Below the pieces are notes generated by a model that saw only the letters and a program-made list of their open reading frames with translations, was not told the origin of the DNA and searched no databases. Shown piece by piece: positions 1-47,566 of a stretch of DNA of 47,566 bases. Position numbers and translations under genes: made by a program. This stretch comes from Micromonospora sp. CPCC 205371 (GTDB lineage: Bacteria; Actinomycetota; Actinomycetes; Mycobacteriales; Micromonosporaceae). Numbering within the stretch: the first letter of the stretch is position 1; each line of letters begins with the position of its first letter. The stretch is taken from the NCBI RefSeq assembly GCF_026130045.1, contig NZ_JAIBNX010000041.1, positions 1 through 47,566 on the forward strand. Direction: 5' to 3'.

Positions 1-250
1 CACCCACCCCCCCGAGCCGTAGCTTGTGACGCAGCGCAGAGCACTGTCGGCGGCATGAGCGTGCCTGATCAAGTGGTCGTGACGGCCGCCGCAAAGCGCA
101 TGACCGGCGACACGAGAGTGCATCCGACTGACCATTCAAGTGAGGCGTGGTCCACCAGTTGCGCAACGTTAGCGAGTCGGCGAACCAGTACCTTGACTGA
201 TTTCTATAGAATATTGTCGACTCGCCCGACAAGTTATCGAGGATGTGCGA

Positions 251-742
251 ATGAACGATGCTAGCCTCGTCGTAGCAGTCATCTCGACCCTGATCTCCTC
301 ATTGGCGCTCGCCGGCGTGATGGTCAGCTTGCTTTTGCAAGTTCGACAACTACAGGTCAACAGACTTCAGGCTTTCAGAGTGACTCACGCCGAACTAATC
401 AAGATGGCACTAGATGATCCAACGCTCTTCGCCGATCCGGCAGATACGCTGGCGCCAGATTCCGAGTCATCACGGAGGAATGGGTTTCTGAATTGGCACA
501 TGCAGCATTTCCAGTTCGGGTATGTCATAGGGGCGTTCAACGAAAGCGGCCTTCGCGCTCAGACCTCACTTCTGTTCGCTGTCCCTTCTCGACGTGATTG
601 GTGGAAACTCGTCCGCGACTATTACAGGATAGAAGCAACGACGCGTCGCGAGCGTCGTTTCTTCGAAATAGTTGATGAAGAGTACAGCCGTCTACTCGTG
701 TCCGCAATGCCGGCGCCGAGCAGGGCGCGGCCGTTGGCTTGA
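251..742 (+). CDS. DUF6082-like membrane-anchored protein
   Basis: 163 residues if translation starts at the ATG at 251. A GAGG at 239-242 lies 8 nt upstream and favours this ATG over the in-frame GTG at 245. Residues about 5-27 form one hydrophobic helix (VVAVISTLISSLALAGVMVS), followed by a cytosolic-looking, Arg/Trp-rich part with LQVNRLQAFRVTHAELIKMA. The later pattern of an NWHMQHF segment, then RRDWWKLVRDYYR, then RRFFEIVDEEY is what I know from the actinobacterial DUF6082 family, whose function is unknown. It is the first complete gene of the window and stands alone. The family assignment is from memory of the pattern; the single N-terminal TM anchor is seen directly. Confidence 0.7.
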   Translation: MNDASLVVAVISTLISSLALAGVMVSLLLQVRQLQVNRLQAFRVTHAELIKMALDDPTLFADPADTLAPDSESSRRNGFLNWHMQHFQFGYVIGAFNESGLRAQTSLLFAVPSRRDWWKLVRDYYRIEATTRRERRFFEIVDEEYSRLLVSAMPAPSRARPLA

Positions 743-1422
743 TAAGCAAGAGAGCGCCCGACCACCTGTGCTGGCGGCTCCCCGCAGAAAACCTGACTAT
801 CGCGAGCGGCTAAGAGTAGCGGCCCACACACGCCAGGTCGTACGCGGGCGCACTATCGGCGGCTAGAAGAGGACGTTCGGCGGAAGGAGAGCAAGCCTAG
901 CGCGGCCAAGACAGGAGCCATGGCCGCGAGGGACGAGATTCTTGCTGCGCTTCCGAGCATCGAAGGCCGAAGTGGAGACGGGGGATTATCGGTCAGGCAG
1001 GAGCCAATCCGAGCGCGTAGTGCGAGCCGGGCGCGGCTAGCGCAGCAGCGGCGCGATCTCGGCCTCCGCGGTCAGGTCCGCACATCGGCCAGTTGCTCGG
1101 GACCCGTACGAAGATGCGACACCACCATGATCTCTTGCGCAGCGCACACGTGTAGGCGCGCGCGTTGTCCGCGGCAGCTCCGCGCACGTGAGCCCAGGCT
1201 GGTAGGGCCGTTCGCCGCAAATCCAGCAGACGCTGGTAGACCACGAACGTCGACAGTGGACGCCATACCACGATCATGCGAGGAGCCGCAAGACTTCCAT
1301 AAGCCGCCGCCCGCCACCTGCGCGTCCCTTACTACCAGAGATCACTAATGAGCCGCGTTGCATCGTGATCGTGACATATGATGTAGGGCTCGGCTTAGAC
1401 TGGCCGACGACGGAGGTTAGCT
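743..1422. other. gene-poor stretch with a possible gene remnant
   Basis: About 680 bases without a convincing gene. The only hint is a plus-strand ATG at 920, preceded by AGGAG 5 nt upstream. Its first residues (MAARDEILAALPSIEGRSGDG) resemble the N-terminus of small actinobacterial DNA-binding-like proteins (DUF7669 type). The reading frame then loses all protein-like character after about 28 codons, so I read it as a remnant at best. A likely promoter for the next gene has a TAGACT box at 1396-1401. Confidence 0.35.
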
Positions 1423-1965
1423 ATGGGAGAGCAACTTCGGCCCGATATTGAGGCGGCCCGTAGCAAGATGCGCATCAAGGTAGGGGCTGGTCGAGAGATT
1501 AAGCGCTTGCACGAGCATTTGTGGGAACAGGAGCAGGTCCGGGCGATGACGGCAGGGACATACGGCCCAGGCACAGGACTGGTTGTACTGACCGACCGCC
1601 GCCTCTTGTTCGTCAAGGATGGCGTTATGTCCAAGGCAACGGAAGACTTCCCATTGGACAAGATTTCATCAGTTCAGTGGTCCTCCGGAATCGCAACTGG
1701 AACAATCGCCATCTTTGCTAGCGGCAACAAGGCAGAGATCAAGAACGTCAACAAGGACGACGGCAAGTCATTGACCGATCTGTTGCGAGTGGTCATGACT
1801 GGACAAACGGCGACTGGTACCTACGGAGAAGAAGTGCCAACGGGCGGCTCGTCGCCGCAGGATATCTTCGAGCAACTCCGCAAGCTAGGCGAGCTGCGCG
1901 ATGCGGGAATCGTGACTCCTGAAGAATTCGAAAAGAAGAAGGCCGAGCTGTTATCGCGCATCTGA
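1423..1965 (+). CDS. bacterial PH-domain protein with C-terminal SHOCT motif
   Basis: 180 residues; the ATG at 1423 has a strong GGAGG at 1412-1416. Residues about 35-125 read as a bacterial pleckstrin-homology fold: a series of short beta strands with the phrase TGLVVLTDRRLLFVKDG, then DFPLDKISSVQWSSG and TIAIFASGNKAEI, typical of bPH domains (PF14470 type). Residues about 148-180 form a SHOCT module (IFEQLRKLGELRDAGIVTPEEFEKKKAELLSRI), a short helix pair found at the ends of many proteins and thought to mediate oligomerisation. There are no TM segments or signal peptide, so it is probably cytoplasmic or peripheral to the membrane. It stands alone between two gene-poor stretches. The role is unknown; such proteins are common in phage and mobile-element-rich regions. 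Confidence 0.85.
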   Translation: MGEQLRPDIEAARSKMRIKVGAGREIKRLHEHLWEQEQVRAMTAGTYGPGTGLVVLTDRRLLFVKDGVMSKATEDFPLDKISSVQWSSGIATGTIAIFASGNKAEIKNVNKDDGKSLTDLLRVVMTGQTATGTYGEEVPTGGSSPQDIFEQLRKLGELRDAGIVTPEEFEKKKAELLSRI

Positions 1966-2479
1966 CAATTCCTGATAGGTAGACACCCCAGACGAAGGTC
2001 TCGCGAGCCTCGTGGTTCTATCCCCGGTACCGCGTCCGAGATTAGGGCTCCTCGAGGTCGAGACGGCTGTCGATAACACACTCTTTTCGGTTACAAAGTC
2101 GTGGGTGGGGTCATTGGTTACGTGCCGGAGGCGACGTACACGGCGAGAATGTAGTTGGGGTGACGGCCTGCACGCCGGGGACGCACTGCTGCGCCGAGAT
2201 CGGCATGGGCAGAACCCGGCGCCACCCTGATCGACGCCCGCCATACGCCGAAACTGCGCGCCGAATACGCACGTGGTGCTCAGCAGAGTCGATGTGCAGC
2301 CTGTGGCCGACCCGGCGTCTGCCCTGCGCCACTGAGCTCCCGCCGATCGTCCCGTCGAGAACGCATAGTCCCCGGCATGTTGGGGCGCCTTTCGCTGTTC
2401 CGCATGGTCGTTGGCGCGCAGCTGTGTGAGCCGTGGATATTCACCTGTGGGTGTTCAAGGTTTGGGGCACGATGGCGCG
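1966..2479. other. gene-poor stretch
   Basis: About 510 bases with no convincing gene on either strand. Short open frames are present but lack a ribosome binding site and any protein-like pattern. A fragment near 2361-2385 resembles one near 8886-8910 around a CGGCATG core (see findings). Confidence 0.4.
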
Positions 2480-4087
2480 GTGAGTTGGCTCAGGCGAGAT
2501 CGTACGGATCGGTCGACGGCGTTGGATCCGAACTCTCGGCTGGCTGCGCTGGTGGTGGCCGTGGACGAGGCGGCCGTGGGCGGTTGGGAGACACGGGAAC
2601 GGCTGGTTAGCATGCTGGCCGATATTGACGCTGTCGCAGATGAGGACCTGGCCCGGGCCGCGTTGACGGTCGTAGCCAAGTGCCCGCGTGTGGTTGTCGG
2701 GCTCGACGGGCACGTACGGCAGGTCGCTTGGCGCTCGCCCTACTACTCACCAGTCCTGGCCGGGTTCGCCACCCGGCTCGCGTCAGGGCAGGCCGGACCT
2801 GTCGCTGTCGCGGTGGCGAGCATGCACGGTGACGGGCGGGTGCGGGAACGAGCGGTCGCGGCGATGCTTCAGCGGCCGGCGGCGCAGTCGGTGCCGTTTT
2901 TGATGCTGCGCACCGTCGACTGGGTGGCCCCGGTCCGCGACCGGGCGCGGGCCGTGCTGGCGCTGCTGCTGGCAGGCGATCCAGACGGCTGCCTTCCGGT
3001 AGCGCTGCCCACCATCCTTGCGGTGCAGGCTCGCAGCCGGGCCGGCTTCGCCCGGTCCCAAGCGTTGGCAGCGCTGTTGTCCACGTCTGTCGAGGTTCGC
3101 CGGTCCCTGTTCGCGACCGGTGACCGCCGGCCGCGGCGGTTCGTGTTCGACATCGGACTAGGGCACGATTGGTGGACACTGGCAGACCTGGTCCGGGTGG
3201 CCGAGTCCGACGCCGATGTACGGATCAGGGTGCGGGCGGCGGAGGCGGCCTGCCGGCAGGCGGTGTGGACACGCCGGGTCGACCTGCTGCGTCGCCTGGC
3301 CGGTAGCCGCCGGGCGGAGGTGCGGGCGTACGCCGTGACCGGTCTGGTCCGCGCCGGCCTGGACGACGAAGCGGTCGCCTATCTGGAGGATCAATCGCCC
3401 CTGGTGCGGGCGATCGCCCGCGACGCCGCTCGCCGCCGCGGCGTGGACGCCCTCGCCCGCTACCGCACCGTTGTCACCGACCCCGCACAGGTCGGCCCTG
3501 GCGCCATCGACGGCCTGGCCGAAACCGGACCGGCAGCTGACGCGGTGTTGCTGCGACCGCTACTCACCCACCCCTCGCCCAAGATCAGATCCCACACCGT
3601 ACGCGCGCTACGGCAACTGGGAACCGGCGACGTGGACGCGATCGTGCCGCTGCTGCAGGATCCGTCCCCCGCGGTGATACGCGAAGCGACCGCCGCTCTG
3701 CTCCCGCTGCAACGCCGGCTGTCCCCACAGTTGGCGTGGCAGCTGCTGGCCGACCCACGAGCCGAAATCCGCCAGGCCGGATACCGACTCCTTCGCACCC
3801 AATCCACCACCACCTGGTTACGCGCCGCGCTGACCCTGATAACCGACTCCGAACCGCGTCTGGCCCGCCGTGGCCTGGCCGACGCCACCCGACTCGCCCG
3901 CGACACAGACCACCCGATGTGGCGACGGACAACGATCCCCGAAAAGGCCGTCACCACCACCGAGCACACCGAGCTGACCACGCTCATCAACCGAACGTCA
4001 TCCACGCTCGGCGAAGACACCGCCAGCCTGCTGACAGACTGGCTCGCCCGCACCAGGACCGTCCAGGACGACATCCAGCAACGATGA
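2480..4087 (+). CDS. HEAT-repeat protein
   Basis: 535 residues from a GTG at 2480. The frame is open back to a TTG at 2411, but the extra residues (MARSCVSRGYSPVG...) are not protein-like. The body consists of about 10-12 repeats of a helix pair with Asp/Arg-rich turns: phrases such as VRERAVAAMLQRPA, VRDRARAVLALLLAGD, VRIRVRAAEAACRQA, VRAYAVTGLVRAGLD, IRSHTVRALRQLGTGDVDAIVPLLQD and VIREATAALLPLQ. This is a HEAT/PBS-lyase-type solenoid, a protein-protein scaffold with no catalytic residues to point to. There is no signal peptide or TM helix, so it is cytosolic. HEAT proteins of this kind are frequent in actinobacterial accessory and conflict regions. The partner is unknown. Confidence 0.85.
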   Translation: MSWLRRDRTDRSTALDPNSRLAALVVAVDEAAVGGWETRERLVSMLADIDAVADEDLARAALTVVAKCPRVVVGLDGHVRQVAWRSPYYSPVLAGFATRLASGQAGPVAVAVASMHGDGRVRERAVAAMLQRPAAQSVPFLMLRTVDWVAPVRDRARAVLALLLAGDPDGCLPVALPTILAVQARSRAGFARSQALAALLSTSVEVRRSLFATGDRRPRRFVFDIGLGHDWWTLADLVRVAESDADVRIRVRAAEAACRQAVWTRRVDLLRRLAGSRRAEVRAYAVTGLVRAGLDDEAVAYLEDQSPLVRAIARDAARRRGVDALARYRTVVTDPAQVGPGAIDGLAETGPAADAVLLRPLLTHPSPKIRSHTVRALRQLGTGDVDAIVPLLQDPSPAVIREATAALLPLQRRLSPQLAWQLLADPRAEIRQAGYRLLRTQSTTTWLRAALTLITDSEPRLARRGLADATRLARDTDHPMWRRTTIPEKAVTTTEHTELTTLINRTSSTLGEDTASLLTDWLARTRTVQDDIQQR

Positions 4088-4465
4088 CTCCGAAATGGAC
4101 GATCGGCGGCTTCCTGCTGGGCCAACGAACGACGAACCATGCCAGCGCATCCAGCAACACCAAAACCAGCCGCACAGCCCGCCGCCGCGAGAACCTTGTC
4201 ACCGCCGGACCTTGACCAACCCGAAGCACCCGCGGGCCCCGTGTCGAGCTAGCGCAACCGCTCACTCAGCGCGAAATGAGCGCGCACCTGATCGTGGCTG
4301 CACCCTCCTGGTCGCCTAAAGATCCGCGCACTTCGTGCGGCAATCCAGGCGCCAAGATCGTGCCCGGCTTCGGCTACCGCACCCCGGCCGGAGCGTTCAA
4401 GGCGCCGCGCATGGCCGTACGGTCTGACCGTACGGGCGCCTGCGAGGGGCTTGTACTGTTCCGCT
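4088..4465. other. intergenic region with palindromic operator candidate
   Basis: About 380 bases without a gene. The 3' part carries a 10-bp-arm palindrome (4415-4435) and a leaderless-type -10 box, TACTGT at 4454-4459, placed 7 nt before a GTG at 4466. Both are listed separately. Nothing else was recognised. Confidence 0.5.
4415..4435. promoter_or_regulatory. perfect palindrome, GntR/FadR-like operator candidate
   Basis: Arms CCGTACGGTC and GACCGTACGG separated by a single T. The core GGTCTGACC fits the GGTCnGACC core known for FadR-subfamily GntR operators. It lies about 20 bp upstream of a TACTGT -10 box, over the expected -35 region, so a repressor bound here would block initiation. No GntR gene is seen in the window. 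Confidence 0.5.
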
Positions 4466-4466
4466 G
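4454..4466 (+). promoter_or_regulatory. leaderless-type -10 box
   Basis: TACTGT at 4454-4459 is followed 7 nt later by a GTG at 4466, with no Shine-Dalgarno sequence. This spacing is typical of leaderless actinobacterial transcripts. It implies that the gene now annotated from 4592 once started at 4466. Confidence 0.45.
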
Positions 4467-4591
4467 TGGCGCAGCGACGCATGCTCGCACCGGCGGAGCC
4501 GGCCGAGTTGACCCTCGACCTTGCCGGCTGATACCGCCGCGGCGGCCGACGATGCACCGTCCATGTCACCGCCGAGGAGTTCGCAGCGGCC

Positions 4592-5113
4592 GTGCAGGCC
4601 GGGCTGATCGAGGAGTTCGGACCGTGGCGGCTAACCGGCAGCGACGCTACCGTCGGCGCCGATGGAGGCCGAGTCGAGAATCCGTGGCTGGCCGACGAGG
4701 TCACCTTTGACCGGCACGGCCACCAGCCGTCGGGCACGCCGCGCATCAACATGTGGGTGTGGTCGCCGGCCCTCACCCGGTCGCATCCGCCGCTGTCGGC
4801 CGGCCGGAAATACGAGTCGATCTGCTCCCTGAACGGGTTCCTCCTAATCCAGCACGCCACCGCACCGATGTACTACCCAGTGCCGCGCCGTGCGACCACG
4901 CGCGAAGTCTGCGTCGTCGATGCCGTCTACACCAACAGCGGTGAACTGGTGACCTACCCGCACTACCTAAATGTCTGGCAGCGCATCGCACGGCGCCTAC
5001 GCAAGACCGCCGACCGCCCCGGTCCACCACACGGTCACCCCCTCATCGACGGGTATCCATGGTCAGCCGCCGCCATCACCGAGGCGCTCACAGCCATGGA
5101 ACACGGAACCTGA
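4592..5113 (+). CDS. hypothetical protein, N-terminus cut off by in-frame TGA
   Basis: The open frame from the GTG at 4592 gives 173 residues, but protein-like sequence continues upstream in the same frame to a GTG at 4466 that has its own leaderless promoter. A single TGA at 4529-4531 interrupts it. Read through, the N-terminus is VAQRRMLAPAEPAELTLDLAG-stop-YRRGGRRCTVHVTAEEFA, which is smooth on both sides and would be a Trp codon with one base change. The rest is soluble, mixed alpha/beta and rich in Trp and Pro (NPWLADEVTFDR, INMWVWSPAL, VTYPHYLNVWQRIARRLRK). I do not recognise a family. Either this is a pseudogene made by one nonsense change, or a shortened protein is still made from 4592. 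There is no Shine-Dalgarno sequence at 4592. Confidence 0.5.
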   Translation: MQAGLIEEFGPWRLTGSDATVGADGGRVENPWLADEVTFDRHGHQPSGTPRINMWVWSPALTRSHPPLSAGRKYESICSLNGFLLIQHATAPMYYPVPRRATTREVCVVDAVYTNSGELVTYPHYLNVWQRIARRLRKTADRPGPPHGHPLIDGYPWSAAAITEALTAMEHGT

Positions 5114-5384
5114 CCATGACCCCGTACCAGCGACCAGGCGACGGTCGTCCCCAGCGGATAACCGTGCGCAGGTTGCGGCAGATGAGCGCGCCCCGCGAGC
5201 CGGTATCGAACGGACGGAGCCGAGGTGGTGAGAGAATGACCGGCGCGGGCCGCGGCACAATGGCGGGGTGCCGCCGGATCTGCATTGTATTCGATGACGC
5301 TTCCTGGTTTAACCTTGTTTGTAGAAAAGGCTCTGCCGGCATCGCAAGTATCTGATAATCGAGGGACCTGGTAGGAGGTGCACG
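5114..5384. other. short intergenic region
   Basis: A 79-codon frame starts at an ATG at 5116, 2 nt after the previous stop, but it is Arg/Gly-rich without a ribosome binding site, and I do not call it. The 3' end carries the AGGAGG site at 5373-5378 of the next gene. Confidence 0.35.
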
Positions 5385-5600
5385 ATGAATCTTCGTGGCA
5401 CGGTAGGCGCCTTCCTAGTCCTCGTCGGCGTCCTCTTAATCTTCCTTCGCGCACGTAAGAAGGGTGACATTCAGCTTGCTGGCGGCGTTTGGGGAGTCAT
5501 CGAAAAAGTTGGCGACGCGGTGTATATAACAGGGATAATCCTGGTTGCTGCCGGCGTCCTTCTTATCGCTCCGGATCTCGGCTCGGTGTTCAAGTCGTAA
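5385..5600 (+). CDS. small two-TM membrane protein
   Basis: 71 residues; the ATG at 5385 is preceded by a strong AGGAGG at 5373-5378. Two hydrophobic helices are visible, residues about 5-22 (GTVGAFLVLVGVLLIFL) and 45-64 (DAVYITGIILVAAGVLLIAPDL). They are joined by a short basic/polar loop with RARKKGD, so both ends probably lie on the same side of the membrane. No known family was recognised. Base composition is noticeably lower in GC than the surroundings. Function cannot be inferred. Confidence 0.7.
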   Translation: MNLRGTVGAFLVLVGVLLIFLRARKKGDIQLAGGVWGVIEKVGDAVYITGIILVAAGVLLIAPDLGSVFKS

Positions 5601-5819
5601 GACATCGGGCCAATTCTGAATGCTATTCGTGAAGCCGGGAGCGGTCAGGCTGTAGGGCGGCGTCGGCAGACGCATGGTCGAGGGTTTCGCAATGACGAAG
5701 ACGTTCACCCTGACGGCCTTTGCTGTGTGCGAAGGGCCGTCTCGCAACTTCGCGCGTGCGTTAGCCGGTCGGGCGCGTGACCTCAGCTCATTGAAAGCGC
5801 ATCTCAGCCCAGCAAGCCG
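5601..5819. other. intergenic, nothing recognised
   Basis: About 220 bases between convergent genes. No gene and no convincing terminator hairpin was seen. Confidence 0.3.
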
Positions 5820-6446
5820 TCAGATTTGAATCATAGGACTCTCGACAAATTCGGCGAGCTGAATTTTTATTCTGATACGACTTTGATCTCCAAGGTCTAA
5901 GTCGACCTTCGCGGACCTGCCATAAGCGACCGTCTCGTCAAACAATGCCTTCTCGTCCAAGGAGGTTATCGAGAATCTCACGCTCGCGGTGACATTAGGT
6001 GACCGATCGTCGAGCCCAGCAACGCCGACCAGCTTTTGTGCCCCCTTGGGCACCAGGAAGTCCAGGTAACCAGCCACCGGACCTGCCAGCCCAATCCCGC
6101 ACCCAAAGCCGTCCGTGTAGGAAGTACCAGCAATCTTTGGCGTCATCTCCACGATCGGCGTGCCGGTGTTCCCCGGAGGATGGCACCGTTCACGCACAAC
6201 CGCCGAGCTCACGGTCAACTGCGGCTCGAATGTTGGAGGGCCCCCTTCCTCCACGCCTCCGGCGCTGTCAAGCGTGGTGGGTGACGAGGTCGTAGAAGGA
6301 CTGTGCGGCGACGGCGTCGGCGAAGGGCCATTGGCCTGCGGGAACCACCATGCCCCCAGGGCGACAATCACCCCACAAACGGCGACGATTACCCCCAACC
6401 ACGCCGCCGACAACCATCGCCTTCTACCGGGAGATTCGTTCGTCAT
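5820..6446 (-). CDS. membrane-anchored protein with NPCBM-like beta-sandwich domain
   Basis: 208 residues. A short basic N-terminus (MTNESPGRRRWLSA) is followed by a TM helix at residues about 13-33 (AWLGVIVAVCGVIVALGAWW) and a Pro/Ser/Thr linker (about 38-65), so the rest is extracytoplasmic. Residues about 125-208 resemble the NPCBM/NEW2 carbohydrate-binding fold: YLDFLVPKGAQKLVGVAGLDD, then SVRFSITSLDEKALFDE, then VDLDLGDQSRIRIKIQL. This is the usual series of a strand with Phe/Val, GxDD, a variant of the FxVxxDG turn and a final arginine-rich strand. In this family the domain is found alone or next to glycosidases and binds sugars. A TAGATA box a few nt upstream of the ATG suggests a leaderless transcript. 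Confidence 0.75.
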   Translation of the reverse strand: MTNESPGRRRWLSAAWLGVIVAVCGVIVALGAWWFPQANGPSPTPSPHSPSTTSSPTTLDSAGGVEEGGPPTFEPQLTVSSAVVRERCHPPGNTGTPIVEMTPKIAGTSYTDGFGCGIGLAGPVAGYLDFLVPKGAQKLVGVAGLDDRSPNVTASVRFSITSLDEKALFDETVAYGRSAKVDLDLGDQSRIRIKIQLAEFVESPMIQI

Positions 6447-7299
6447 GTGCTATCTAGACAGCTCTCTATGTACGGACACGCGAACAATTGGAAGGTTAAG
6501 AGCTGTCCCGCAGTGTAGCGCATGTCCTTGACGTCAAGGCACAAATGCAAAGCGCTGACCGGTGAAAGGCGGGACCAGCACGAATCGCGAGCGAATTTCA
6601 TTGTGGCGGCACTCGTCTTTCGATGCGCGCGAGGCTAAAGTACGTCTGGACGTTGCGATGGCATGGCCCGGGCTGGAGCGAGATGGCTAGACTCTCGCGA
6701 GTTTCGATAGCGGCAATCGGCGCGATCATGGAGGGCTAGCCAACGCCGGAATGTGTCGCGCTGCCCGCTCCGTCACCTGGACTTAACCCGACGAACGACC
6801 CCCGGCGGCGCCAGTCATCCCCGAGGATGTGCTGGCTTACCGAGCCAGGCGGATTGATGGTGTCGCTCAACCTGTCCTCCCGCGCGATGCCGAACGCTGC
6901 GCTCCCGGCTGTCGGCCACTAAACAAGCCCATTGCCAGACGCACTGTTCTCGGCATGAGCGCGCCTGCCATTGCCGTGATTAGGTCTTCGGAATGGTGGC
7001 GGCGTGGGCGCTGACTTGTCCGCTCGCGACACTACGTGGCGCTGGCGGGCCTCGATTTCGAGAGTCTCGGGGCCGCTGACGCAGCAGGAGACGTCGCGCG
7101 TACGGATCTCCACGGCTGGCGGCGAGACGGGCCGGGCCTCTGTGGCCCGCTTCAGGGCGGGGCCAGCGTGGTCGGTCGGGTCTGGCGCACACCGCGGCTT
7201 GCTCATCGAGCCTGGTGAGTCACCGAAGTGCCTCGAGCCCCGACCGGGGCGGCGGCGTCGCCCGAACAGCAAGGAGACACCTCGGGGCCGTCGGACGAG
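6447..7299. other. gene-poor stretch
   Basis: About 850 bases without a convincing gene. Long open frames on the minus strand here (up to 423 codons across 6919-8190) are antisense shadows of the K+ channel gene and lack protein character. A short segment at 6943-6969 is about 85% identical to 44-70 (see findings). Confidence 0.4.
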
Positions 7300-8106
7300 A
7301 TGACCGTAGTGGACTTGCGCGCCCCGGCCGAGATTGGGTTCAACCGACGTTACATTCTGTTGATCGTGAGTAACCAACGGTTGTCTCGGTATGAGCAGCG
7401 CACCAAGGTGCCGCTCATCGCTTTGGCCATAGCCTTCCTGGCGGCCTACGCCTGGCCGATCCTGGACCCCGAACTGCCGCCGGCAACACGAACAGCCTGT
7501 GCGTGGGCCGGTGTAGCGATCTGGATCATCTTTGGTCTCGACTACCTGATCCGGCTGGGGCTGACCGATCGGAGGCTGGCCTTCATCCGCCGTAACTGGT
7601 TCGACGTCGCGATCTTGGCGCTGCCGATGCTGCGTCCCTTGCGGTTGCTGCGTGGGGTGATCGCGCTTCGCGCCATCAGTCGAGGCGGCGTCGAGTTTGC
7701 CCGGGGCAAGGTCGTCGCCTCCATCGCGGCTGCGGTAGCGACAGCGGGTGCGGTAGCGGCCCTGGCCTTGCTCGACGCCGAACGCGCAAATCCGGATGCC
7801 AACGTACGGAACTACGGCGACGCGATCTGGTGGGCTATATCGACGATCACCACCGTTGGGTACGGCGATCGGTACCCCACCACCGCCGAAGGCCGGCTCA
7901 TCGCCGCAGCGCTCATGATCTCGGGCATCGCTCTGCTGGGCGTCATCACCGCATCGCTGGCATCGTGGTTCGTCGAACGCGTCGGCGAGGTGGCCCGTGT
8001 CGAACAAACCGTGCAAGCCAAGCTCGATGTCCTCGCTGCCGAGGTACACGAGTTGCGCGATCGGCTCGACCAGCCCGACGTTGACAGTGATCATCTTGAT
8101 CGCTGA
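7300..8106 (+). CDS. voltage-gated-type potassium channel
   Basis: 268 residues from the ATG at 7300. A GTG at 7228 and a GTG at 7366 (VSNQRLSRYEQRTK) are other possible starts. The selectivity filter TVGYGD is plain in AIWWAISTITTVGYGDRYPTT, so this is a K+-selective pore. Helices in order: S1 (KVPLIALAIAFLAAYAW), S2 (ACAWAGVAIWIIFGLDYLIRL), S3 (NWFDVAILALPML), a short S4-like stretch with spaced arginines (RPLRLLRGVIALRAISR), S5 (VVASIAAAVATAGAVAALALL), pore, S6 (AAALMISGIALLGVITASLASWF). The end (VERVGEVARVEQTVQAKLDVLAAEVHELRDRL, in pieces) is a coiled coil likely to hold the tetramer together. Channels of this build (KvAP-like) are common in actinobacteria. It stands alone with no regulator visible. 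Confidence 0.93.
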   Translation: MTVVDLRAPAEIGFNRRYILLIVSNQRLSRYEQRTKVPLIALAIAFLAAYAWPILDPELPPATRTACAWAGVAIWIIFGLDYLIRLGLTDRRLAFIRRNWFDVAILALPMLRPLRLLRGVIALRAISRGGVEFARGKVVASIAAAVATAGAVAALALLDAERANPDANVRNYGDAIWWAISTITTVGYGDRYPTTAEGRLIAAALMISGIALLGVITASLASWFVERVGEVARVEQTVQAKLDVLAAEVHELRDRLDQPDVDSDHLDR

Positions 8107-8273
8107 GCCAGTCCATCTGGCGATCCTGCGGGCGCCGGATGCATGACGTACGTCATCGGCTACCTGAGCGAGTCGATCAATGGCTCTCATGGGCGACTAG
8201 GTCGTCAACCGGCCTTGCCGCTGCGGTCTAGAGTCCTGTTGATTCTGATCATCGGCAGTACGGGAAGCCGGGG

Positions 8274-8879
8274 ATGGAGTACTGGGGCACGCTGATCGCG
8301 GTTCGGGGTGAACAGATGCCGGCGGCTCTTCATAACCGCGGCGCATCGGTACGCTCGCACGGTGGCGCTGTCTGCGGCGACGGATGGCGCGTGTACGACG
8401 TGCCTGACATTGTTCTCGGAGAAAGCCTCGACCTCCTGCTGGATTTGGTGGCGGCCTCGTCGAGCCCGGTGATCGCCGCGTACATAGCCGACAGCGACTA
8501 CGGTCAGCTGGTTGCGGCCAGTCCGTCCGGGGACCGGTGGGGCGCCTGGCTCGACCGGGGCACCGCGTACGCGTTCGAGCGTGACCACCATGTGATGAAC
8601 GGAGTGTCTCGCCGGGCCGCACGACGGCGGGCCCGCGAAACGATCGCCGCGTTCGGTTGCCCGCCCGCCGAAGCCGTTCGGCACGCGGTCGATTGGGCGG
8701 CCGAGGCCGGGTACAAGGTCCCAGCCCGGCCGATCGGACTGATCCTGCGGACGACGCGCCGACCGGGACTCGCCGCGTGGCTTCGACTGCCCTCGGCACG
8801 GTACGACTTCGCCGAAGACGTCTACTTCGACCTTCTCGATCATTTGGGCCTGCCGCGAGCGACCACCACTGCCGAGTGA
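8274..8879 (+). CDS. hypothetical actinobacterial protein
   Basis: 201 residues from the ATG at 8274 (MEYWGTLIAVRG). The protein is soluble, with alternating strands and helices and no TM helix. Recognisable phrases are GWRVYDVPDIVLGESLDLLLDLV, SPVIAAYIADSDYGQLVAASP, ARRRARETIAAFGCPPAEAV and FAEDVYFDLLDHLGLP. No catalytic motif or known domain was recognised. Coding quality is good, with high GC at third positions and no interruptions, so I take it as a real gene. No Shine-Dalgarno sequence is evident, as for several genes of this region. Confidence 0.7.
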   Translation: MEYWGTLIAVRGEQMPAALHNRGASVRSHGGAVCGDGWRVYDVPDIVLGESLDLLLDLVAASSSPVIAAYIADSDYGQLVAASPSGDRWGAWLDRGTAYAFERDHHVMNGVSRRAARRRARETIAAFGCPPAEAVRHAVDWAAEAGYKVPARPIGLILRTTRRPGLAAWLRLPSARYDFAEDVYFDLLDHLGLPRATTTAE

Positions 8880-9064
8880 CGTTGGACAACGCGTAGTCAG
8901 CGGCATGTTAGGTAACTGGAGCGGATTTCTGCCGCTGTCGCCAACAATCCAGCCATTGATGCATCCAGCAAACGTTCAGGTTGGTCAGGGGAACTCACAG
9001 CCACCCTTCAGGAAACATGGATACTTTAGCGCTACACCAGTACGGCGGGGTTGGGAGCCCGATC

Positions 9065-9796
9065 ATGAAGGTGCGATGGATTCGGACTCGGAACGGCCTC
9101 TTCGTTCCGGCATCCGCTGCACCCCGCACCGATTCGCAAGAGGGCGGCAACACGGTACAACGCCGAGCGCTGCGCGAGATGCAAGGTGAATACTTTCAGG
9201 GTTTAGCGGCACTTTTATTGCTCGCCCTGAGCATACCGGGGCTAATGATTTCTTGCACTGGTCTTATGGATCAGCGGCGGATGAACCGCAACGAGCGAGA
9301 CGCCTACGCGCAGGACCGCGAGCGTGATCAACGTCGGTATGCATCGCAGATCGGATGGTTGGGTCGCAAGAGGGAAGCGCCGGTTGCTATCGGCGTAGAG
9401 AACCGATCAAGCGTCGCCATTCGCGACGTGGTGTTGGTCAACGATGTCAGGACGCACGCCGTAGTGTTCGGGACGGTTTCGGCGTGCTCCTCGATTGCAG
9501 CAGACCTCAGCCTGCTACAGAACGTTCCTCCTGACGCCATCCAGCTAGTCGATGAGCACTCATGGGTTGCCGGAAATCTCTACTTCCGTGATCCCACAGG
9601 CGCGTGGTCTCGAGGCCAAGATGGCCTTGAGACTGGCGCTACCCCTACCGTCGACCTACTGCACTTCGCAAGGGTGTTCTCAGTTATGCACTCAGCGGCG
9701 CTAGTCACGCTAGATGTCCATAGTGCCGTCGTGAGACGTTGTATCTCCCTTCCAACCACGTTTCAATCTCCACTCGTCAATTGTGCACGAGAGTAG
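9065..9796 (+). CDS. single-TM hypothetical protein
   Basis: 243 residues from the ATG at 9065, which has GGGAG about 10 nt upstream. The frame is open back to 8981, but those residues are poor coding sequence. A TM helix lies at residues about 46-66 (GLAALLLLALSIPGLMISCTG), followed by a charged, probably coiled-coil stretch (DQRRMNRNERDAYAQDRERDQRRY). The C-terminal domain contains AVAIGVENRSSVAIRDVVLVND-like beta strands (residues about 100-130) that look like an immunoglobulin-type or FN3-like sandwich. Composition is less GC-rich than the right half of the window. No family was recognised. Confidence 0.6.
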   Translation: MKVRWIRTRNGLFVPASAAPRTDSQEGGNTVQRRALREMQGEYFQGLAALLLLALSIPGLMISCTGLMDQRRMNRNERDAYAQDRERDQRRYASQIGWLGRKREAPVAIGVENRSSVAIRDVVLVNDVRTHAVVFGTVSACSSIAADLSLLQNVPPDAIQLVDEHSWVAGNLYFRDPTGAWSRGQDGLETGATPTVDLLHFARVFSVMHSAALVTLDVHSAVVRRCISLPTTFQSPLVNCARE

Positions 9797-9819
9797 TATG
9801 GATAGCCCGCTACTCGCTC

Positions 9820-10589
9820 TCGAACTCGTCGCTCTGTCTCGACCAGCACCTGGCCGCTGACAGTTCCGGACGGCCGACGGTTCCGACGACGACCGTGTGG
9901 CTGATCCCGTGCCACTACCAGCTCAAGCAGCTGTGGTACCTCGAGGACCTCGGCGGGAACACCTTCTGGGTGCGGAACTCGGGCACCGGTTGGTGTCTGT
10001 CCGCTCCGGAGAACAGCGGCAGCCAAGGTGTTCATGGAGGTGTGCGTCAGCGGCGTCCGCAAGCAGATCTGGGCGTCGTCGCCCACCGCGCCCCCTACGG
10101 AACCTGGCCGTGCAGCGTCCCGAAGCGAGCTGCATGTACGTCGAGACCGTCCGCCAGTTGAAGGTGGTCCCCAGAGGGGAGACCTGCCGGCGCGCCCTGC
10201 CCTCCTACACCTGGTATATGTCCGGGTGATCGACCGGGCGCTGCCAGCCGGGACACCGGTCCCGGCCGGCAGCGCTACGACCGCGATCCGGCTGGACTCG
10301 TGCCTCAGGGCGTGGGTGCGGGCGATATCGCGCCGCACACGGTCGCCGCCGGCTGCCACTACAAGGTGCTGTGGCCGACGGCCGGCGTCTACGAGAAGCC
10401 GACAAGGGACGATGGGAACCCGCAGACGCCCGACCTGCTCAAGAGGAAGCACGAGGGGACGTCGTCGGCAATTATTGCAACTGGCTTTACTACAACGCCG
10501 ACGAAGGAGTGACCTACTTCGCCATCCATGCCGAGAACGGCGTAGACGACATCGGCTGGACGCGGGGGGACGCGGCGACCCTGGTCTAG
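9820..10589 (+). pseudogene. frameshifted ricin-lectin / SH3-like protein remnant
   Basis: Protein-like sequence passes through all three plus-strand frames. Frame 1 gives SLCLDQHLA, then QLWYLEDL, FWVRNSGTGWCLSAP, with the Cys-Leu-Asp and Gln-x-Trp marks of a ricin-type beta-trefoil. At about 10027 it moves to a second frame (VFMEVCVSGVRKQIW) and near 10090 to the third (NLAVQRPEASCMYVE). From about 10290 a second domain reads HYKVLWPTAGVYEKP and LLKRKHEG. One base later in another frame it continues with VVGNYCNWLYYNADEG and IGWTRGDAATLV, a bacterial SH3-like repeat. At least three or four indels would be needed to restore one protein. It is a decayed gene, unless the assembly is poor here. 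Confidence 0.65.
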
Positions 10590-10648
10590 CGACCCAGGCA
10601 CAACGGGCCGGACGGCCTCGGGCTCGGGGTCGTACGGCGCCAGACGCG

Positions 10649-10684
10649 AGGTGCCCCTGGCATTTGGAGCTACCAGGGGCACCT
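10649..10684. terminator. bidirectional hairpin terminator candidate
   Basis: Perfect 12-bp arms AGGTGCCCCTGG (10649-10660) and CCAGGGGCACCT (10673-10684) with a 12-nt loop. It lies between the plus-strand pseudogene (end 10589) and the end of the minus-strand L,D-transpeptidase gene (10702), so it could stop both. Confidence 0.65.
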
Positions 10685-10701
10685 GCTTGCCGGCTTGCTG
10701 C

Positions 10702-11362
10702 CTACACGACTAGGAGCAGGTTCTTTTTGTACGTGTCGGCCCGGCCTCCGTAGAAGGCGCGGTACAGCTTGGCCGCCTTCTTGATGTGCGATGGCTTGAC
10801 CTTGATGCAGCCGTTGGACAGGTAGTCGCTCGGCCCGTCCCAGCACTCCGGCTTAGCCGCAGTTCTGACTGCCGCTCGGGGTCATCTCGCTGTGGATGAA
10901 CAGCGCGGTACGCGGCGTTCCTCGACCGCACCGCTTGTCGTCGAGATGCCACACAAGGCCGTTGATGTCACCGTCGAAGCCGGACTTGAAAGTCCCGCCG
11001 TACCAGCCGCCGGGCAGCCAGCCGTGGTTCGTACGGCAGGTGTCCTTGGACCCATCGCCTGAGCCTGCCCGCCAGCTCTTCTTGAAGATCAGTTTCGGCG
11101 GCCGTCCGTCAGGGAAGGTTCGGAACTCCTGCCAGGAGAGTCGCGATATCGACGGGTCCTTCGCATTCTTCTTGAAGACGAAGAAGCCCACCTTTCCAAC
11201 TCGCGCCGCCTGCGCGTCAGCGGCAGCCACTTCACTGGCGGCTGCGACCTCGGCATCAATTTCGTCCGCGTTGGCCGTCCCGATTGAGCCGACTAGCAAG
11301 GCACCAATAAGCAGCGCCAGTGCCGTGACCAGCGAGAGAAGCCTCGCCTTTTTGGAAATCAT
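10702..11362 (-). pseudogene. secreted L,D-transpeptidase-like gene with frameshift
   Basis: The open frame from the ATG at 11362 (AGAAGG ribosome site upstream) gives 169 residues and stops at 10853. It has a signal peptide (MISKKARLLSLVTALALLIG, cleavage near ANA-DE) and a domain with SWQEFRTFPDG, a WLPGGWYGG turn and TALFIHSEM. Directly after the stop, one base out of frame, the sequence continues KPECWDGPSDYLSNGCIKV and then SHIKKAAKLYRAFYGG to a stop at 10702. SNGCIKV with the upstream IHS is the YkuD (L,D-transpeptidase) active-site pattern S-[HN]-G-C-[IL]-[RK]. The gene is therefore interrupted by one indel at about 10853-10866, immediately before the catalytic Cys. Either it is inactivated or the base call is wrong. 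Intact, it would cross-link peptidoglycan or a related substrate outside the cell. Confidence 0.7.
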
Positions 11363-11445
11363 CTAATTACCTTCTCTGTGAATCCGCCAACTCTCGGCGG
11401 GCTGCTTCCAGTACACGCCTGACCTATATGGCGAACAAGGTTTGT

Positions 11446-11462
11446 CGGACCGAGTCGGTCCG
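11446..11462. promoter_or_regulatory. 17-bp perfect palindrome between divergent genes
   Basis: CGGACCGA-G-TCGGTCCG lies between the divergent L,D-transpeptidase gene (start 11362) and the HTH gene (start 11546). It is short-armed with a single-base centre, so it is not a stable hairpin, and its position fits an operator. The HTH protein encoded next door is one possible binder (inference). Confidence 0.45.
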
Positions 11463-11545
11463 GATCAATAGGCGCTGACCTCGACAAACGTCCAGTCCTG
11501 GCGTGTCGCTTTGCGGCAGACACGAAGGGTAGTCACAATCCGAGG

Positions 11546-11923
11546 GTGACCAAGGTAGCCGACGGTGAGCCTATAGAAGATCGACTGAGCGACGATGACC
11601 TTAGGGGGATCATCGAGGAGTTCTGGAATGCCATCCGTGATCTGCTCGCCAAGTACCAGGCTGAGCAGCTTGAACGTGGCGAAGAGCCTGTCACCGTCAA
11701 ACAGATCGCCGACTTCATTGGCATGTCGGATAGGACCCTCGGCGACTGGCTGCGCGAAGGCAGGGTGGTGAAGGGCTGGGACAAGATCGGTGAGGTTGTG
11801 GCGTACCTCGGAGGCGCTGAAGACGAGTGGCGATCGAGATGGCGTCGCGCGAGGGCGGCCTACGAGGACCTCGGCCGCCGGCATCGCTCGCGGCCGCCTG
11901 AGCCAGCACCCGTTCCCGTATAG
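11546..11923 (+). CDS. HTH protein, probably N-terminal half of a longer gene
   Basis: 125 residues from a GTG at 11546; CACAAT at 11534-11539, 6 nt upstream, looks like a leaderless -10 box. Residues about 48-75 form a helix-turn-helix of MerR/XRE character (VTVKQIADFIGMSDRTLGDWLREGR), followed by a helix with WDKIGEVVAYLGGAEDEWRSRW. After the TAG at 11921-11923 the same frame stays open and runs straight into the next feature: RGDTEQPPFGAGPTGPL, a Pro-rich linker, then the TM protein. Actinobacterial proteins of the form HTH, linker, TM, extracellular domain are common, so I think the two open frames are one gene split by a single stop, with CAG to TAG as the simplest change. DNA binding is inferred. 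Confidence 0.65.
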   Translation: MTKVADGEPIEDRLSDDDLRGIIEEFWNAIRDLLAKYQAEQLERGEEPVTVKQIADFIGMSDRTLGDWLREGRVVKGWDKIGEVVAYLGGAEDEWRSRWRRARAAYEDLGRRHRSRPPEPAPVPV

Positions 11924-11995
11924 CGGGGTGACACTGAGCAGCCTCCGTTTGGTGCTGGGCCAACGGGCCCGCTTGCGCCGCACAGCGGCACCGGC

Positions 11996-12562
11996 GTGCC
12001 GGCGGCGAAGGCTGACCGGACGGACGAGCACGCCACGCCGCCGAAGCAGCCCGAGCCGGTCAGCCGCATCAGGTGGTACGCCCAGTACGGCAACAGATGG
12101 AACGAGTGGTCGCGGCCGAGACGAGCTGCTGCGGTCGCCGCGGTCCTGGCAACCTGCGTCGTCGGCGTACTCGTCATCGTGGCGCTGACGAGCGCATCCG
12201 AAGGAGATGCCGAGGGTGGACACGCAGGCTCTGCTCCGTCAGCTTCGGCGTCGCCACGGGTCTGGTGGACCCGGATTACGGGCACGTACTCGGCGCAGAC
12301 CGGAAAGAAGATGGGCGTACGGACTTTCAAAGGCCCTAATAACTCGGAGCTCTACGGCCCAGGCTACGACGAAGGCACGCCTGTACCAATCGTATGCCAA
12401 GAGCGTCACGGAGAAGAAAGAACTGACCCTACCAGTGGGAAATCATCCGCCGTGTGGAATAAAACACAGGACGACCATTGGTTCCCGGACCTCTATTCGG
12501 ATCTGCCGAAGGTGTCTGGCGATAAGCCACCCCAAGGTATACCAATCTGTCCGAGGTCATAG
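11996..12562 (+). CDS. single-TM protein, probably C-terminal half of the HTH gene
   Basis: 188 residues from a GTG at 11996, in the same frame as the preceding HTH gene and without its own ribosome site. A Pro/charged linker (about 1-40, with RIRWYAQYGNRWNEWSRPRR) leads to a TM helix at about 43-65 (AAAVAAVLATCVVGVLVIVALT). A Ser/Ala linker and an extracellular domain follow (about 95-188), with TYSAQTGKKMGVRTFKGPN, GTPVPIVCQE and a final HWFPDLYSDLP. The pattern of YG-GYDEGTPVPIVCQ resembles the SH3-like domains found in other actinobacterial surface proteins. It lacks an independent start signal, which supports the single-gene reading. Confidence 0.55.
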   Translation: MPAAKADRTDEHATPPKQPEPVSRIRWYAQYGNRWNEWSRPRRAAAVAAVLATCVVGVLVIVALTSASEGDAEGGHAGSAPSASASPRVWWTRITGTYSAQTGKKMGVRTFKGPNNSELYGPGYDEGTPVPIVCQERHGEERTDPTSGKSSAVWNKTQDDHWFPDLYSDLPKVSGDKPPQGIPICPRS

Positions 12563-13327
12563 CCCACCTCGCAACATAAAGCCGACAGGCTACCGTCGTT
12601 CTTTGGGCCCGCGTAAAGGCCAGCGCAACCGTTGGTCCGTCCAGCGATCGACAGGCAGCCGCAGCGGGTAACCGGCGGCCCACAAGCATGAGCCCCCCTT
12701 CCGTCAGGGCCGCGTGCGCCACAACCCAAACGACGAACCAAAGGAACGCGACACCTTCAGCGACCACAGCCACCTTTCACGTCGTATCAAGGCCACCACG
12801 CCAACGCAAAATCCCCAGCATCATCGAGCGCACTCATTTCGGGCATTTGAGTGACTTCAGAGGAGCGACCTGACCGGTCTTTGCGGTTGACGACGCAGCT
12901 CCGCCAACGCCCGCGCTGCCCCGCGTGCAGACCGATGCCCCGATCATCGGTCCGCACAGCGTCCACGCCACCCCTCCGGACAGAAGCCAACGAGACTCCC
13001 GGCAACGATCTCGCAAGCATGGACTTACGAGACGAATCAGGCGCCCGGCGGTGGCAGCGGCCACGTGCCGTCCAGCACCACAATCGTCGGATCACCGCCG
13101 GTCGTCCCGCGTTCCCATGTTGGACGGGATCCGCCTCCACTCCACACCTGCGCGCCTGCCCCGCGTCTGTGCGCTGACCAGGGATTTCTTCACCAGCCCG
13201 AAGCACTCCAGCGACCCTGGAGAGCCGGCCGAGGGGCTTCGCACCTGCGCTGGACTGAGCCTTCGGAGCAAACCGCGGTCAACGAGCATCTTCGCCGCCC
13301 GCCTATCGGGGCTCGCCGCGCGGCGGC
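12563..13327. other. gene-poor stretch with a minus-strand gene remnant
   Basis: About 765 bases with no intact gene. On the minus strand, 13037-13175 reads VWSGGGSRPTWERG then PTIVVLDGTWPLPPPGA-stop. This matches a similar short tail at 21642-21848 and is listed separately. The remainder shows nothing. Confidence 0.4.
13037..13175 (-). pseudogene. C-terminal remnant with DGTWPLPP tail
   Basis: The minus-strand frame ending at 13037 reads QVWSGGGSRPTWERGTTGG, then DPTIVVLDGTWPLPPPGA and a stop. The tail is shared with 21642-21848 (GGSRTTWERAATSGD then VVLDGTWPLPPRGM), which gives two diverged copies of one gene end in this island. No start or upstream part can be followed without changing frame. 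The family is unknown to me. Confidence 0.4.
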
Positions 13328-16300
13328 TCAGCTCTGGCAGAGTGGCTCCGAGACCATATGCGGCAGGTAGCGCCGCCATCCTTGCTGGTCCATCGCCATT
13401 CCGAGGCCATCGATCTGGCACATCTGACGGCGGACGTGTTCCACGTCGGTGTCCCAGAGCATGGTCGTGTTGTCGCTCGAGACGCTGGCCAGGAGAGAGT
13501 TTCCGCCGAACGCCACCGCGTTGATCGTGTCGGTGTGATGTGTCAGCCGTCCGATCGTCTGCGGGGACTCTATGTCGGTGACGTCCCAAAGCCAGACCGT
13601 TCGGTCGTAGCCGCCGGCAGCTACCGTACGGCTGTCACGGCTGAACGCCACGGAGTTGACCACCTCGTCCGGCCCGGACAGACCCGCCACCAGTCGTGGT
13701 TCGTTCGGCTGGCGAACATCCCAGAGCATGACCGTGGCGCCGGAGTTCTCGGTGCCGCCGCCAGCGGCGATGAGCTCGCCGTCCGGGCTGAACGCGAGTT
13801 GGCTATAGCTGAGAGGGGTGCCGTTCGGCCACGCTGAGCTCGGCAGTAGTTCGCTCACGATGGACGGGTGCCGCGGATCGCCGATGTGCCACAGGTGGAT
13901 GCCGTCGAGCGCTCCGATCGCCAATGTCTGCCCGGAGGGGTCGGTCGCGATCCGCTTCACCTGAAAGTACGACTTGTCGCCGGTGGGTTTGATCGTTGGG
14001 AGGGCGATCGGTCTCGCCGGGTCTGCTATTGACCACAGGTGGGCGCCGCCGTCCAGCGAGCCGGCTATAAGGATGTCCCGCCCTTGTGCGAAGGCGACGG
14101 ACGTGATGATGTGTTGTGGCCCGGCGATCGGTGAGCCGATCCGGCGAGGTGCCTGCGTCCGGCTGAGGTCCCATAGCTGTATTCTCCAGCCGCTGCCGGC
14201 GACAGCGAGGGTCGTGCCGTCTTCGTCGAAGGAGAGCGCGGACACTCCGCGGTCGTGGGTGAACGTGCTCAGCGATTGGAAGTGATGGGAGTCCTCGACG
14301 CGCCACAACGTCACCTCGCCCTCGGCGGTGGCGGTCGCGAGGATGGAGCCGTCGGGGCTGAATGCTGCCGCGACGAAGTTGCCGATCTTACCTGAGATGA
14401 GCGGTCCGGGCAGGTCCCATACCAATGCTTCGCCGCGGCTGTTGAAGGAAACGAGGTAGTCCTGGGCCGGCGCGAACGCCAGGTCGTCTACAACGGACGG
14501 CTGCGGTAGCCGGCGGACGAGCCTGCCGGTGCCAGTGTTCCAGATCCAGATCGCGGCCTCGTTTCCCGCGCTTGCCAGGCGCGTGCCGTCCGCCGAGTAC
14601 GCGAGGTGGTGTACCGCGTTGACCTGCCCGACGAGGGCCTCGCCCTGGGGCTTTGGCCGCCTCGGATCTGTCAGATCCCATTGCCGTACCACGCCGCTTT
14701 TCGCGCCGGTTGCCATCGTGCGCTGCGAACGGGAGAACGCGACCGTGGTCGTGGCGCCGTCCGCATCGACGGCGGCAAGCAGTCGCTGCGGGCGGACCGC
14801 CCGATCGGCGGGGTCGTGCCAGGTCCAGACCCCGTCCGGACGCACGCCGACGAGTTGGCCTCCGGGACCGTAGGTCAGGAAGTCGACGTCGGGTCCACCC
14901 GGAGGGCCGGAAATGGGATGACCGCTGCCCGATCCGGCCAGGTCCCATATCCAGGGCACGCCGTCGTCGATGTGGATGGCGGTGACGTAACGGTCGTCGG
15001 GGGAGATCGAGACGTCTTTGAAGCCATCTGCCGGCCCGTCCAGTTGGCGTCCAGTGATCTCGTCCGGCAGGTCCGGGGGCAGACTCCACAGCCAGACCGG
15101 CCCATGAAAGATCGACGCAGCGAGCATCCGGCCGCTAGGACTGAAGTCGACGTCGCTGACAACCTTGTCGGGGCCGATCATGCGGGTGGGGAGCATCGTC
15201 GGGCGCCGGTGATCGGCCAGGCTCCACAGTTGTACAGCTGGAATCCCGGCGGTCTCCTGCGGCAGACCGATGGTTTGCATCAGCCCGACGGCCATGAGGT
15301 CTTGCGCAGGCGATACGGCCACCGCGTCGATCACCTGCCCGGCTACACGGACCACCGCCGGGACCGGTGTCGCGTAGGTACTTAGCAGGCTGCTACGGGT
15401 GTCCACGTTGGCATCCACGTCGTACGCGGCAAGGGCCAGCGCCATCGCGGCCGGAGCGTCGGAGCCGCGCAGCACCTGGGCGTTCGCGGCGGCCTCTCGA
15501 GAGATCGCGATGTTGCGTTCGCGGTAGATGTAGTACGCGAAGCTCGCGGCGCCGACGGCCAGCACCGTTACGGCCGCAGTGAACGCCCGGCGGAACCGCC
15601 GTACCCGACGCCGTGTCCGCTCGTCGACCCGTCGCTGCTCCACACTCGCGGCCAGGAATTCGACCAGCGCGGGCTTGAGCCGTACTGCGTGGTGCGCGTC
15701 ACGCGCCCAGGCCAAGGCATCATCGAGTCGGGATCCCCGATACAGCAGCGACGCGTTGCGCTCCTCGGCCAGCCACGCACGGGTCGCCTCCCACAGCTGC
15801 TGATGGATCAGGAGCCCAGCGCGATCCTCCTCGATCCACCGTCGCAGCCGTGGCCAACATCGCAGGATCGCCTCGTGGGTCAGCGTGGCAGTGCCCGCGT
15901 CAAGAGTGATGAGGCGTGCCTTCGCGAGCCGCTCGGCGACTTCGCGGACCAGTTCGGCGGCGTAGTTGCCGCCGTGGAACAGCTCCTGCATATCCACGGT
16001 CCGGCGGGCGTCGTCCGCACCGCGTCCAAGGTGGACCATGCTCAGCAGTATTAGTCGGGCCACCGCCTGCCCGCTGGCAAGGCCGGCGAGGCTGTCGTAG
16101 ACCTCGTCCGCCGTACGTGCGACAGCCCGCCAGATGCCGCCGGTCCGTTCGTAGCTGCGCAGGGTGAGCCGGCGCCCTTCCCGGCGAAGGAACGCCTCCT
16201 GCAGCGCGTGGGCAAGCAGCGGCAACGTGCCGGCGTCGTCGTAGCCGGCGTCCTCACCGATGAACTGAACCGCGTTGCCAGCTGTGGGAAGATTGCCGGC

Positions 16301-17806
16301 ACGCAGGTCGGCGAGCAAGCGGTCGACGACCTCCGGGCCGACGTGCAGGCCAGCCGCATCGGCCGGGCCGACAATCGCCCGCCGGAGCTCGCCCTCGGAC
16401 ATCGCCACGACCAGCAAGGGGTCGTCCTGCAGCACACCGACCAGCTCCGGGTAGGCGGTGCATTGGCCGAAGAAGTCCGCCCGGATCGACAGCACCACCA
16501 AGCATCGGCCCACCTCGCCGCTGGCCCTCAGCAGTGCCTGGAGGAATGCTAACCGCTCGGTCCGGTCGGCAGCCTGTGTGAAGATCTCCTCGAACTGGTC
16601 GACGACCAGGAGAACCGAACCGTCGCCGTCGCCCACATGCGCCCGCGCCAACTCGCCCCATAGACCGCCGGGATCGTCGAGGAGACGGCGGCGTACCTCG
16701 TCCGGGTCGCCGTCGAGGGTCCTAGCCAGCGCCGACGCCAACACGGACAGCGGCTGTGTGCCCGGGCTGAACGTCAAGCAACGCCATGTCCGACGTGCAC
16801 CCAGGGCCTCCCGCGTTACCGCCGGCACGAGGCCGGCCTGCAATAGCGATGACTTGCCGACCCCGGACGGTCCGATGACCGCCAGCGGCCCGCCGTCGGC
16901 GATGCGTCGGCGCAGCCGGCGTATCAGGTCAGCGATCACCTGGTCCCGGCCGAAGAAGTACCGCGCGGCCGACGCGTCGAACGGCGACAGCCCTGGATAC
17001 GGGCACGGGATCGCCGAGTCAGGCGCCTCCAGGCCCTCCGGCGCCACCGGAGCCGGGTTCGGGTTCGCCACCAGCGGGATGCGTGCCGCACCGTCGGACG
17101 AGTACTGGTGCGGTGCCTGGCCGCGATGTTTGGGCAGTTCGCGAGCCAAGTGCTCGTAGCAGTCGCCGACCGTCAGCATCGCCGGCCGGGTCGGATCACC
17201 GAGCGTCAACAGCTTCAGCAGCTCACTCGTGAAGGCGGTGCCCTCCCCGTCGTCCCGCACATACGAAAATGTCTCGCCAGTTGATGCCAGCAGATACCTG
17301 CCCCGGGGCATGTCTGAGGAGAACGCGTCCGGCCGTACGCCACCGAAGGACCTCCGTGCGCGGTCGGCGAAGCAACAGTCAAGGAAGATCGCCGTCGACC
17401 TGGGGCCATCGTGCTCCAGGATCCAGCTGATCTCGGCGAACGAGGCGGCGGCCCCATCCGGCGCATCGTGGGCGTACTTGCCTGCCGTGGCCAGGTAGAA
17501 CGCCGTGTCGGAGGCGAGCAGCCCATGCCCGATGTAGTACACGAACGTGAGGCCGTTGGCCTCCTTGCCGCGCTGCGCCGCGATTCGTACCGCCGACAGC
17601 AACTGCCCGCGGTCCGGGTCGACGAGCGACTGCAACCGCTCCTCATCGAGCCCGCAACGCTCCAGCAGCACCAGCTCAAGTGCCCGGACGCTGCGAAGGA
17701 TGGCACGCTCGGTCTCCGGATGGGGGATGTCACCCGGCGTCGCAGCGCACGCGGCCAGCACGACATGCGTCGAGGACAAGGCGAGGGCTCCATCCACGAC
17801 TGTCAT
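13328..17806 (-). CDS. caspase-like / nSTAND1 NTPase / WD40 conflict-system protein
   Basis: 1492 residues. Residues about 10-245 are a caspase-fold peptidase (C14-like) with His94 in YYIGHG and Cys145 in FLDCCFADRA. Residues about 268-700 are an nSTAND1 AAA+-type NTPase: the entry phrase PYPGLSPFDASAARYFFGRD, Walker A GPSGVGKSS at 312-320, and Walker B with the hallmark VVDQFEEIF. A TM helix follows at about 735-760 (RRAFTAAVTVLAVGAASFAYYIY). The C-terminal 680 residues hold about 12-14 WD40 blades (for example VNSVAFSRDSRTVAAGGYD, TVWLWDV). In this family the WD40 part is the sensor, NTP-driven oligomerisation the switch, and the protease the effector. The start lies 11 nt after the EACC1 stop, so the two genes are co-transcribed. 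The role in defence or programmed cell death is inferred from the architecture. Confidence 0.95.
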   Translation of the reverse strand: MTVVDGALALSSTHVVLAACAATPGDIPHPETERAILRSVRALELVLLERCGLDEERLQSLVDPDRGQLLSAVRIAAQRGKEANGLTFVYYIGHGLLASDTAFYLATAGKYAHDAPDGAAASFAEISWILEHDGPRSTAIFLDCCFADRARRSFGGVRPDAFSSDMPRGRYLLASTGETFSYVRDDGEGTAFTSELLKLLTLGDPTRPAMLTVGDCYEHLARELPKHRGQAPHQYSSDGAARIPLVANPNPAPVAPEGLEAPDSAIPCPYPGLSPFDASAARYFFGRDQVIADLIRRLRRRIADGGPLAVIGPSGVGKSSLLQAGLVPAVTREALGARRTWRCLTFSPGTQPLSVLASALARTLDGDPDEVRRRLLDDPGGLWGELARAHVGDGDGSVLLVVDQFEEIFTQAADRTERLAFLQALLRASGEVGRCLVVLSIRADFFGQCTAYPELVGVLQDDPLLVVAMSEGELRRAIVGPADAAGLHVGPEVVDRLLADLRAGNLPTAGNAVQFIGEDAGYDDAGTLPLLAHALQEAFLRREGRRLTLRSYERTGGIWRAVARTADEVYDSLAGLASGQAVARLILLSMVHLGRGADDARRTVDMQELFHGGNYAAELVREVAERLAKARLITLDAGTATLTHEAILRCWPRLRRWIEEDRAGLLIHQQLWEATRAWLAEERNASLLYRGSRLDDALAWARDAHHAVRLKPALVEFLAASVEQRRVDERTRRRVRRFRRAFTAAVTVLAVGAASFAYYIYRERNIAISREAAANAQVLRGSDAPAAMALALAAYDVDANVDTRSSLLSTYATPVPAVVRVAGQVIDAVAVSPAQDLMAVGLMQTIGLPQETAGIPAVQLWSLADHRRPTMLPTRMIGPDKVVSDVDFSPSGRMLAASIFHGPVWLWSLPPDLPDEITGRQLDGPADGFKDVSISPDDRYVTAIHIDDGVPWIWDLAGSGSGHPISGPPGGPDVDFLTYGPGGQLVGVRPDGVWTWHDPADRAVRPQRLLAAVDADGATTTVAFSRSQRTMATGAKSGVVRQWDLTDPRRPKPQGEALVGQVNAVHHLAYSADGTRLASAGNEAAIWIWNTGTGRLVRRLPQPSVVDDLAFAPAQDYLVSFNSRGEALVWDLPGPLISGKIGNFVAAAFSPDGSILATATAEGEVTLWRVEDSHHFQSLSTFTHDRGVSALSFDEDGTTLAVAGSGWRIQLWDLSRTQAPRRIGSPIAGPQHIITSVAFAQGRDILIAGSLDGGAHLWSIADPARPIALPTIKPTGDKSYFQVKRIATDPSGQTLAIGALDGIHLWHIGDPRHPSIVSELLPSSAWPNGTPLSYSQLAFSPDGELIAAGGGTENSGATVMLWDVRQPNEPRLVAGLSGPDEVVNSVAFSRDSRTVAAGGYDRTVWLWDVTDIESPQTIGRLTHHTDTINAVAFGGNSLLASVSSDNTTMLWDTDVEHVRRQMCQIDGLGMAMDQQGWRRYLPHMVSEPLCQS

Positions 17807-17817
17807 CCGCCGGCGGA

Positions 17818-18192
17818 TCAGTCCTTGGCCTGGGCGTTGATCGTCGTCGCCAGCGAGTTCACATACGACTCGACAGCCTCAGGGCCCAACGCCCGAACGT
17901 TCCGGCTGCGAACCTCGCCCACCACGCCATCACGTCCGGTGATCCGAACCGTCACATCGGAGGTACGCGTACGCAACCACGCCACGAGCACGCGCGCGGC
18001 GGCGGTGCACGCCGCGCCGGATGACAGCGCTACCGCGACGGTGTCCACCACCGCGCCGAGACTGCCGGGCTCCAGCGGCCCTGTTTGCAAGCGCAAGGCC
18101 CCGGAAAGTTCCGACTCTGCGGACAGCCGGTCAAAGAGACCCAGCATGGAGTCCTCTTCGGAGCCGGCCTGTACCTCAATACTCACGACCAC
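17818..18192 (-). CDS. EACC1 (effector-associated constant component 1)
   Basis: 124 residues. The pattern is that of EACC1: an N-terminal strand (MVVSIEVQA), a helix with LGLFDRLSAESELSG, the phrase LQTGPLEPGSLGAVVDTVAVALSSG, an amphipathic helix (ARVLVAWLRTR), then two strands (DVTVRITGRDGV) and a final helix. EACC1 is a small constant partner encoded beside variable effector/NTPase genes in actinobacterial NTP-dependent conflict systems described by comparative genomics. Its biochemical role is not established. Here it directly precedes the caspase-nSTAND1-WD40 gene by 11 nt, the expected order. No catalytic residues were recognised. Confidence 0.9.
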   Translation of the reverse strand: MVVSIEVQAGSEEDSMLGLFDRLSAESELSGALRLQTGPLEPGSLGAVVDTVAVALSSGAACTAAARVLVAWLRTRTSDVTVRITGRDGVVGEVRSRNVRALGPEAVESYVNSLATTINAQAKD

Positions 18193-18352
18193 GAGACGTG
18201 ATTCTGGCGTCTACGCGGGAGTTGCCGGAAGCGCGCGTCGCGTACCCGACTGAAGTGGGAGGCCGGCTGCACCGGGTGCTCGCGGCCCGCCCCCCACGAC
18301 GTCATCCGCTGCGCCTCCCCGGCCGAGGTCGAACTGCTGCCGACATGGGATA

Positions 18353-19294
18353 TCAGGGCGCCGGCGCGTCAAGCGTGACGGCGAGAGCGGCTGCGATGGG
18401 GCCGCCCCGGCGGTTGAAGATGTAGTTCAGCCCGGCGTCTGCTCGGTTCTCGGCGATGTAGCCGGCTTCGCAGTCGAGCAGCAGATCCGTGACGAAGTGC
18501 TCAAGACGCCAGCCTGTGGGATGTACGTCGGCCGCGAACGGCTCGCCGAGCGATGCCCGCAGTTCGCCGTAGGCAGGGCTGTGACCGTCCGGTTTCCCAG
18601 CCAGCGTGGTGCGGAGCTGACGGGCTGGCACGATCCGGCATCCCACGTCGCAGGCGCCGTTTGGTTCGTTCGCGCCGGTAAGAGGCAAGGAGGCCGACGA
18701 TGGGATTTGGAGCGGGTTGTACAGCATGTAGTACACGGGGATGTTGCGCTGCTGCTCGTACGAGGCGATCGCGTTGTACTGGGTGACGCCGGTCATCAGC
18801 GCTTGGTAGCGCGACCCTTCGGTGAAGGTGAAGATGCGTGGCTGGGTTATGGCGGCCCAGTCGTCATCGGAGTGGAACAGTCTTCCGAAGCCGCGCGTGT
18901 AGTCCATCGGCGTGTCCTCGTCCAGTGGCTGCTCATCTGGGTAGAGCCGCTTGCTCTGCAACAGCGCGACCTTGGAGCGGAGGACCTTGCCACCTTGGCG
19001 GTACACCACGAGCAGTCCGATGTCGGCGATTTCCCATCGACGCGGCCAGTCGCCCCATTCGCCGTAGTGACGTCCGCCGCCCAGGTAGTGGGTGCTGATC
19101 TCGACTGTCCAACCGGACGGGAATCGGTGCGGGGCGGAGACGCTCAGGAAGTGCTGGATGAATGTCATGTCCAGCGGTACCTCGTGGATGGTCGGGACCT
19201 CTGTCATCGTGCTCGCCACCCGCTCGTTGCAGCCGGCGAAGACGCCAGTCAGCCAGAGGCGGACATCGGCGGGAATCGGAATCGGCGGTGCCAC
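18353..19294 (-). CDS. PD-(D/E)XK-like nuclease family protein
   Basis: 313 residues from a GTG at 19294 with GGAG about 6 nt upstream. The candidate active site follows the PD-(D/E)XK plan: Glu24 in a helix (GCNERVAS), Asp91 at the start of a hydrophobic strand (WEIADIGLLVVYRQ), then the strand VALLQSKRLYP with Gln113-x-Lys115. Substitution of the usual Glu by Gln (QxK) is known in several nuclease branches. The region after residue 120 is a helical/mixed domain with MTGVTQYNAIASYEQQRN and IPVYYMLYNP. No TM helix is present. The gene is transcribed towards EACC1 with a gap of 160 bp, so it may be part of the conflict-system operon or only its neighbour. The nuclease call rests on motif spacing, not on a search. 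Confidence 0.7.
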   Translation of the reverse strand: MAPPIPIPADVRLWLTGVFAGCNERVASTMTEVPTIHEVPLDMTFIQHFLSVSAPHRFPSGWTVEISTHYLGGGRHYGEWGDWPRRWEIADIGLLVVYRQGGKVLRSKVALLQSKRLYPDEQPLDEDTPMDYTRGFGRLFHSDDDWAAITQPRIFTFTEGSRYQALMTGVTQYNAIASYEQQRNIPVYYMLYNPLQIPSSASLPLTGANEPNGACDVGCRIVPARQLRTTLAGKPDGHSPAYGELRASLGEPFAADVHPTGWRLEHFVTDLLLDCEAGYIAENRADAGLNYIFNRRGGPIAAALAVTLDAPAP

Positions 19295-19784
19295 TGGCTC
19301 TCCTGATCGGAACGGAACCCACTACGGAACGACTTCGGGTAGCGAAACGCTACGCATCATGTCGTACTGCCTACGGGTGTTCGCGGCTGTCGGCGTGTCG
19401 ACCTGTCTCGGTCCTGGCCCCCGACGACATCCCGTGTGGAACCTCCTCGACCGCCTGACGCCGCAGGGGTAGCCGACAATCGCAGAGCCCGCGGCGGACG
19501 CAAAGCCGCCGCGCCAGCGGCAGGTTTCGGATACCGCTGCCTTCGCAGCATGCTCAAGCGACCGCGCGTACGGCTTGATCGCATGCCGCCGCAGGCGAAT
19601 CGTCCAGCTACGTCACTATTGCCTCCGCCGGACTATAGGCAAACCTAGGACCCGCGTTGAGGGTCAGAGCAGGACGCGAAGCTCGTGGTCAGGCGGAGCG
19701 GATCGCCGGGTGCTCCGGTCGGAGATCCCAGTCCGGTCTTACACTGCGGTACGCAGCCCGACAAATCCGACCGGAGGATTCATC
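19295..19784. other. gene-poor stretch
   Basis: About 490 bases between divergent genes without a convincing coding frame. The 3' end contains GGAGG at about 19772-19776, the ribosome site of the next gene. Nothing else was recognised. Confidence 0.4.
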
Positions 19785-20429
19785 GTGCCCGACAGCGCAC
19801 CGCAGGTCGGTACCCACCCGCGGTGGCTGTTGCCGGCGGCCGTCTTCGGGACTCTTGTCGCAGGCGCTGGGCTCGTGTGGCTGCTTGTCAGTGTGGGCCT
19901 GGACCGGGCCGACAAGATCAGCAGTGTCACCGCTGTGGCTCTCAGCCTGCTGCTGGCAATCATCTCTGGGCTCGGCTGGCTGCATCTGCACCGGGCCGCC
20001 CCCACCACCGGGCCAGCCGCGACAACAGACCCTCGATGGGGATCTGGGGACGTGGTCACCGAAACCGGTCGCCGCGATGAGCTGCCGAACTGGCCAGCCG
20101 GTTATCCCGGCTATCGGTACGCCGACGAAGGGACCGCCTCAGTGCGGGTCTTCGGCGGCCAGGGACCGGCCGTCGTCAATGGGTTTCCAGTGACGATGAA
20201 CGGCTGTGACCACCAACGTTTCTTCGTGCGATGGCGAACCCTCGGCGGACAACGAGTCAGCGCAGAGGTGGTCTCGACGCCCGACTTGATCTCAATCGCC
20301 AACGCGGCCGAGGGTAACGCTGGGTGGATCGCGTCACATGGCTGCGGGCAGCCGTGCTGGACGAACGCCGCAGTGTCACAGATCGTTGACGTGTATGTCA
20401 GCTGGCAACGCTGGGTTCCGGAGGCGTAG
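19785..20429 (+). CDS. two-TM hypothetical protein
   Basis: 214 residues from the GTG at 19785, chosen because GGAGG lies 8 nt upstream; the frame is open to 19575, but that part is not protein-like. Two TM helices lie at about 13-36 (LLPAAVFGTLVAGAGLVWLLV) and 45-65 (SSVTAVALSLLLAIISGLGWL). A linker leads to a soluble domain (about 95-214) with YRYADEGTASVRVFGG, GFPVTMNGCDHQRFFVRWRT and GWIASHGCGQPCWTN. Three Cys residues could form disulfides or bind metal. The soluble part ends in VDVYVSWQRWVPEA. The last 54 nt overlap the end of the convergent HNH-like gene. Family unknown. Confidence 0.65.
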   Translation: MPDSAPQVGTHPRWLLPAAVFGTLVAGAGLVWLLVSVGLDRADKISSVTAVALSLLLAIISGLGWLHLHRAAPTTGPAATTDPRWGSGDVVTETGRRDELPNWPAGYPGYRYADEGTASVRVFGGQGPAVVNGFPVTMNGCDHQRFFVRWRTLGGQRVSAEVVSTPDLISIANAAEGNAGWIASHGCGQPCWTNAAVSQIVDVYVSWQRWVPEA

Positions 20430-21515
20430 TCCGCAAGGCCCCTGGCTCCCCTTTGTCGTGGCCCCCATCACGCGAGAAGGCGCCTTGCCGCGGACGCCGA
20501 ACTCGCCGCGGCGATCGAGCGGCACAAGCACGTCCGCCTCAGCGAGATCGAACTCGCCTACCGCTACTCGACCACGACGTACGGGTGTTGCAGCAAGAGT
20601 CACAACCGATCGAGGAGCGATGCCGGGAGATTCGTGCATTCCACCGACTCCGAAACTGTCGGCGTGCGCAGTTCCACCCAAGAGGTGCCTGTACATCGGG
20701 TCGTGGCTCGGGTGCATAACTAGCGGCAGCCGGAGCTGGCACACCGTCGAAAACAAATGCTCCTCGGCCGGGTCGATCTTGAGCCACGACGACACGTCGC
20801 CCCAGCTCTGATGGTCGATCAGCGGTGCCTCATCTGGAACCAGCTGCCATGCGAGTGGCGGAAAGTAGATCGAGCCAAAGCTCGTCAGGAGCAGCGGCGA
20901 TCCGCTGTCGAACGGCCTGAAGATGCACCCGCCATCACCGCCGCTAATCCGCGCCCGGTTTCCGCGTGCGATCGCCAACCGGAGCCGGAGATTCGCCGGC
21001 AAAATGATCTTGTCATCCTCGTTCATCAGCGCATCCGCGACGCCCGGAAAGAGCCCACGAAGTGCCGGGTTCATGGCGTACATGCCCATCATCACCGCAC
21101 GCGCCACCGCGCCCGGGAAGAAGAGCACGTCCGGCACCGTCACCGGTGAGGGCACCGACAAAGCCAGACTCCGCAACCACATCCCCTTGAACAGGCCGGC
21201 GAATTCCGTGTACCGCACCTCATGAGGCGTCTGTCGCTCGCGGTTACATCGGTCGCACAAGCCGTACATCCACAGGCCACCGTCGACCGCGCGCCCCATG
21301 CTCACGGACCTCAGGTCGCCCGCTCCGGCGCGAACTACATAGCGGGCCCGCCCAACCTCGTGGTTGTTGCCCGCCATCTGAGCCGGAACGTGCGCCCTCG
21401 TCATCGGCGCGAGCACACCACACAACCCGCACTCCGCGACCGTGCTCCGCAGGCGCGCCAGCCCCAGCGCACGCGGCGCTCGCTCATCACCAGCCTTGCG
21501 AACCGCCCGACCCAC
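20376..21515 (-). CDS. HNH-like zinc-binding protein
   Basis: 379 residues from a GTG at 21515. TAGCCT, 8 nt upstream on the minus strand, is a good leaderless -10 box. The N-terminal part has a treble-clef pattern of HNH type: Cys29-x2-Cys32 (ECGLCGVL), His42 in MTRAHVPAQM, and Cys87-x2-Cys90-Asn91 (GLCDRCNRE). This matches HNH variants in which CxxC, [KR]xHVP and CxxCN are spaced this way. About 280 residues follow with no family I recognise (PGVADALMNEDDKIILPANL, LLTSFGSIYFPPLAWQLVPD), perhaps a substrate-recognition or effector domain. The 3' end overlaps the convergent membrane-protein gene by 54 nt. Next to the EACC1 cluster, a DNA-targeting role is plausible but unproven. Confidence 0.65.
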   Translation of the reverse strand: MGRAVRKAGDERAPRALGLARLRSTVAECGLCGVLAPMTRAHVPAQMAGNNHEVGRARYVVRAGAGDLRSVSMGRAVDGGLWMYGLCDRCNRERQTPHEVRYTEFAGLFKGMWLRSLALSVPSPVTVPDVLFFPGAVARAVMMGMYAMNPALRGLFPGVADALMNEDDKIILPANLRLRLAIARGNRARISGGDGGCIFRPFDSGSPLLLTSFGSIYFPPLAWQLVPDEAPLIDHQSWGDVSSWLKIDPAEEHLFSTVCQLRLPLVMHPSHDPMYRHLLGGTAHADSFGVGGMHESPGIAPRSVVTLAATPVRRGRVAVGEFDLAEADVLVPLDRRGEFGVRGKAPSRVMGATTKGSQGPCGLRLRNPALPADIHVNDL

Positions 21516-21641
21516 GACACACCAGGCTACCGGGCATGATCGTGACTCACGACCGAATACCCGGGGGCGATCTGCCGGCGAGTCGGCCGGGCATCACACC
21601 TTCGGGCCGGCCGACTCTCGGCGTCAATTGCGACTCCCGAG

Positions 21642-21848
21642 TCACATGCCGCGTGGCGGCAGGGGCCATGTACCGTCCAACACCACGAACGTCGTGTCGC
21701 CGCTGGTCGCGGCGCGTTCCCATGTTGTACGGGACCCGCCGGGGGCACCACCCAGAGGCATCTGGCCTGCGGAAACGCGGGCATAAATCGGCGATCCTCG
21801 ATGAGGAGTTCCGCCACCCCCCGTCTTCGCACCCTCCGCTGCAACCAC
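21642..21848 (-). pseudogene. second C-terminal remnant with DGTWPLPP tail
   Basis: A 68-codon minus-strand frame. Its last part (GGAPGGSRTTWERAATSGD, then VVLDGTWPLPPRGM and stop) is clearly related to the tail at 13037-13175. The first part is Gly/Thr-rich and not protein-like, so only the 3' end of a gene appears to survive. It may still be a small expressed ORF; no ribosome site is visible. Confidence 0.35.
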
Positions 21849-22108
21849 ACGAGCGCTGGCACGCGACTCCTACGCCGCCGCGACGGCTGTGGTGGCCGAC
21901 CGATGATCACTAGTTCGGTGTCGGGAAGGTGCGGCAGAGCGGCGCCGGTGCCGGTGCCGGTCTCTAGGCCGACGCGTGCGATGGGCTGACCCATACGACT
22001 CGCGTGTCAGTTGATGTTACGGCCAGCCGGCAAAGTGTTGCATTTACGTTTCTCAACTCCTATCGTGGGCGTACCGCAGCGGTCATATGCCCCAAGATGT
22101 CGAAATCG

Positions 22109-22137
22109 CATCGAAACGCTTCGACAAGGTTTCGATG
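22109..22137. promoter_or_regulatory. inverted repeat, LacI-type operator candidate
   Basis: CATCGAAAC at 22109-22117 is mirrored by GTTTCGATG at 22129-22137. Inside lies TCGAAACGCTTCGA (22111-22124), itself a palindrome with one mismatch. CGAAAC-type palindromes are the usual shape of LacI-family sites in front of actinobacterial sugar-utilisation genes. It lies about 130 bp before the GH5 start. No LacI gene is present in the window. Confidence 0.45.
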
Positions 22138-22264
22138 CCCAGGAGTCGACCATGCGGTCGCCGGCGCCTTACGCCGGCAATCGCTCAAGCGGCGAGGCGG
22201 GGCTCGTCCGACCACTGGACGAGGCTGGGTTTGGACCGCTAAGTCTAGAAGAGAGGAAATACCT

Positions 22265-23863
22265 ATGGCTTCAAGAGTAAAGAAGCTTGGATTTGCCTTC
22301 CTTGCGGTCACGTTGGCCTCTGTCGGATTTGGATCCGGCGTGACGATTCGGGCATCGGCCGACGTCGTGGCTCAGGTAAGCGCTTCGCAGCTTGTTGCCG
22401 ACATGGGCGCGGGCTGGAATCTGGGAAACTCGCTGGAAGCCAACATCAACGGAATCCCGAGCGAAACGTCATGGGGCAACCCGGTCGTTACGCAGGCTCT
22501 TATCGACAGGGTGAAGGCGGCGGGGTTCAAAACGATCCGCATCCCGGTCTCCTATTTGGGACATATAGGTTCCGGCCCTAATTACACGGTGAATTCTTCC
22601 TGGCTGAACAGAATCCAAGAGGTAGTCAACTACGCCTATAACCGAGGCCTGTACGTGCTGATCAACATGCATGGAGACGGCTACAAGACTATCTCCGGCT
22701 CCTGGCTGATCTGCGATTCATCCTCTCAAACAACGATCAGGGACAAGTATCAGAAGGTCTGGCAACAGATCGCGACCAGGTTCCAAAGCTACGATGAGCA
22801 CCTGATCTTCGAATCCATGAACGAGAACTTCGACGGGCAATATGGTCGTCCGACCCAACCATGCTATTCAAACATCAACGCCTACAACCAGATCTTCGTG
22901 GACACCGTACGAAGAACTGGCGGGAACAACAGTTCAAGATGGCTGCTCATCCCCGGTTGGAACACTAACATCGACTACACCACGGGAAACTACGGCTTCG
23001 TGCTTCCGACCGACCAATATCGGTCTCCCTCCATCCCCAGCAATGAACAGCGGATCATGATCTCCGTTCACTACTACGACCCGTGGGACTTCACCGGCGA
23101 AGAAAACAGCACCATCACGCAATGGGGGCCGGCAGCGACCAATCCGTCAAGGAAGTCGACCTGGGGACAGCAAGACTATATGGACGCGCAGTTGAAGAAG
23201 ATGTACGACACCTTCGTCGTGCGGGGATACCCGGTATTCGTCGGTGAATACGGTTCGATCGACAAGACCACGTTTGATTCGTCGAACAACAGGTATCGTG
23301 CGGACTTCGCGCGCACCCTGGTGGCCTCTGCCAAGAAGTACGGAGCGGCCACCGCTTATTGGGACAACGGCGTAAACGGGCAGTACGGGTTCGGGCTGTT
23401 CAACCGAGGCTCCGCTACGGTGACCCAACAAGGCATTATCGACGCCATCATGAGCGCCATCGGTGTCAGCGGATCGACGACCCGCTACGAGGCGGAAACG
23501 ACGCCGGCCGTCTGCACCGGCACCATCGACTCCAACTGGTCGGGCTACTCAGGTACCGGATTCTGCAACGGCAACAACGCGGTCGGCGCCCACGCTCAGT
23601 TCACGGTCAACGCGAGCACGGCGGGCACGGCGACGCTGCGGGTCCGGTTCGCCAACGGTGTCACGACCGCGCGGCCGGCTTCGCTGATCGTCAACGGCTC
23701 GACGGTGCAGACCCCGTCGTTCGAAGGCACCGGGGCATGGACCACGTGGGTCACCAAGACCTTGACCGCCACACTGAACGCGGGCAGCAACACCATCCGG
23801 TTCAACCCCACGACGGCCAACGGCCTACCCAACATCGACCACCTCGAAGTCACGACCTCATAG
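22265..23863 (+). CDS. secreted GH5 endoglucanase with C-terminal CBM
   Basis: 532 residues. The ATG at 22265 has AGAGGAAA at 22251-22258; upstream residues of the longer frame are not coding. The signal peptide is residues 1-34 (MASRVKKLGFAFLAVTLASV, then an ASA-type cleavage site). GH5 catalytic domain, about 40-395: GWNLGNSLEA, KTIRIPVSY, LINMHGDGY, acid/base Glu187 in FESMNENFD, SVHYYDPWDF, and nucleophile Glu328 in FVGEYGS. The overall pattern is closest to GH5 subfamily 4 endoglucanases. Residues about 405-532 form a CBM35/CBM6-type beta-sandwich (YEAETTPAVCTGT, FANGVTTARPASLIVNG, IDHLEV). The enzyme cuts beta-1,4-glucan or related hemicellulose outside the cell. The catalytic half is visibly lower in GC than the CBM half, which is a sign of mosaic origin. 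Confidence 0.95.
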   Translation: MASRVKKLGFAFLAVTLASVGFGSGVTIRASADVVAQVSASQLVADMGAGWNLGNSLEANINGIPSETSWGNPVVTQALIDRVKAAGFKTIRIPVSYLGHIGSGPNYTVNSSWLNRIQEVVNYAYNRGLYVLINMHGDGYKTISGSWLICDSSSQTTIRDKYQKVWQQIATRFQSYDEHLIFESMNENFDGQYGRPTQPCYSNINAYNQIFVDTVRRTGGNNSSRWLLIPGWNTNIDYTTGNYGFVLPTDQYRSPSIPSNEQRIMISVHYYDPWDFTGEENSTITQWGPAATNPSRKSTWGQQDYMDAQLKKMYDTFVVRGYPVFVGEYGSIDKTTFDSSNNRYRADFARTLVASAKKYGAATAYWDNGVNGQYGFGLFNRGSATVTQQGIIDAIMSAIGVSGSTTRYEAETTPAVCTGTIDSNWSGYSGTGFCNGNNAVGAHAQFTVNASTAGTATLRVRFANGVTTARPASLIVNGSTVQTPSFEGTGAWTTWVTKTLTATLNAGSNTIRFNPTTANGLPNIDHLEVTTS

Positions 23864-23871
23864 AAGCCGAC

Positions 23872-23897
23872 GGGCCCGGCGGAAAGCCGCCGGGCCC
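23872..23897. terminator. bidirectional hairpin terminator
   Basis: Perfect 11-bp arms GGGCCCGGCGG (23872-23882) and CCGCCGGGCCC (23887-23897) with loop AAAG, 9 nt after the endoglucanase stop and 27 nt before the end of the convergent minus-strand gene. No T-tract, as is usual in this GC range. Confidence 0.8.
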
Positions 23898-23924
23898 CAC
23901 CCGCACCGCCCCCGGTAGAGGCGG

Positions 23925-24185
23925 TCAGCCGGGACGGACGCCGACCGCGTCGCGGACCTCCTCGCCGTGCCGGGAGCCGCTGGAACGCGCGCAGTGGGCG
24001 CAACAGAAGAACCGGCCGTCGACCTCCACGCCATGCCCGAGGATGCGGCACTCACAGTGCTCACACACCGGCGCTAACCGGTGTGCGGCGCATTCGAACG
24101 AGTCGAACACGTGCACCTCGCCGGAGGTGGTGCGGACCTCGAACGACATCCAATAGTCGTTGCCGCAGACCTCACAGGTACTCAT
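23925..24185 (-). CDS. small cysteine-rich metallothionein-like protein
   Basis: 86 residues; on the minus strand the ATG is preceded by GGGAGG. The protein has CEVCGNDYW at the start, FECAAHRLAP, then CEHCECRILGHGVEVDGRFFC and CAHCARSSG. The second block (C-x2-C-x-C, then GxEVDGRxFCCxxCA) resembles the metal-binding core of bacterial metallothioneins such as SmtA; the first CxxC with the later Cys/His could form a separate zinc knuckle. The likely role is zinc or cadmium binding in the cytosol. The family is widespread in actinobacteria and usually left as hypothetical. It lies downstream of the beta-propeller gene with a gap of 71 bp. Confidence 0.8.
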   Translation of the reverse strand: MSTCEVCGNDYWMSFEVRTTSGEVHVFDSFECAAHRLAPVCEHCECRILGHGVEVDGRFFCCAHCARSSGSRHGEEVRDAVGVRPG

Positions 24186-24256
24186 GTCTCCTCCCTTCCT
24201 GCCCGAAACCGGGTGGCTACATCTGTAGCCTGCGCCCGCGCCCGGCGGGCGGCAAC

Positions 24257-25147
24257 TCAGGACAGCAGGCCGCGCAGGTCTCGGGTGCGGACGGTGTAGA
24301 TGTCACCGGGTACCCACGGGTCGTAGTTGTGCCGGACGAAGTAGAGGCGGTCGAACGACGGTGAAACCGACGGGTGGTATTCGTCGAGCGCCGTGTTGAC
24401 GGTGGGCCCGAGGTTGCGCGGGGTGGACCATGCCCCGCCCGCCGCGACCGAGTACCAGAGGTCGCCGGCGCCGTACCCGCCGGCGCGGTTCAGCCCGGTG
24501 AACACCAGCAGCGGTCCTACCACCAGCGGGTTGAACTCCCAGCCATCGGTGTTCACCGGGCTGCCGAGGTTTTCGGCGGGGCCGTACCGGCCGTCGTGTC
24601 CTGGGCGTGACCGGTAGATGTCCCATCCGCCGAGCCCGCCGGCGCGGTCGCTAGCGAAATAGAGGGTGCCGTCGGCCGTGACCGTCGGGTAGAGCTCGTC
24701 GGCCGGGCTGTTGACGGCGGCGCCGAGATGTCGTGGCTCCCCCCAGCGACCGTCCCGCCGCCTGTCGACCATCCACAGGTCGGCGTCGGCGCGTGCTTGG
24801 CCGTCGACGGGGCGGATCGACGACCAGAACAGTCGCCGGCCGTCCGCGGTGACGAATGGGTCGATGTCTGGGTGCTGGCCGGAGAACGACGCGGTGCGGG
24901 GGGTCGACCAGCCGCTGCCCGTGGCGTGCGAGACGACGATGGTGGCCTGGCGGGAAACGGGGAAGAAGTCTGCGCCGCGTCCGAAGTAGGCGGTCCGGCC
25001 GTCCGGTGTGAAGCTGATCCGCCACTCCTCCTGATCGGAGGAGATCACGCCGGGCGCGAGGATGGCGGCCTCCGTGTGTGCGGCGGCGGGCGTACCGGCA
25101 GCGAGCGCCAACAGCCCGATAGTGATAGTGATCAACCAACGTCTCAT
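24257..25147 (-). CDS. secreted TolB/PD40-like beta-propeller protein
   Basis: 296 residues. Signal peptide MRRWLITITIGLLALAAGTP with AAA-HT type cleavage near residue 24. The rest is a run of PD40-type blades: EEWRISFTPDGRTAYFGR, HPDIDPFVTADGRRLFWSS, ADELYPTVTADGTLYFASDR, GWEFNPLVVGPLLVFTGLN and DEYHPSVSPSFDRLYFVRH. Each has the pattern of Pro-x-hydrophobic, Asp-Gly turn and Tyr/Phe strand. Conserved GWDIYRS and AGDLWYS segments match WD40-like propellers of the OmpA/TolB-associated type. The function is probably binding of a ligand or protein at the cell surface. The gene starts 80 bp after the LytTR regulator stop and may belong to that operon. Confidence 0.88.
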   Translation of the reverse strand: MRRWLITITIGLLALAAGTPAAAHTEAAILAPGVISSDQEEWRISFTPDGRTAYFGRGADFFPVSRQATIVVSHATGSGWSTPRTASFSGQHPDIDPFVTADGRRLFWSSIRPVDGQARADADLWMVDRRRDGRWGEPRHLGAAVNSPADELYPTVTADGTLYFASDRAGGLGGWDIYRSRPGHDGRYGPAENLGSPVNTDGWEFNPLVVGPLLVFTGLNRAGGYGAGDLWYSVAAGGAWSTPRNLGPTVNTALDEYHPSVSPSFDRLYFVRHNYDPWVPGDIYTVRTRDLRGLLS

Positions 25148-25227
25148 GCGCGGAGGCTATGGCGGCCACACGCCGGAAACCGCTGGCGATGGGACGAACG
25201 GGCGGATCGGGTGGACGGGCGGGAGCG

Positions 25228-25944
25228 TCAGCGAGTCAAACCCAGCGCGGCCCTGACCGGGTCGCGGAACCGCCGCCCGGTGATGAGCGCCGCGCCGGTG
25301 GTGAGCCGCAGCATCAGCTCGCCGTGGTCGAGCGTCTCGATTTCCCGCACCCGGTCCAGCCGCACGACCAGCGACCGGTGTATCCGCAGGAAGTCCGCGG
25401 GATCGAGACGGGCCGCAAGGCCGGTGAGGGTCTGGCGGAGCAGGTAGGACTGCGCGCCGGCGTACACCCGCACGTAGTTGCCCTCGGCCCGCAGGTAGTC
25501 GATCTCATCGGCGTCGACGAGCCGGATTCGCCGGCCCACGTCGACCGGCAGGCGCCGCAGCGGCACCGGCGGGGCGGTGGGCCTGGCCAGCCCCGGCGCC
25601 GCCCGGTCCAGCGCGGTCCACTGCCGCTCCCGGGCGAACGGTTTCATCAGGTAGTCCACCGCCCGCACGTCGAAGGCGCGCACCGCGTGCTGGCTGAACG
25701 CGGTCACGAAGATCACCGCCGGGGCGTGCTCGCCGCGTAGTTCATCCAGTACGTCGAAGCCGTCGCCCTCCGGCATCCGGACGTCCAGAAGGATCAGGTC
25801 GGGGCGGGTCTGCCGGATCGCGGCGACCGCGGCGGGCGCGGTGCCGGCCTCGCCGGAAACCGCCACGTCGGGGCGGTCGCGCAACAGCGCCCGCAGCCGC
25901 CGCCGCGCGGGCGGTTCGTCATCCACGATCAGCGTACGCATCAT
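25228..25944 (-). CDS. LytTR-family response regulator
   Basis: 238 residues. Receiver domain 1-118 with the acidic pair Asp8-Asp9 (LIVDDEPP), phospho-acceptor Asp54 (LILLDVRMPEG), Thr/Ser in VIFVTAFSQ and Lys in DYLMKPFA. LytTR DNA-binding domain about 140-238: IRLVDADEIDYLRAEGNYVRVY, LLRQTLTGLAARLDPADFLRIHRSLVV and GAALITGRRFRDPVR. Such regulators bind paired ~9-bp sites upstream of surface-related genes. The ATG lies inside the 3' end of the kinase gene (26-nt overlap), so the pair is translationally coupled. The target is unknown; the beta-propeller gene immediately downstream is a natural candidate. Confidence 0.96.
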   Translation of the reverse strand: MMRTLIVDDEPPARRRLRALLRDRPDVAVSGEAGTAPAAVAAIRQTRPDLILLDVRMPEGDGFDVLDELRGEHAPAVIFVTAFSQHAVRAFDVRAVDYLMKPFARERQWTALDRAAPGLARPTAPPVPLRRLPVDVGRRIRLVDADEIDYLRAEGNYVRVYAGAQSYLLRQTLTGLAARLDPADFLRIHRSLVVRLDRVREIETLDHGELMLRLTTGAALITGRRFRDPVRAALGLTR

Positions 25945-26977
25945 CGCTTCTCCCCGTTCGGTAGGGCACTTTCACGGTGACGGCCACTCCGCCGCTGTCG
26001 CGTGGGGCGACGGTGAACTGGTGTCGCGCGCCGTAAAGCTGCTCGAGCCGCACCCGAGTGTTCGCCAAACCGAGCCCGTTCGGCGGCGGACCCTCCGGAG
26101 GCAGGCCGACCCCGTCGTCCTCGATCGCTATCCGCAGCCATCCGGCCCGCCGGCCGGCTGTCACGCGCAACTCTCCCGCTCTCGCCCGGGGCCACAGTCC
26201 GTGGTGGATCGCGTTTTCCACCAACGGTTGCAGGACCAGTGGCGGCACGAGCGCGTCCCCGGCGCCCGGCTCGATCCGCCACGACACCCGCAACCGGTCT
26301 TCGAACCGGGCCTGCTCGATGTCCAAGTAGGACGATGTTGTGGCGATCTCCTCGCGCAGCGGCACTTCGAGCCGACCGTCACTGTCCAGCGAGCGGCGCA
26401 GCAACTGGCCCAGTCCACTGATCATCCGGTCCGCCTTCTCCGGATCCTCCGGCACCAGCGCGGCGATCGTGTTGAGCGTGTTGAACAGAAAGTGCGGTTG
26501 GAGCTGGGCACGCAGCGCGTTGAGCTCGGCACGGGCGAGTTGGCGCTCGCGCAAGCGGTGCGCACGGGCGTAGTAGACGGCGTGCGCGGCGGCGACGATC
26601 AGCCCGTACGTGAACGCGTCGAGCTGGATGTTTCGCGCCAGGAGGTCGTCGAACGTGGGCGTGCCGACATACCAGCCCATCACCGGGTTGAGCCCGATCA
26701 CGGCGACCACGCGGCCACCCAGCGCCACGATCATCCCGGCCAGTTGCACCAGTATCGCCCGTGTCCCGGCGCCGATCGGAAACCGATGAGCCAGCCACAG
26801 CGCCAGCAGTGTGAACGGCACCCACTGCATTGCCATGGCCAGCTCGCCCGGCAGCAGACACACCGGCTCGGCCGCCGCGCCGTTTCCGCGCAGGACCTCA
26901 GCGGCCCGTACGGCGTTGACCCATGCGTAGGCCGACCACCACCCGATCGCCAGCCCGGTCCACAGCAGATACGGCAT
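25919..26977 (-). CDS. LytS-type sensor histidine kinase
   Basis: 352 residues. Four or five TM helices in the first 135 residues (LLWTGLAIGWWSAYAWV, LAMAMQWVPFTLLALWLA, ILVQLAGMIVALGGRVVAV, AFTYGLIVAAAHAVYY) with no large outside domain. The His_kinase box follows, with phospho-accepting His162 in LQPHFLFNTLNTIAAL. The HATPase domain has PLVLQPLVENAIHHGL (N box) and IAIEDDGVGLP (G1 box) with NGLGLANTRVRLEQLYG (G2). This is the LytS/HPK8 type that pairs with LytTR regulators, encoded directly after it. The signal sensed within the membrane is unknown. Confidence 0.96.
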   Translation of the reverse strand: MPYLLWTGLAIGWWSAYAWVNAVRAAEVLRGNGAAAEPVCLLPGELAMAMQWVPFTLLALWLAHRFPIGAGTRAILVQLAGMIVALGGRVVAVIGLNPVMGWYVGTPTFDDLLARNIQLDAFTYGLIVAAAHAVYYARAHRLRERQLARAELNALRAQLQPHFLFNTLNTIAALVPEDPEKADRMISGLGQLLRRSLDSDGRLEVPLREEIATTSSYLDIEQARFEDRLRVSWRIEPGAGDALVPPLVLQPLVENAIHHGLWPRARAGELRVTAGRRAGWLRIAIEDDGVGLPPEGPPPNGLGLANTRVRLEQLYGARHQFTVAPRDSGGVAVTVKVPYRTGRSDDAYADRG

Positions 26978-27223
26978 CGATCAGGTTAACAGCCGGGACC
27001 GGTGATCCTCCGGCGTTTCCGGCCGGCAGGAGGGCCCCTTACTATTTGCACCTCGACACAGGGCCTCGTCGGGATTGCAGGATCATGCAAGGCTGTGGCC
27101 TGGTCTTCACAAGTGCCGTTGAAGGTGATCTCCTGTCCTCGCAGGGGGGCAGGACTGGGTTCGCGACGGGGGGATCCGTTGGGGCTGTCGACGGAAGTTG
27201 TTCCCAGGCTGACCAGGTGGGGG

Positions 27224-28246
27224 ATGACGCCCGATGCCGATCTCGGCTACCGGGCGTTGTCGATGCTGGGGCCCCACACGGTCGCACGGCTCGCCCGGGA
27301 GCTGGGTATGACCCAGCGCCGGGTGAGCCGCGCGCTCGACGAGCTGGCGGCCGTGGAGGCGGCACGTCCGGTCGCCACCGCCACCAACGCCGGGCACTGG
27401 TCGAAGGACGGTCCGGTGTGGGAGGCGGTGACGCTGGAGCGTGTGCTTCACACGTTGCGGCAGCGCCGTACTCCCGACTCGGCCCTCGAACGGTGGCGCC
27501 GGCACGTCGCGACGGTCAGCGGAGTGGGTCTGGCGGCCTTGGAAGACGCCTCGGTGCGGCGGTGGCCGACCCGCGCCGCCGCCCGGCAGCGGGCGGCGAA
27601 CCTCATCGCCGCTGAACGCCACGAGCATCTGGCCATCAACACCGAAGAGGTATTCGACGCCGAAGCGACCACGGCCGCCCTGCCGTTGGACAACAGCATG
27701 CTGGCGCGCGGCATCCGGCTGCGCGTGCTCGGCCTGCCGCCAAGCGACGGCGACCGGTTGAGCGCCTACGCCACCGCTCTCGGCCGCTCCGGCGGGATGT
27801 ACCGGGAGCTACCGGCGCTTCCGCTCAAGCTGATGATTTTTGACCGGCGGGTCGCGTTCCTTCCCAGCGACCCTCTGGACCTCGAAAAGGGCTATGTCGA
27901 GGTCGCTGACGCGGAGGTCGTTCGGGCCCTGGCCGGTATGTTCGACCGGCTGTGGGCCGGCGGGAGGGATCCACGGGAGCAGGGGGTACCACCCATCGAC
28001 CTGAGCAACCGCGAGCAGGCACTCGTGCGCCTGCTCGCCATGGGATACACCGACCAGTCGGCGGCGCAGGAGCTGCGGCTCAGCGTCCGCACCGTCGCGT
28101 ACACCATGCGAAGCCTGATGGACCGCCTCGGAGTGGAAAACCGGTTCCAGCTCGCGCTGCTGCTTGGCGCCGCCGGCGCCGCACCCGAACCGCCGCGCTA
28201 CAGCGACAGCGACGCCAAAGGGCCGGCCGACGCCGCCACCAGCTAA
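27224..28246 (+). CDS. LuxR-type regulator with N-terminal winged-helix-like domain
   Basis: 340 residues from the ATG at 27224, which has AGGTGG about 6 nt upstream; the frame is open to 27002, but those residues are not protein-like. Residues 1-60 look like a TrmB/MarR-type HTH (LGPHTVARLARELGMTQRRVSRALDELAAV). The middle (about 100-265) resembles a ligand or phosphatidylserine-decarboxylase-like fold of TrmB regulators (MLARGIRLRVLGLPPSDGD, LKLMIFDRRVAFLPSDP). The C-terminus is a LuxR HTH (LSNREQALVRLLAMGYTDQ, RTVAYTMRSLMDRLGVENR). This two-HTH form is a known actinobacterial LuxR solo type. The last 4 nt overlap the end of the convergent ATPase regulator gene. Its target is unknown. Confidence 0.9.
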   Translation: MTPDADLGYRALSMLGPHTVARLARELGMTQRRVSRALDELAAVEAARPVATATNAGHWSKDGPVWEAVTLERVLHTLRQRRTPDSALERWRRHVATVSGVGLAALEDASVRRWPTRAAARQRAANLIAAERHEHLAINTEEVFDAEATTAALPLDNSMLARGIRLRVLGLPPSDGDRLSAYATALGRSGGMYRELPALPLKLMIFDRRVAFLPSDPLDLEKGYVEVADAEVVRALAGMFDRLWAGGRDPREQGVPPIDLSNREQALVRLLAMGYTDQSAAQELRLSVRTVAYTMRSLMDRLGVENRFQLALLLGAAGAAPEPPRYSDSDAKGPADAATS

Positions 28247-31050
28247 GGAGGCGCTCCTGCCTCCGCGAGCGCGAGTGTCCGCGCCGCCTGATACCGGCAG
28301 CCGGCGGCCTCGAACACGCGGGCGGTTGCGAGCAGCCGTTCCTGGTCATTGTCGAGCAACGCCTCGGCCCGCTCCACAATGGCACCGGCGACCGGGTTGC
28401 CGGCCACGACGGTGCGAGCATCCACCAGGCGTTCGCGGGCGTCGGCTGTTCGGGCGAGCACGCTCGCTTCGGCGCGCAGCGCCACATACCAGTGGAGCCA
28501 GATCCACGTGACCCACCTCCACACCTCGCCGGGCTCGGGCGCCAGCCGTTCCAGCGCCTCCTCCGGCTGTCCACGGTGGAGCATGAGGATCGCGTCGAAG
28601 ACGGCTCCGTAGCCGTACGTATGCCCCGGCGAGGTGCCGAGCCGTCCCAGGATCGCGCGCCATTCGCGCTCGGCTTCGTCGTCGCCGCGCACGCCGTGAA
28701 GGGTCGCCACACCGGCCACCGCCGGGCCGAGGAACGACATGGCCGGGCTGCCGGCCCGCTGCCACGCATCGAGAAACCGGGCGCTGACGTTGAGCGCCTC
28801 GTCGACCTCGCCCGCCAGCGCGTCGGCCATCAGCAGCCAACTCGTGGCGCGATGGCCGACCTCCGCGAGCAGCGGGTGGTCGGCGAGTTGGCGTGCCCAC
28901 CGGCGGGCGCCAGGCACGTCTCCGGCGCCAAGGCTCGCCTCCGCGGCTATGCCGAGCGCGTCGATCAGCTCATGGGTCCTGGCTGGAGTGTCCGGTGTGG
29001 ACGAAAGCAGCGCGACCCGGCGCCGGGCCGTGGCCGCCGCGGCGAACGTGTCACCGGCCCAGCACTGGGCGCCGAGGAGCGCGTCGAGCGCGGCCGACTC
29101 CGCGAGCGGGTCGGCGGTGCGCTGTGCGAGCTCGACGGCCCGTTCGGCGCGCGCGGTCGTCACCGGTACGTCGTTGTCGGCCGGACCCTGCGCGGCGCCG
29201 AACGCGTCGCTGAGTACCCCGGCTTCGGCCAGCGCCACCGCCGCCTGGGCGGCCGGGTCGTCGCCGGCCAGCTGCCGCGCCTCGCCGATGAGTGCGATCG
29301 CCTCCTCCTGTGACGGGACGCGGACGAACTTGCCCGAGAACCGGTACGCGTCGGTGGCCGCGGTCGCCAGGGCGAAGGCGGCGCCGGCGGGGTCTCCGGC
29401 CCGGCGGGCGGCGTCCGCGGCCGCGCGGTGGAGGCGGTACATGTCATCGCCGCGCAGCCGGCACCCGGCCACGGCCGCGGCGTGACGGAGCATCGACGCG
29501 GTGGCGGCCGGGTCGTCGGTGAGAGCGGCTGCCTGCTCGTACCGCTGCTGGGACTCGCCGATCAGATTCCGGGCGAACGCCAGCTCCGCCAGGTGCCGGG
29601 CGAGCTGGTACGCGTCGGCGCGCCACTCCGGCTCGTCGGCTGCCCAGGCGAGGGCGGCGCGGAGGTCGTCGGCCACCAGGTCGAATCCGGCGCGCCGGTC
29701 TTCTCGCCGCGCCACCAGGTCGGCGCCTCTGGCCAGGCACCAGCGCAGGTGCCGGTATCGGGCGTCGGCCAGCTCACCGGCCTCGTTGAGCCGCTCCATC
29801 CCGTACTGGCGGATGGTCGAAAGCGCTCGGTAGGCGGTGCCGCTCGAAGAGGCCGTCACCGCCAGCAGGCTCTGCTCCGCGAGCCGGGCCAGCCCGTCGG
29901 CGACGACGACGCTCTCGGAACCGGCCACCACCGCCGCCGCCTCGACGGTGAACGCCGCCACGAAAACCGACACTCGACGCAGAAGGGCACGATCGTCCGG
30001 ACTCAGCAGTGCGTGGCTCCAGTCAAGTGCCGCCCGGACCGAGCGGTGCCGCTCATCGGCGCGGGAGCCGCCGGCGAGCATCCGCAGCGGGTCGGACAGC
30101 GCGGCGTCCAGGCCATCCATCCCGAGCGAGGGCCACCGGGCCGCGGCCAGCTCGATCGCCAAAGCCATCCCGTCGAGCCGCTCGCAGAACGAGGCGATCT
30201 GGTCGCGCAGCGCGGCGTCCGGCGGCCAGCCCACGGCCGCCGCCCGGTCCATGAACAGCGCGACCGCGTCAGACTCGCCGTCGCCGGCCAGGGACAGCGG
30301 AGGGACCGGGTACACCCGCTCGAAGGGCACCATCAATCGGGCGCGGCTCGTGGCCAGTATCGTCAGCCGCGGGCACGCCGCGAGCAGCCGCTCTAGAAAC
30401 AGCGCCACTCCGTCCCGCACCTGCTCGCAGTTGTCGAGTACCAGTAACGCCTGCCGGTCGGCCAGCGCGGCGACGACCGACTCGTCGATGCCCTGGCCGG
30501 GTTGTTCGCCGAGGCCGAGCGCTCCGGCGACCGCCGCCGCGACCATGCCCGGGTCGGTGACCGGCACCAGGTCGACGAACCAGACGCCGTCGGCGTACTC
30601 GCTGGCCGCCGCCGCGGCCAGCGTCAACGCGAGCCGGGTCTTGCCTACCCCGCCGGGCCCGTCCGCGGTCACATGCCGGTACGCCTTGATCATCTCGGTC
30701 AAGTCGGCGCGCTCCCCGCCCCGGCCGATGAAGGAGGTCAGCGGGGCCGGCAGGACCGTCGCGGGCCGAGACCGGTCGGCACGGGCAAGTTCGGCCGCGT
30801 GCCGGGCGAGCGCCCGCCGGTCCGGTACCTCCAGCTTGCGCAGCAGCGACGAGACGTGGCTCTCCACGGTGCGCACCGAAATGTACAGTCGTGCCCCGAT
30901 CTCGGCGTTGCTGAGATGCTGGCCGACCAGCTCCAGCACCTCGGCCTCCCGACCCGAGATCTCCACCGTCGCCGCCACGGCCCCATTCTCCCGCACCTGC
31001 TCAGCGCGTGATCCGTGCCCCGATCCGTGGCCGGGTTCCGTGGTCGCCAC
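28243..31050 (-). CDS. large LuxR/STAND ATPase regulator
   Basis: 935 residues. A LuxR-type HTH sits at the N-terminus (about 29-90: ISGREAEVLELVGQHLSNAEIG, then YISVRTVESHVSSLLRKLEV), unlike LAL regulators where it is C-terminal. Next comes an NB-ARC-like ATPase with Walker A GPGGVGKTRLA at 131-141, Walker B LLVLDNCEQV and a sensor region LTILATSRARL. After about residue 430 the protein is helical and TPR-like (many Ala/Arg helices such as ARYRHLRWCLARGADLVARRED). The layout matches actinobacterial ATPase regulators of the AfsR/LuxR kind. GTG at 31050 is taken as the start; a GTG at 30978 just before the HTH is possible. The MFS gene starts divergently 32 bp away and is a likely target. Confidence 0.93.
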   Translation of the reverse strand: MATTEPGHGSGHGSRAEQVRENGAVAATVEISGREAEVLELVGQHLSNAEIGARLYISVRTVESHVSSLLRKLEVPDRRALARHAAELARADRSRPATVLPAPLTSFIGRGGERADLTEMIKAYRHVTADGPGGVGKTRLALTLAAAAASEYADGVWFVDLVPVTDPGMVAAAVAGALGLGEQPGQGIDESVVAALADRQALLVLDNCEQVRDGVALFLERLLAACPRLTILATSRARLMVPFERVYPVPPLSLAGDGESDAVALFMDRAAAVGWPPDAALRDQIASFCERLDGMALAIELAAARWPSLGMDGLDAALSDPLRMLAGGSRADERHRSVRAALDWSHALLSPDDRALLRRVSVFVAAFTVEAAAVVAGSESVVVADGLARLAEQSLLAVTASSSGTAYRALSTIRQYGMERLNEAGELADARYRHLRWCLARGADLVARREDRRAGFDLVADDLRAALAWAADEPEWRADAYQLARHLAELAFARNLIGESQQRYEQAAALTDDPAATASMLRHAAAVAGCRLRGDDMYRLHRAAADAARRAGDPAGAAFALATAATDAYRFSGKFVRVPSQEEAIALIGEARQLAGDDPAAQAAVALAEAGVLSDAFGAAQGPADNDVPVTTARAERAVELAQRTADPLAESAALDALLGAQCWAGDTFAAAATARRRVALLSSTPDTPARTHELIDALGIAAEASLGAGDVPGARRWARQLADHPLLAEVGHRATSWLLMADALAGEVDEALNVSARFLDAWQRAGSPAMSFLGPAVAGVATLHGVRGDDEAEREWRAILGRLGTSPGHTYGYGAVFDAILMLHRGQPEEALERLAPEPGEVWRWVTWIWLHWYVALRAEASVLARTADARERLVDARTVVAGNPVAGAIVERAEALLDNDQERLLATARVFEAAGCRYQAARTLALAEAGAPP

Positions 31051-31082
31051 GGATTCGGAGCGGTGGGGCCGAAGGAAATGCT

Positions 31083-32402
31083 GTGACCATGTTCACCAGG
31101 TACAGGAAGTCGTTCGGACCGGTGCTGAACCAGCCGTTGTTGCGCCGCCTCCTGCCCGGCATAGCGGTATCGGCGCTCGGTGACGGGATGAGCATGGTCG
31201 CGGTGGCCTGGCTCGCCGTGCAGATCGCTCCCGCGGACCAAGCGGCCGTGTGGACCGGCTTGGCGGTCGCCGCGTACACGCTGCCCGCGATGCTCGGCGC
31301 CGCCCTGTTCAGCCGGCTCGTTCGGCGCTTCAGCGGTGTCGCGCTGATCGCGGTCGACGCCTCGTTGCGGACACTCGCGCTGGGAACGATCGCGGTGCTC
31401 GCCGTGTCCGACCGGCTAGACCCCACCGCGTACGTGCTGTTATTGGCGGGATCGTCGCTGCTGCACGCGTGGGGCAGCGCCGGCACGTACACGTTGATCG
31501 CCGAGTTGCTGCCCGACCGGGACCGCATCGCGGGAAACTCGCTCGTCTCGACGTTCAACCAGGCCGCGATCGTGGTCGGTCCGGCTCTCGCCGGCGTCGT
31601 CACCACGTTCGCCGGCCCGGGCTGGGTGATCGGCATCGACGCGGCGAGCTTCGCGATCCTGGCGGTCAGCTGCGCGACCGCGAAGCGTGGCGCGACGACG
31701 GCAGCCGCCGAGCCGTCGGCACCCGCGCAGGCGCCGGCCGGAGGCTGGCAGACCATCCTCCGGCAGCCCAGGCTGCTCGGCCTGCTCGCCATCACATGCG
31801 CCTTCTTCTTCCTGTACGGGCCGGTCGAGGTCGCCCTGCCCATCTACGTCGCCCACGACCTGAGCGGCTCGTCGATGCTGCTCGGCGCCTTCTGGACCGC
31901 GTTCGGTGTCGGGGCGATCTTCGGTGGGCTGGGTGCCGGGCTGCTACGGAACCGCCGCCTGTCCACCGTCGTCATCGGGATCATCATCGGGTGGGGCGCG
32001 GCCCTGCTGCCGATGGCGCTCACCCACGCCGTCTGGGCTGGGCTGGTCGGACTTGCGATCGGCGGCCTGATCTACGGCCCGTTCACGGCGATCTGCGTGG
32101 CGCTGTTTCAGCGCACCAGCCCACCGCACGCGCTCAGCCGCGTACTCGCGACCCGCACCGCCACCACCCTCCCGTCGACCGCACTCGGTACCCTCGCCGG
32201 CGGCCCCGTCGTGACGGCGATCGGCGCCCAATCCACGCTGCTGGCCTCTGCTCTCCTGACGATCGCCCTAGGCGCGACGATCGCGGCAACCCGCCCCTCT
32301 CTCCGCCGCCCCCGCCCTTCCGCCCGCCGCCCCCTCCGCCCTTCCGCACTTCCGCCCGCCGCCCTTCTGTCCGCCGATCAAGGGCATATGCACGCGCTTT
32401 GA
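31083..32402 (+). CDS. MFS transporter (MFS_3 type exporter)
   Basis: 439 residues. GTG at 31083 with AAGGAA at about 31071-31076 is chosen over the ATG at 31089. Twelve TM helices are visible, beginning LLRRLLPGIAVSALGDGMSMVAVAWLAVQ, with the A-motif-like segment LFSRLVRRFSG between TM2 and TM3, and LIAELLPDRDRIAGNSLVSTFNQAA typical of the MFS_3/enterobactin-exporter-like group. The likely role is export of a drug or natural product. The C-terminal tail is Pro/Arg-rich and ends inside a palindromic repeat element that supplies the TGA, so the tail may have been altered by insertion. The gene is divergent from the LuxR ATPase gene. Confidence 0.92.
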   Translation: MTMFTRYRKSFGPVLNQPLLRRLLPGIAVSALGDGMSMVAVAWLAVQIAPADQAAVWTGLAVAAYTLPAMLGAALFSRLVRRFSGVALIAVDASLRTLALGTIAVLAVSDRLDPTAYVLLLAGSSLLHAWGSAGTYTLIAELLPDRDRIAGNSLVSTFNQAAIVVGPALAGVVTTFAGPGWVIGIDAASFAILAVSCATAKRGATTAAAEPSAPAQAPAGGWQTILRQPRLLGLLAITCAFFFLYGPVEVALPIYVAHDLSGSSMLLGAFWTAFGVGAIFGGLGAGLLRNRRLSTVVIGIIIGWGAALLPMALTHAVWAGLVGLAIGGLIYGPFTAICVALFQRTSPPHALSRVLATRTATTLPSTALGTLAGGPVVTAIGAQSTLLASALLTIALGATIAATRPSLRRPRPSARRPLRPSALPPAALLSADQGHMHAL

Positions 32403-32454
32403 TCTCAAATCCGTGTGCGTTTGCCCTTGATCAACGCGATCTCCCTTGATCGGC
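32376..32454. repeat. palindromic repeat element, copy 1
   Basis: Arm GATCAAGGGCATATGCACG is mirrored by CGTGTGCGTTTGCCCTTGATC (3 mismatches), followed by the tail with a second CCTTGATC box. It overlaps the last codons and the stop of the MFS gene. It belongs to a four-copy family (see 41624, 43531, 44007). Confidence 0.75.
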
Positions 32455-32555
32455 GCGCCGCCGCGCGCGGTGGGCGCGGTTCCCGCGGCGCCCGCTCACG
32501 GTTGCGGCACGCGGTGGCGAAGGTGCTGCCGCGCACCCACGGCTGCCTCACCTCA

Positions 32556-32589
32556 CGCATGTGGCGGATCTGACGATCCGCCACATGCG
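32556..32589. terminator. bidirectional terminator hairpin
   Basis: Perfect 15-bp arms CGCATGTGGCGGATC (32556-32570) and GATCCGCCACATGCG (32575-32589) with loop TGAC. It is placed 11 nt from the end of the minus-strand pectate lyase gene and downstream of the plus-strand MFS gene, so it can serve both. Confidence 0.85.
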
Positions 32590-32599
32590 GTGAAAGGAC

Positions 32600-34030
32600 T
32601 CAGAGGCCGATGCTCGCCTGCGGGCCGGTGTAGGTCCGCAGCAGGCTTGGCACGTCCGCGGCGGGTGTGAGCGTGTACGAGTAGAAGCTGCTCGGGTTGA
32701 ACGCGGAACCCTTCGAGGTGACCTTGCCGGAGTCCCACGGGCTGTTGACGGTGATGTTGCCGCGCTGCACGAGTTCGCCCGCCTCGACGTAGTACGGGTT
32801 GCGGACGTTCTCGAAGTAGCTGTTCTCGATTACCGCCTTGGTCAGGCCGCGCACGTAGTTGCCGTACGCTTCGCAGTTCTGCAGGTAGTTGTTGTAGAAG
32901 TGCGCGTACGCGATGTTGTCCGCGCTGGGGTTGCGGGTCCGGGTGTTCTGGAACCAGTTGTGGTGGATGGTCATCCGGGCGGTGACGTTCTCGGTCCAGC
33001 CGATGCCGAAGGTCTTGTTGTTTTCGACCAGGTGGTTCCAGGACACGGTCAGGTTGGTGGTGTCCTTTCGGCTGTCGATGAGGCCGTCGTTCATTCTGGA
33101 CAGTCGATTGTGGTCGATCCAGATGCGGTTGGCGGTGTCCATCTGGATGGCGTCGTAGTCGTACGCGTCGTCACCCGGGTCGTCGTCGGGCATCAGCGTG
33201 TCGCGGATGGTCAGGTTGCGGATGATGACGTTGCTGACCCCGGCCGCGAGGAAGAAGCCGCCGCCGACGATGTGCCCGCTGGTGCCGACGCCGATGATCG
33301 TCTTGTTGGACGCCACGCGCAGTTCGGTGCCCTTGGGGCTGATGTTGATGGTGCCGGCGACCCGGATGACGTACGGGGCGCTCGCGGTCACGTACTGGTT
33401 GAGCGCCGCCTGCGTCGTGACGGTGACAGTCTGACCGCCGGCTCCGCCGGTGGTGCCCTGCGCGAACCCGTCGGGCACATTCGAGTACGGCGCGGCAGAA
33501 CCGCCTATCTTGTGTAGCATCCACTGCTGGTTGGTGCCGTCGGTGTCGGTGTACTGCGAGATCCGCCCACCGTCGGCCGTGGACCACTCCCACACATCCA
33601 GCGCCTTGCCACTGTGCCGATTAATCAACTGGATGTGACCGTCCGGCGAGTCCGTGACCCCAAAGTGCTGCTTCGTATCACCGCTAGCCGCCTGCTGGGT
33701 CAGCTGCGCACCATCCTGAGCCGACGCGATCTGCAACACCTTGCCACTGAGCCGCGACTTGATCTGGTAGTAGCCGCCGCCGACGGACACGAACTGCCAC
33801 TGCTGCTGATTGCCGTTGTTACGTGCCCACTGCACGATCGGCGCACCATCGTTCGTCGCCAGGTTGTACACGTCGATCGCCTTACCACTGTGCCGCGACG
33901 TCAGCACGTAATAGACCGACGTGTCGATCGTCGCCGCCAGCGACGGCGACGCCGACACCACCACGACCGCGGACGGCACCGTCATCGCCACCACTGCGAG
34001 TGGCAGCCAGCGCCTGAGTTTCTTCATCAT
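32600..34030 (-). CDS. secreted pectate lyase (PL1) with N-terminal ricin lectin domain
   Basis: 476 residues; AAAGG lies about 9 nt before the ATG at 34030. Signal peptide 1-32 (MMKKLRRWLPLAVVAMTVPS, cleavage at SLAA). Ricin-type beta-trefoil about 33-172 with HSGKAIDVYN, QQQWQFV, QHFGV and NQQWML repeats: a carbohydrate-binding module. PL1 domain about 185-476: IIGVGTSGHIVGGGF, YDAIQMDTANRIWIDHN, LTVSWNHLVENNKTFGIGW, TIHHNWFQNTRTRNPS. The RNP is the likely catalytic Arg region, with Asp residues for Ca2+ in YDAIQMD and DGLIDS. The enzyme splits pectate by beta-elimination outside the cell. It follows the pectin methylesterase gene by 28 bp; the two enzymes act one after the other. Confidence 0.96.
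   Translation of the reverse strand: MMKKLRRWLPLAVVAMTVPSAVVVVSASPSLAATIDTSVYYVLTSRHSGKAIDVYNLATNDGAPIVQWARNNGNQQQWQFVSVGGGYYQIKSRLSGKVLQIASAQDGAQLTQQAASGDTKQHFGVTDSPDGHIQLINRHSGKALDVWEWSTADGGRISQYTDTDGTNQQWMLHKIGGSAAPYSNVPDGFAQGTTGGAGGQTVTVTTQAALNQYVTASAPYVIRVAGTINISPKGTELRVASNKTIIGVGTSGHIVGGGFFLAAGVSNVIIRNLTIRDTLMPDDDPGDDAYDYDAIQMDTANRIWIDHNRLSRMNDGLIDSRKDTTNLTVSWNHLVENNKTFGIGWTENVTARMTIHHNWFQNTRTRNPSADNIAYAHFYNNYLQNCEAYGNYVRGLTKAVIENSYFENVRNPYYVEAGELVQRGNITVNSPWDSGKVTSKGSAFNPSSFYSYTLTPAADVPSLLRTYTGPQASIGL
33478..34025. repeat. duplicated ricin-domain cassette, copy A
   Basis: The DNA coding the leader end and the whole lectin domain of the pectate lyase is nearly base-for-base the same as that of the methylesterase (about 34973-35520). 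It includes silent positions, for example in the stretch coding QLINRHSGKALDVWEWST. This is a recent duplication or gene conversion. The catalytic parts downstream are unrelated. Confidence 0.85.
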
Positions 34031-34058
34031 GGGAGGACCTTTCGTGGGGTAGGAACGG

Positions 34059-35525
34059 TCAGCCGACCGGGTTCCAGCCATCCGAGCCGGCGAGGTACTT
34101 CTGGGGCGTGTAGTTGGGCGCGTCGGCGTCGGTGAGCTGAGGCCGGTTGCTGTTCGTGCCGGCGCCGGCGCCGTTGTTGCGGTACTCGCGGAAGCGCGCG
34201 TTCTGCCACGTGTTCGACGACATGTTGGTCCACGGCTGTGCGGTGTTGATGTGCGCGCCGAGGGTGGATTCGCGGTACAGCACCTGTGCGTCCGGACCCC
34301 ACGGGCGGCCGAGGCTGCTGGAGTTCGCGGCCGCCGAGCTGGTCAGGTTGCACCGGTAGAACAGGAAGCCGTACGCCCGCGTGGCCGGTGTGCGCGCCGC
34401 GGTGAGAGGGCCACCGGTCGAGCGCTTCTCGTGGATCTGCGAGCTGTGCATGACGGCGATGCCGTCGCCGAAGATGAAGTCGACGGTGCCCTCGATGTAG
34501 GAGTTGCGCACGTACGACCGGGCGGTCGCCCCAACGAGGAAGGTGTCCTGGTCGCCGAGCAGCCGGACGTTGGTCAGGATCGACCGGTCCGAGTTGAGAT
34601 ACAGCGCCACCGCCTGGTGGCCCGGCTGGCTGGCGTTGGCCACCTCGTCGAAGTCGTTGGAGATGGTCAGGTTGCTGGCTTGGAAGCCACGGCCGGTCAC
34701 CGTGGCGGTGGCGCTGCCGTTGGTGCCATACGTCGTGCCGTCAGGCTTGAGGGTGCCGGCCGAGTGGTTCTCGACGAGCACGACGCTGGACGGGTCGGCG
34801 CCGAGGCCGAGCAGGTGCAGGTTCGTCTTGCTCGACGGGACGGAGAACACGCCCCGGTAGGTGCCCGGCCTGATCGCGATGGTGACGGTGGTGGCGCTGT
34901 TGGTGGGTGCGGCGTTGATGGCGGCTTGCACGGTGGTGTGCTGCCCGCTGCCGTCGGCGGCGACGACGATCGAACCGGCGGGCGGGGTGCCGGACCCGCT
35001 TATCTTGTGTAGCATCCACTGCTGGTTGGTGCCGTCGGTGTCCGTGTACTGCGAGATCCGCCCACCGTCGGCCGTGGACCACTCCCACACATCCAGCGCC
35101 TTGCCACTGTGCCGATTAATCAACTGGATGTGACCGTCCGGCGAGTCCGTGACCCCAAAGTGCTGCTTCGTATCACCGCTAGCCGCCTGCTGGGTCAGCT
35201 GCGCACCATCCTGAGCCGACGCGATCTGCAACACCTTGCCACTGAGCCGCGACTTGATCTGGTAGTAGCCGCCGCCGACGGACACGAACTGCCACTGCTG
35301 CTGATTGCCGTTGTTACGTGCCCACTGCACGATCGGCGCACCATCGTTCGTCGCCAGGTTGTACACGTCGATCGCCTTACCACTGTGCCGCGACGTCAGC
35401 ACGTAATAGACCGACGTGTCGATCGTCGCCGCCAGCGACGGCGACGCCGACACCACCACGACCGCGGACGGCACCGCGAAGGCCGCGATTGTGAGCGGCA
35501 ACCAGCGCCTGAGGTGTTTGACCAT
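34059..35525 (-). CDS. secreted pectin methylesterase (CE8) with N-terminal ricin lectin domain
   Basis: 488 residues from the ATG at 35525 with AAAGG upstream. Signal peptide about 1-32 (MVKHLRRWLPLTIAAFAVPS). The ricin-type trefoil at about 33-172 is almost identical to that of the next gene, at both protein and DNA level. CE8 beta-helix about 185-488: TTVQAAINAAP, RPGTYRGVFSVPSSKTNLHLLGLG, QAVALYLNSDRSILTNVRLLGDQDTFLV with the first catalytic Asp, GTVDFIFGDG with the nucleophile Asp, and SLGRPWGPDAQVLYRES with the substrate Arg. It removes methyl groups from pectin, making it a substrate for the pectate lyase. It is first gene of a two-gene operon and lies divergently from the sigma/beta-helix gene, with a 207-bp shared promoter region. 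Confidence 0.96.
   Translation of the reverse strand: MVKHLRRWLPLTIAAFAVPSAVVVVSASPSLAATIDTSVYYVLTSRHSGKAIDVYNLATNDGAPIVQWARNNGNQQQWQFVSVGGGYYQIKSRLSGKVLQIASAQDGAQLTQQAASGDTKQHFGVTDSPDGHIQLINRHSGKALDVWEWSTADGGRISQYTDTDGTNQQWMLHKISGSGTPPAGSIVVAADGSGQHTTVQAAINAAPTNSATTVTIAIRPGTYRGVFSVPSSKTNLHLLGLGADPSSVVLVENHSAGTLKPDGTTYGTNGSATATVTGRGFQASNLTISNDFDEVANASQPGHQAVALYLNSDRSILTNVRLLGDQDTFLVGATARSYVRNSYIEGTVDFIFGDGIAVMHSSQIHEKRSTGGPLTAARTPATRAYGFLFYRCNLTSSAAANSSSLGRPWGPDAQVLYRESTLGAHINTAQPWTNMSSNTWQNARFREYRNNGAGAGTNSNRPQLTDADAPNYTPQKYLAGSDGWNPVG
34973..35520. repeat. duplicated ricin-domain cassette, copy B
   Basis: Partner of the cassette at 33478-34025. Differences cluster in the signal peptide (AVVAMTVP against TIAAFAVP) and in the linker after the lectin domain. 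Confidence 0.85.
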
Positions 35526-35732
35526 CAGAGGACCTTTCGAGGCGGTTACTGTGAGCGAGCACTGTCGATGGAGCTGTCGGCAGCACTCTGGTAGATGCAC
35601 GGCGCCCACCAGGGATAACCGAAAATGCTGAAAGAAATTTGGCGCGCTGCGCCTACCAGCGACGACTCATCACAGAGATGACCTTCTTTACAGACAGGCA
35701 TCGCTGTGCGACTATCGGCAACGGTGGACGCG
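35526..35732. promoter_or_regulatory. divergent promoter region of the pectin locus
   Basis: 207 bases between the minus-strand esterase/lyase operon and the plus-strand sigma/beta-helix gene. The centre (about 35608-35640) is AT-rich (GGATAACCGAAAATGC then GAAAGAAATTT), unlike its surroundings. It contains an AAC triplet of the kind found in ECF -35 elements. I cannot fix exact -35/-10 boxes. Confidence 0.4.
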
Positions 35733-37895
35733 ATGATGACGCACAGTGAGGCACTCGACGTCACCGTGCTCGTACGCGCCGCACAGGCGGGGAGCCGCGA
35801 CGCGCTCAACGAGCTCGTCGCCGCGCATCTTCCGGTCATCTACAACGTCATCAGCCGCGCGCTCAACGGGCACACCGACGTCGACGACGTCGTGCAGGAG
35901 ACGATGGTCCGGATCATCGGTGGCCTGCCGGGGCTGCGCGATCCCGACCGGTTCCGCTCCTGGGCGGTGACCATCGCATACCGGCAGCTCCACCTGTACC
36001 TGCGCAACCGCCGCAAGACCATGGTCCGGGTCGAGCAGGCGCCACCGGACGTGCCCGACCCGGGTGGCGACTTCGCCGAGCAGACAGTCACCGCCCTGGT
36101 GCTCAGCGGGCAACGGCACGAGCTGGCCGAGGCCGTCCGGTGGCTGGAAGACGCCGACCGCCAGCTATTGGCGCTCTGGTGGCAGGAGGCGGCCGGCGAG
36201 CTGACCCGCGCGGAGCTCGCTACCGCACTCGACGTCAAGCCGAAGCACGCGGCCGTGCGCGTGCGGCGCCTGCGCGAACGGCTCGACGCGGCGCGCGGCG
36301 TCGTGCGCGCGCTGCGAGCCCGGCCGCGCTGCGCCAAACTCGCCGGCCTCCTCCAGGGCTGGAACGGCGTCGCCGACCCGCTGTGGCGCAAGCGGCTAAT
36401 CCGGCACACCCGCGACTGTCCACAATGCACCCCCTACCGGCACGGCCTCGCCTCGCTCGAAGACCTCGCCCTCGGCGCGACCGCGCTGCCGGTACCGGTG
36501 GCGGTCGTCGAAGGCTTACGGATCGCCGTCGAGGCCGGCGGCCCGGTGACCCAGGCAGTGCCGTCGCTGCTGGCGCAGCTCCAAAGCATCGTCCAGAACA
36601 AGCTCGCCGTGACGGCGGCGGCCACCGCCGTCGCCAGCGGGGGTTTCGTGTACGCGGTCTACCACGAGCCCGCGCCTCCCCCGGCGGGTGCGACAGCCAC
36701 CGTGAGCCCGACAGCGGCTACCCGGACGCTGGTGCCCCAACCACCCGCCCTCGCGGCGAGCCCCACGACGGCCGCGACTCCGACGTCCGTGCCGGCGGCC
36801 TTCAGCGGTGTTGCCGTCGCCGACGTGTACGTGGCCGCGAACGGGTCGGACGCCGGCGACGGAAGCCTGGGACGGCCGTACGCGACCCTCGCGAAAGCGG
36901 CCGCGGTGGTGCGGCCAGGGCAGACCATCGCGCTCCGGGGCGGCACGTACCGCCCGACCGAGCCGGTCACCATCGACACGAGCGGCACCCCGGAGCGCCG
37001 GATCACGCTCAGCAACTACCGCGACGAGCGCCCGGTCATCGACGCCAGCCAAGTGCCGGCGGAGCACTGGACCGTGACCCACCGCGGCGGATACTGGACG
37101 GTGCAGGGCCTGGAGATCAAGAACTCCCGCAGCCACGCGTACGTGTGCCTCTCCTGCCGCGGCAACGCCTTCCGCCGGCTGTCCATTCACGACAATGTCC
37201 GGTCGGGGCTGACCCTTCGCGATCCGGGCACCGTGGACAACCAGGTACTCGACAGCGACTTCTACCGCAACTACGACCCCGCCGACCAGGGGCGTTCCGG
37301 CGTGGGCCTGGCCATCAAGTTCGGCGCGGGCACCAGAAACGTGGTGCGCGGCTGCCGCGCCTTCGACAACGCCGACTCAGGGTTCGACCTCGGTGAGTTC
37401 GCCGGCGCAGTCCGCCTCGAATACAACTGGGCGTACGGCAACGGCGTCAACCGCTGGAACGCGCCGGACTGGCAGAGCAACGCAGACGGTTTCCACCTGG
37501 GCGGCACCCCTCCGGCAGCCCACGTGTTGCGGCACAACGCCTCCTGGGCCAACGCGGGCAACGGCTTCAGCGACGGTGGAAACTCGGGGCGGCTGGAGCT
37601 GAGCAACAACACGGCATTCCGCAACGGTGCCGCCGGGTTCCATCTGCCCACCGCGGCGGCGACCGTACGCGCCAACGCCTCCATCGACAACGCCAGCGCG
37701 GCAGAGCTGGGCAGCGGCGCCCAGTCCAGCCGCAACACGTGGGACGGCGGCGCATTTCCGGCCAGCGCGTTCGAGTCGACCGATCCCACCGGCGCGCAGG
37801 GGCCGCGGCGCCCCGACGGCCGGCTCCCCGCGACCGACTTCCTCACCACCGGCCGGGGTGTCGGCGCCTCTATGCACGAGCCAGGTACTTCTTGA
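35733..37895 (+). CDS. membrane-bound ECF sigma factor fused to extracellular PL9-like beta-helix
   Basis: 720 residues from the ATG at 35733 (35736 also possible). Sigma region 2, about 10-95: NVISRALNGHTDVDDVVQETMVRI, FRSWAVTIAYRQLHLYLRNRR. Region 4, about 140-195: LLALWWQEAAGELTRAELATALDVK, AAVRVRRLRERL. Next an anti-sigma zinc motif HxxxCxxC (RHTRDCPQC, about 225-235) and an acidic/hydrophobic linker. One TM helix lies at about 289-308 (LAVTAAATAVASGGFVYAVY), then a Pro/Thr-rich spacer. From about 363 to 700 there is a right-handed beta-helix close to pectate lyase family 9: VYVAANGSDAGDGSLGRPY, CRAFDNADSGFDLGEF, NWAYGNG, DGFHLGG, HNASWANAGNGFSDGG. The PL9 motif GFKLGG reads GFHLGG here (His588), and DDGWD reads DSGFD, so it probably binds rather than cuts pectin. 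I infer a one-component pectin sensor. Confidence 0.9.
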   Translation: MMTHSEALDVTVLVRAAQAGSRDALNELVAAHLPVIYNVISRALNGHTDVDDVVQETMVRIIGGLPGLRDPDRFRSWAVTIAYRQLHLYLRNRRKTMVRVEQAPPDVPDPGGDFAEQTVTALVLSGQRHELAEAVRWLEDADRQLLALWWQEAAGELTRAELATALDVKPKHAAVRVRRLRERLDAARGVVRALRARPRCAKLAGLLQGWNGVADPLWRKRLIRHTRDCPQCTPYRHGLASLEDLALGATALPVPVAVVEGLRIAVEAGGPVTQAVPSLLAQLQSIVQNKLAVTAAATAVASGGFVYAVYHEPAPPPAGATATVSPTAATRTLVPQPPALAASPTTAATPTSVPAAFSGVAVADVYVAANGSDAGDGSLGRPYATLAKAAAVVRPGQTIALRGGTYRPTEPVTIDTSGTPERRITLSNYRDERPVIDASQVPAEHWTVTHRGGYWTVQGLEIKNSRSHAYVCLSCRGNAFRRLSIHDNVRSGLTLRDPGTVDNQVLDSDFYRNYDPADQGRSGVGLAIKFGAGTRNVVRGCRAFDNADSGFDLGEFAGAVRLEYNWAYGNGVNRWNAPDWQSNADGFHLGGTPPAAHVLRHNASWANAGNGFSDGGNSGRLELSNNTAFRNGAAGFHLPTAAATVRANASIDNASAAELGSGAQSSRNTWDGGAFPASAFESTDPTGAQGPRRPDGRLPATDFLTTGRGVGASMHEPGTS

Positions 37896-39147
37896 TGCAG
37901 TGCACCGAGCCAAGGTTTTCCGCGAACGGGTGGAAGTCGGTGAGGTACACGACCTCGTAGCCGAGCCCGGCCCAGATCCGGCCATTGGCTTCGTCGGTGG
38001 CGGCGAGCTCCGGCCACACCCCGTGCCCGTAGGTCGGCAGGTAGACGACACCGTCGCTGACGAGGGCGTTGTTGGCGGTAGCGAAATACCACCACCGCTC
38101 ACGCCGGTCAGGGTCGTCGACGTACACGAGTGGCAGCGGGTTGCGCACCACGTCGAAGCCCTGCCGGACCAGGCCCGCCGCGATGTCGTCGAACACCTCG
38201 GGCATGGCGTGCGCGGGCGTCGGCACGCCGAGCACCTCGGCCGCCGCCCGTGGGTCGCCGACGAGCACCCGGTATCGCCCGTCGTCACCACGGCCGGCGA
38301 GCGTCACCAGCATGTCTATGTGGAAGACCGGCTGGGTCGTGCCGGGCTGGTTGCCCGCGTACAGGACCTCCGTCCACTCCGCACCGTCCAGAGTGAACCG
38401 TCTGGCGCGCTGCTCCGGCACCGGCAGCGTGCTGCCGACATAGATGAGCCGCCGGTCAGGATCGAGGTATTCGCCGTAGAGCCGCCGCACCAGGTCTGCC
38501 GGCCGCTCCCCCGGCTCGGGCACGAGGATGCCGCCGACATACCGCAGCGTGTTGGCCGGATAGTCGGCGCCGATGAGGAAGAAGTCGTCGCCGATCAGGA
38601 GGTTGCCGCCCTGGAAGTACAGCGGAGCCTGGGTGCGCTCCAGGGCCGGATCGGCGTTGGCCACGAGATCTGCGACCAGGCTGTCCCCGTACCGGGGAAA
38701 AGAGAACGGCTCGACGAAGTAGGTCGTGCCCGCGTCGACGACCACGACGTAGCCGTCTTCCGCCCACACGCTGAAGTTGATGTGATCCGGCCCGGCCACG
38801 ACGTCGATCCGATCGCTCCACCCGGCCACCGTTTCGGCGGCTGACTCGTGCGTCAACACGAGGAAGCGCGTCTGCGCCGGCAGCTTGGCCAGCAGGTCTT
38901 GGTAGGCGGCCTCGATCGGCGGCGAGTGGACCGCGTACGCCGGGATCGTGAACAGCATCCGGGTGACGGGGCCGCCCGCCGAGGCCACCAGACTTGGCCG
39001 CTCCGGCCGGGGCGGCAGCAGGTCGGCGATGATCGGGCCGGCCTGGGCCCGGACGCGCCGCGACTCCACGGACAGATCGCCGGTGTACCGGCGCACGAGT
39101 GCCGGCGGCGTAGCGTAGTGCCGCGGCCGCACCGAAGCCTCCACCAT
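37870..39147 (-). CDS. agmatine/arginine deiminase-like (guanidine-modifying enzyme) protein
   Basis: 425 residues from the ATG at 39147. Features of the five-bladed alpha/beta propeller of guanidine-modifying enzymes are visible: the WAEDGYVVVVD strand with Asp, FQGGNLLIGDDFFLIGAD, then FHIDMLVTLAG with a His-x-Asp pair. The C-terminal block NNALVSDGVVYLPTYG, GYEVVYLTDFHPFAENLGSVHC places the catalytic Cys in VHCIKKYL. This is the order of agmatine deiminase and peptidyl-arginine-deiminase homologues. The substrate cannot be told. No signal peptide is convincing, so it is probably cytosolic. Its last 26 nt overlap the end of the convergent sigma/beta-helix gene, so no terminator separates them. 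Confidence 0.8.
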   Translation of the reverse strand: MVEASVRPRHYATPPALVRRYTGDLSVESRRVRAQAGPIIADLLPPRPERPSLVASAGGPVTRMLFTIPAYAVHSPPIEAAYQDLLAKLPAQTRFLVLTHESAAETVAGWSDRIDVVAGPDHINFSVWAEDGYVVVVDAGTTYFVEPFSFPRYGDSLVADLVANADPALERTQAPLYFQGGNLLIGDDFFLIGADYPANTLRYVGGILVPEPGERPADLVRRLYGEYLDPDRRLIYVGSTLPVPEQRARRFTLDGAEWTEVLYAGNQPGTTQPVFHIDMLVTLAGRGDDGRYRVLVGDPRAAAEVLGVPTPAHAMPEVFDDIAAGLVRQGFDVVRNPLPLVYVDDPDRRERWWYFATANNALVSDGVVYLPTYGHGVWPELAATDEANGRIWAGLGYEVVYLTDFHPFAENLGSVHCIKKYLARA

Positions 39148-39333
39148 GGACTCAGGGTAGCCGCTACCGCCACTCAAGGTTGCCGTCGCGCGGGCCCGCT
39201 CTCTTGATCGAGGCGGAGGCCGACCCGGTGGCGTCCGGGCGAGCGCTCTGGCGCGGCCGACACCGCTATGCCGTGGTTTTCGGGTCGGTCTCCGACACGC
39301 TGGAGGCCGCCGCGATGATCATCAGCTCCGCGA

Positions 39334-39573
39334 CTAGGCGCGGGCGGGCCCGCTGTAGTCCGGGGCGACGTAGACCGGCCGCCGCTCGCCGCCGCCCTGT
39401 GCGAAGCGTCTCGTGTAGACGACGCGGTCGCCGGTGGGGCCGGGACCGGTATCGATGGTCGGTCGGGCCACGCTGTAGAGAGCGGGCAGCGAAGCCGCCC
39501 CGTGTGCCTTCCGACACGGTGGGACGTCGTGCCGTTCGCCGTGCCACGGACCGCCCAGGAAGAGCACCTGCAT
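39334..39573 (-). CDS. small conserved actinobacterial protein
   Basis: 79 residues from the ATG at 39573 (MQVLFLGGPWHGERHDVP). The frame continues upstream to 39654, but those residues are Arg/Asp-rich and not typical. The signature GGPWHGER at the start and YVAPDYSGPARA at the end recur in small uncharacterised actinobacterial proteins with a beta-rich fold. No TM helix, no catalytic motif. It lies between the deiminase-like gene and cspA, transcribed away from cspA. Confidence 0.6.
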   Translation of the reverse strand: MQVLFLGGPWHGERHDVPPCRKAHGAASLPALYSVARPTIDTGPGPTGDRVVYTRRFAQGGGERRPVYVAPDYSGPARA

Positions 39574-39729
39574 GTCGTCGCTTCTCCCGTCTCGGCTCCT
39601 GGCCCTTCGGTGCGGTCGCACGTCTGATTCCGTCGCCTCGATGATCGTAGCCATGGTGTTGCCCGGACGGCACGCCGCGAGCGTGCTAAGCTGGAGTCGT
39701 TGCAGTTTTGGTTTCCACGTACTTTGCAG

Positions 39730-39767
39730 GCGCCTGGTGACTCAATGATCCAGGCGCTCTTTGTTCT
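39730..39767 (+). terminator. hairpin plus T-rich tract in the cspA leader
   Basis: Arms GCGCCTGG (39730-39737) and CCAGGCGC (39750-39757) with a 12-nt loop, followed by TCTTTGTTCT. This looks like a factor-independent terminator in the leader of cspA, about 90 bp before its start. It may be an attenuator, or the 3' end of a short leader RNA. A TAAGCT box at 39687-39692 is the likely -10. Confidence 0.55.
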
Positions 39768-39857
39768 GCCGGTGCTCTCCGGACGAGGATTGATCAACGC
39801 GGCGACGCGGGGCCCGCGAGGTGCGGGTTCCATCAGCCTTGTGTGAAGGAGATTGAC

Positions 39858-40061
39858 ATGGCTGTCGGCACTGTGAAGTGGTTTAACGCGGACAAGGGCT
39901 TCGGGTTCATCACCCAGGACAACGGTGGTCCGGACGTGTTCGCCCACTACTCGGCGATCGCGGCAGACGGATACCGCAGCCTGGAGGAGAACCAGCGCGT
40001 CGAGTTTGACGTTCAGCAGGGTCAGAAGGGCCCGCAGGCCGCCAACATCCGCCTGATCTGA
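39858..40061 (+). CDS. cspA: cold-shock protein CspA family
   Basis: 67 residues, with AAGGAG at 39846-39851. The whole protein is one cold-shock domain: [15 protein letters not shown] holds RNP1 (KGFGFI), DVFAHYSAI holds RNP2, and it ends [10 protein letters not shown] as usual. It is an RNA chaperone that melts mRNA structure. Actinobacteria carry several copies; which paralogue this is cannot be said. The long leader (about 170 nt) with a hairpin is typical of csp genes, where the mRNA itself often controls expression. Confidence 0.97.
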
Positions 40062-40198
40062 GGCCGCTTCCGCGTATCCCCGTGGCGTCAACGCAAGAGC
40101 GTGAAGCCTCGGAGACGCGATCCGCGACTCACCTTCGCGCGCCTTCCGTGCGGAACGGACTCCGTCCCGCACGGGAGGCGCGTCGCCTTGTAAAGGGG

Positions 40199-40876
40199 AT
40201 GACGCTGAACGCTCTGGATCACTCCCACGCGCCGGGCATGGATCAGCTCGCGCTGTCTCCGGTGCCGCTGGTGCCGGAGATGCGCCTGTTTCTCGCCGAG
40301 GATGCGATCGTCCTGTGGGCCCGGCTGGAGGCGGCGGCGGGTGTCCCGCTTCCGGCACCGTACTGGGCCTCGGCCTGGGTCGGCGGGCAAGCGCTCGCGC
40401 GGTACGTTCTGGATCATCCCGAGTCCGTTGCCGGGCGCAGCGTGCTCGATCTCGCCTCCGGGTCGGGCATCGTCGCCATAGCCGCGGCGATGGCTGGTGC
40501 GACGGACGTCACCGCCACCGAAATCGATCCGAACGCGATCGTCGCGATCCGCGCGAACGCGGAGGCCAACAGCGTCACCGTCACGCCGCTGGAGGAAGAC
40601 GTCCTGGACGGTGATGGCCGGGGCGCCGACGTGGTGCTCGCTGGCGATGTGCTCTACGACGAGTCCGTCGCCGATCGGGTCAGGCCTTTCCTACTTCGTG
40701 CCGCCCAGCGCGGCGCGTTGGTGCTGCTGGGAGACCCCGACCGGGGGCACCTTCCCGCGGTGGCACTGGACCTGATGGCCAGCTACACGGCTCAAGGCGT
40801 GGGCACACCGGAGGACTCCCTGCTACGCCAGACCAACGTCTTCACGCTCCGGCCCAGATCTGCCGCCCGCGAGTAA
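40199..40876 (+). CDS. class I SAM-dependent methyltransferase (Nnt1/ETFBKMT-like)
   Basis: 225 residues from the ATG at 40199; AAAGGGG touches the ATG, so the true start could be a later codon such as the ATG at 40241. The N-terminal phrase PYWASAWVGGQALARYVLDHP is the [PS]YWA-x-WP-type lead of protein lysine methyltransferases of the METTL20/Nnt1 group. It is followed by motif I VLDLASGSGIVAIAAAMAGA, acidic loop ATEIDPNA (SAM ribose), and motif IV ADVVLAGDVLYDE. It is cytosolic. Target protein or small molecule unknown. It lies 137 bp after cspA and ends before a strong hairpin shared with the convergent neighbour. Confidence 0.88.
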   Translation: MTLNALDHSHAPGMDQLALSPVPLVPEMRLFLAEDAIVLWARLEAAAGVPLPAPYWASAWVGGQALARYVLDHPESVAGRSVLDLASGSGIVAIAAAMAGATDVTATEIDPNAIVAIRANAEANSVTVTPLEEDVLDGDGRGADVVLAGDVLYDESVADRVRPFLLRAAQRGALVLLGDPDRGHLPAVALDLMASYTAQGVGTPEDSLLRQTNVFTLRPRSAARE

Positions 40877-40976
40877 GGCCGACATATCGGGCCCTTTTCG
40901 CACTCAGGACGGCGTACGGTCATGGGGCCGTAACAGACTGCCCCGGACTCGTCCCAGCCCGTTCGGGTCGGGCGGT

Positions 40977-41012
40977 GGGGGTCCCGGGCGTCGGTTCGAG
41001 GCCCGGGCCCCC
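40977..41012. terminator. strong hairpin between convergent genes
   Basis: GGGGG and CCCGGGC on the left (40977-40989, with one T bulge) pair with GCCCGGG and CCCCC on the right (41001-41012); the loop contains GGTTCGA. It lies between the methyltransferase end (40876) and the end of the minus-strand gene (41021). The loop resembles a tRNA T-loop, but no tRNA can be built around it. Confidence 0.65.
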
Positions 41013-41020
41013 AGCACGTT

Positions 41021-41434
41021 TCAGCCCTGACCAGCACTCGGGCTTTCGTCGCCATCCTTGCGGCGCAGCTCCTCTTCGCGTTTGCGCAGGTCGGCCTCCC
41101 ACTTGCGGAACAGCTCCTCGTCCTCCTTACGCCCGCGGGCCTGGCTGCGCAGGAACTCCGGGTCATCGTCGGGGGCGAGTGGGCGCGGCCGCTCGTACTC
41201 AGGGAAGCCGCTGCCCGGACGCCAGTCGCCGGCACGGCCGACCCGGTGCTTCTGGGGGCGGCCCGCGATGAACCACGCGATCGGGCCGATCGGCGGAAAC
41301 AGCAGGATGATGAACACCCAGGCCAGCTTTGGCAGGTTTCGTACCGCGAACTCCTCGGTGGAGATACAGTCGATCAGGGCGACCACGATCAGGATCAGGT
41401 CGACGAGGAACAGCAAGCCGTAGAGACGAACCAC
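41021..41434 (-). CDS. PLDc_N-domain membrane protein
   Basis: 137 residues from the GTG at 41434 with AGGA about 8 nt upstream; the longer frame to 41542 runs into repeat DNA and is not coding. Two TM helices: LYGLLFLVDLILIVVALIDC (about 4-23) and LAWVFIILLFPPIGPIAWFIAG (about 38-58). The second, with preceding LPKL and following GRP, is the PLDc_N (cardiolipin-synthase N-terminal) motif. The tail is highly charged (RKEDEELFRKWEADLRKREEE), probably a coiled coil in the cytosol. Common in actinobacteria, no enzyme domain attached. Function unknown. Confidence 0.85.
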   Translation of the reverse strand: MVRLYGLLFLVDLILIVVALIDCISTEEFAVRNLPKLAWVFIILLFPPIGPIAWFIAGRPQKHRVGRAGDWRPGSGFPEYERPRPLAPDDDPEFLRSQARGRKEDEELFRKWEADLRKREEELRRKDGDESPSAGQG

Positions 41435-41508
41435 GGCGACATCCTGCCGCAAGATCACACTCTCGTCACCCCCGTCACCCCCGCCCCTCACGGCCCCCGC
41501 CCCTGGCT

Positions 41509-41623
41509 GCCGATCGAGGGACCCGCCCTGGCCGCCGATCAAGGACGACCCGCCCCCTCACCGCCGATCAAGGACGACCCGCCCCCTCGCCGCCGATCAA
41601 GAGCGACCCGCCCCCTCGCCGCC
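41509..41623. repeat. 29-bp tandem repeat array
   Basis: Three full units start at 41534, 41563 and 41592 (unit: GCCGATCAAGGACGACCCGC then CCCCTCGCC), with a worn unit from 41509. The start of the next unit, at 41621, becomes the first arm of palindromic repeat copy 2. The GATCAAGG core is the same box as in the palindromic element, so the array probably grew out of it. It lies in the region between the divergent genes at 41434 and 41852. Confidence 0.8.
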
Positions 41624-41701
41624 GATCAAGGACGAATGCACGTGGTTGGATCTACTTTCTGCCTGCGTTTGCCCTTGATCGACGGCAATGTCCTTGATCG
41701 A
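41624..41701. repeat. palindromic repeat element, copy 2
   Basis: GATCAAGGACGAATGCACG, loop TGGTTGGATC..., then CCTGCGTTTGCCCTTGATC and a tail with TCCTTGATC. It is the most degenerate of the four copies, sits directly at the end of the 29-bp array and about 150 bp upstream of the BNR-propeller gene. Confidence 0.75.
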
Positions 41702-41851
41702 CCCGCCGCGATCGTGCCGTCTTCCAGATGAACCGGGCCGGGAGCGATGAGTTTGTCGGGCCACGGCGGTCTAATCGTCATCGGACGCGTCTGTCCCGGA
41801 CCCCAGCGTGGCGGGGCACGGCGTTGAACAATGTGGGAGAGGAGCACACGC

Positions 41852-42967
41852 ATGAGCGGAGTACGGCTACTGGTCGGCACGCGCAAAGGCGCGTTCATCC
41901 TGACCGCGGACGGTGCCCGACGCGAGTGGGAGGTCAACGGCCCGCTCTTCGGCGGCTGGGAGATGTACCACCTCAACGCCTCGCCGGCGGCGCCCGACCG
42001 GATCTGGGCGTCGCAGACCTCCGGCTGGTTCGGGCAGGTGGTGCAGCGCTCCGACGACGACGGGAGCACGTGGGAACCGGTCGGCAACGACTTCGCGTAC
42101 GAGGGCGAGGCCGGCGAGCATCTGTGGTACGACGGCACCCCGCGCCCGTGGGAGTTCAAGCGGATCTGGCACTTCGAGCCGTCGCCCGACGACCCAGACA
42201 CGGTATATGCGGGCGCGGAAGACGCCGCACTGTTCCAGACGACCGACGGCGGCAAGACCTGGACGGAGCTGCCAGCGCTGCGCACGCACGAGTCCGGGCC
42301 GGGCTGGCAGCCGGGCGCTGGCGGCCTTTGCCTGCACACGATCATTCTCGACCCGGCGAACAAGGGCCGGATCTACGCGGCCATCTCGGCGGCCGGCGCG
42401 TTCCGCACCGACGACGGCGGCAAGTCCTGGCTGCCGATCAACCGCGGGCTCCGGTCGCAGGGCCTGCCCGACGAAGACGCCGAGGTCGGCCACTGCGTGC
42501 ACCGGATCGCCCAGCACCCGTCCCGCCCCGACGTCCTCTTCATGCAGAAACACTGGGACGTCATGCGCAGCGACGACGCTGGCGGCACGTGGCGCGAGAT
42601 CAGCGGCAACTTGCCGACCGACTTCGGCTTCCCGATCGCGGTGCACGCGCACGAGCCCGAGACGATCTACGTCGTGCCGATCACCAGCGACTCGGAGCAC
42701 TACCCGCCGGAGGGCAAGCTGCGGGTCTACCGCAGCACGGTCGGCGGCGACGAGTGGGAGCCGCTCACCAACGGCCTGCCACAGGCCAATTGCTACGTCA
42801 ACATCCTGCGAGACTCGATGGCGGTCGACACGCTCGACCCGTGCGGCATCTACTTCGGCACCACTGGCGGCCAGGTCTACGGCTCGGCCGACGGCGGCGA
42901 CACCTGGACGGCGATCGTTCGCGACCTGCCACCCGTCCTGTCCGTCGAAGTCCAGGTGCTGCCATGA
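41852..42967 (+). CDS. BNR/sialidase-like beta-propeller protein
   Basis: 371 residues from the ATG at 41852 with GAGAGGAG upstream. The protein is a series of propeller blades with Asp-box (S-x-D-x-G-x-T-W) repeats: [56 protein letters not shown]. The N-terminus [17 protein letters not shown] and [26 protein letters not shown] are typical of the actinobacterial exo-alpha-sialidase-like group, which lacks proof of sialidase activity. No signal peptide, so it is cytosolic, which argues against a glycosidase acting on extracellular glycans. It overlaps the MoaD-like gene by 4 nt (ATGA), so the two proteins are made together. Confidence 0.9.
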
Positions 42968-43260
42968 TCCGGGTTGTGCTGCCCGCCCACCTGAAAAATC
43001 TCGCCCGGGTGGGCAGCGAGGTCCAGCTCGACGTGGCCGAGCCCATCACACAGCGCGGCGTCCTCGACGCACTCGAAGCGCGATACCCGATGCTGCGTGG
43101 CACGATCCGCGACCAGCGCACGGGAAAGCGGCGGGCGTTCATCCGCTTCTACGCGTGCGAAGAGGATCTGTCCAACGAAGAGCCCGACTCGCCCCTGCCC
43201 GACGAGGTGGCGGTGGGAAAGGAGCCCTTCCTCGTGGTGGGCGCCATGGCCGGCGGCTAA
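42964..43260 (+). CDS. MoaD/ThiS-like ubiquitin-fold protein ending in Gly-Gly
   Basis: 98 residues. The start ATG overlaps the stop of the preceding gene (ATGA). The fold is the beta-grasp: [23 protein letters not shown], then the helix [29 protein letters not shown], and the end [10 protein letters not shown]-stop. The terminal Gly-Gly is the adenylation/thiocarboxylation site of sulfur carriers (MoaD, ThiS) and of ubiquitin-like modifiers. No E1-like activator, rhodanese or molybdopterin gene is next to it. The pairing with a propeller gene suggests a dedicated function, perhaps sulfur delivery or protein tagging, which is inference. Confidence 0.9.
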
Positions 43261-43369
43261 CGCCTCCCGGCCGCACCTCGCGCCCGGCGGGCTCCCGACC
43301 GGCCCACCCAGAGCCCGCCCGCGGGGAAGCCCCGGCCGGCGCGCCTGTGTGCCCCCAGACCACCGGCAC

Positions 43370-43520
43370 CACCGGCGCCACGTGCCACGCGCGCAACGCG
43401 CCACCCGCGCCACACGCCCACCCGCGCCACAGCGCCATAGCGCCATGCGCCACCCGCGCCACAGCGCCATGCGCCACGCGCGCCACAGGCCACGGGCGCC
43501 ACGGGCGCCGCCCGCGCGCG
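43370..43520. repeat. GCGCCAC low-complexity tract
   Basis: Many irregular copies of GCGCCA[CT] with 8-13 bp spacing. It directly precedes copy 3 of the palindromic element. No fixed period over the whole tract. Confidence 0.55.
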
Positions 43521-43530
43521 GGCGTTCGTC

Positions 43531-43610
43531 GATCAAGGGCAAATGCACGTGGTTCGATCTCTTTCCGCGTGCATTTGCCCTTGATCGACGCGATCTCCCT
43601 TGATCAACGC
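43531..43610. repeat. palindromic repeat element, copy 3
   Basis: Perfect 19-bp arms GATCAAGGGCAAATGCACG (43531-43549) and CGTGCATTTGCCCTTGATC (43568-43586), loop TGGTTCGATCTCTTTCCG, and a tail GACGCGATCTC then CCTTGATC. This is the best-preserved copy and defines the family. It is downstream of the MoaD-like gene. Confidence 0.85.
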
Positions 43611-44006
43611 CGCAGCATTCGGCATTCCTGCCCGGTGTGTAGGAGACCTCCAAGCCGCAGACGCGCAACACTCGACCGTCCGGGCCGTACGCCCCATCGC
43701 GGTGCGGCGGACTGGTAGATCTTGCAAGCTAGGGCGTCCGCACGGTGCCGCGGCCCGCCACGCGTCGTCCGTGACGCATCGTTCGCCGCCCCGAGGGGTC
43801 CCGATATGTCCGTGGCCGCGCGGAAGCCGCGGAGATCTTGCCGAGTTATGGTCGCTATCTCGCCCTCGCTCGGCACGTTTGAGCGTGCGACGCCTCGCCG
43901 AGGTACGAGACCCCGTGCGCGCATCAACACTCGGCATACGGCATTCGGCATAAGCGCGAAAGCCGAGGGCGCCATATCCGCCCCAACTTCCATCTCGCGC
44001 GAAACG

Positions 44007-44084
44007 CCGATCAAGGCCGATCGCATCGATCAAGGGCAAACGCACGCGGAAAAGAGATCGAACCACGTGCGCTTGCCCTTGATC
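44007..44084. repeat. palindromic repeat element, copy 4 (inverted)
   Basis: Same unit as copy 3, in the opposite direction: tail box GATCAAGG at 44009, then GATCAAGGGCAAACGCACG, loop CGGAAAAGAGATCGAACCA, and CGTGCGCTTGCCCTTGATC ending at 44084. Arms are perfect except for a T/C difference. An extra half-arm (GCGCTTGCCCTTGATCGACG) follows at about 44099. Confidence 0.85.
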
Positions 44085-44165
44085 GGCGAAGGGAGGCCGC
44101 GCTTGCCCTTGATCGACGACGGGAGGCCGCGGCCGCCGCCGGAAGAGAGCGCGGGCGGCCCCCGG

Positions 44166-44516
44166 AGGACGGCGCGCGGGCAACGCCCGAAGACGCGCGC
44201 GGGCAGCCCCAGAAGACGGCGCGGCGGGCAACGCCCGAAGACGCGCGCGGGCAGCCCCAGAAGACGGCGCGCGGGCAACGCCCGAAGACGCGCGCGGGCA
44301 GCCCCAGAAGACGGCGCGCGGGCAACGCCCGAAGACGCGCGCGGGCAGCCCCAGAAGACGGCGCGCGGGCAACGCCCGAAGACGCGCGCGGGCAGCCCCA
44401 GAAGACGGCGCGCGGGCAACGCCCGAAGACGCGCGCGGGCAGCCCCAGAAGACGGCGCGCGGGCAACGCCCGAAGACGCGCGCGGGCAGCCCCAGAAGAC
44501 GGCGCGCGGGCAACGC
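44166..44516. repeat. 47-bp tandem repeat array, about 7.5 units
   Basis: The unit is made of two related halves, GAAGACGGCGCGCGGGCAAC then GCCC, and GAAGACGCGCGCGGGCAGCC then CCA. One unit carries an extra G (44220s). Because 47 is not a multiple of 3, all frames stay open for hundreds of bases on both strands and mimic genes. No ribosome site or protein-like content. Confidence 0.9.
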
Positions 44517-44628
44517 CGGAAGAGGGGTGCGGCGGTGCGCGCGCCGGGAACGAGGGGGCCCGCGGGCGGTGCGGGCGCCTGGCGCCGCCCGGCGGCGGCG
44601 CCAGAAGAGGGGCGGGTGGCGGTGTCGG

Positions 44629-45231
44629 CTACTGCCAGGGGCCGCTGCGACAGTTGCGCCAGCTGTCTGTCGCGCTGCCAGTCGAGTTGGTCACCGTCAC
44701 CGCGACAACGGTGCCCGAGCTGCAGCCGGACGACACATACGTCTGGTTGTCCCAGGAAGCGAGATGCATGCCGTTGACCGTCCAGCGGATCTGGACGGGG
44801 CCTGACAGTCCATGCTCGAGCTGGCAGAAGAACGAGTTCGCCCCGGACTCACAGATGATGTTCGCGCCTGGCGGTGGAGGCGGCGCGACGACCTCTGTGA
44901 AAGCCATCACCGGGTAGCCGCCCCACACGCAGGCGACGCCCGTGATGCGCTGGGTGCTGGGTGCCCACGCCGAAGCGGAGAAGTACTCGTACAGCGGGTC
45001 GGTGGGCTTGCCGATGTACTGCCGGCACCACACCAGGACCCGGAACGGGATAGCGGCGTCGCCGCCACTGCACGCTCCTTCACCGAACAGGCCGTTGGCG
45101 CTGATCCAGCCCTGGCACTGCGGTGCCGCCTGAGCCGCGGCAGGGCCGGCGGGCACCGAAATCCCGACCACTGCGACCACCATGCCCAACAGCAGGCCCA
45201 TGATTCGGGGCCAGTGTCTGGTGCGTCCCAT
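44629..45231 (-). CDS. secreted hypothetical protein
   Basis: 200 residues from the ATG at 45231, which has GAAGGA about 7 nt upstream. Signal peptide 1-34 (RIMGLLLGMVVAVVGISVPA, cleavage at AAA-QA). Two Cys-rich parts follow: QCQGWISANGLFGEGACSGG with LVWCRQYIG (about 38-70) and, after a short Pro-rich linker (APPPPPGA), NIICESGANSFFCQLEHGLSG with IRWTVNGMHL and SGCSSGTVVAVTVTNSTGSA. The second looks like an Ig-like or PKD-like sandwich with a disulfide. No enzyme motif. It is the convergent end of the repeat region. Confidence 0.82.
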   Translation of the reverse strand: MGRTRHWPRIMGLLLGMVVAVVGISVPAGPAAAQAAPQCQGWISANGLFGEGACSGGDAAIPFRVLVWCRQYIGKPTDPLYEYFSASAWAPSTQRITGVACVWGGYPVMAFTEVVAPPPPPGANIICESGANSFFCQLEHGLSGPVQIRWTVNGMHLASWDNQTYVSSGCSSGTVVAVTVTNSTGSATDSWRNCRSGPWQ

Positions 45232-45374
45232 GTCACCATCCTTCCGCGCGACGTGTCGGTGGACAGCGTCGCGGGACGGACTGGTGAAACGTTCGACTGG
45301 CGCTGGAGGCGGGCCAGTCTCCCCTATGGAGGGACGCACTGCGGCCGAAGGGCAGGTGCGTCACAAGCAGGTTG

Positions 45375-45749
45375 TCAGAAGCGCTCGACCAGGTGCTCGC
45401 GCCCCGGCGGCGGCTCGTAGGGCTCGGGCCAGAAGTCGGTGATGCGGGCGATCAGCCCCTGCTCGTCAAGCTCGAAGAACGTCAGCGCCGACTGCTCCTC
45501 GCCGTCGGTCGTAACCGAGACCCAGGTGGCCGCGTGCGAGTCCTGCCCGATCGCACGTACGAGCGAGGCGTGCCAATCCCCGGGATACTCCTCGTTGAAC
45601 CGCAGATAGTCGGCCTTGCCGCGGATGCGCTCGCGGCTCTGCGGCATCTCGTAGACCACGTCGTCGGCGAGCAGCTCACCGAACCCCGCCCAGTCACGCG
45701 CCTCCGCTCGCGTCCAGTACTCCCGCACAACCTCGTCAGATGTCGTCAT
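45375..45749 (-). CDS. SnoaL/NTF2-like protein
   Basis: 124 residues from the ATG at 45749. The sequence VVREYWTRAEARDWAGFGELLADDVVYEMPQSRERIRGKADYLRF is the standard start of SnoaL-like folds: a helix, Trp-x2-hydrophobic, DDVVYE. Later strands are WHASLVRAIG, HAATWVSVTTDGEEQSALTFFEL and IARITDFWPEPYEPP. The fold forms a conical cavity used by isomerases, cyclases and many small binding proteins; no catalytic pair can be named here. It is monocistronic, upstream of the secreted protein gene by 143 bp. Confidence 0.9.
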   Translation of the reverse strand: MTTSDEVVREYWTRAEARDWAGFGELLADDVVYEMPQSRERIRGKADYLRFNEEYPGDWHASLVRAIGQDSHAATWVSVTTDGEEQSALTFFELDEQGLIARITDFWPEPYEPPPGREHLVERF

Positions 45750-45905
45750 GGCGCGCAGTGTGCCACTGCCCACCGACAAAACTCTCAGAAAAATCCGAGG
45801 TGGATTCCGGCCACGGACCCCGTACTATCCATTGATAGATCTCAATTATCGGAGCGACGCCGAAGACGCCAGCCGGTTCCCGATCGGTGCGGGGGCCGGC
45901 TGGTC

Positions 45906-46868
45906 CTACGCGTTGTTCGTCGCCAGCACAGGCTCGGGTGCCGGCTCGGCCTTCGCCGGTCGCAGCTCGTCCAGGCGCACCAGCGTGACGCCCGCGACGA
46001 TCAGCGCACCACCCAGCAACTGCACCGCCGTCGGCAGCTCGTCGAGTACCAGCCAGGCGATCAGCACCGCGAACATGACCTCGGTCAGCCCGACGAATGA
46101 CGAGAGCCGCGCCCCGAGGATGCGGGCCGCGCCGATCCCAGCGACGTACGAGATGACGGCCGCCACGAGCGACAGGCCAAGCACGGGCATCAGCCAGCTC
46201 GTCTGGTACCCGGCGAATGTGACCTGACCGAACGTGGCGTCGAGCGGAAGCGCGCCGACCAGGCCGAGCGCGACGAGCACCACCGCGCCGACGCCCATGC
46301 CGCCGCTGGCGAGCGCGACGGGCGGCAGCTCGTTGTCGCCGCGGGCGGAGAGCACGAAGTAGGCGGCCAGCCCGACAGCGGCGCCGAGCCCCCACAGCAC
46401 CCCGACCGCGTCGAGGCGCGCGCCGCCGGTGATGTCGAGGACGAACACGAGACCGAGCACCGCCGCCACCGACCCGGCGATGGTCAACCGCCGCGGCCGC
46501 TGGCCGTGCGCCGCCCACATCCACCCCACCACGAGGATGATGCCGAGGTACTCCAGCAGCAGCGCGACCCCGATCGGCAGATACTGGACGGCATTGAAGA
46601 AGCATGCCTGGGCGGTGGCGACCGCGAGCACCCCAAACACGCCGACCATGCCGAGGTTGCGCCGCAGCACGTGCCACTTGCCGCGCAGCGCGATCACAGC
46701 GGGGATGGCGAGGACCAGCGCGGCCACGCCCACCCGGGTCGCCACCGCGGCCTCGGCGGACCAGCCGGCCTCGATCAGCGACCGGGCAAACGTGCCGGAA
46801 GTCGCGAACGTGACGGCCGACACCAGCGCCAGCGCGAGGCCGGTGCTGGCGGAGCGTTGTGGTCGCAT
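45906..46868 (-). CDS. EamA-family (DMT) transporter
   Basis: 320 residues from the ATG at 46868, with GGGGAGGGG upstream. Ten TM helices are visible in two EamA repeats: LALALVSAVTFATSGTFARSLI, VGVAALVLAIPAVIALRG, GVFGVLAVATAQACFFNAVQYLPIGVALLLEYLGII, and in the second half YFVLSARGDNELPPVALASGGMG, VISYVAGIGAARILGARLSSFVGLTEVMFAVLIAWLVLDE with the conserved Glu-Pro-type segment. It exports small metabolites or amino-acid-like compounds. It is divergent from the CGNR regulator gene (73 bp apart), the usual pairing. Confidence 0.93.
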   Translation of the reverse strand: MRPQRSASTGLALALVSAVTFATSGTFARSLIEAGWSAEAAVATRVGVAALVLAIPAVIALRGKWHVLRRNLGMVGVFGVLAVATAQACFFNAVQYLPIGVALLLEYLGIILVVGWMWAAHGQRPRRLTIAGSVAAVLGLVFVLDITGGARLDAVGVLWGLGAAVGLAAYFVLSARGDNELPPVALASGGMGVGAVVLVALGLVGALPLDATFGQVTFAGYQTSWLMPVLGLSLVAAVISYVAGIGAARILGARLSSFVGLTEVMFAVLIAWLVLDELPTAVQLLGGALIVAGVTLVRLDELRPAKAEPAPEPVLATNNA

Positions 46869-46941
46869 CTTCCCCTCCCCTGTAATAAGCAAAGAGTCGC
46901 TATGCTGATGACGTTAGACGGGCGAGGTGACAGGAGTCAAG

Positions 46942-47499
46942 ATGGTTTTTGCTCATGACACAGAGATCGCCCTGGCTGCTGCCGCCGCGCTCGTGAACAC
47001 CGCCGGCCCCGACCGCGAGGGGCTCCCCCACGTCGAGGCGCTCGACGCGTTCTTCCGCGCCTACGGCTGGACCGGCCGGCACGAACACACCGAAACCGAG
47101 CTGCGCGAAGTGCGCGCGCTGCGACCCCGGTTGCGCGAGGTCTGGTACGCCGACGAGGATCGCGCCGCCGAGATCGTCAACGGGCTGCTCCGGGAGTGCA
47201 ACGCGCTCCCCCAGCTCGTCAAGCACGACGACGAGCCGTACCACCTGCACTCTGTGCCCCGCGACGCGCCGCTCGCCATGCGGATGGCGGTCGAGGCGGC
47301 GATGGGGTTTGTCGACGTCGTTCGCAGCGGCGAGCTGCGCCGTTTGCGGATCTGCGAGTACCCCGACTGCGGCAACGTCGTGGTCGACCTCTCGAAGAAC
47401 CGCTCCAAACGGTTCTGCGACGCGGGGTGCGGCAACAAGGCCGCCGTCGAGGCGTACCGCGCCCGCAAGGCCGCAGCCCTCGCCCGCCCGACGCTCTAA
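46942..47499 (+). CDS. CGNR zinc-finger / ABATE-domain regulator
   Basis: 185 residues from the ATG at 46942 with AGGAG about 8 nt upstream. Residues about 1-125 form the ABATE domain (AAAAALVNTAGPDREGLPHVEALDAFF, then LRPRLREVWYADED, and MAVEAAMGFVDVV). The last 45 carry the CGNR finger: CEYPDCGNVVVDLSKNRSKRFC, then CGNKAAVEAYRARKA, with four Cys and the CGN-[KR] motif. These are stress- or antibiotic-linked regulators in actinobacteria that often act on a neighbouring transporter; the EamA gene is divergent here. Palindromic DNA between them is the likely binding area. Confidence 0.93.
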   Translation: MVFAHDTEIALAAAAALVNTAGPDREGLPHVEALDAFFRAYGWTGRHEHTETELREVRALRPRLREVWYADEDRAAEIVNGLLRECNALPQLVKHDDEPYHLHSVPRDAPLAMRMAVEAAMGFVDVVRSGELRRLRICEYPDCGNVVVDLSKNRSKRFCDAGCGNKAAVEAYRARKAAALARPTL

Positions 47500-47566
47500 C
47501 CCGCCACTCGCACGCGTCGCGCGGCCCTCGCGCCGCCGGCGGCGCTTGCCGGCGGCCGGCGGAGGG

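Follow-up and report, generated by a model that had tools for sequence, protein, structure and literature searches.

A transmembrane sigma factor with a degenerate pectate lyase domain suggests a pectin-sensing switch for neighbouring pectinase genes in a soil actinobacterium

The window analysed here is a 47,566-nucleotide stretch of the Micromonospora sp. CPCC 205371 genome (contig C346 among those of its own genome). It contains a gene for a 720-residue protein in which an ECF sigma factor, an anti-sigma type segment, a probable transmembrane (TM) helix and a pectate-lyase-9-like (PL9-like) beta-helix follow one another. As a preliminary description of this DNA had reported, the gene is divergent from an operon for a pectin methylesterase and a pectate lyase. 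A promoter-like element that reads into this operon lies between the two transcription units. The features are as follows.

32600..34030, minus strand: pectate lyase (PL1) with a ricin-B lectin part, second gene on this strand (PF00544, 3.6e-20; gene call)
34059..35525, minus strand: pectinesterase (CE8) with a ricin-B lectin part, divergent neighbour of the fusion gene (PF01095, 4.4e-47; gene call)
35590..35620, minus strand: promoter-like element GGTTATC-N17-ATCTACC, reading into the CE8-PL1 operon (word enumeration, matrix scan)
35733..37895, plus strand: whole fusion gene, ECF sigma–anti-sigma segment–TM–linker–PL9-like beta-helix, 720 residues (gene call, domain matches, model)
35814..36017, plus strand: sigma region 2, residues 28-95 (PF04542, E 5.4e-13)
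36123..36293, plus strand: sigma region 4, about residues 131-187, borders estimated (TIGR02937 span and helices in the model)
36405..36428, plus strand: zinc anti-sigma type motif HxxxCxxC, reading HTRDCPQC, residues 225-232 (motif and conservation)
36600..36659, plus strand: probable single TM helix, about residues 290-309 (hydropathy, conservation)
36669..36803, plus strand: Pro/Ala/Thr-rich linker, about residues 313-357, presumed extracellular (sequence, low pLDDT)
36804..37844, plus strand: PL9-like right-handed beta-helix with degenerate active site, residues 358-704 (1RU4 match, Foldseek, model)
37302..37304, plus strand: Val524, at the position of Ca ligand Asp209 of Pel9A (1RU4 alignment)
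37374..37388, plus strand: Asp548-Ser549-Gly-Phe-Asp552, Ca ligands Asp233 and Asp237 kept, Asp234 replaced by Ser (alignment)
37494..37496, plus strand: His588, at the position of catalytic base Lys273 of Pel9A (1RU4 alignment)

The frame from 35733 to 37895 is open throughout, and the earlier reading that one frame joins sigma factor, HxxxCxxC motif, TM helix and PL9-like beta-helix is borne out. Sigma regions 2 and 4 are present without region 3, the composition of an ECF sigma factor, as judged from PF04542, TIGR02937 and structure. The NCBIfam model TIGR02937 spans residues 23-184 (E 1.4e-20, above its curated cut-off), Foldseek matches the sigma part to sigmaE (1or7), and a Pfam scan of the fusion protein gave no separate match for region 4. 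The three motif residues H225, C229 and C232 are invariant columns in 32 aligned sequences, and HxxxCxxC occurs in 41/41 fusion proteins scanned among the matches listed. Pfam found no zinc-finger domain in the fusion protein, and the assignment of a zinc anti-sigma domain therefore rests on this motif. A TM helix is probable by hydropathy and conservation. The hydropathy peak covers residues 291-309 with a 19-residue mean of 1.67, close to the 289-308 proposed at the outset, K290 at the start of the helix is invariant in the 32 aligned sequences, and the TM stretch is conserved in the alignment. In many relatives a hydrophobic stretch directly follows HxxxCxxC. A second TM helix was considered there, and the stretch was tentatively assigned to the anti-sigma segment instead because of the PVP-like sequence inside and because the sugar-binding domain should be outside.

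An AlphaFold2 model built from 32 aligned sequences has a mean pLDDT of 84.5. Its sigma and beta-helix parts are confident, with pLDDT mostly above 90 in the beta-helix, and residues 286-355, which comprise the TM helix and the linker, fall below 50. The linker is Pro-rich in homologues too. The outer domain is homologous to PL9 in both sequence and fold: the Pel9A-like beta-helix PF22842 matches residues 363-599 (E 4.1e-14), the nearest structure is Pel9A (1RU4), with a sequence match over residues 358-704 (E 1.4e-41), and the top Foldseek match of the model is likewise 1ru4 (E 1.2e-18). The NCBIfam PelN model also matches the protein, below its curated cut-off.

Relatives were gathered from 61 genomes and from the best 80 of 554 related stretches in a contig scan, which yielded at least 41 distinct fusion proteins. 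Besides the protein in the window, the matches listed hold 40 further ECF–TM–beta-helix fusions, two of them truncated or gapped within the PL9 part (L100, L102), and the order ECF sigma–HxxxCxxC–TM–linker–PL9-like is common to all 41. Carriers among the matches listed belong to Kineosporia, Parafrankia, Streptomyces, Saccharothrix, two metagenome bins and genera that we take to be Micromonosporaceae. A tree of 59 PL9 domains, computed without 17 stand-alone proteins that were added later, places the 40 fused rows in one clade (support 100/99). The genome from which the window comes has further ECF relatives, including a second PL9 fusion that appears to be broken within its Pro/Ala-rich linker, with one part on contig C250 and the other on C148.

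Comparison with relatives suggests that the gene switch built into the membrane of this soil actinobacterium responds to extracellular pectin and activates the pectinase genes next to it. Among the matches listed, CE8 lies within four called genes in 35/42 fusion loci and PL1 in 28/42, and the immediate divergent neighbour is a CE8 or PL1 gene in 26/42. Together with loci that have other pectinase neighbours (PL3 at L054, stand-alone PL9 at L078 and L086, PL1 at L100), a CE8, PL1, PL3 or PL9 gene is found no more than four genes away in 39 of the 42 fusion loci among the matches listed, a count that ignores shared descent. The three loci lacking one are L058, L087 (GDSL esterases with CBM2) and L098 (contig edge on one side). 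None of these four families occurs within four genes at 40 control loci, which are ECF fusions with other outer domains, mostly from Streptomyces. CE8 is present in 7/7 fusion genomes versus 5/54 others.

The same principle may extend to relatives with other outer domains, which in 55 non-PL9 ECF relatives include CAP (17), AbfB (8) and Glyco_hydro_cc (7). An AbfB protein is divergent at position -1 or -2 in four of the five AbfB-type loci listed (L123, L129, L139, L146), and none appears in the neighbour listing of the fifth, L133. With PL9 fusions beside pectinases and the AbfB type beside AbfB, the type of outer domain tends to be a guide to the enzymes encoded nearby. Both the pectinase and the AbfB linkage argue against the idea that the PL9 domain is a mere cell-surface anchor or spacer, with the sigma factor answering another input such as a protein partner or envelope stress. 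That idea can draw on several observations, beginning with the fact that pectin binding by the outer domain is something we infer. Two loops near the active-site motifs are absent in up to 13/19 rows (68%) of the subclade of the window's protein, which itself keeps both, so that those relatives may not bind polymer as enzymes do. Sigma genes without the TM and PL9 part persist beside a PL3 gene in the Phytohabitans relatives G002 and G005. A CE8 gene is also the divergent neighbour of two ECF relatives that bear another outer domain and were not among the controls (one on contig C148 of the window's own genome, the other at G004:C1 near 8.92 Mb), and pectinase linkage is thus not exclusive to PL9-type fusions. 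Weighing the two sides, we regard an anchor or spacer role as unlikely. In G002 a short stretch of PL9-like sequence is still left.

In 18 loci of the subclade of the window's protein, two-block words that read into the pectinase operon are common to up to 7 loci, compared with at most 3 in shuffled sequence. The element is written TGTTRTC-N16/17-RTCTAC. Similar blocks occur in the intact and Streptomyces branches. The surroundings of the 42 fusions (about 11 kb apiece, range 6.5-11.3 kb) were scanned with a weight matrix from 16 sites and compared with 20 shuffles. At 24/42 loci the best match exceeds all 20 shuffles and lies before the first gene of the pectinase operon, at a distance of 81-251 bp to the start called for that gene (the start at L107 is miscalled), and 10 of these 24 were outside the training set (L057, L060, L082, L085, L090, L097, L101, L103, L104, L105). 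Three best matches exceed the shuffles and are placed elsewhere (L055, L058, L099), those at L055 and L058 facing no pectinase. Four are rightly placed and within shuffle noise (L056, L089, L093, L102), and the matrix scan gave no convincing element in 11/42 fusion loci. The best match at L095 lies about 1 kb before its PL1 gene, with 1/20 shuffles as good. There was no good match at the second fusion of the window's own genome (C250/C148). In five Catellatospora loci the operon is downstream of the fusion, and the element sits between the fusion and the downstream CE8 gene; the element follows the pectinase operon where the operon moves. Autoregulation through the same element was considered and set aside, since no copy with two or fewer mismatches was found in the 420 bp before the fusions; at L086, the sole such locus, one weak candidate reads into the fusion itself, with 1/20 shuffles as good.

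Pectinase genes elsewhere in the genomes were also scanned. Among 22 CE8 loci not beside a fusion, a strong match was found at L159 only. Its genome, G034, is one of two among the seven fusion genomes without CE8 beside the fusion; the other, G001, has PL3 beside the fusion and two CE8 genes without the element. Within the 1.5 kb before CE8, 4/6 fusion-adjacent loci score low (L161, L162, L163, L167), partly owing to operons in which PL1 or another gene comes first. Exact patterns of the element were then scanned in 29 genomes, composed of a group of 10 chosen for the ECF gene and 19 others. Nine of the 10 have a fusion or a sensor-less relative, G003 has neither, and G004 has a fusion and no exact match. 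Of 14 exact matches in this group, 10 have CE8, PL1, PL3 or PL9 downstream by tblastn (L152, L183, L184, L188, L189, L193, L194, L195, L199, L200). Another, L191, precedes a CBM2 protein read as PL1-like by inspection, for which Pfam gave CBM2 only; L182 and L190, which belong to fusion loci, have no pectinase in front of them, and the genomic match L153 has no explanation. The 19 genomes without the ECF gene gave 10 exact matches, none with a pectinase within 1.5 kb. Outside ECF loci, a pectinase accompanies 5/6 versus 0/10 matches (Fisher p 0.0014, with related genomes counted as independent), one of the five lying only 10 kb from its fusion. The element is found before an unlinked CE8 gene in G034 and before unlinked PL9 genes in G001, G002 and G005.

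Occurrence of the element before pectinases tracks genomes with the ECF gene, and this counts against the view that another sigma factor reads the element, or another regulator binds it, and that the fusion controls something else. Such a view gains from the 15/42 loci at which the element is absent or weak, and from conserved bases beyond the -10-like block in the clade of the window's protein, where other sites may overlap. ECF promoters consist of two blocks spaced as the 16-17 bp of this element, a form that also speaks for an ECF factor, and we consider control by another factor distinctly unlikely.

In Pel9A, Asp209, Asp233 and Asp237 form the Ca sites and Lys273 is the catalytic base; Asp234 is not given as a Ca ligand in the part of the review drawn on here (PMC10992409). 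The offset of +25 between Pel9A numbering and 1RU4 chain positions was derived from the alignment and fits all four residues. The preliminary description had read GFKLGG as GFHLGG and taken the catalytic lysine to be lost, and alignment with 1RU4 places His588 in the Lys column. It had also pointed to the change of the Asp-rich motif to DSGFD, which falls on Asp234 (Ser549, DDGFD in Pel9A) and hence on no listed Ca ligand, and it had missed the loss of Asp209, replaced by Val524. Lacking the catalytic Lys and the full Ca ligand set (Asp209, Asp233, Asp237), the outer domain appears to be a pectin-cutting enzyme that has lost its cutting residues.

The loss is widespread in the fusions. Among the matches listed, at least one of D209, D233, D237 and K273 is lost in 35/39 scorable fusions, and Lys273 in 23/39. 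The four residues are intact in 36/36 scorable stand-alone PL9 proteins: 19 from a first set of 21 rows (one further row was gapped, and one is a split paralogue with residues lost) and all 17 of the remaining PL9-only matches of the relatives' genomes. The difference between the fusions and the first 19 stand-alone proteins has a Fisher p of 9e-12, which ignores kinship. Asp209 and Lys273 are both lost in 19/19 rows of the subclade of the window's protein. In other branches Asp237 is lost with Lys273, or Asp233 is changed to Gly, or Asp237 alone is lost, and Asp237 to Gly is among the routes. Within the beta-helix, all fusion rows covering the site carry a CxxC, as do some of the stand-alone rows.

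Could the outer domain still be an enzyme, a membrane-displayed lyase that uses His588 or another base and either senses its product or serves as a bifunctional enzyme-regulator? The overall fold and two Ca ligands are kept, and all four residues are retained in 4/39 scorable fusions among the matches listed (L031, L051, L084 and L085, the last from Hamadaea). With Lys273 kept in 16/39 and these four fully intact, loss of catalysis is not required for the fusion architecture. Moreover, in relatives with an outer domain that we take to be of GH128 type, both Glu motifs, presumably catalytic, are kept in 7/7, and a rule that enzyme-like outer domains of this ECF family are generally dead is thereby ruled out. 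For the window's protein, however, the base position reads H, V, S, A, T, N or R across its clade; because the position is this variable, His588 is not a conserved alternative base. This variation, the uniform loss of Asp209 in the clade and the intact residues of the stand-alone proteins make a working lyase very unlikely. As for an artefact in which two genes or a pseudogene were read as one, for instance across a second start that separates sigma factor and beta-helix, we found no support and give it next to no credence: the same single frame recurs in the 40 further fusion proteins, hence in 41 from many genera among the matches listed, and both parts are confident in the model.

Residue loss in the fusions only, the pectinase neighbourhood and the pectinase-tracking element together point to a non-cutting sensor of pectin. 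We consider it likely that the fusion is a pectin switch that spans the membrane as one polypeptide, its outer part being a pseudo-lyase in most cases. The architecture, the active-site loss, the pectinase linkage, the conserved element and its distribution are apparent from sequence comparison, on which the following scheme would build. The PL9-like domain, presumably outside the cell, would bind pectin there; the HxxxCxxC segment would act as the anti-sigma. Upon binding, the sigma part would be released, probably by site-1 and intramembrane proteolysis, and the freed sigma factor would drive the divergent CE8-PL1 operon from the element TGTTRTC-N16/17-RTCTAC. We give about even credence to a broader history, in which an ECF-anti-sigma fusion captured a pectate lyase once and catalysis was then lost by several routes (D209 plus K273; D237 plus K273; D233 to Gly; D237 to Gly). 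The outcome would be a gradation with intact enzyme-sensors at one end and pseudoenzyme receptors at the other, acting on a pectinase regulon by way of a single conserved promoter. The same modular principle, an outer domain that matches the controlled enzymes, would run across the wider actinobacterial ECF family, as in the AbfB type beside AbfB genes.

The closest known systems share parts of this design. ECF48, ECF52 and ECF53 proteins have fused anti-sigma and TM parts (PMC8999054), and some ECF52/53 proteins have predicted glycosyl hydrolase or carbohydrate-binding domains, described as lacking experimental validation (PMC10766802). These groups and SCO4117 of Streptomyces coelicolor resemble the fusion in combining ECF sigma factor, zinc anti-sigma, TM helix, proline-rich linker and an extracellular carbohydrate-type domain in one actinobacterial protein (PMC8999054, PMC10766802, PMC5826349). 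The fusion has the C-terminally fused zinc anti-sigma and TM parts of ECF52 and ECF53, a likeness of architecture alone. In contrast, the parts of these sources drawn on describe no polysaccharide-lyase domain, intact or degenerate, and no matching pectinase regulon for ECF52/53/48, and they have SCO4117 acting on secondary metabolism and differentiation. Likewise, the Pseudomonas putida protein IutY (ECF243) is a sigma factor fused to a membrane anti-sigma and is released by proteolysis, but it answers a siderophore, and the account drawn on describes no carbohydrate domain (PMC8999054). Pel9A (1RU4) and the rhamnogalacturonan lyase 5OLQ share fold and homology with the outer domain, whereas the fusion lacks the catalytic Lys and Ca ligand Asp209 and is joined to a sigma factor.

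In the SigI/RsgI systems of Clostridium thermocellum, an outer carbohydrate module or weakened enzyme signals by way of a single TM helix, and the sigma factor that receives the signal governs the corresponding enzymes (PMC4711584, PMC12203970); the GH10 domain of RsgI6 retains binding at very low activity, and PA14 is the pectin-binding module of RsgI3 (PMC4711584). Those are two proteins of Firmicutes, in which SigI is not an ECF factor with sigma4 and pectin is bound by PA14 and not PL9, whereas by Pfam and NCBIfam the fusion is one polypeptide of ECF type, with neither a separate RsgI nor a SigI-C domain. Given RsgI6, RsgI3 and the fused ECF-anti-sigma proteins with predicted carbohydrate domains, the sensing principle is already known. 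The titles and abstracts of the open-licence literature searched describe no ECF sigma factor fused to a pectate lyase, and as far as that literature goes the new elements are the PL9 pseudoenzyme, the several routes of its active-site loss, and a promoter and regulon that are predicted. One-protein sigma switches have carbohydrate domains that are only computationally predicted in the account drawn on (PMC10766802), and the fusions would give this class a concrete ligand, promoter and regulon that can be put to the test. As a series that arose in nature, they would also lend themselves to studying the point at which an enzyme turns into a receptor, and the engineering of actinomycetes would gain a candidate promoter responsive to pectin together with a single gene that supplies its sigma factor.

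The two pectinase genes divergent from the ECF sigma factor fusion, PL1 (32600-34030) and CE8 (34059-35525), encode near-identical signal-peptide and ricin-B lectin parts over approximately 170 residues as judged by eye, and this near-identity suggests that the neighbours underwent a recent duplication or gene conversion. On its other side, the fusion gene is met by a convergent gene at 37870-39177, with a 26 bp overlap at the 3' end of the fusion. The only matches for the product of this gene are to peptidyl-arginine deiminase, and these are weak and fall below the cut-off. Elsewhere in the window, a GH5 cellulase with a CBM6/35-type module is encoded at 22340-23863.

The promoter-like element that reads into the CE8-PL1 operon has further copies elsewhere. 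A second exact copy in the same genome (L153, contig C459, 15277-15305) has no pectinase nearby. At two further loci (L055, position 10410, and L058, position 7410), a strong element lies 5' of the fusion and faces no pectinase, perhaps the relic of an operon that has since relocated. At L086 (position 6833), a weak copy is directed into the fusion itself and could represent a case of autoregulation.

Within the PL9-like beta-helix, a CxxC motif at window residues 472-475 (37146-37157) is found in every fusion that covers the region, but in only some stand-alone PL9 proteins. In the fusions it frequently forms a second HxxxCxxC, and it is possible that it serves as a disulfide or metal site. 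The TM and PL9 parts have been lost from two relatives (L061, 7315-8178, genome G005; L062, 6855-7838, genome G002), with a short PL9-like remnant retained in L062.

Other relatives carry different outer domains, and the loci of three types are as follows.

L019 (contig C148, same genome as the window), 10168-11964 and 12265-13311: ECF fusion and CE8
G004, contig C1, 8920931-8923481: ECF fusion and CE8
L123, L129, L139, L146: AbfB-type fusion with divergent AbfB protein
L133: AbfB-type fusion, no AbfB protein among the neighbours listed
L035, L036, L041, L043, L053, L147, L150: Glyco_hydro_cc-type fusion

In the first two, CE8 is divergent from a fusion with another, uncharacterised outer domain. 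A single outer domain without a Pfam match is common to the fusions of 16 loci (for example L004, L005, L115 and L143); at nine loci of this kind, the divergent neighbour is a gene that falls into one and the same cluster, represented by a beta-lactamase-family protein. In the AbfB type, the neighbouring enzyme corresponds to the outer domain in four of the five loci listed, with the AbfB protein divergent at position -1 or -2. Finally, the Glyco_hydro_cc outer domain, which is of GH128 type, keeps its NEPD and TE(F/Y) motifs in all seven fusions, in contrast to the PL9 type.
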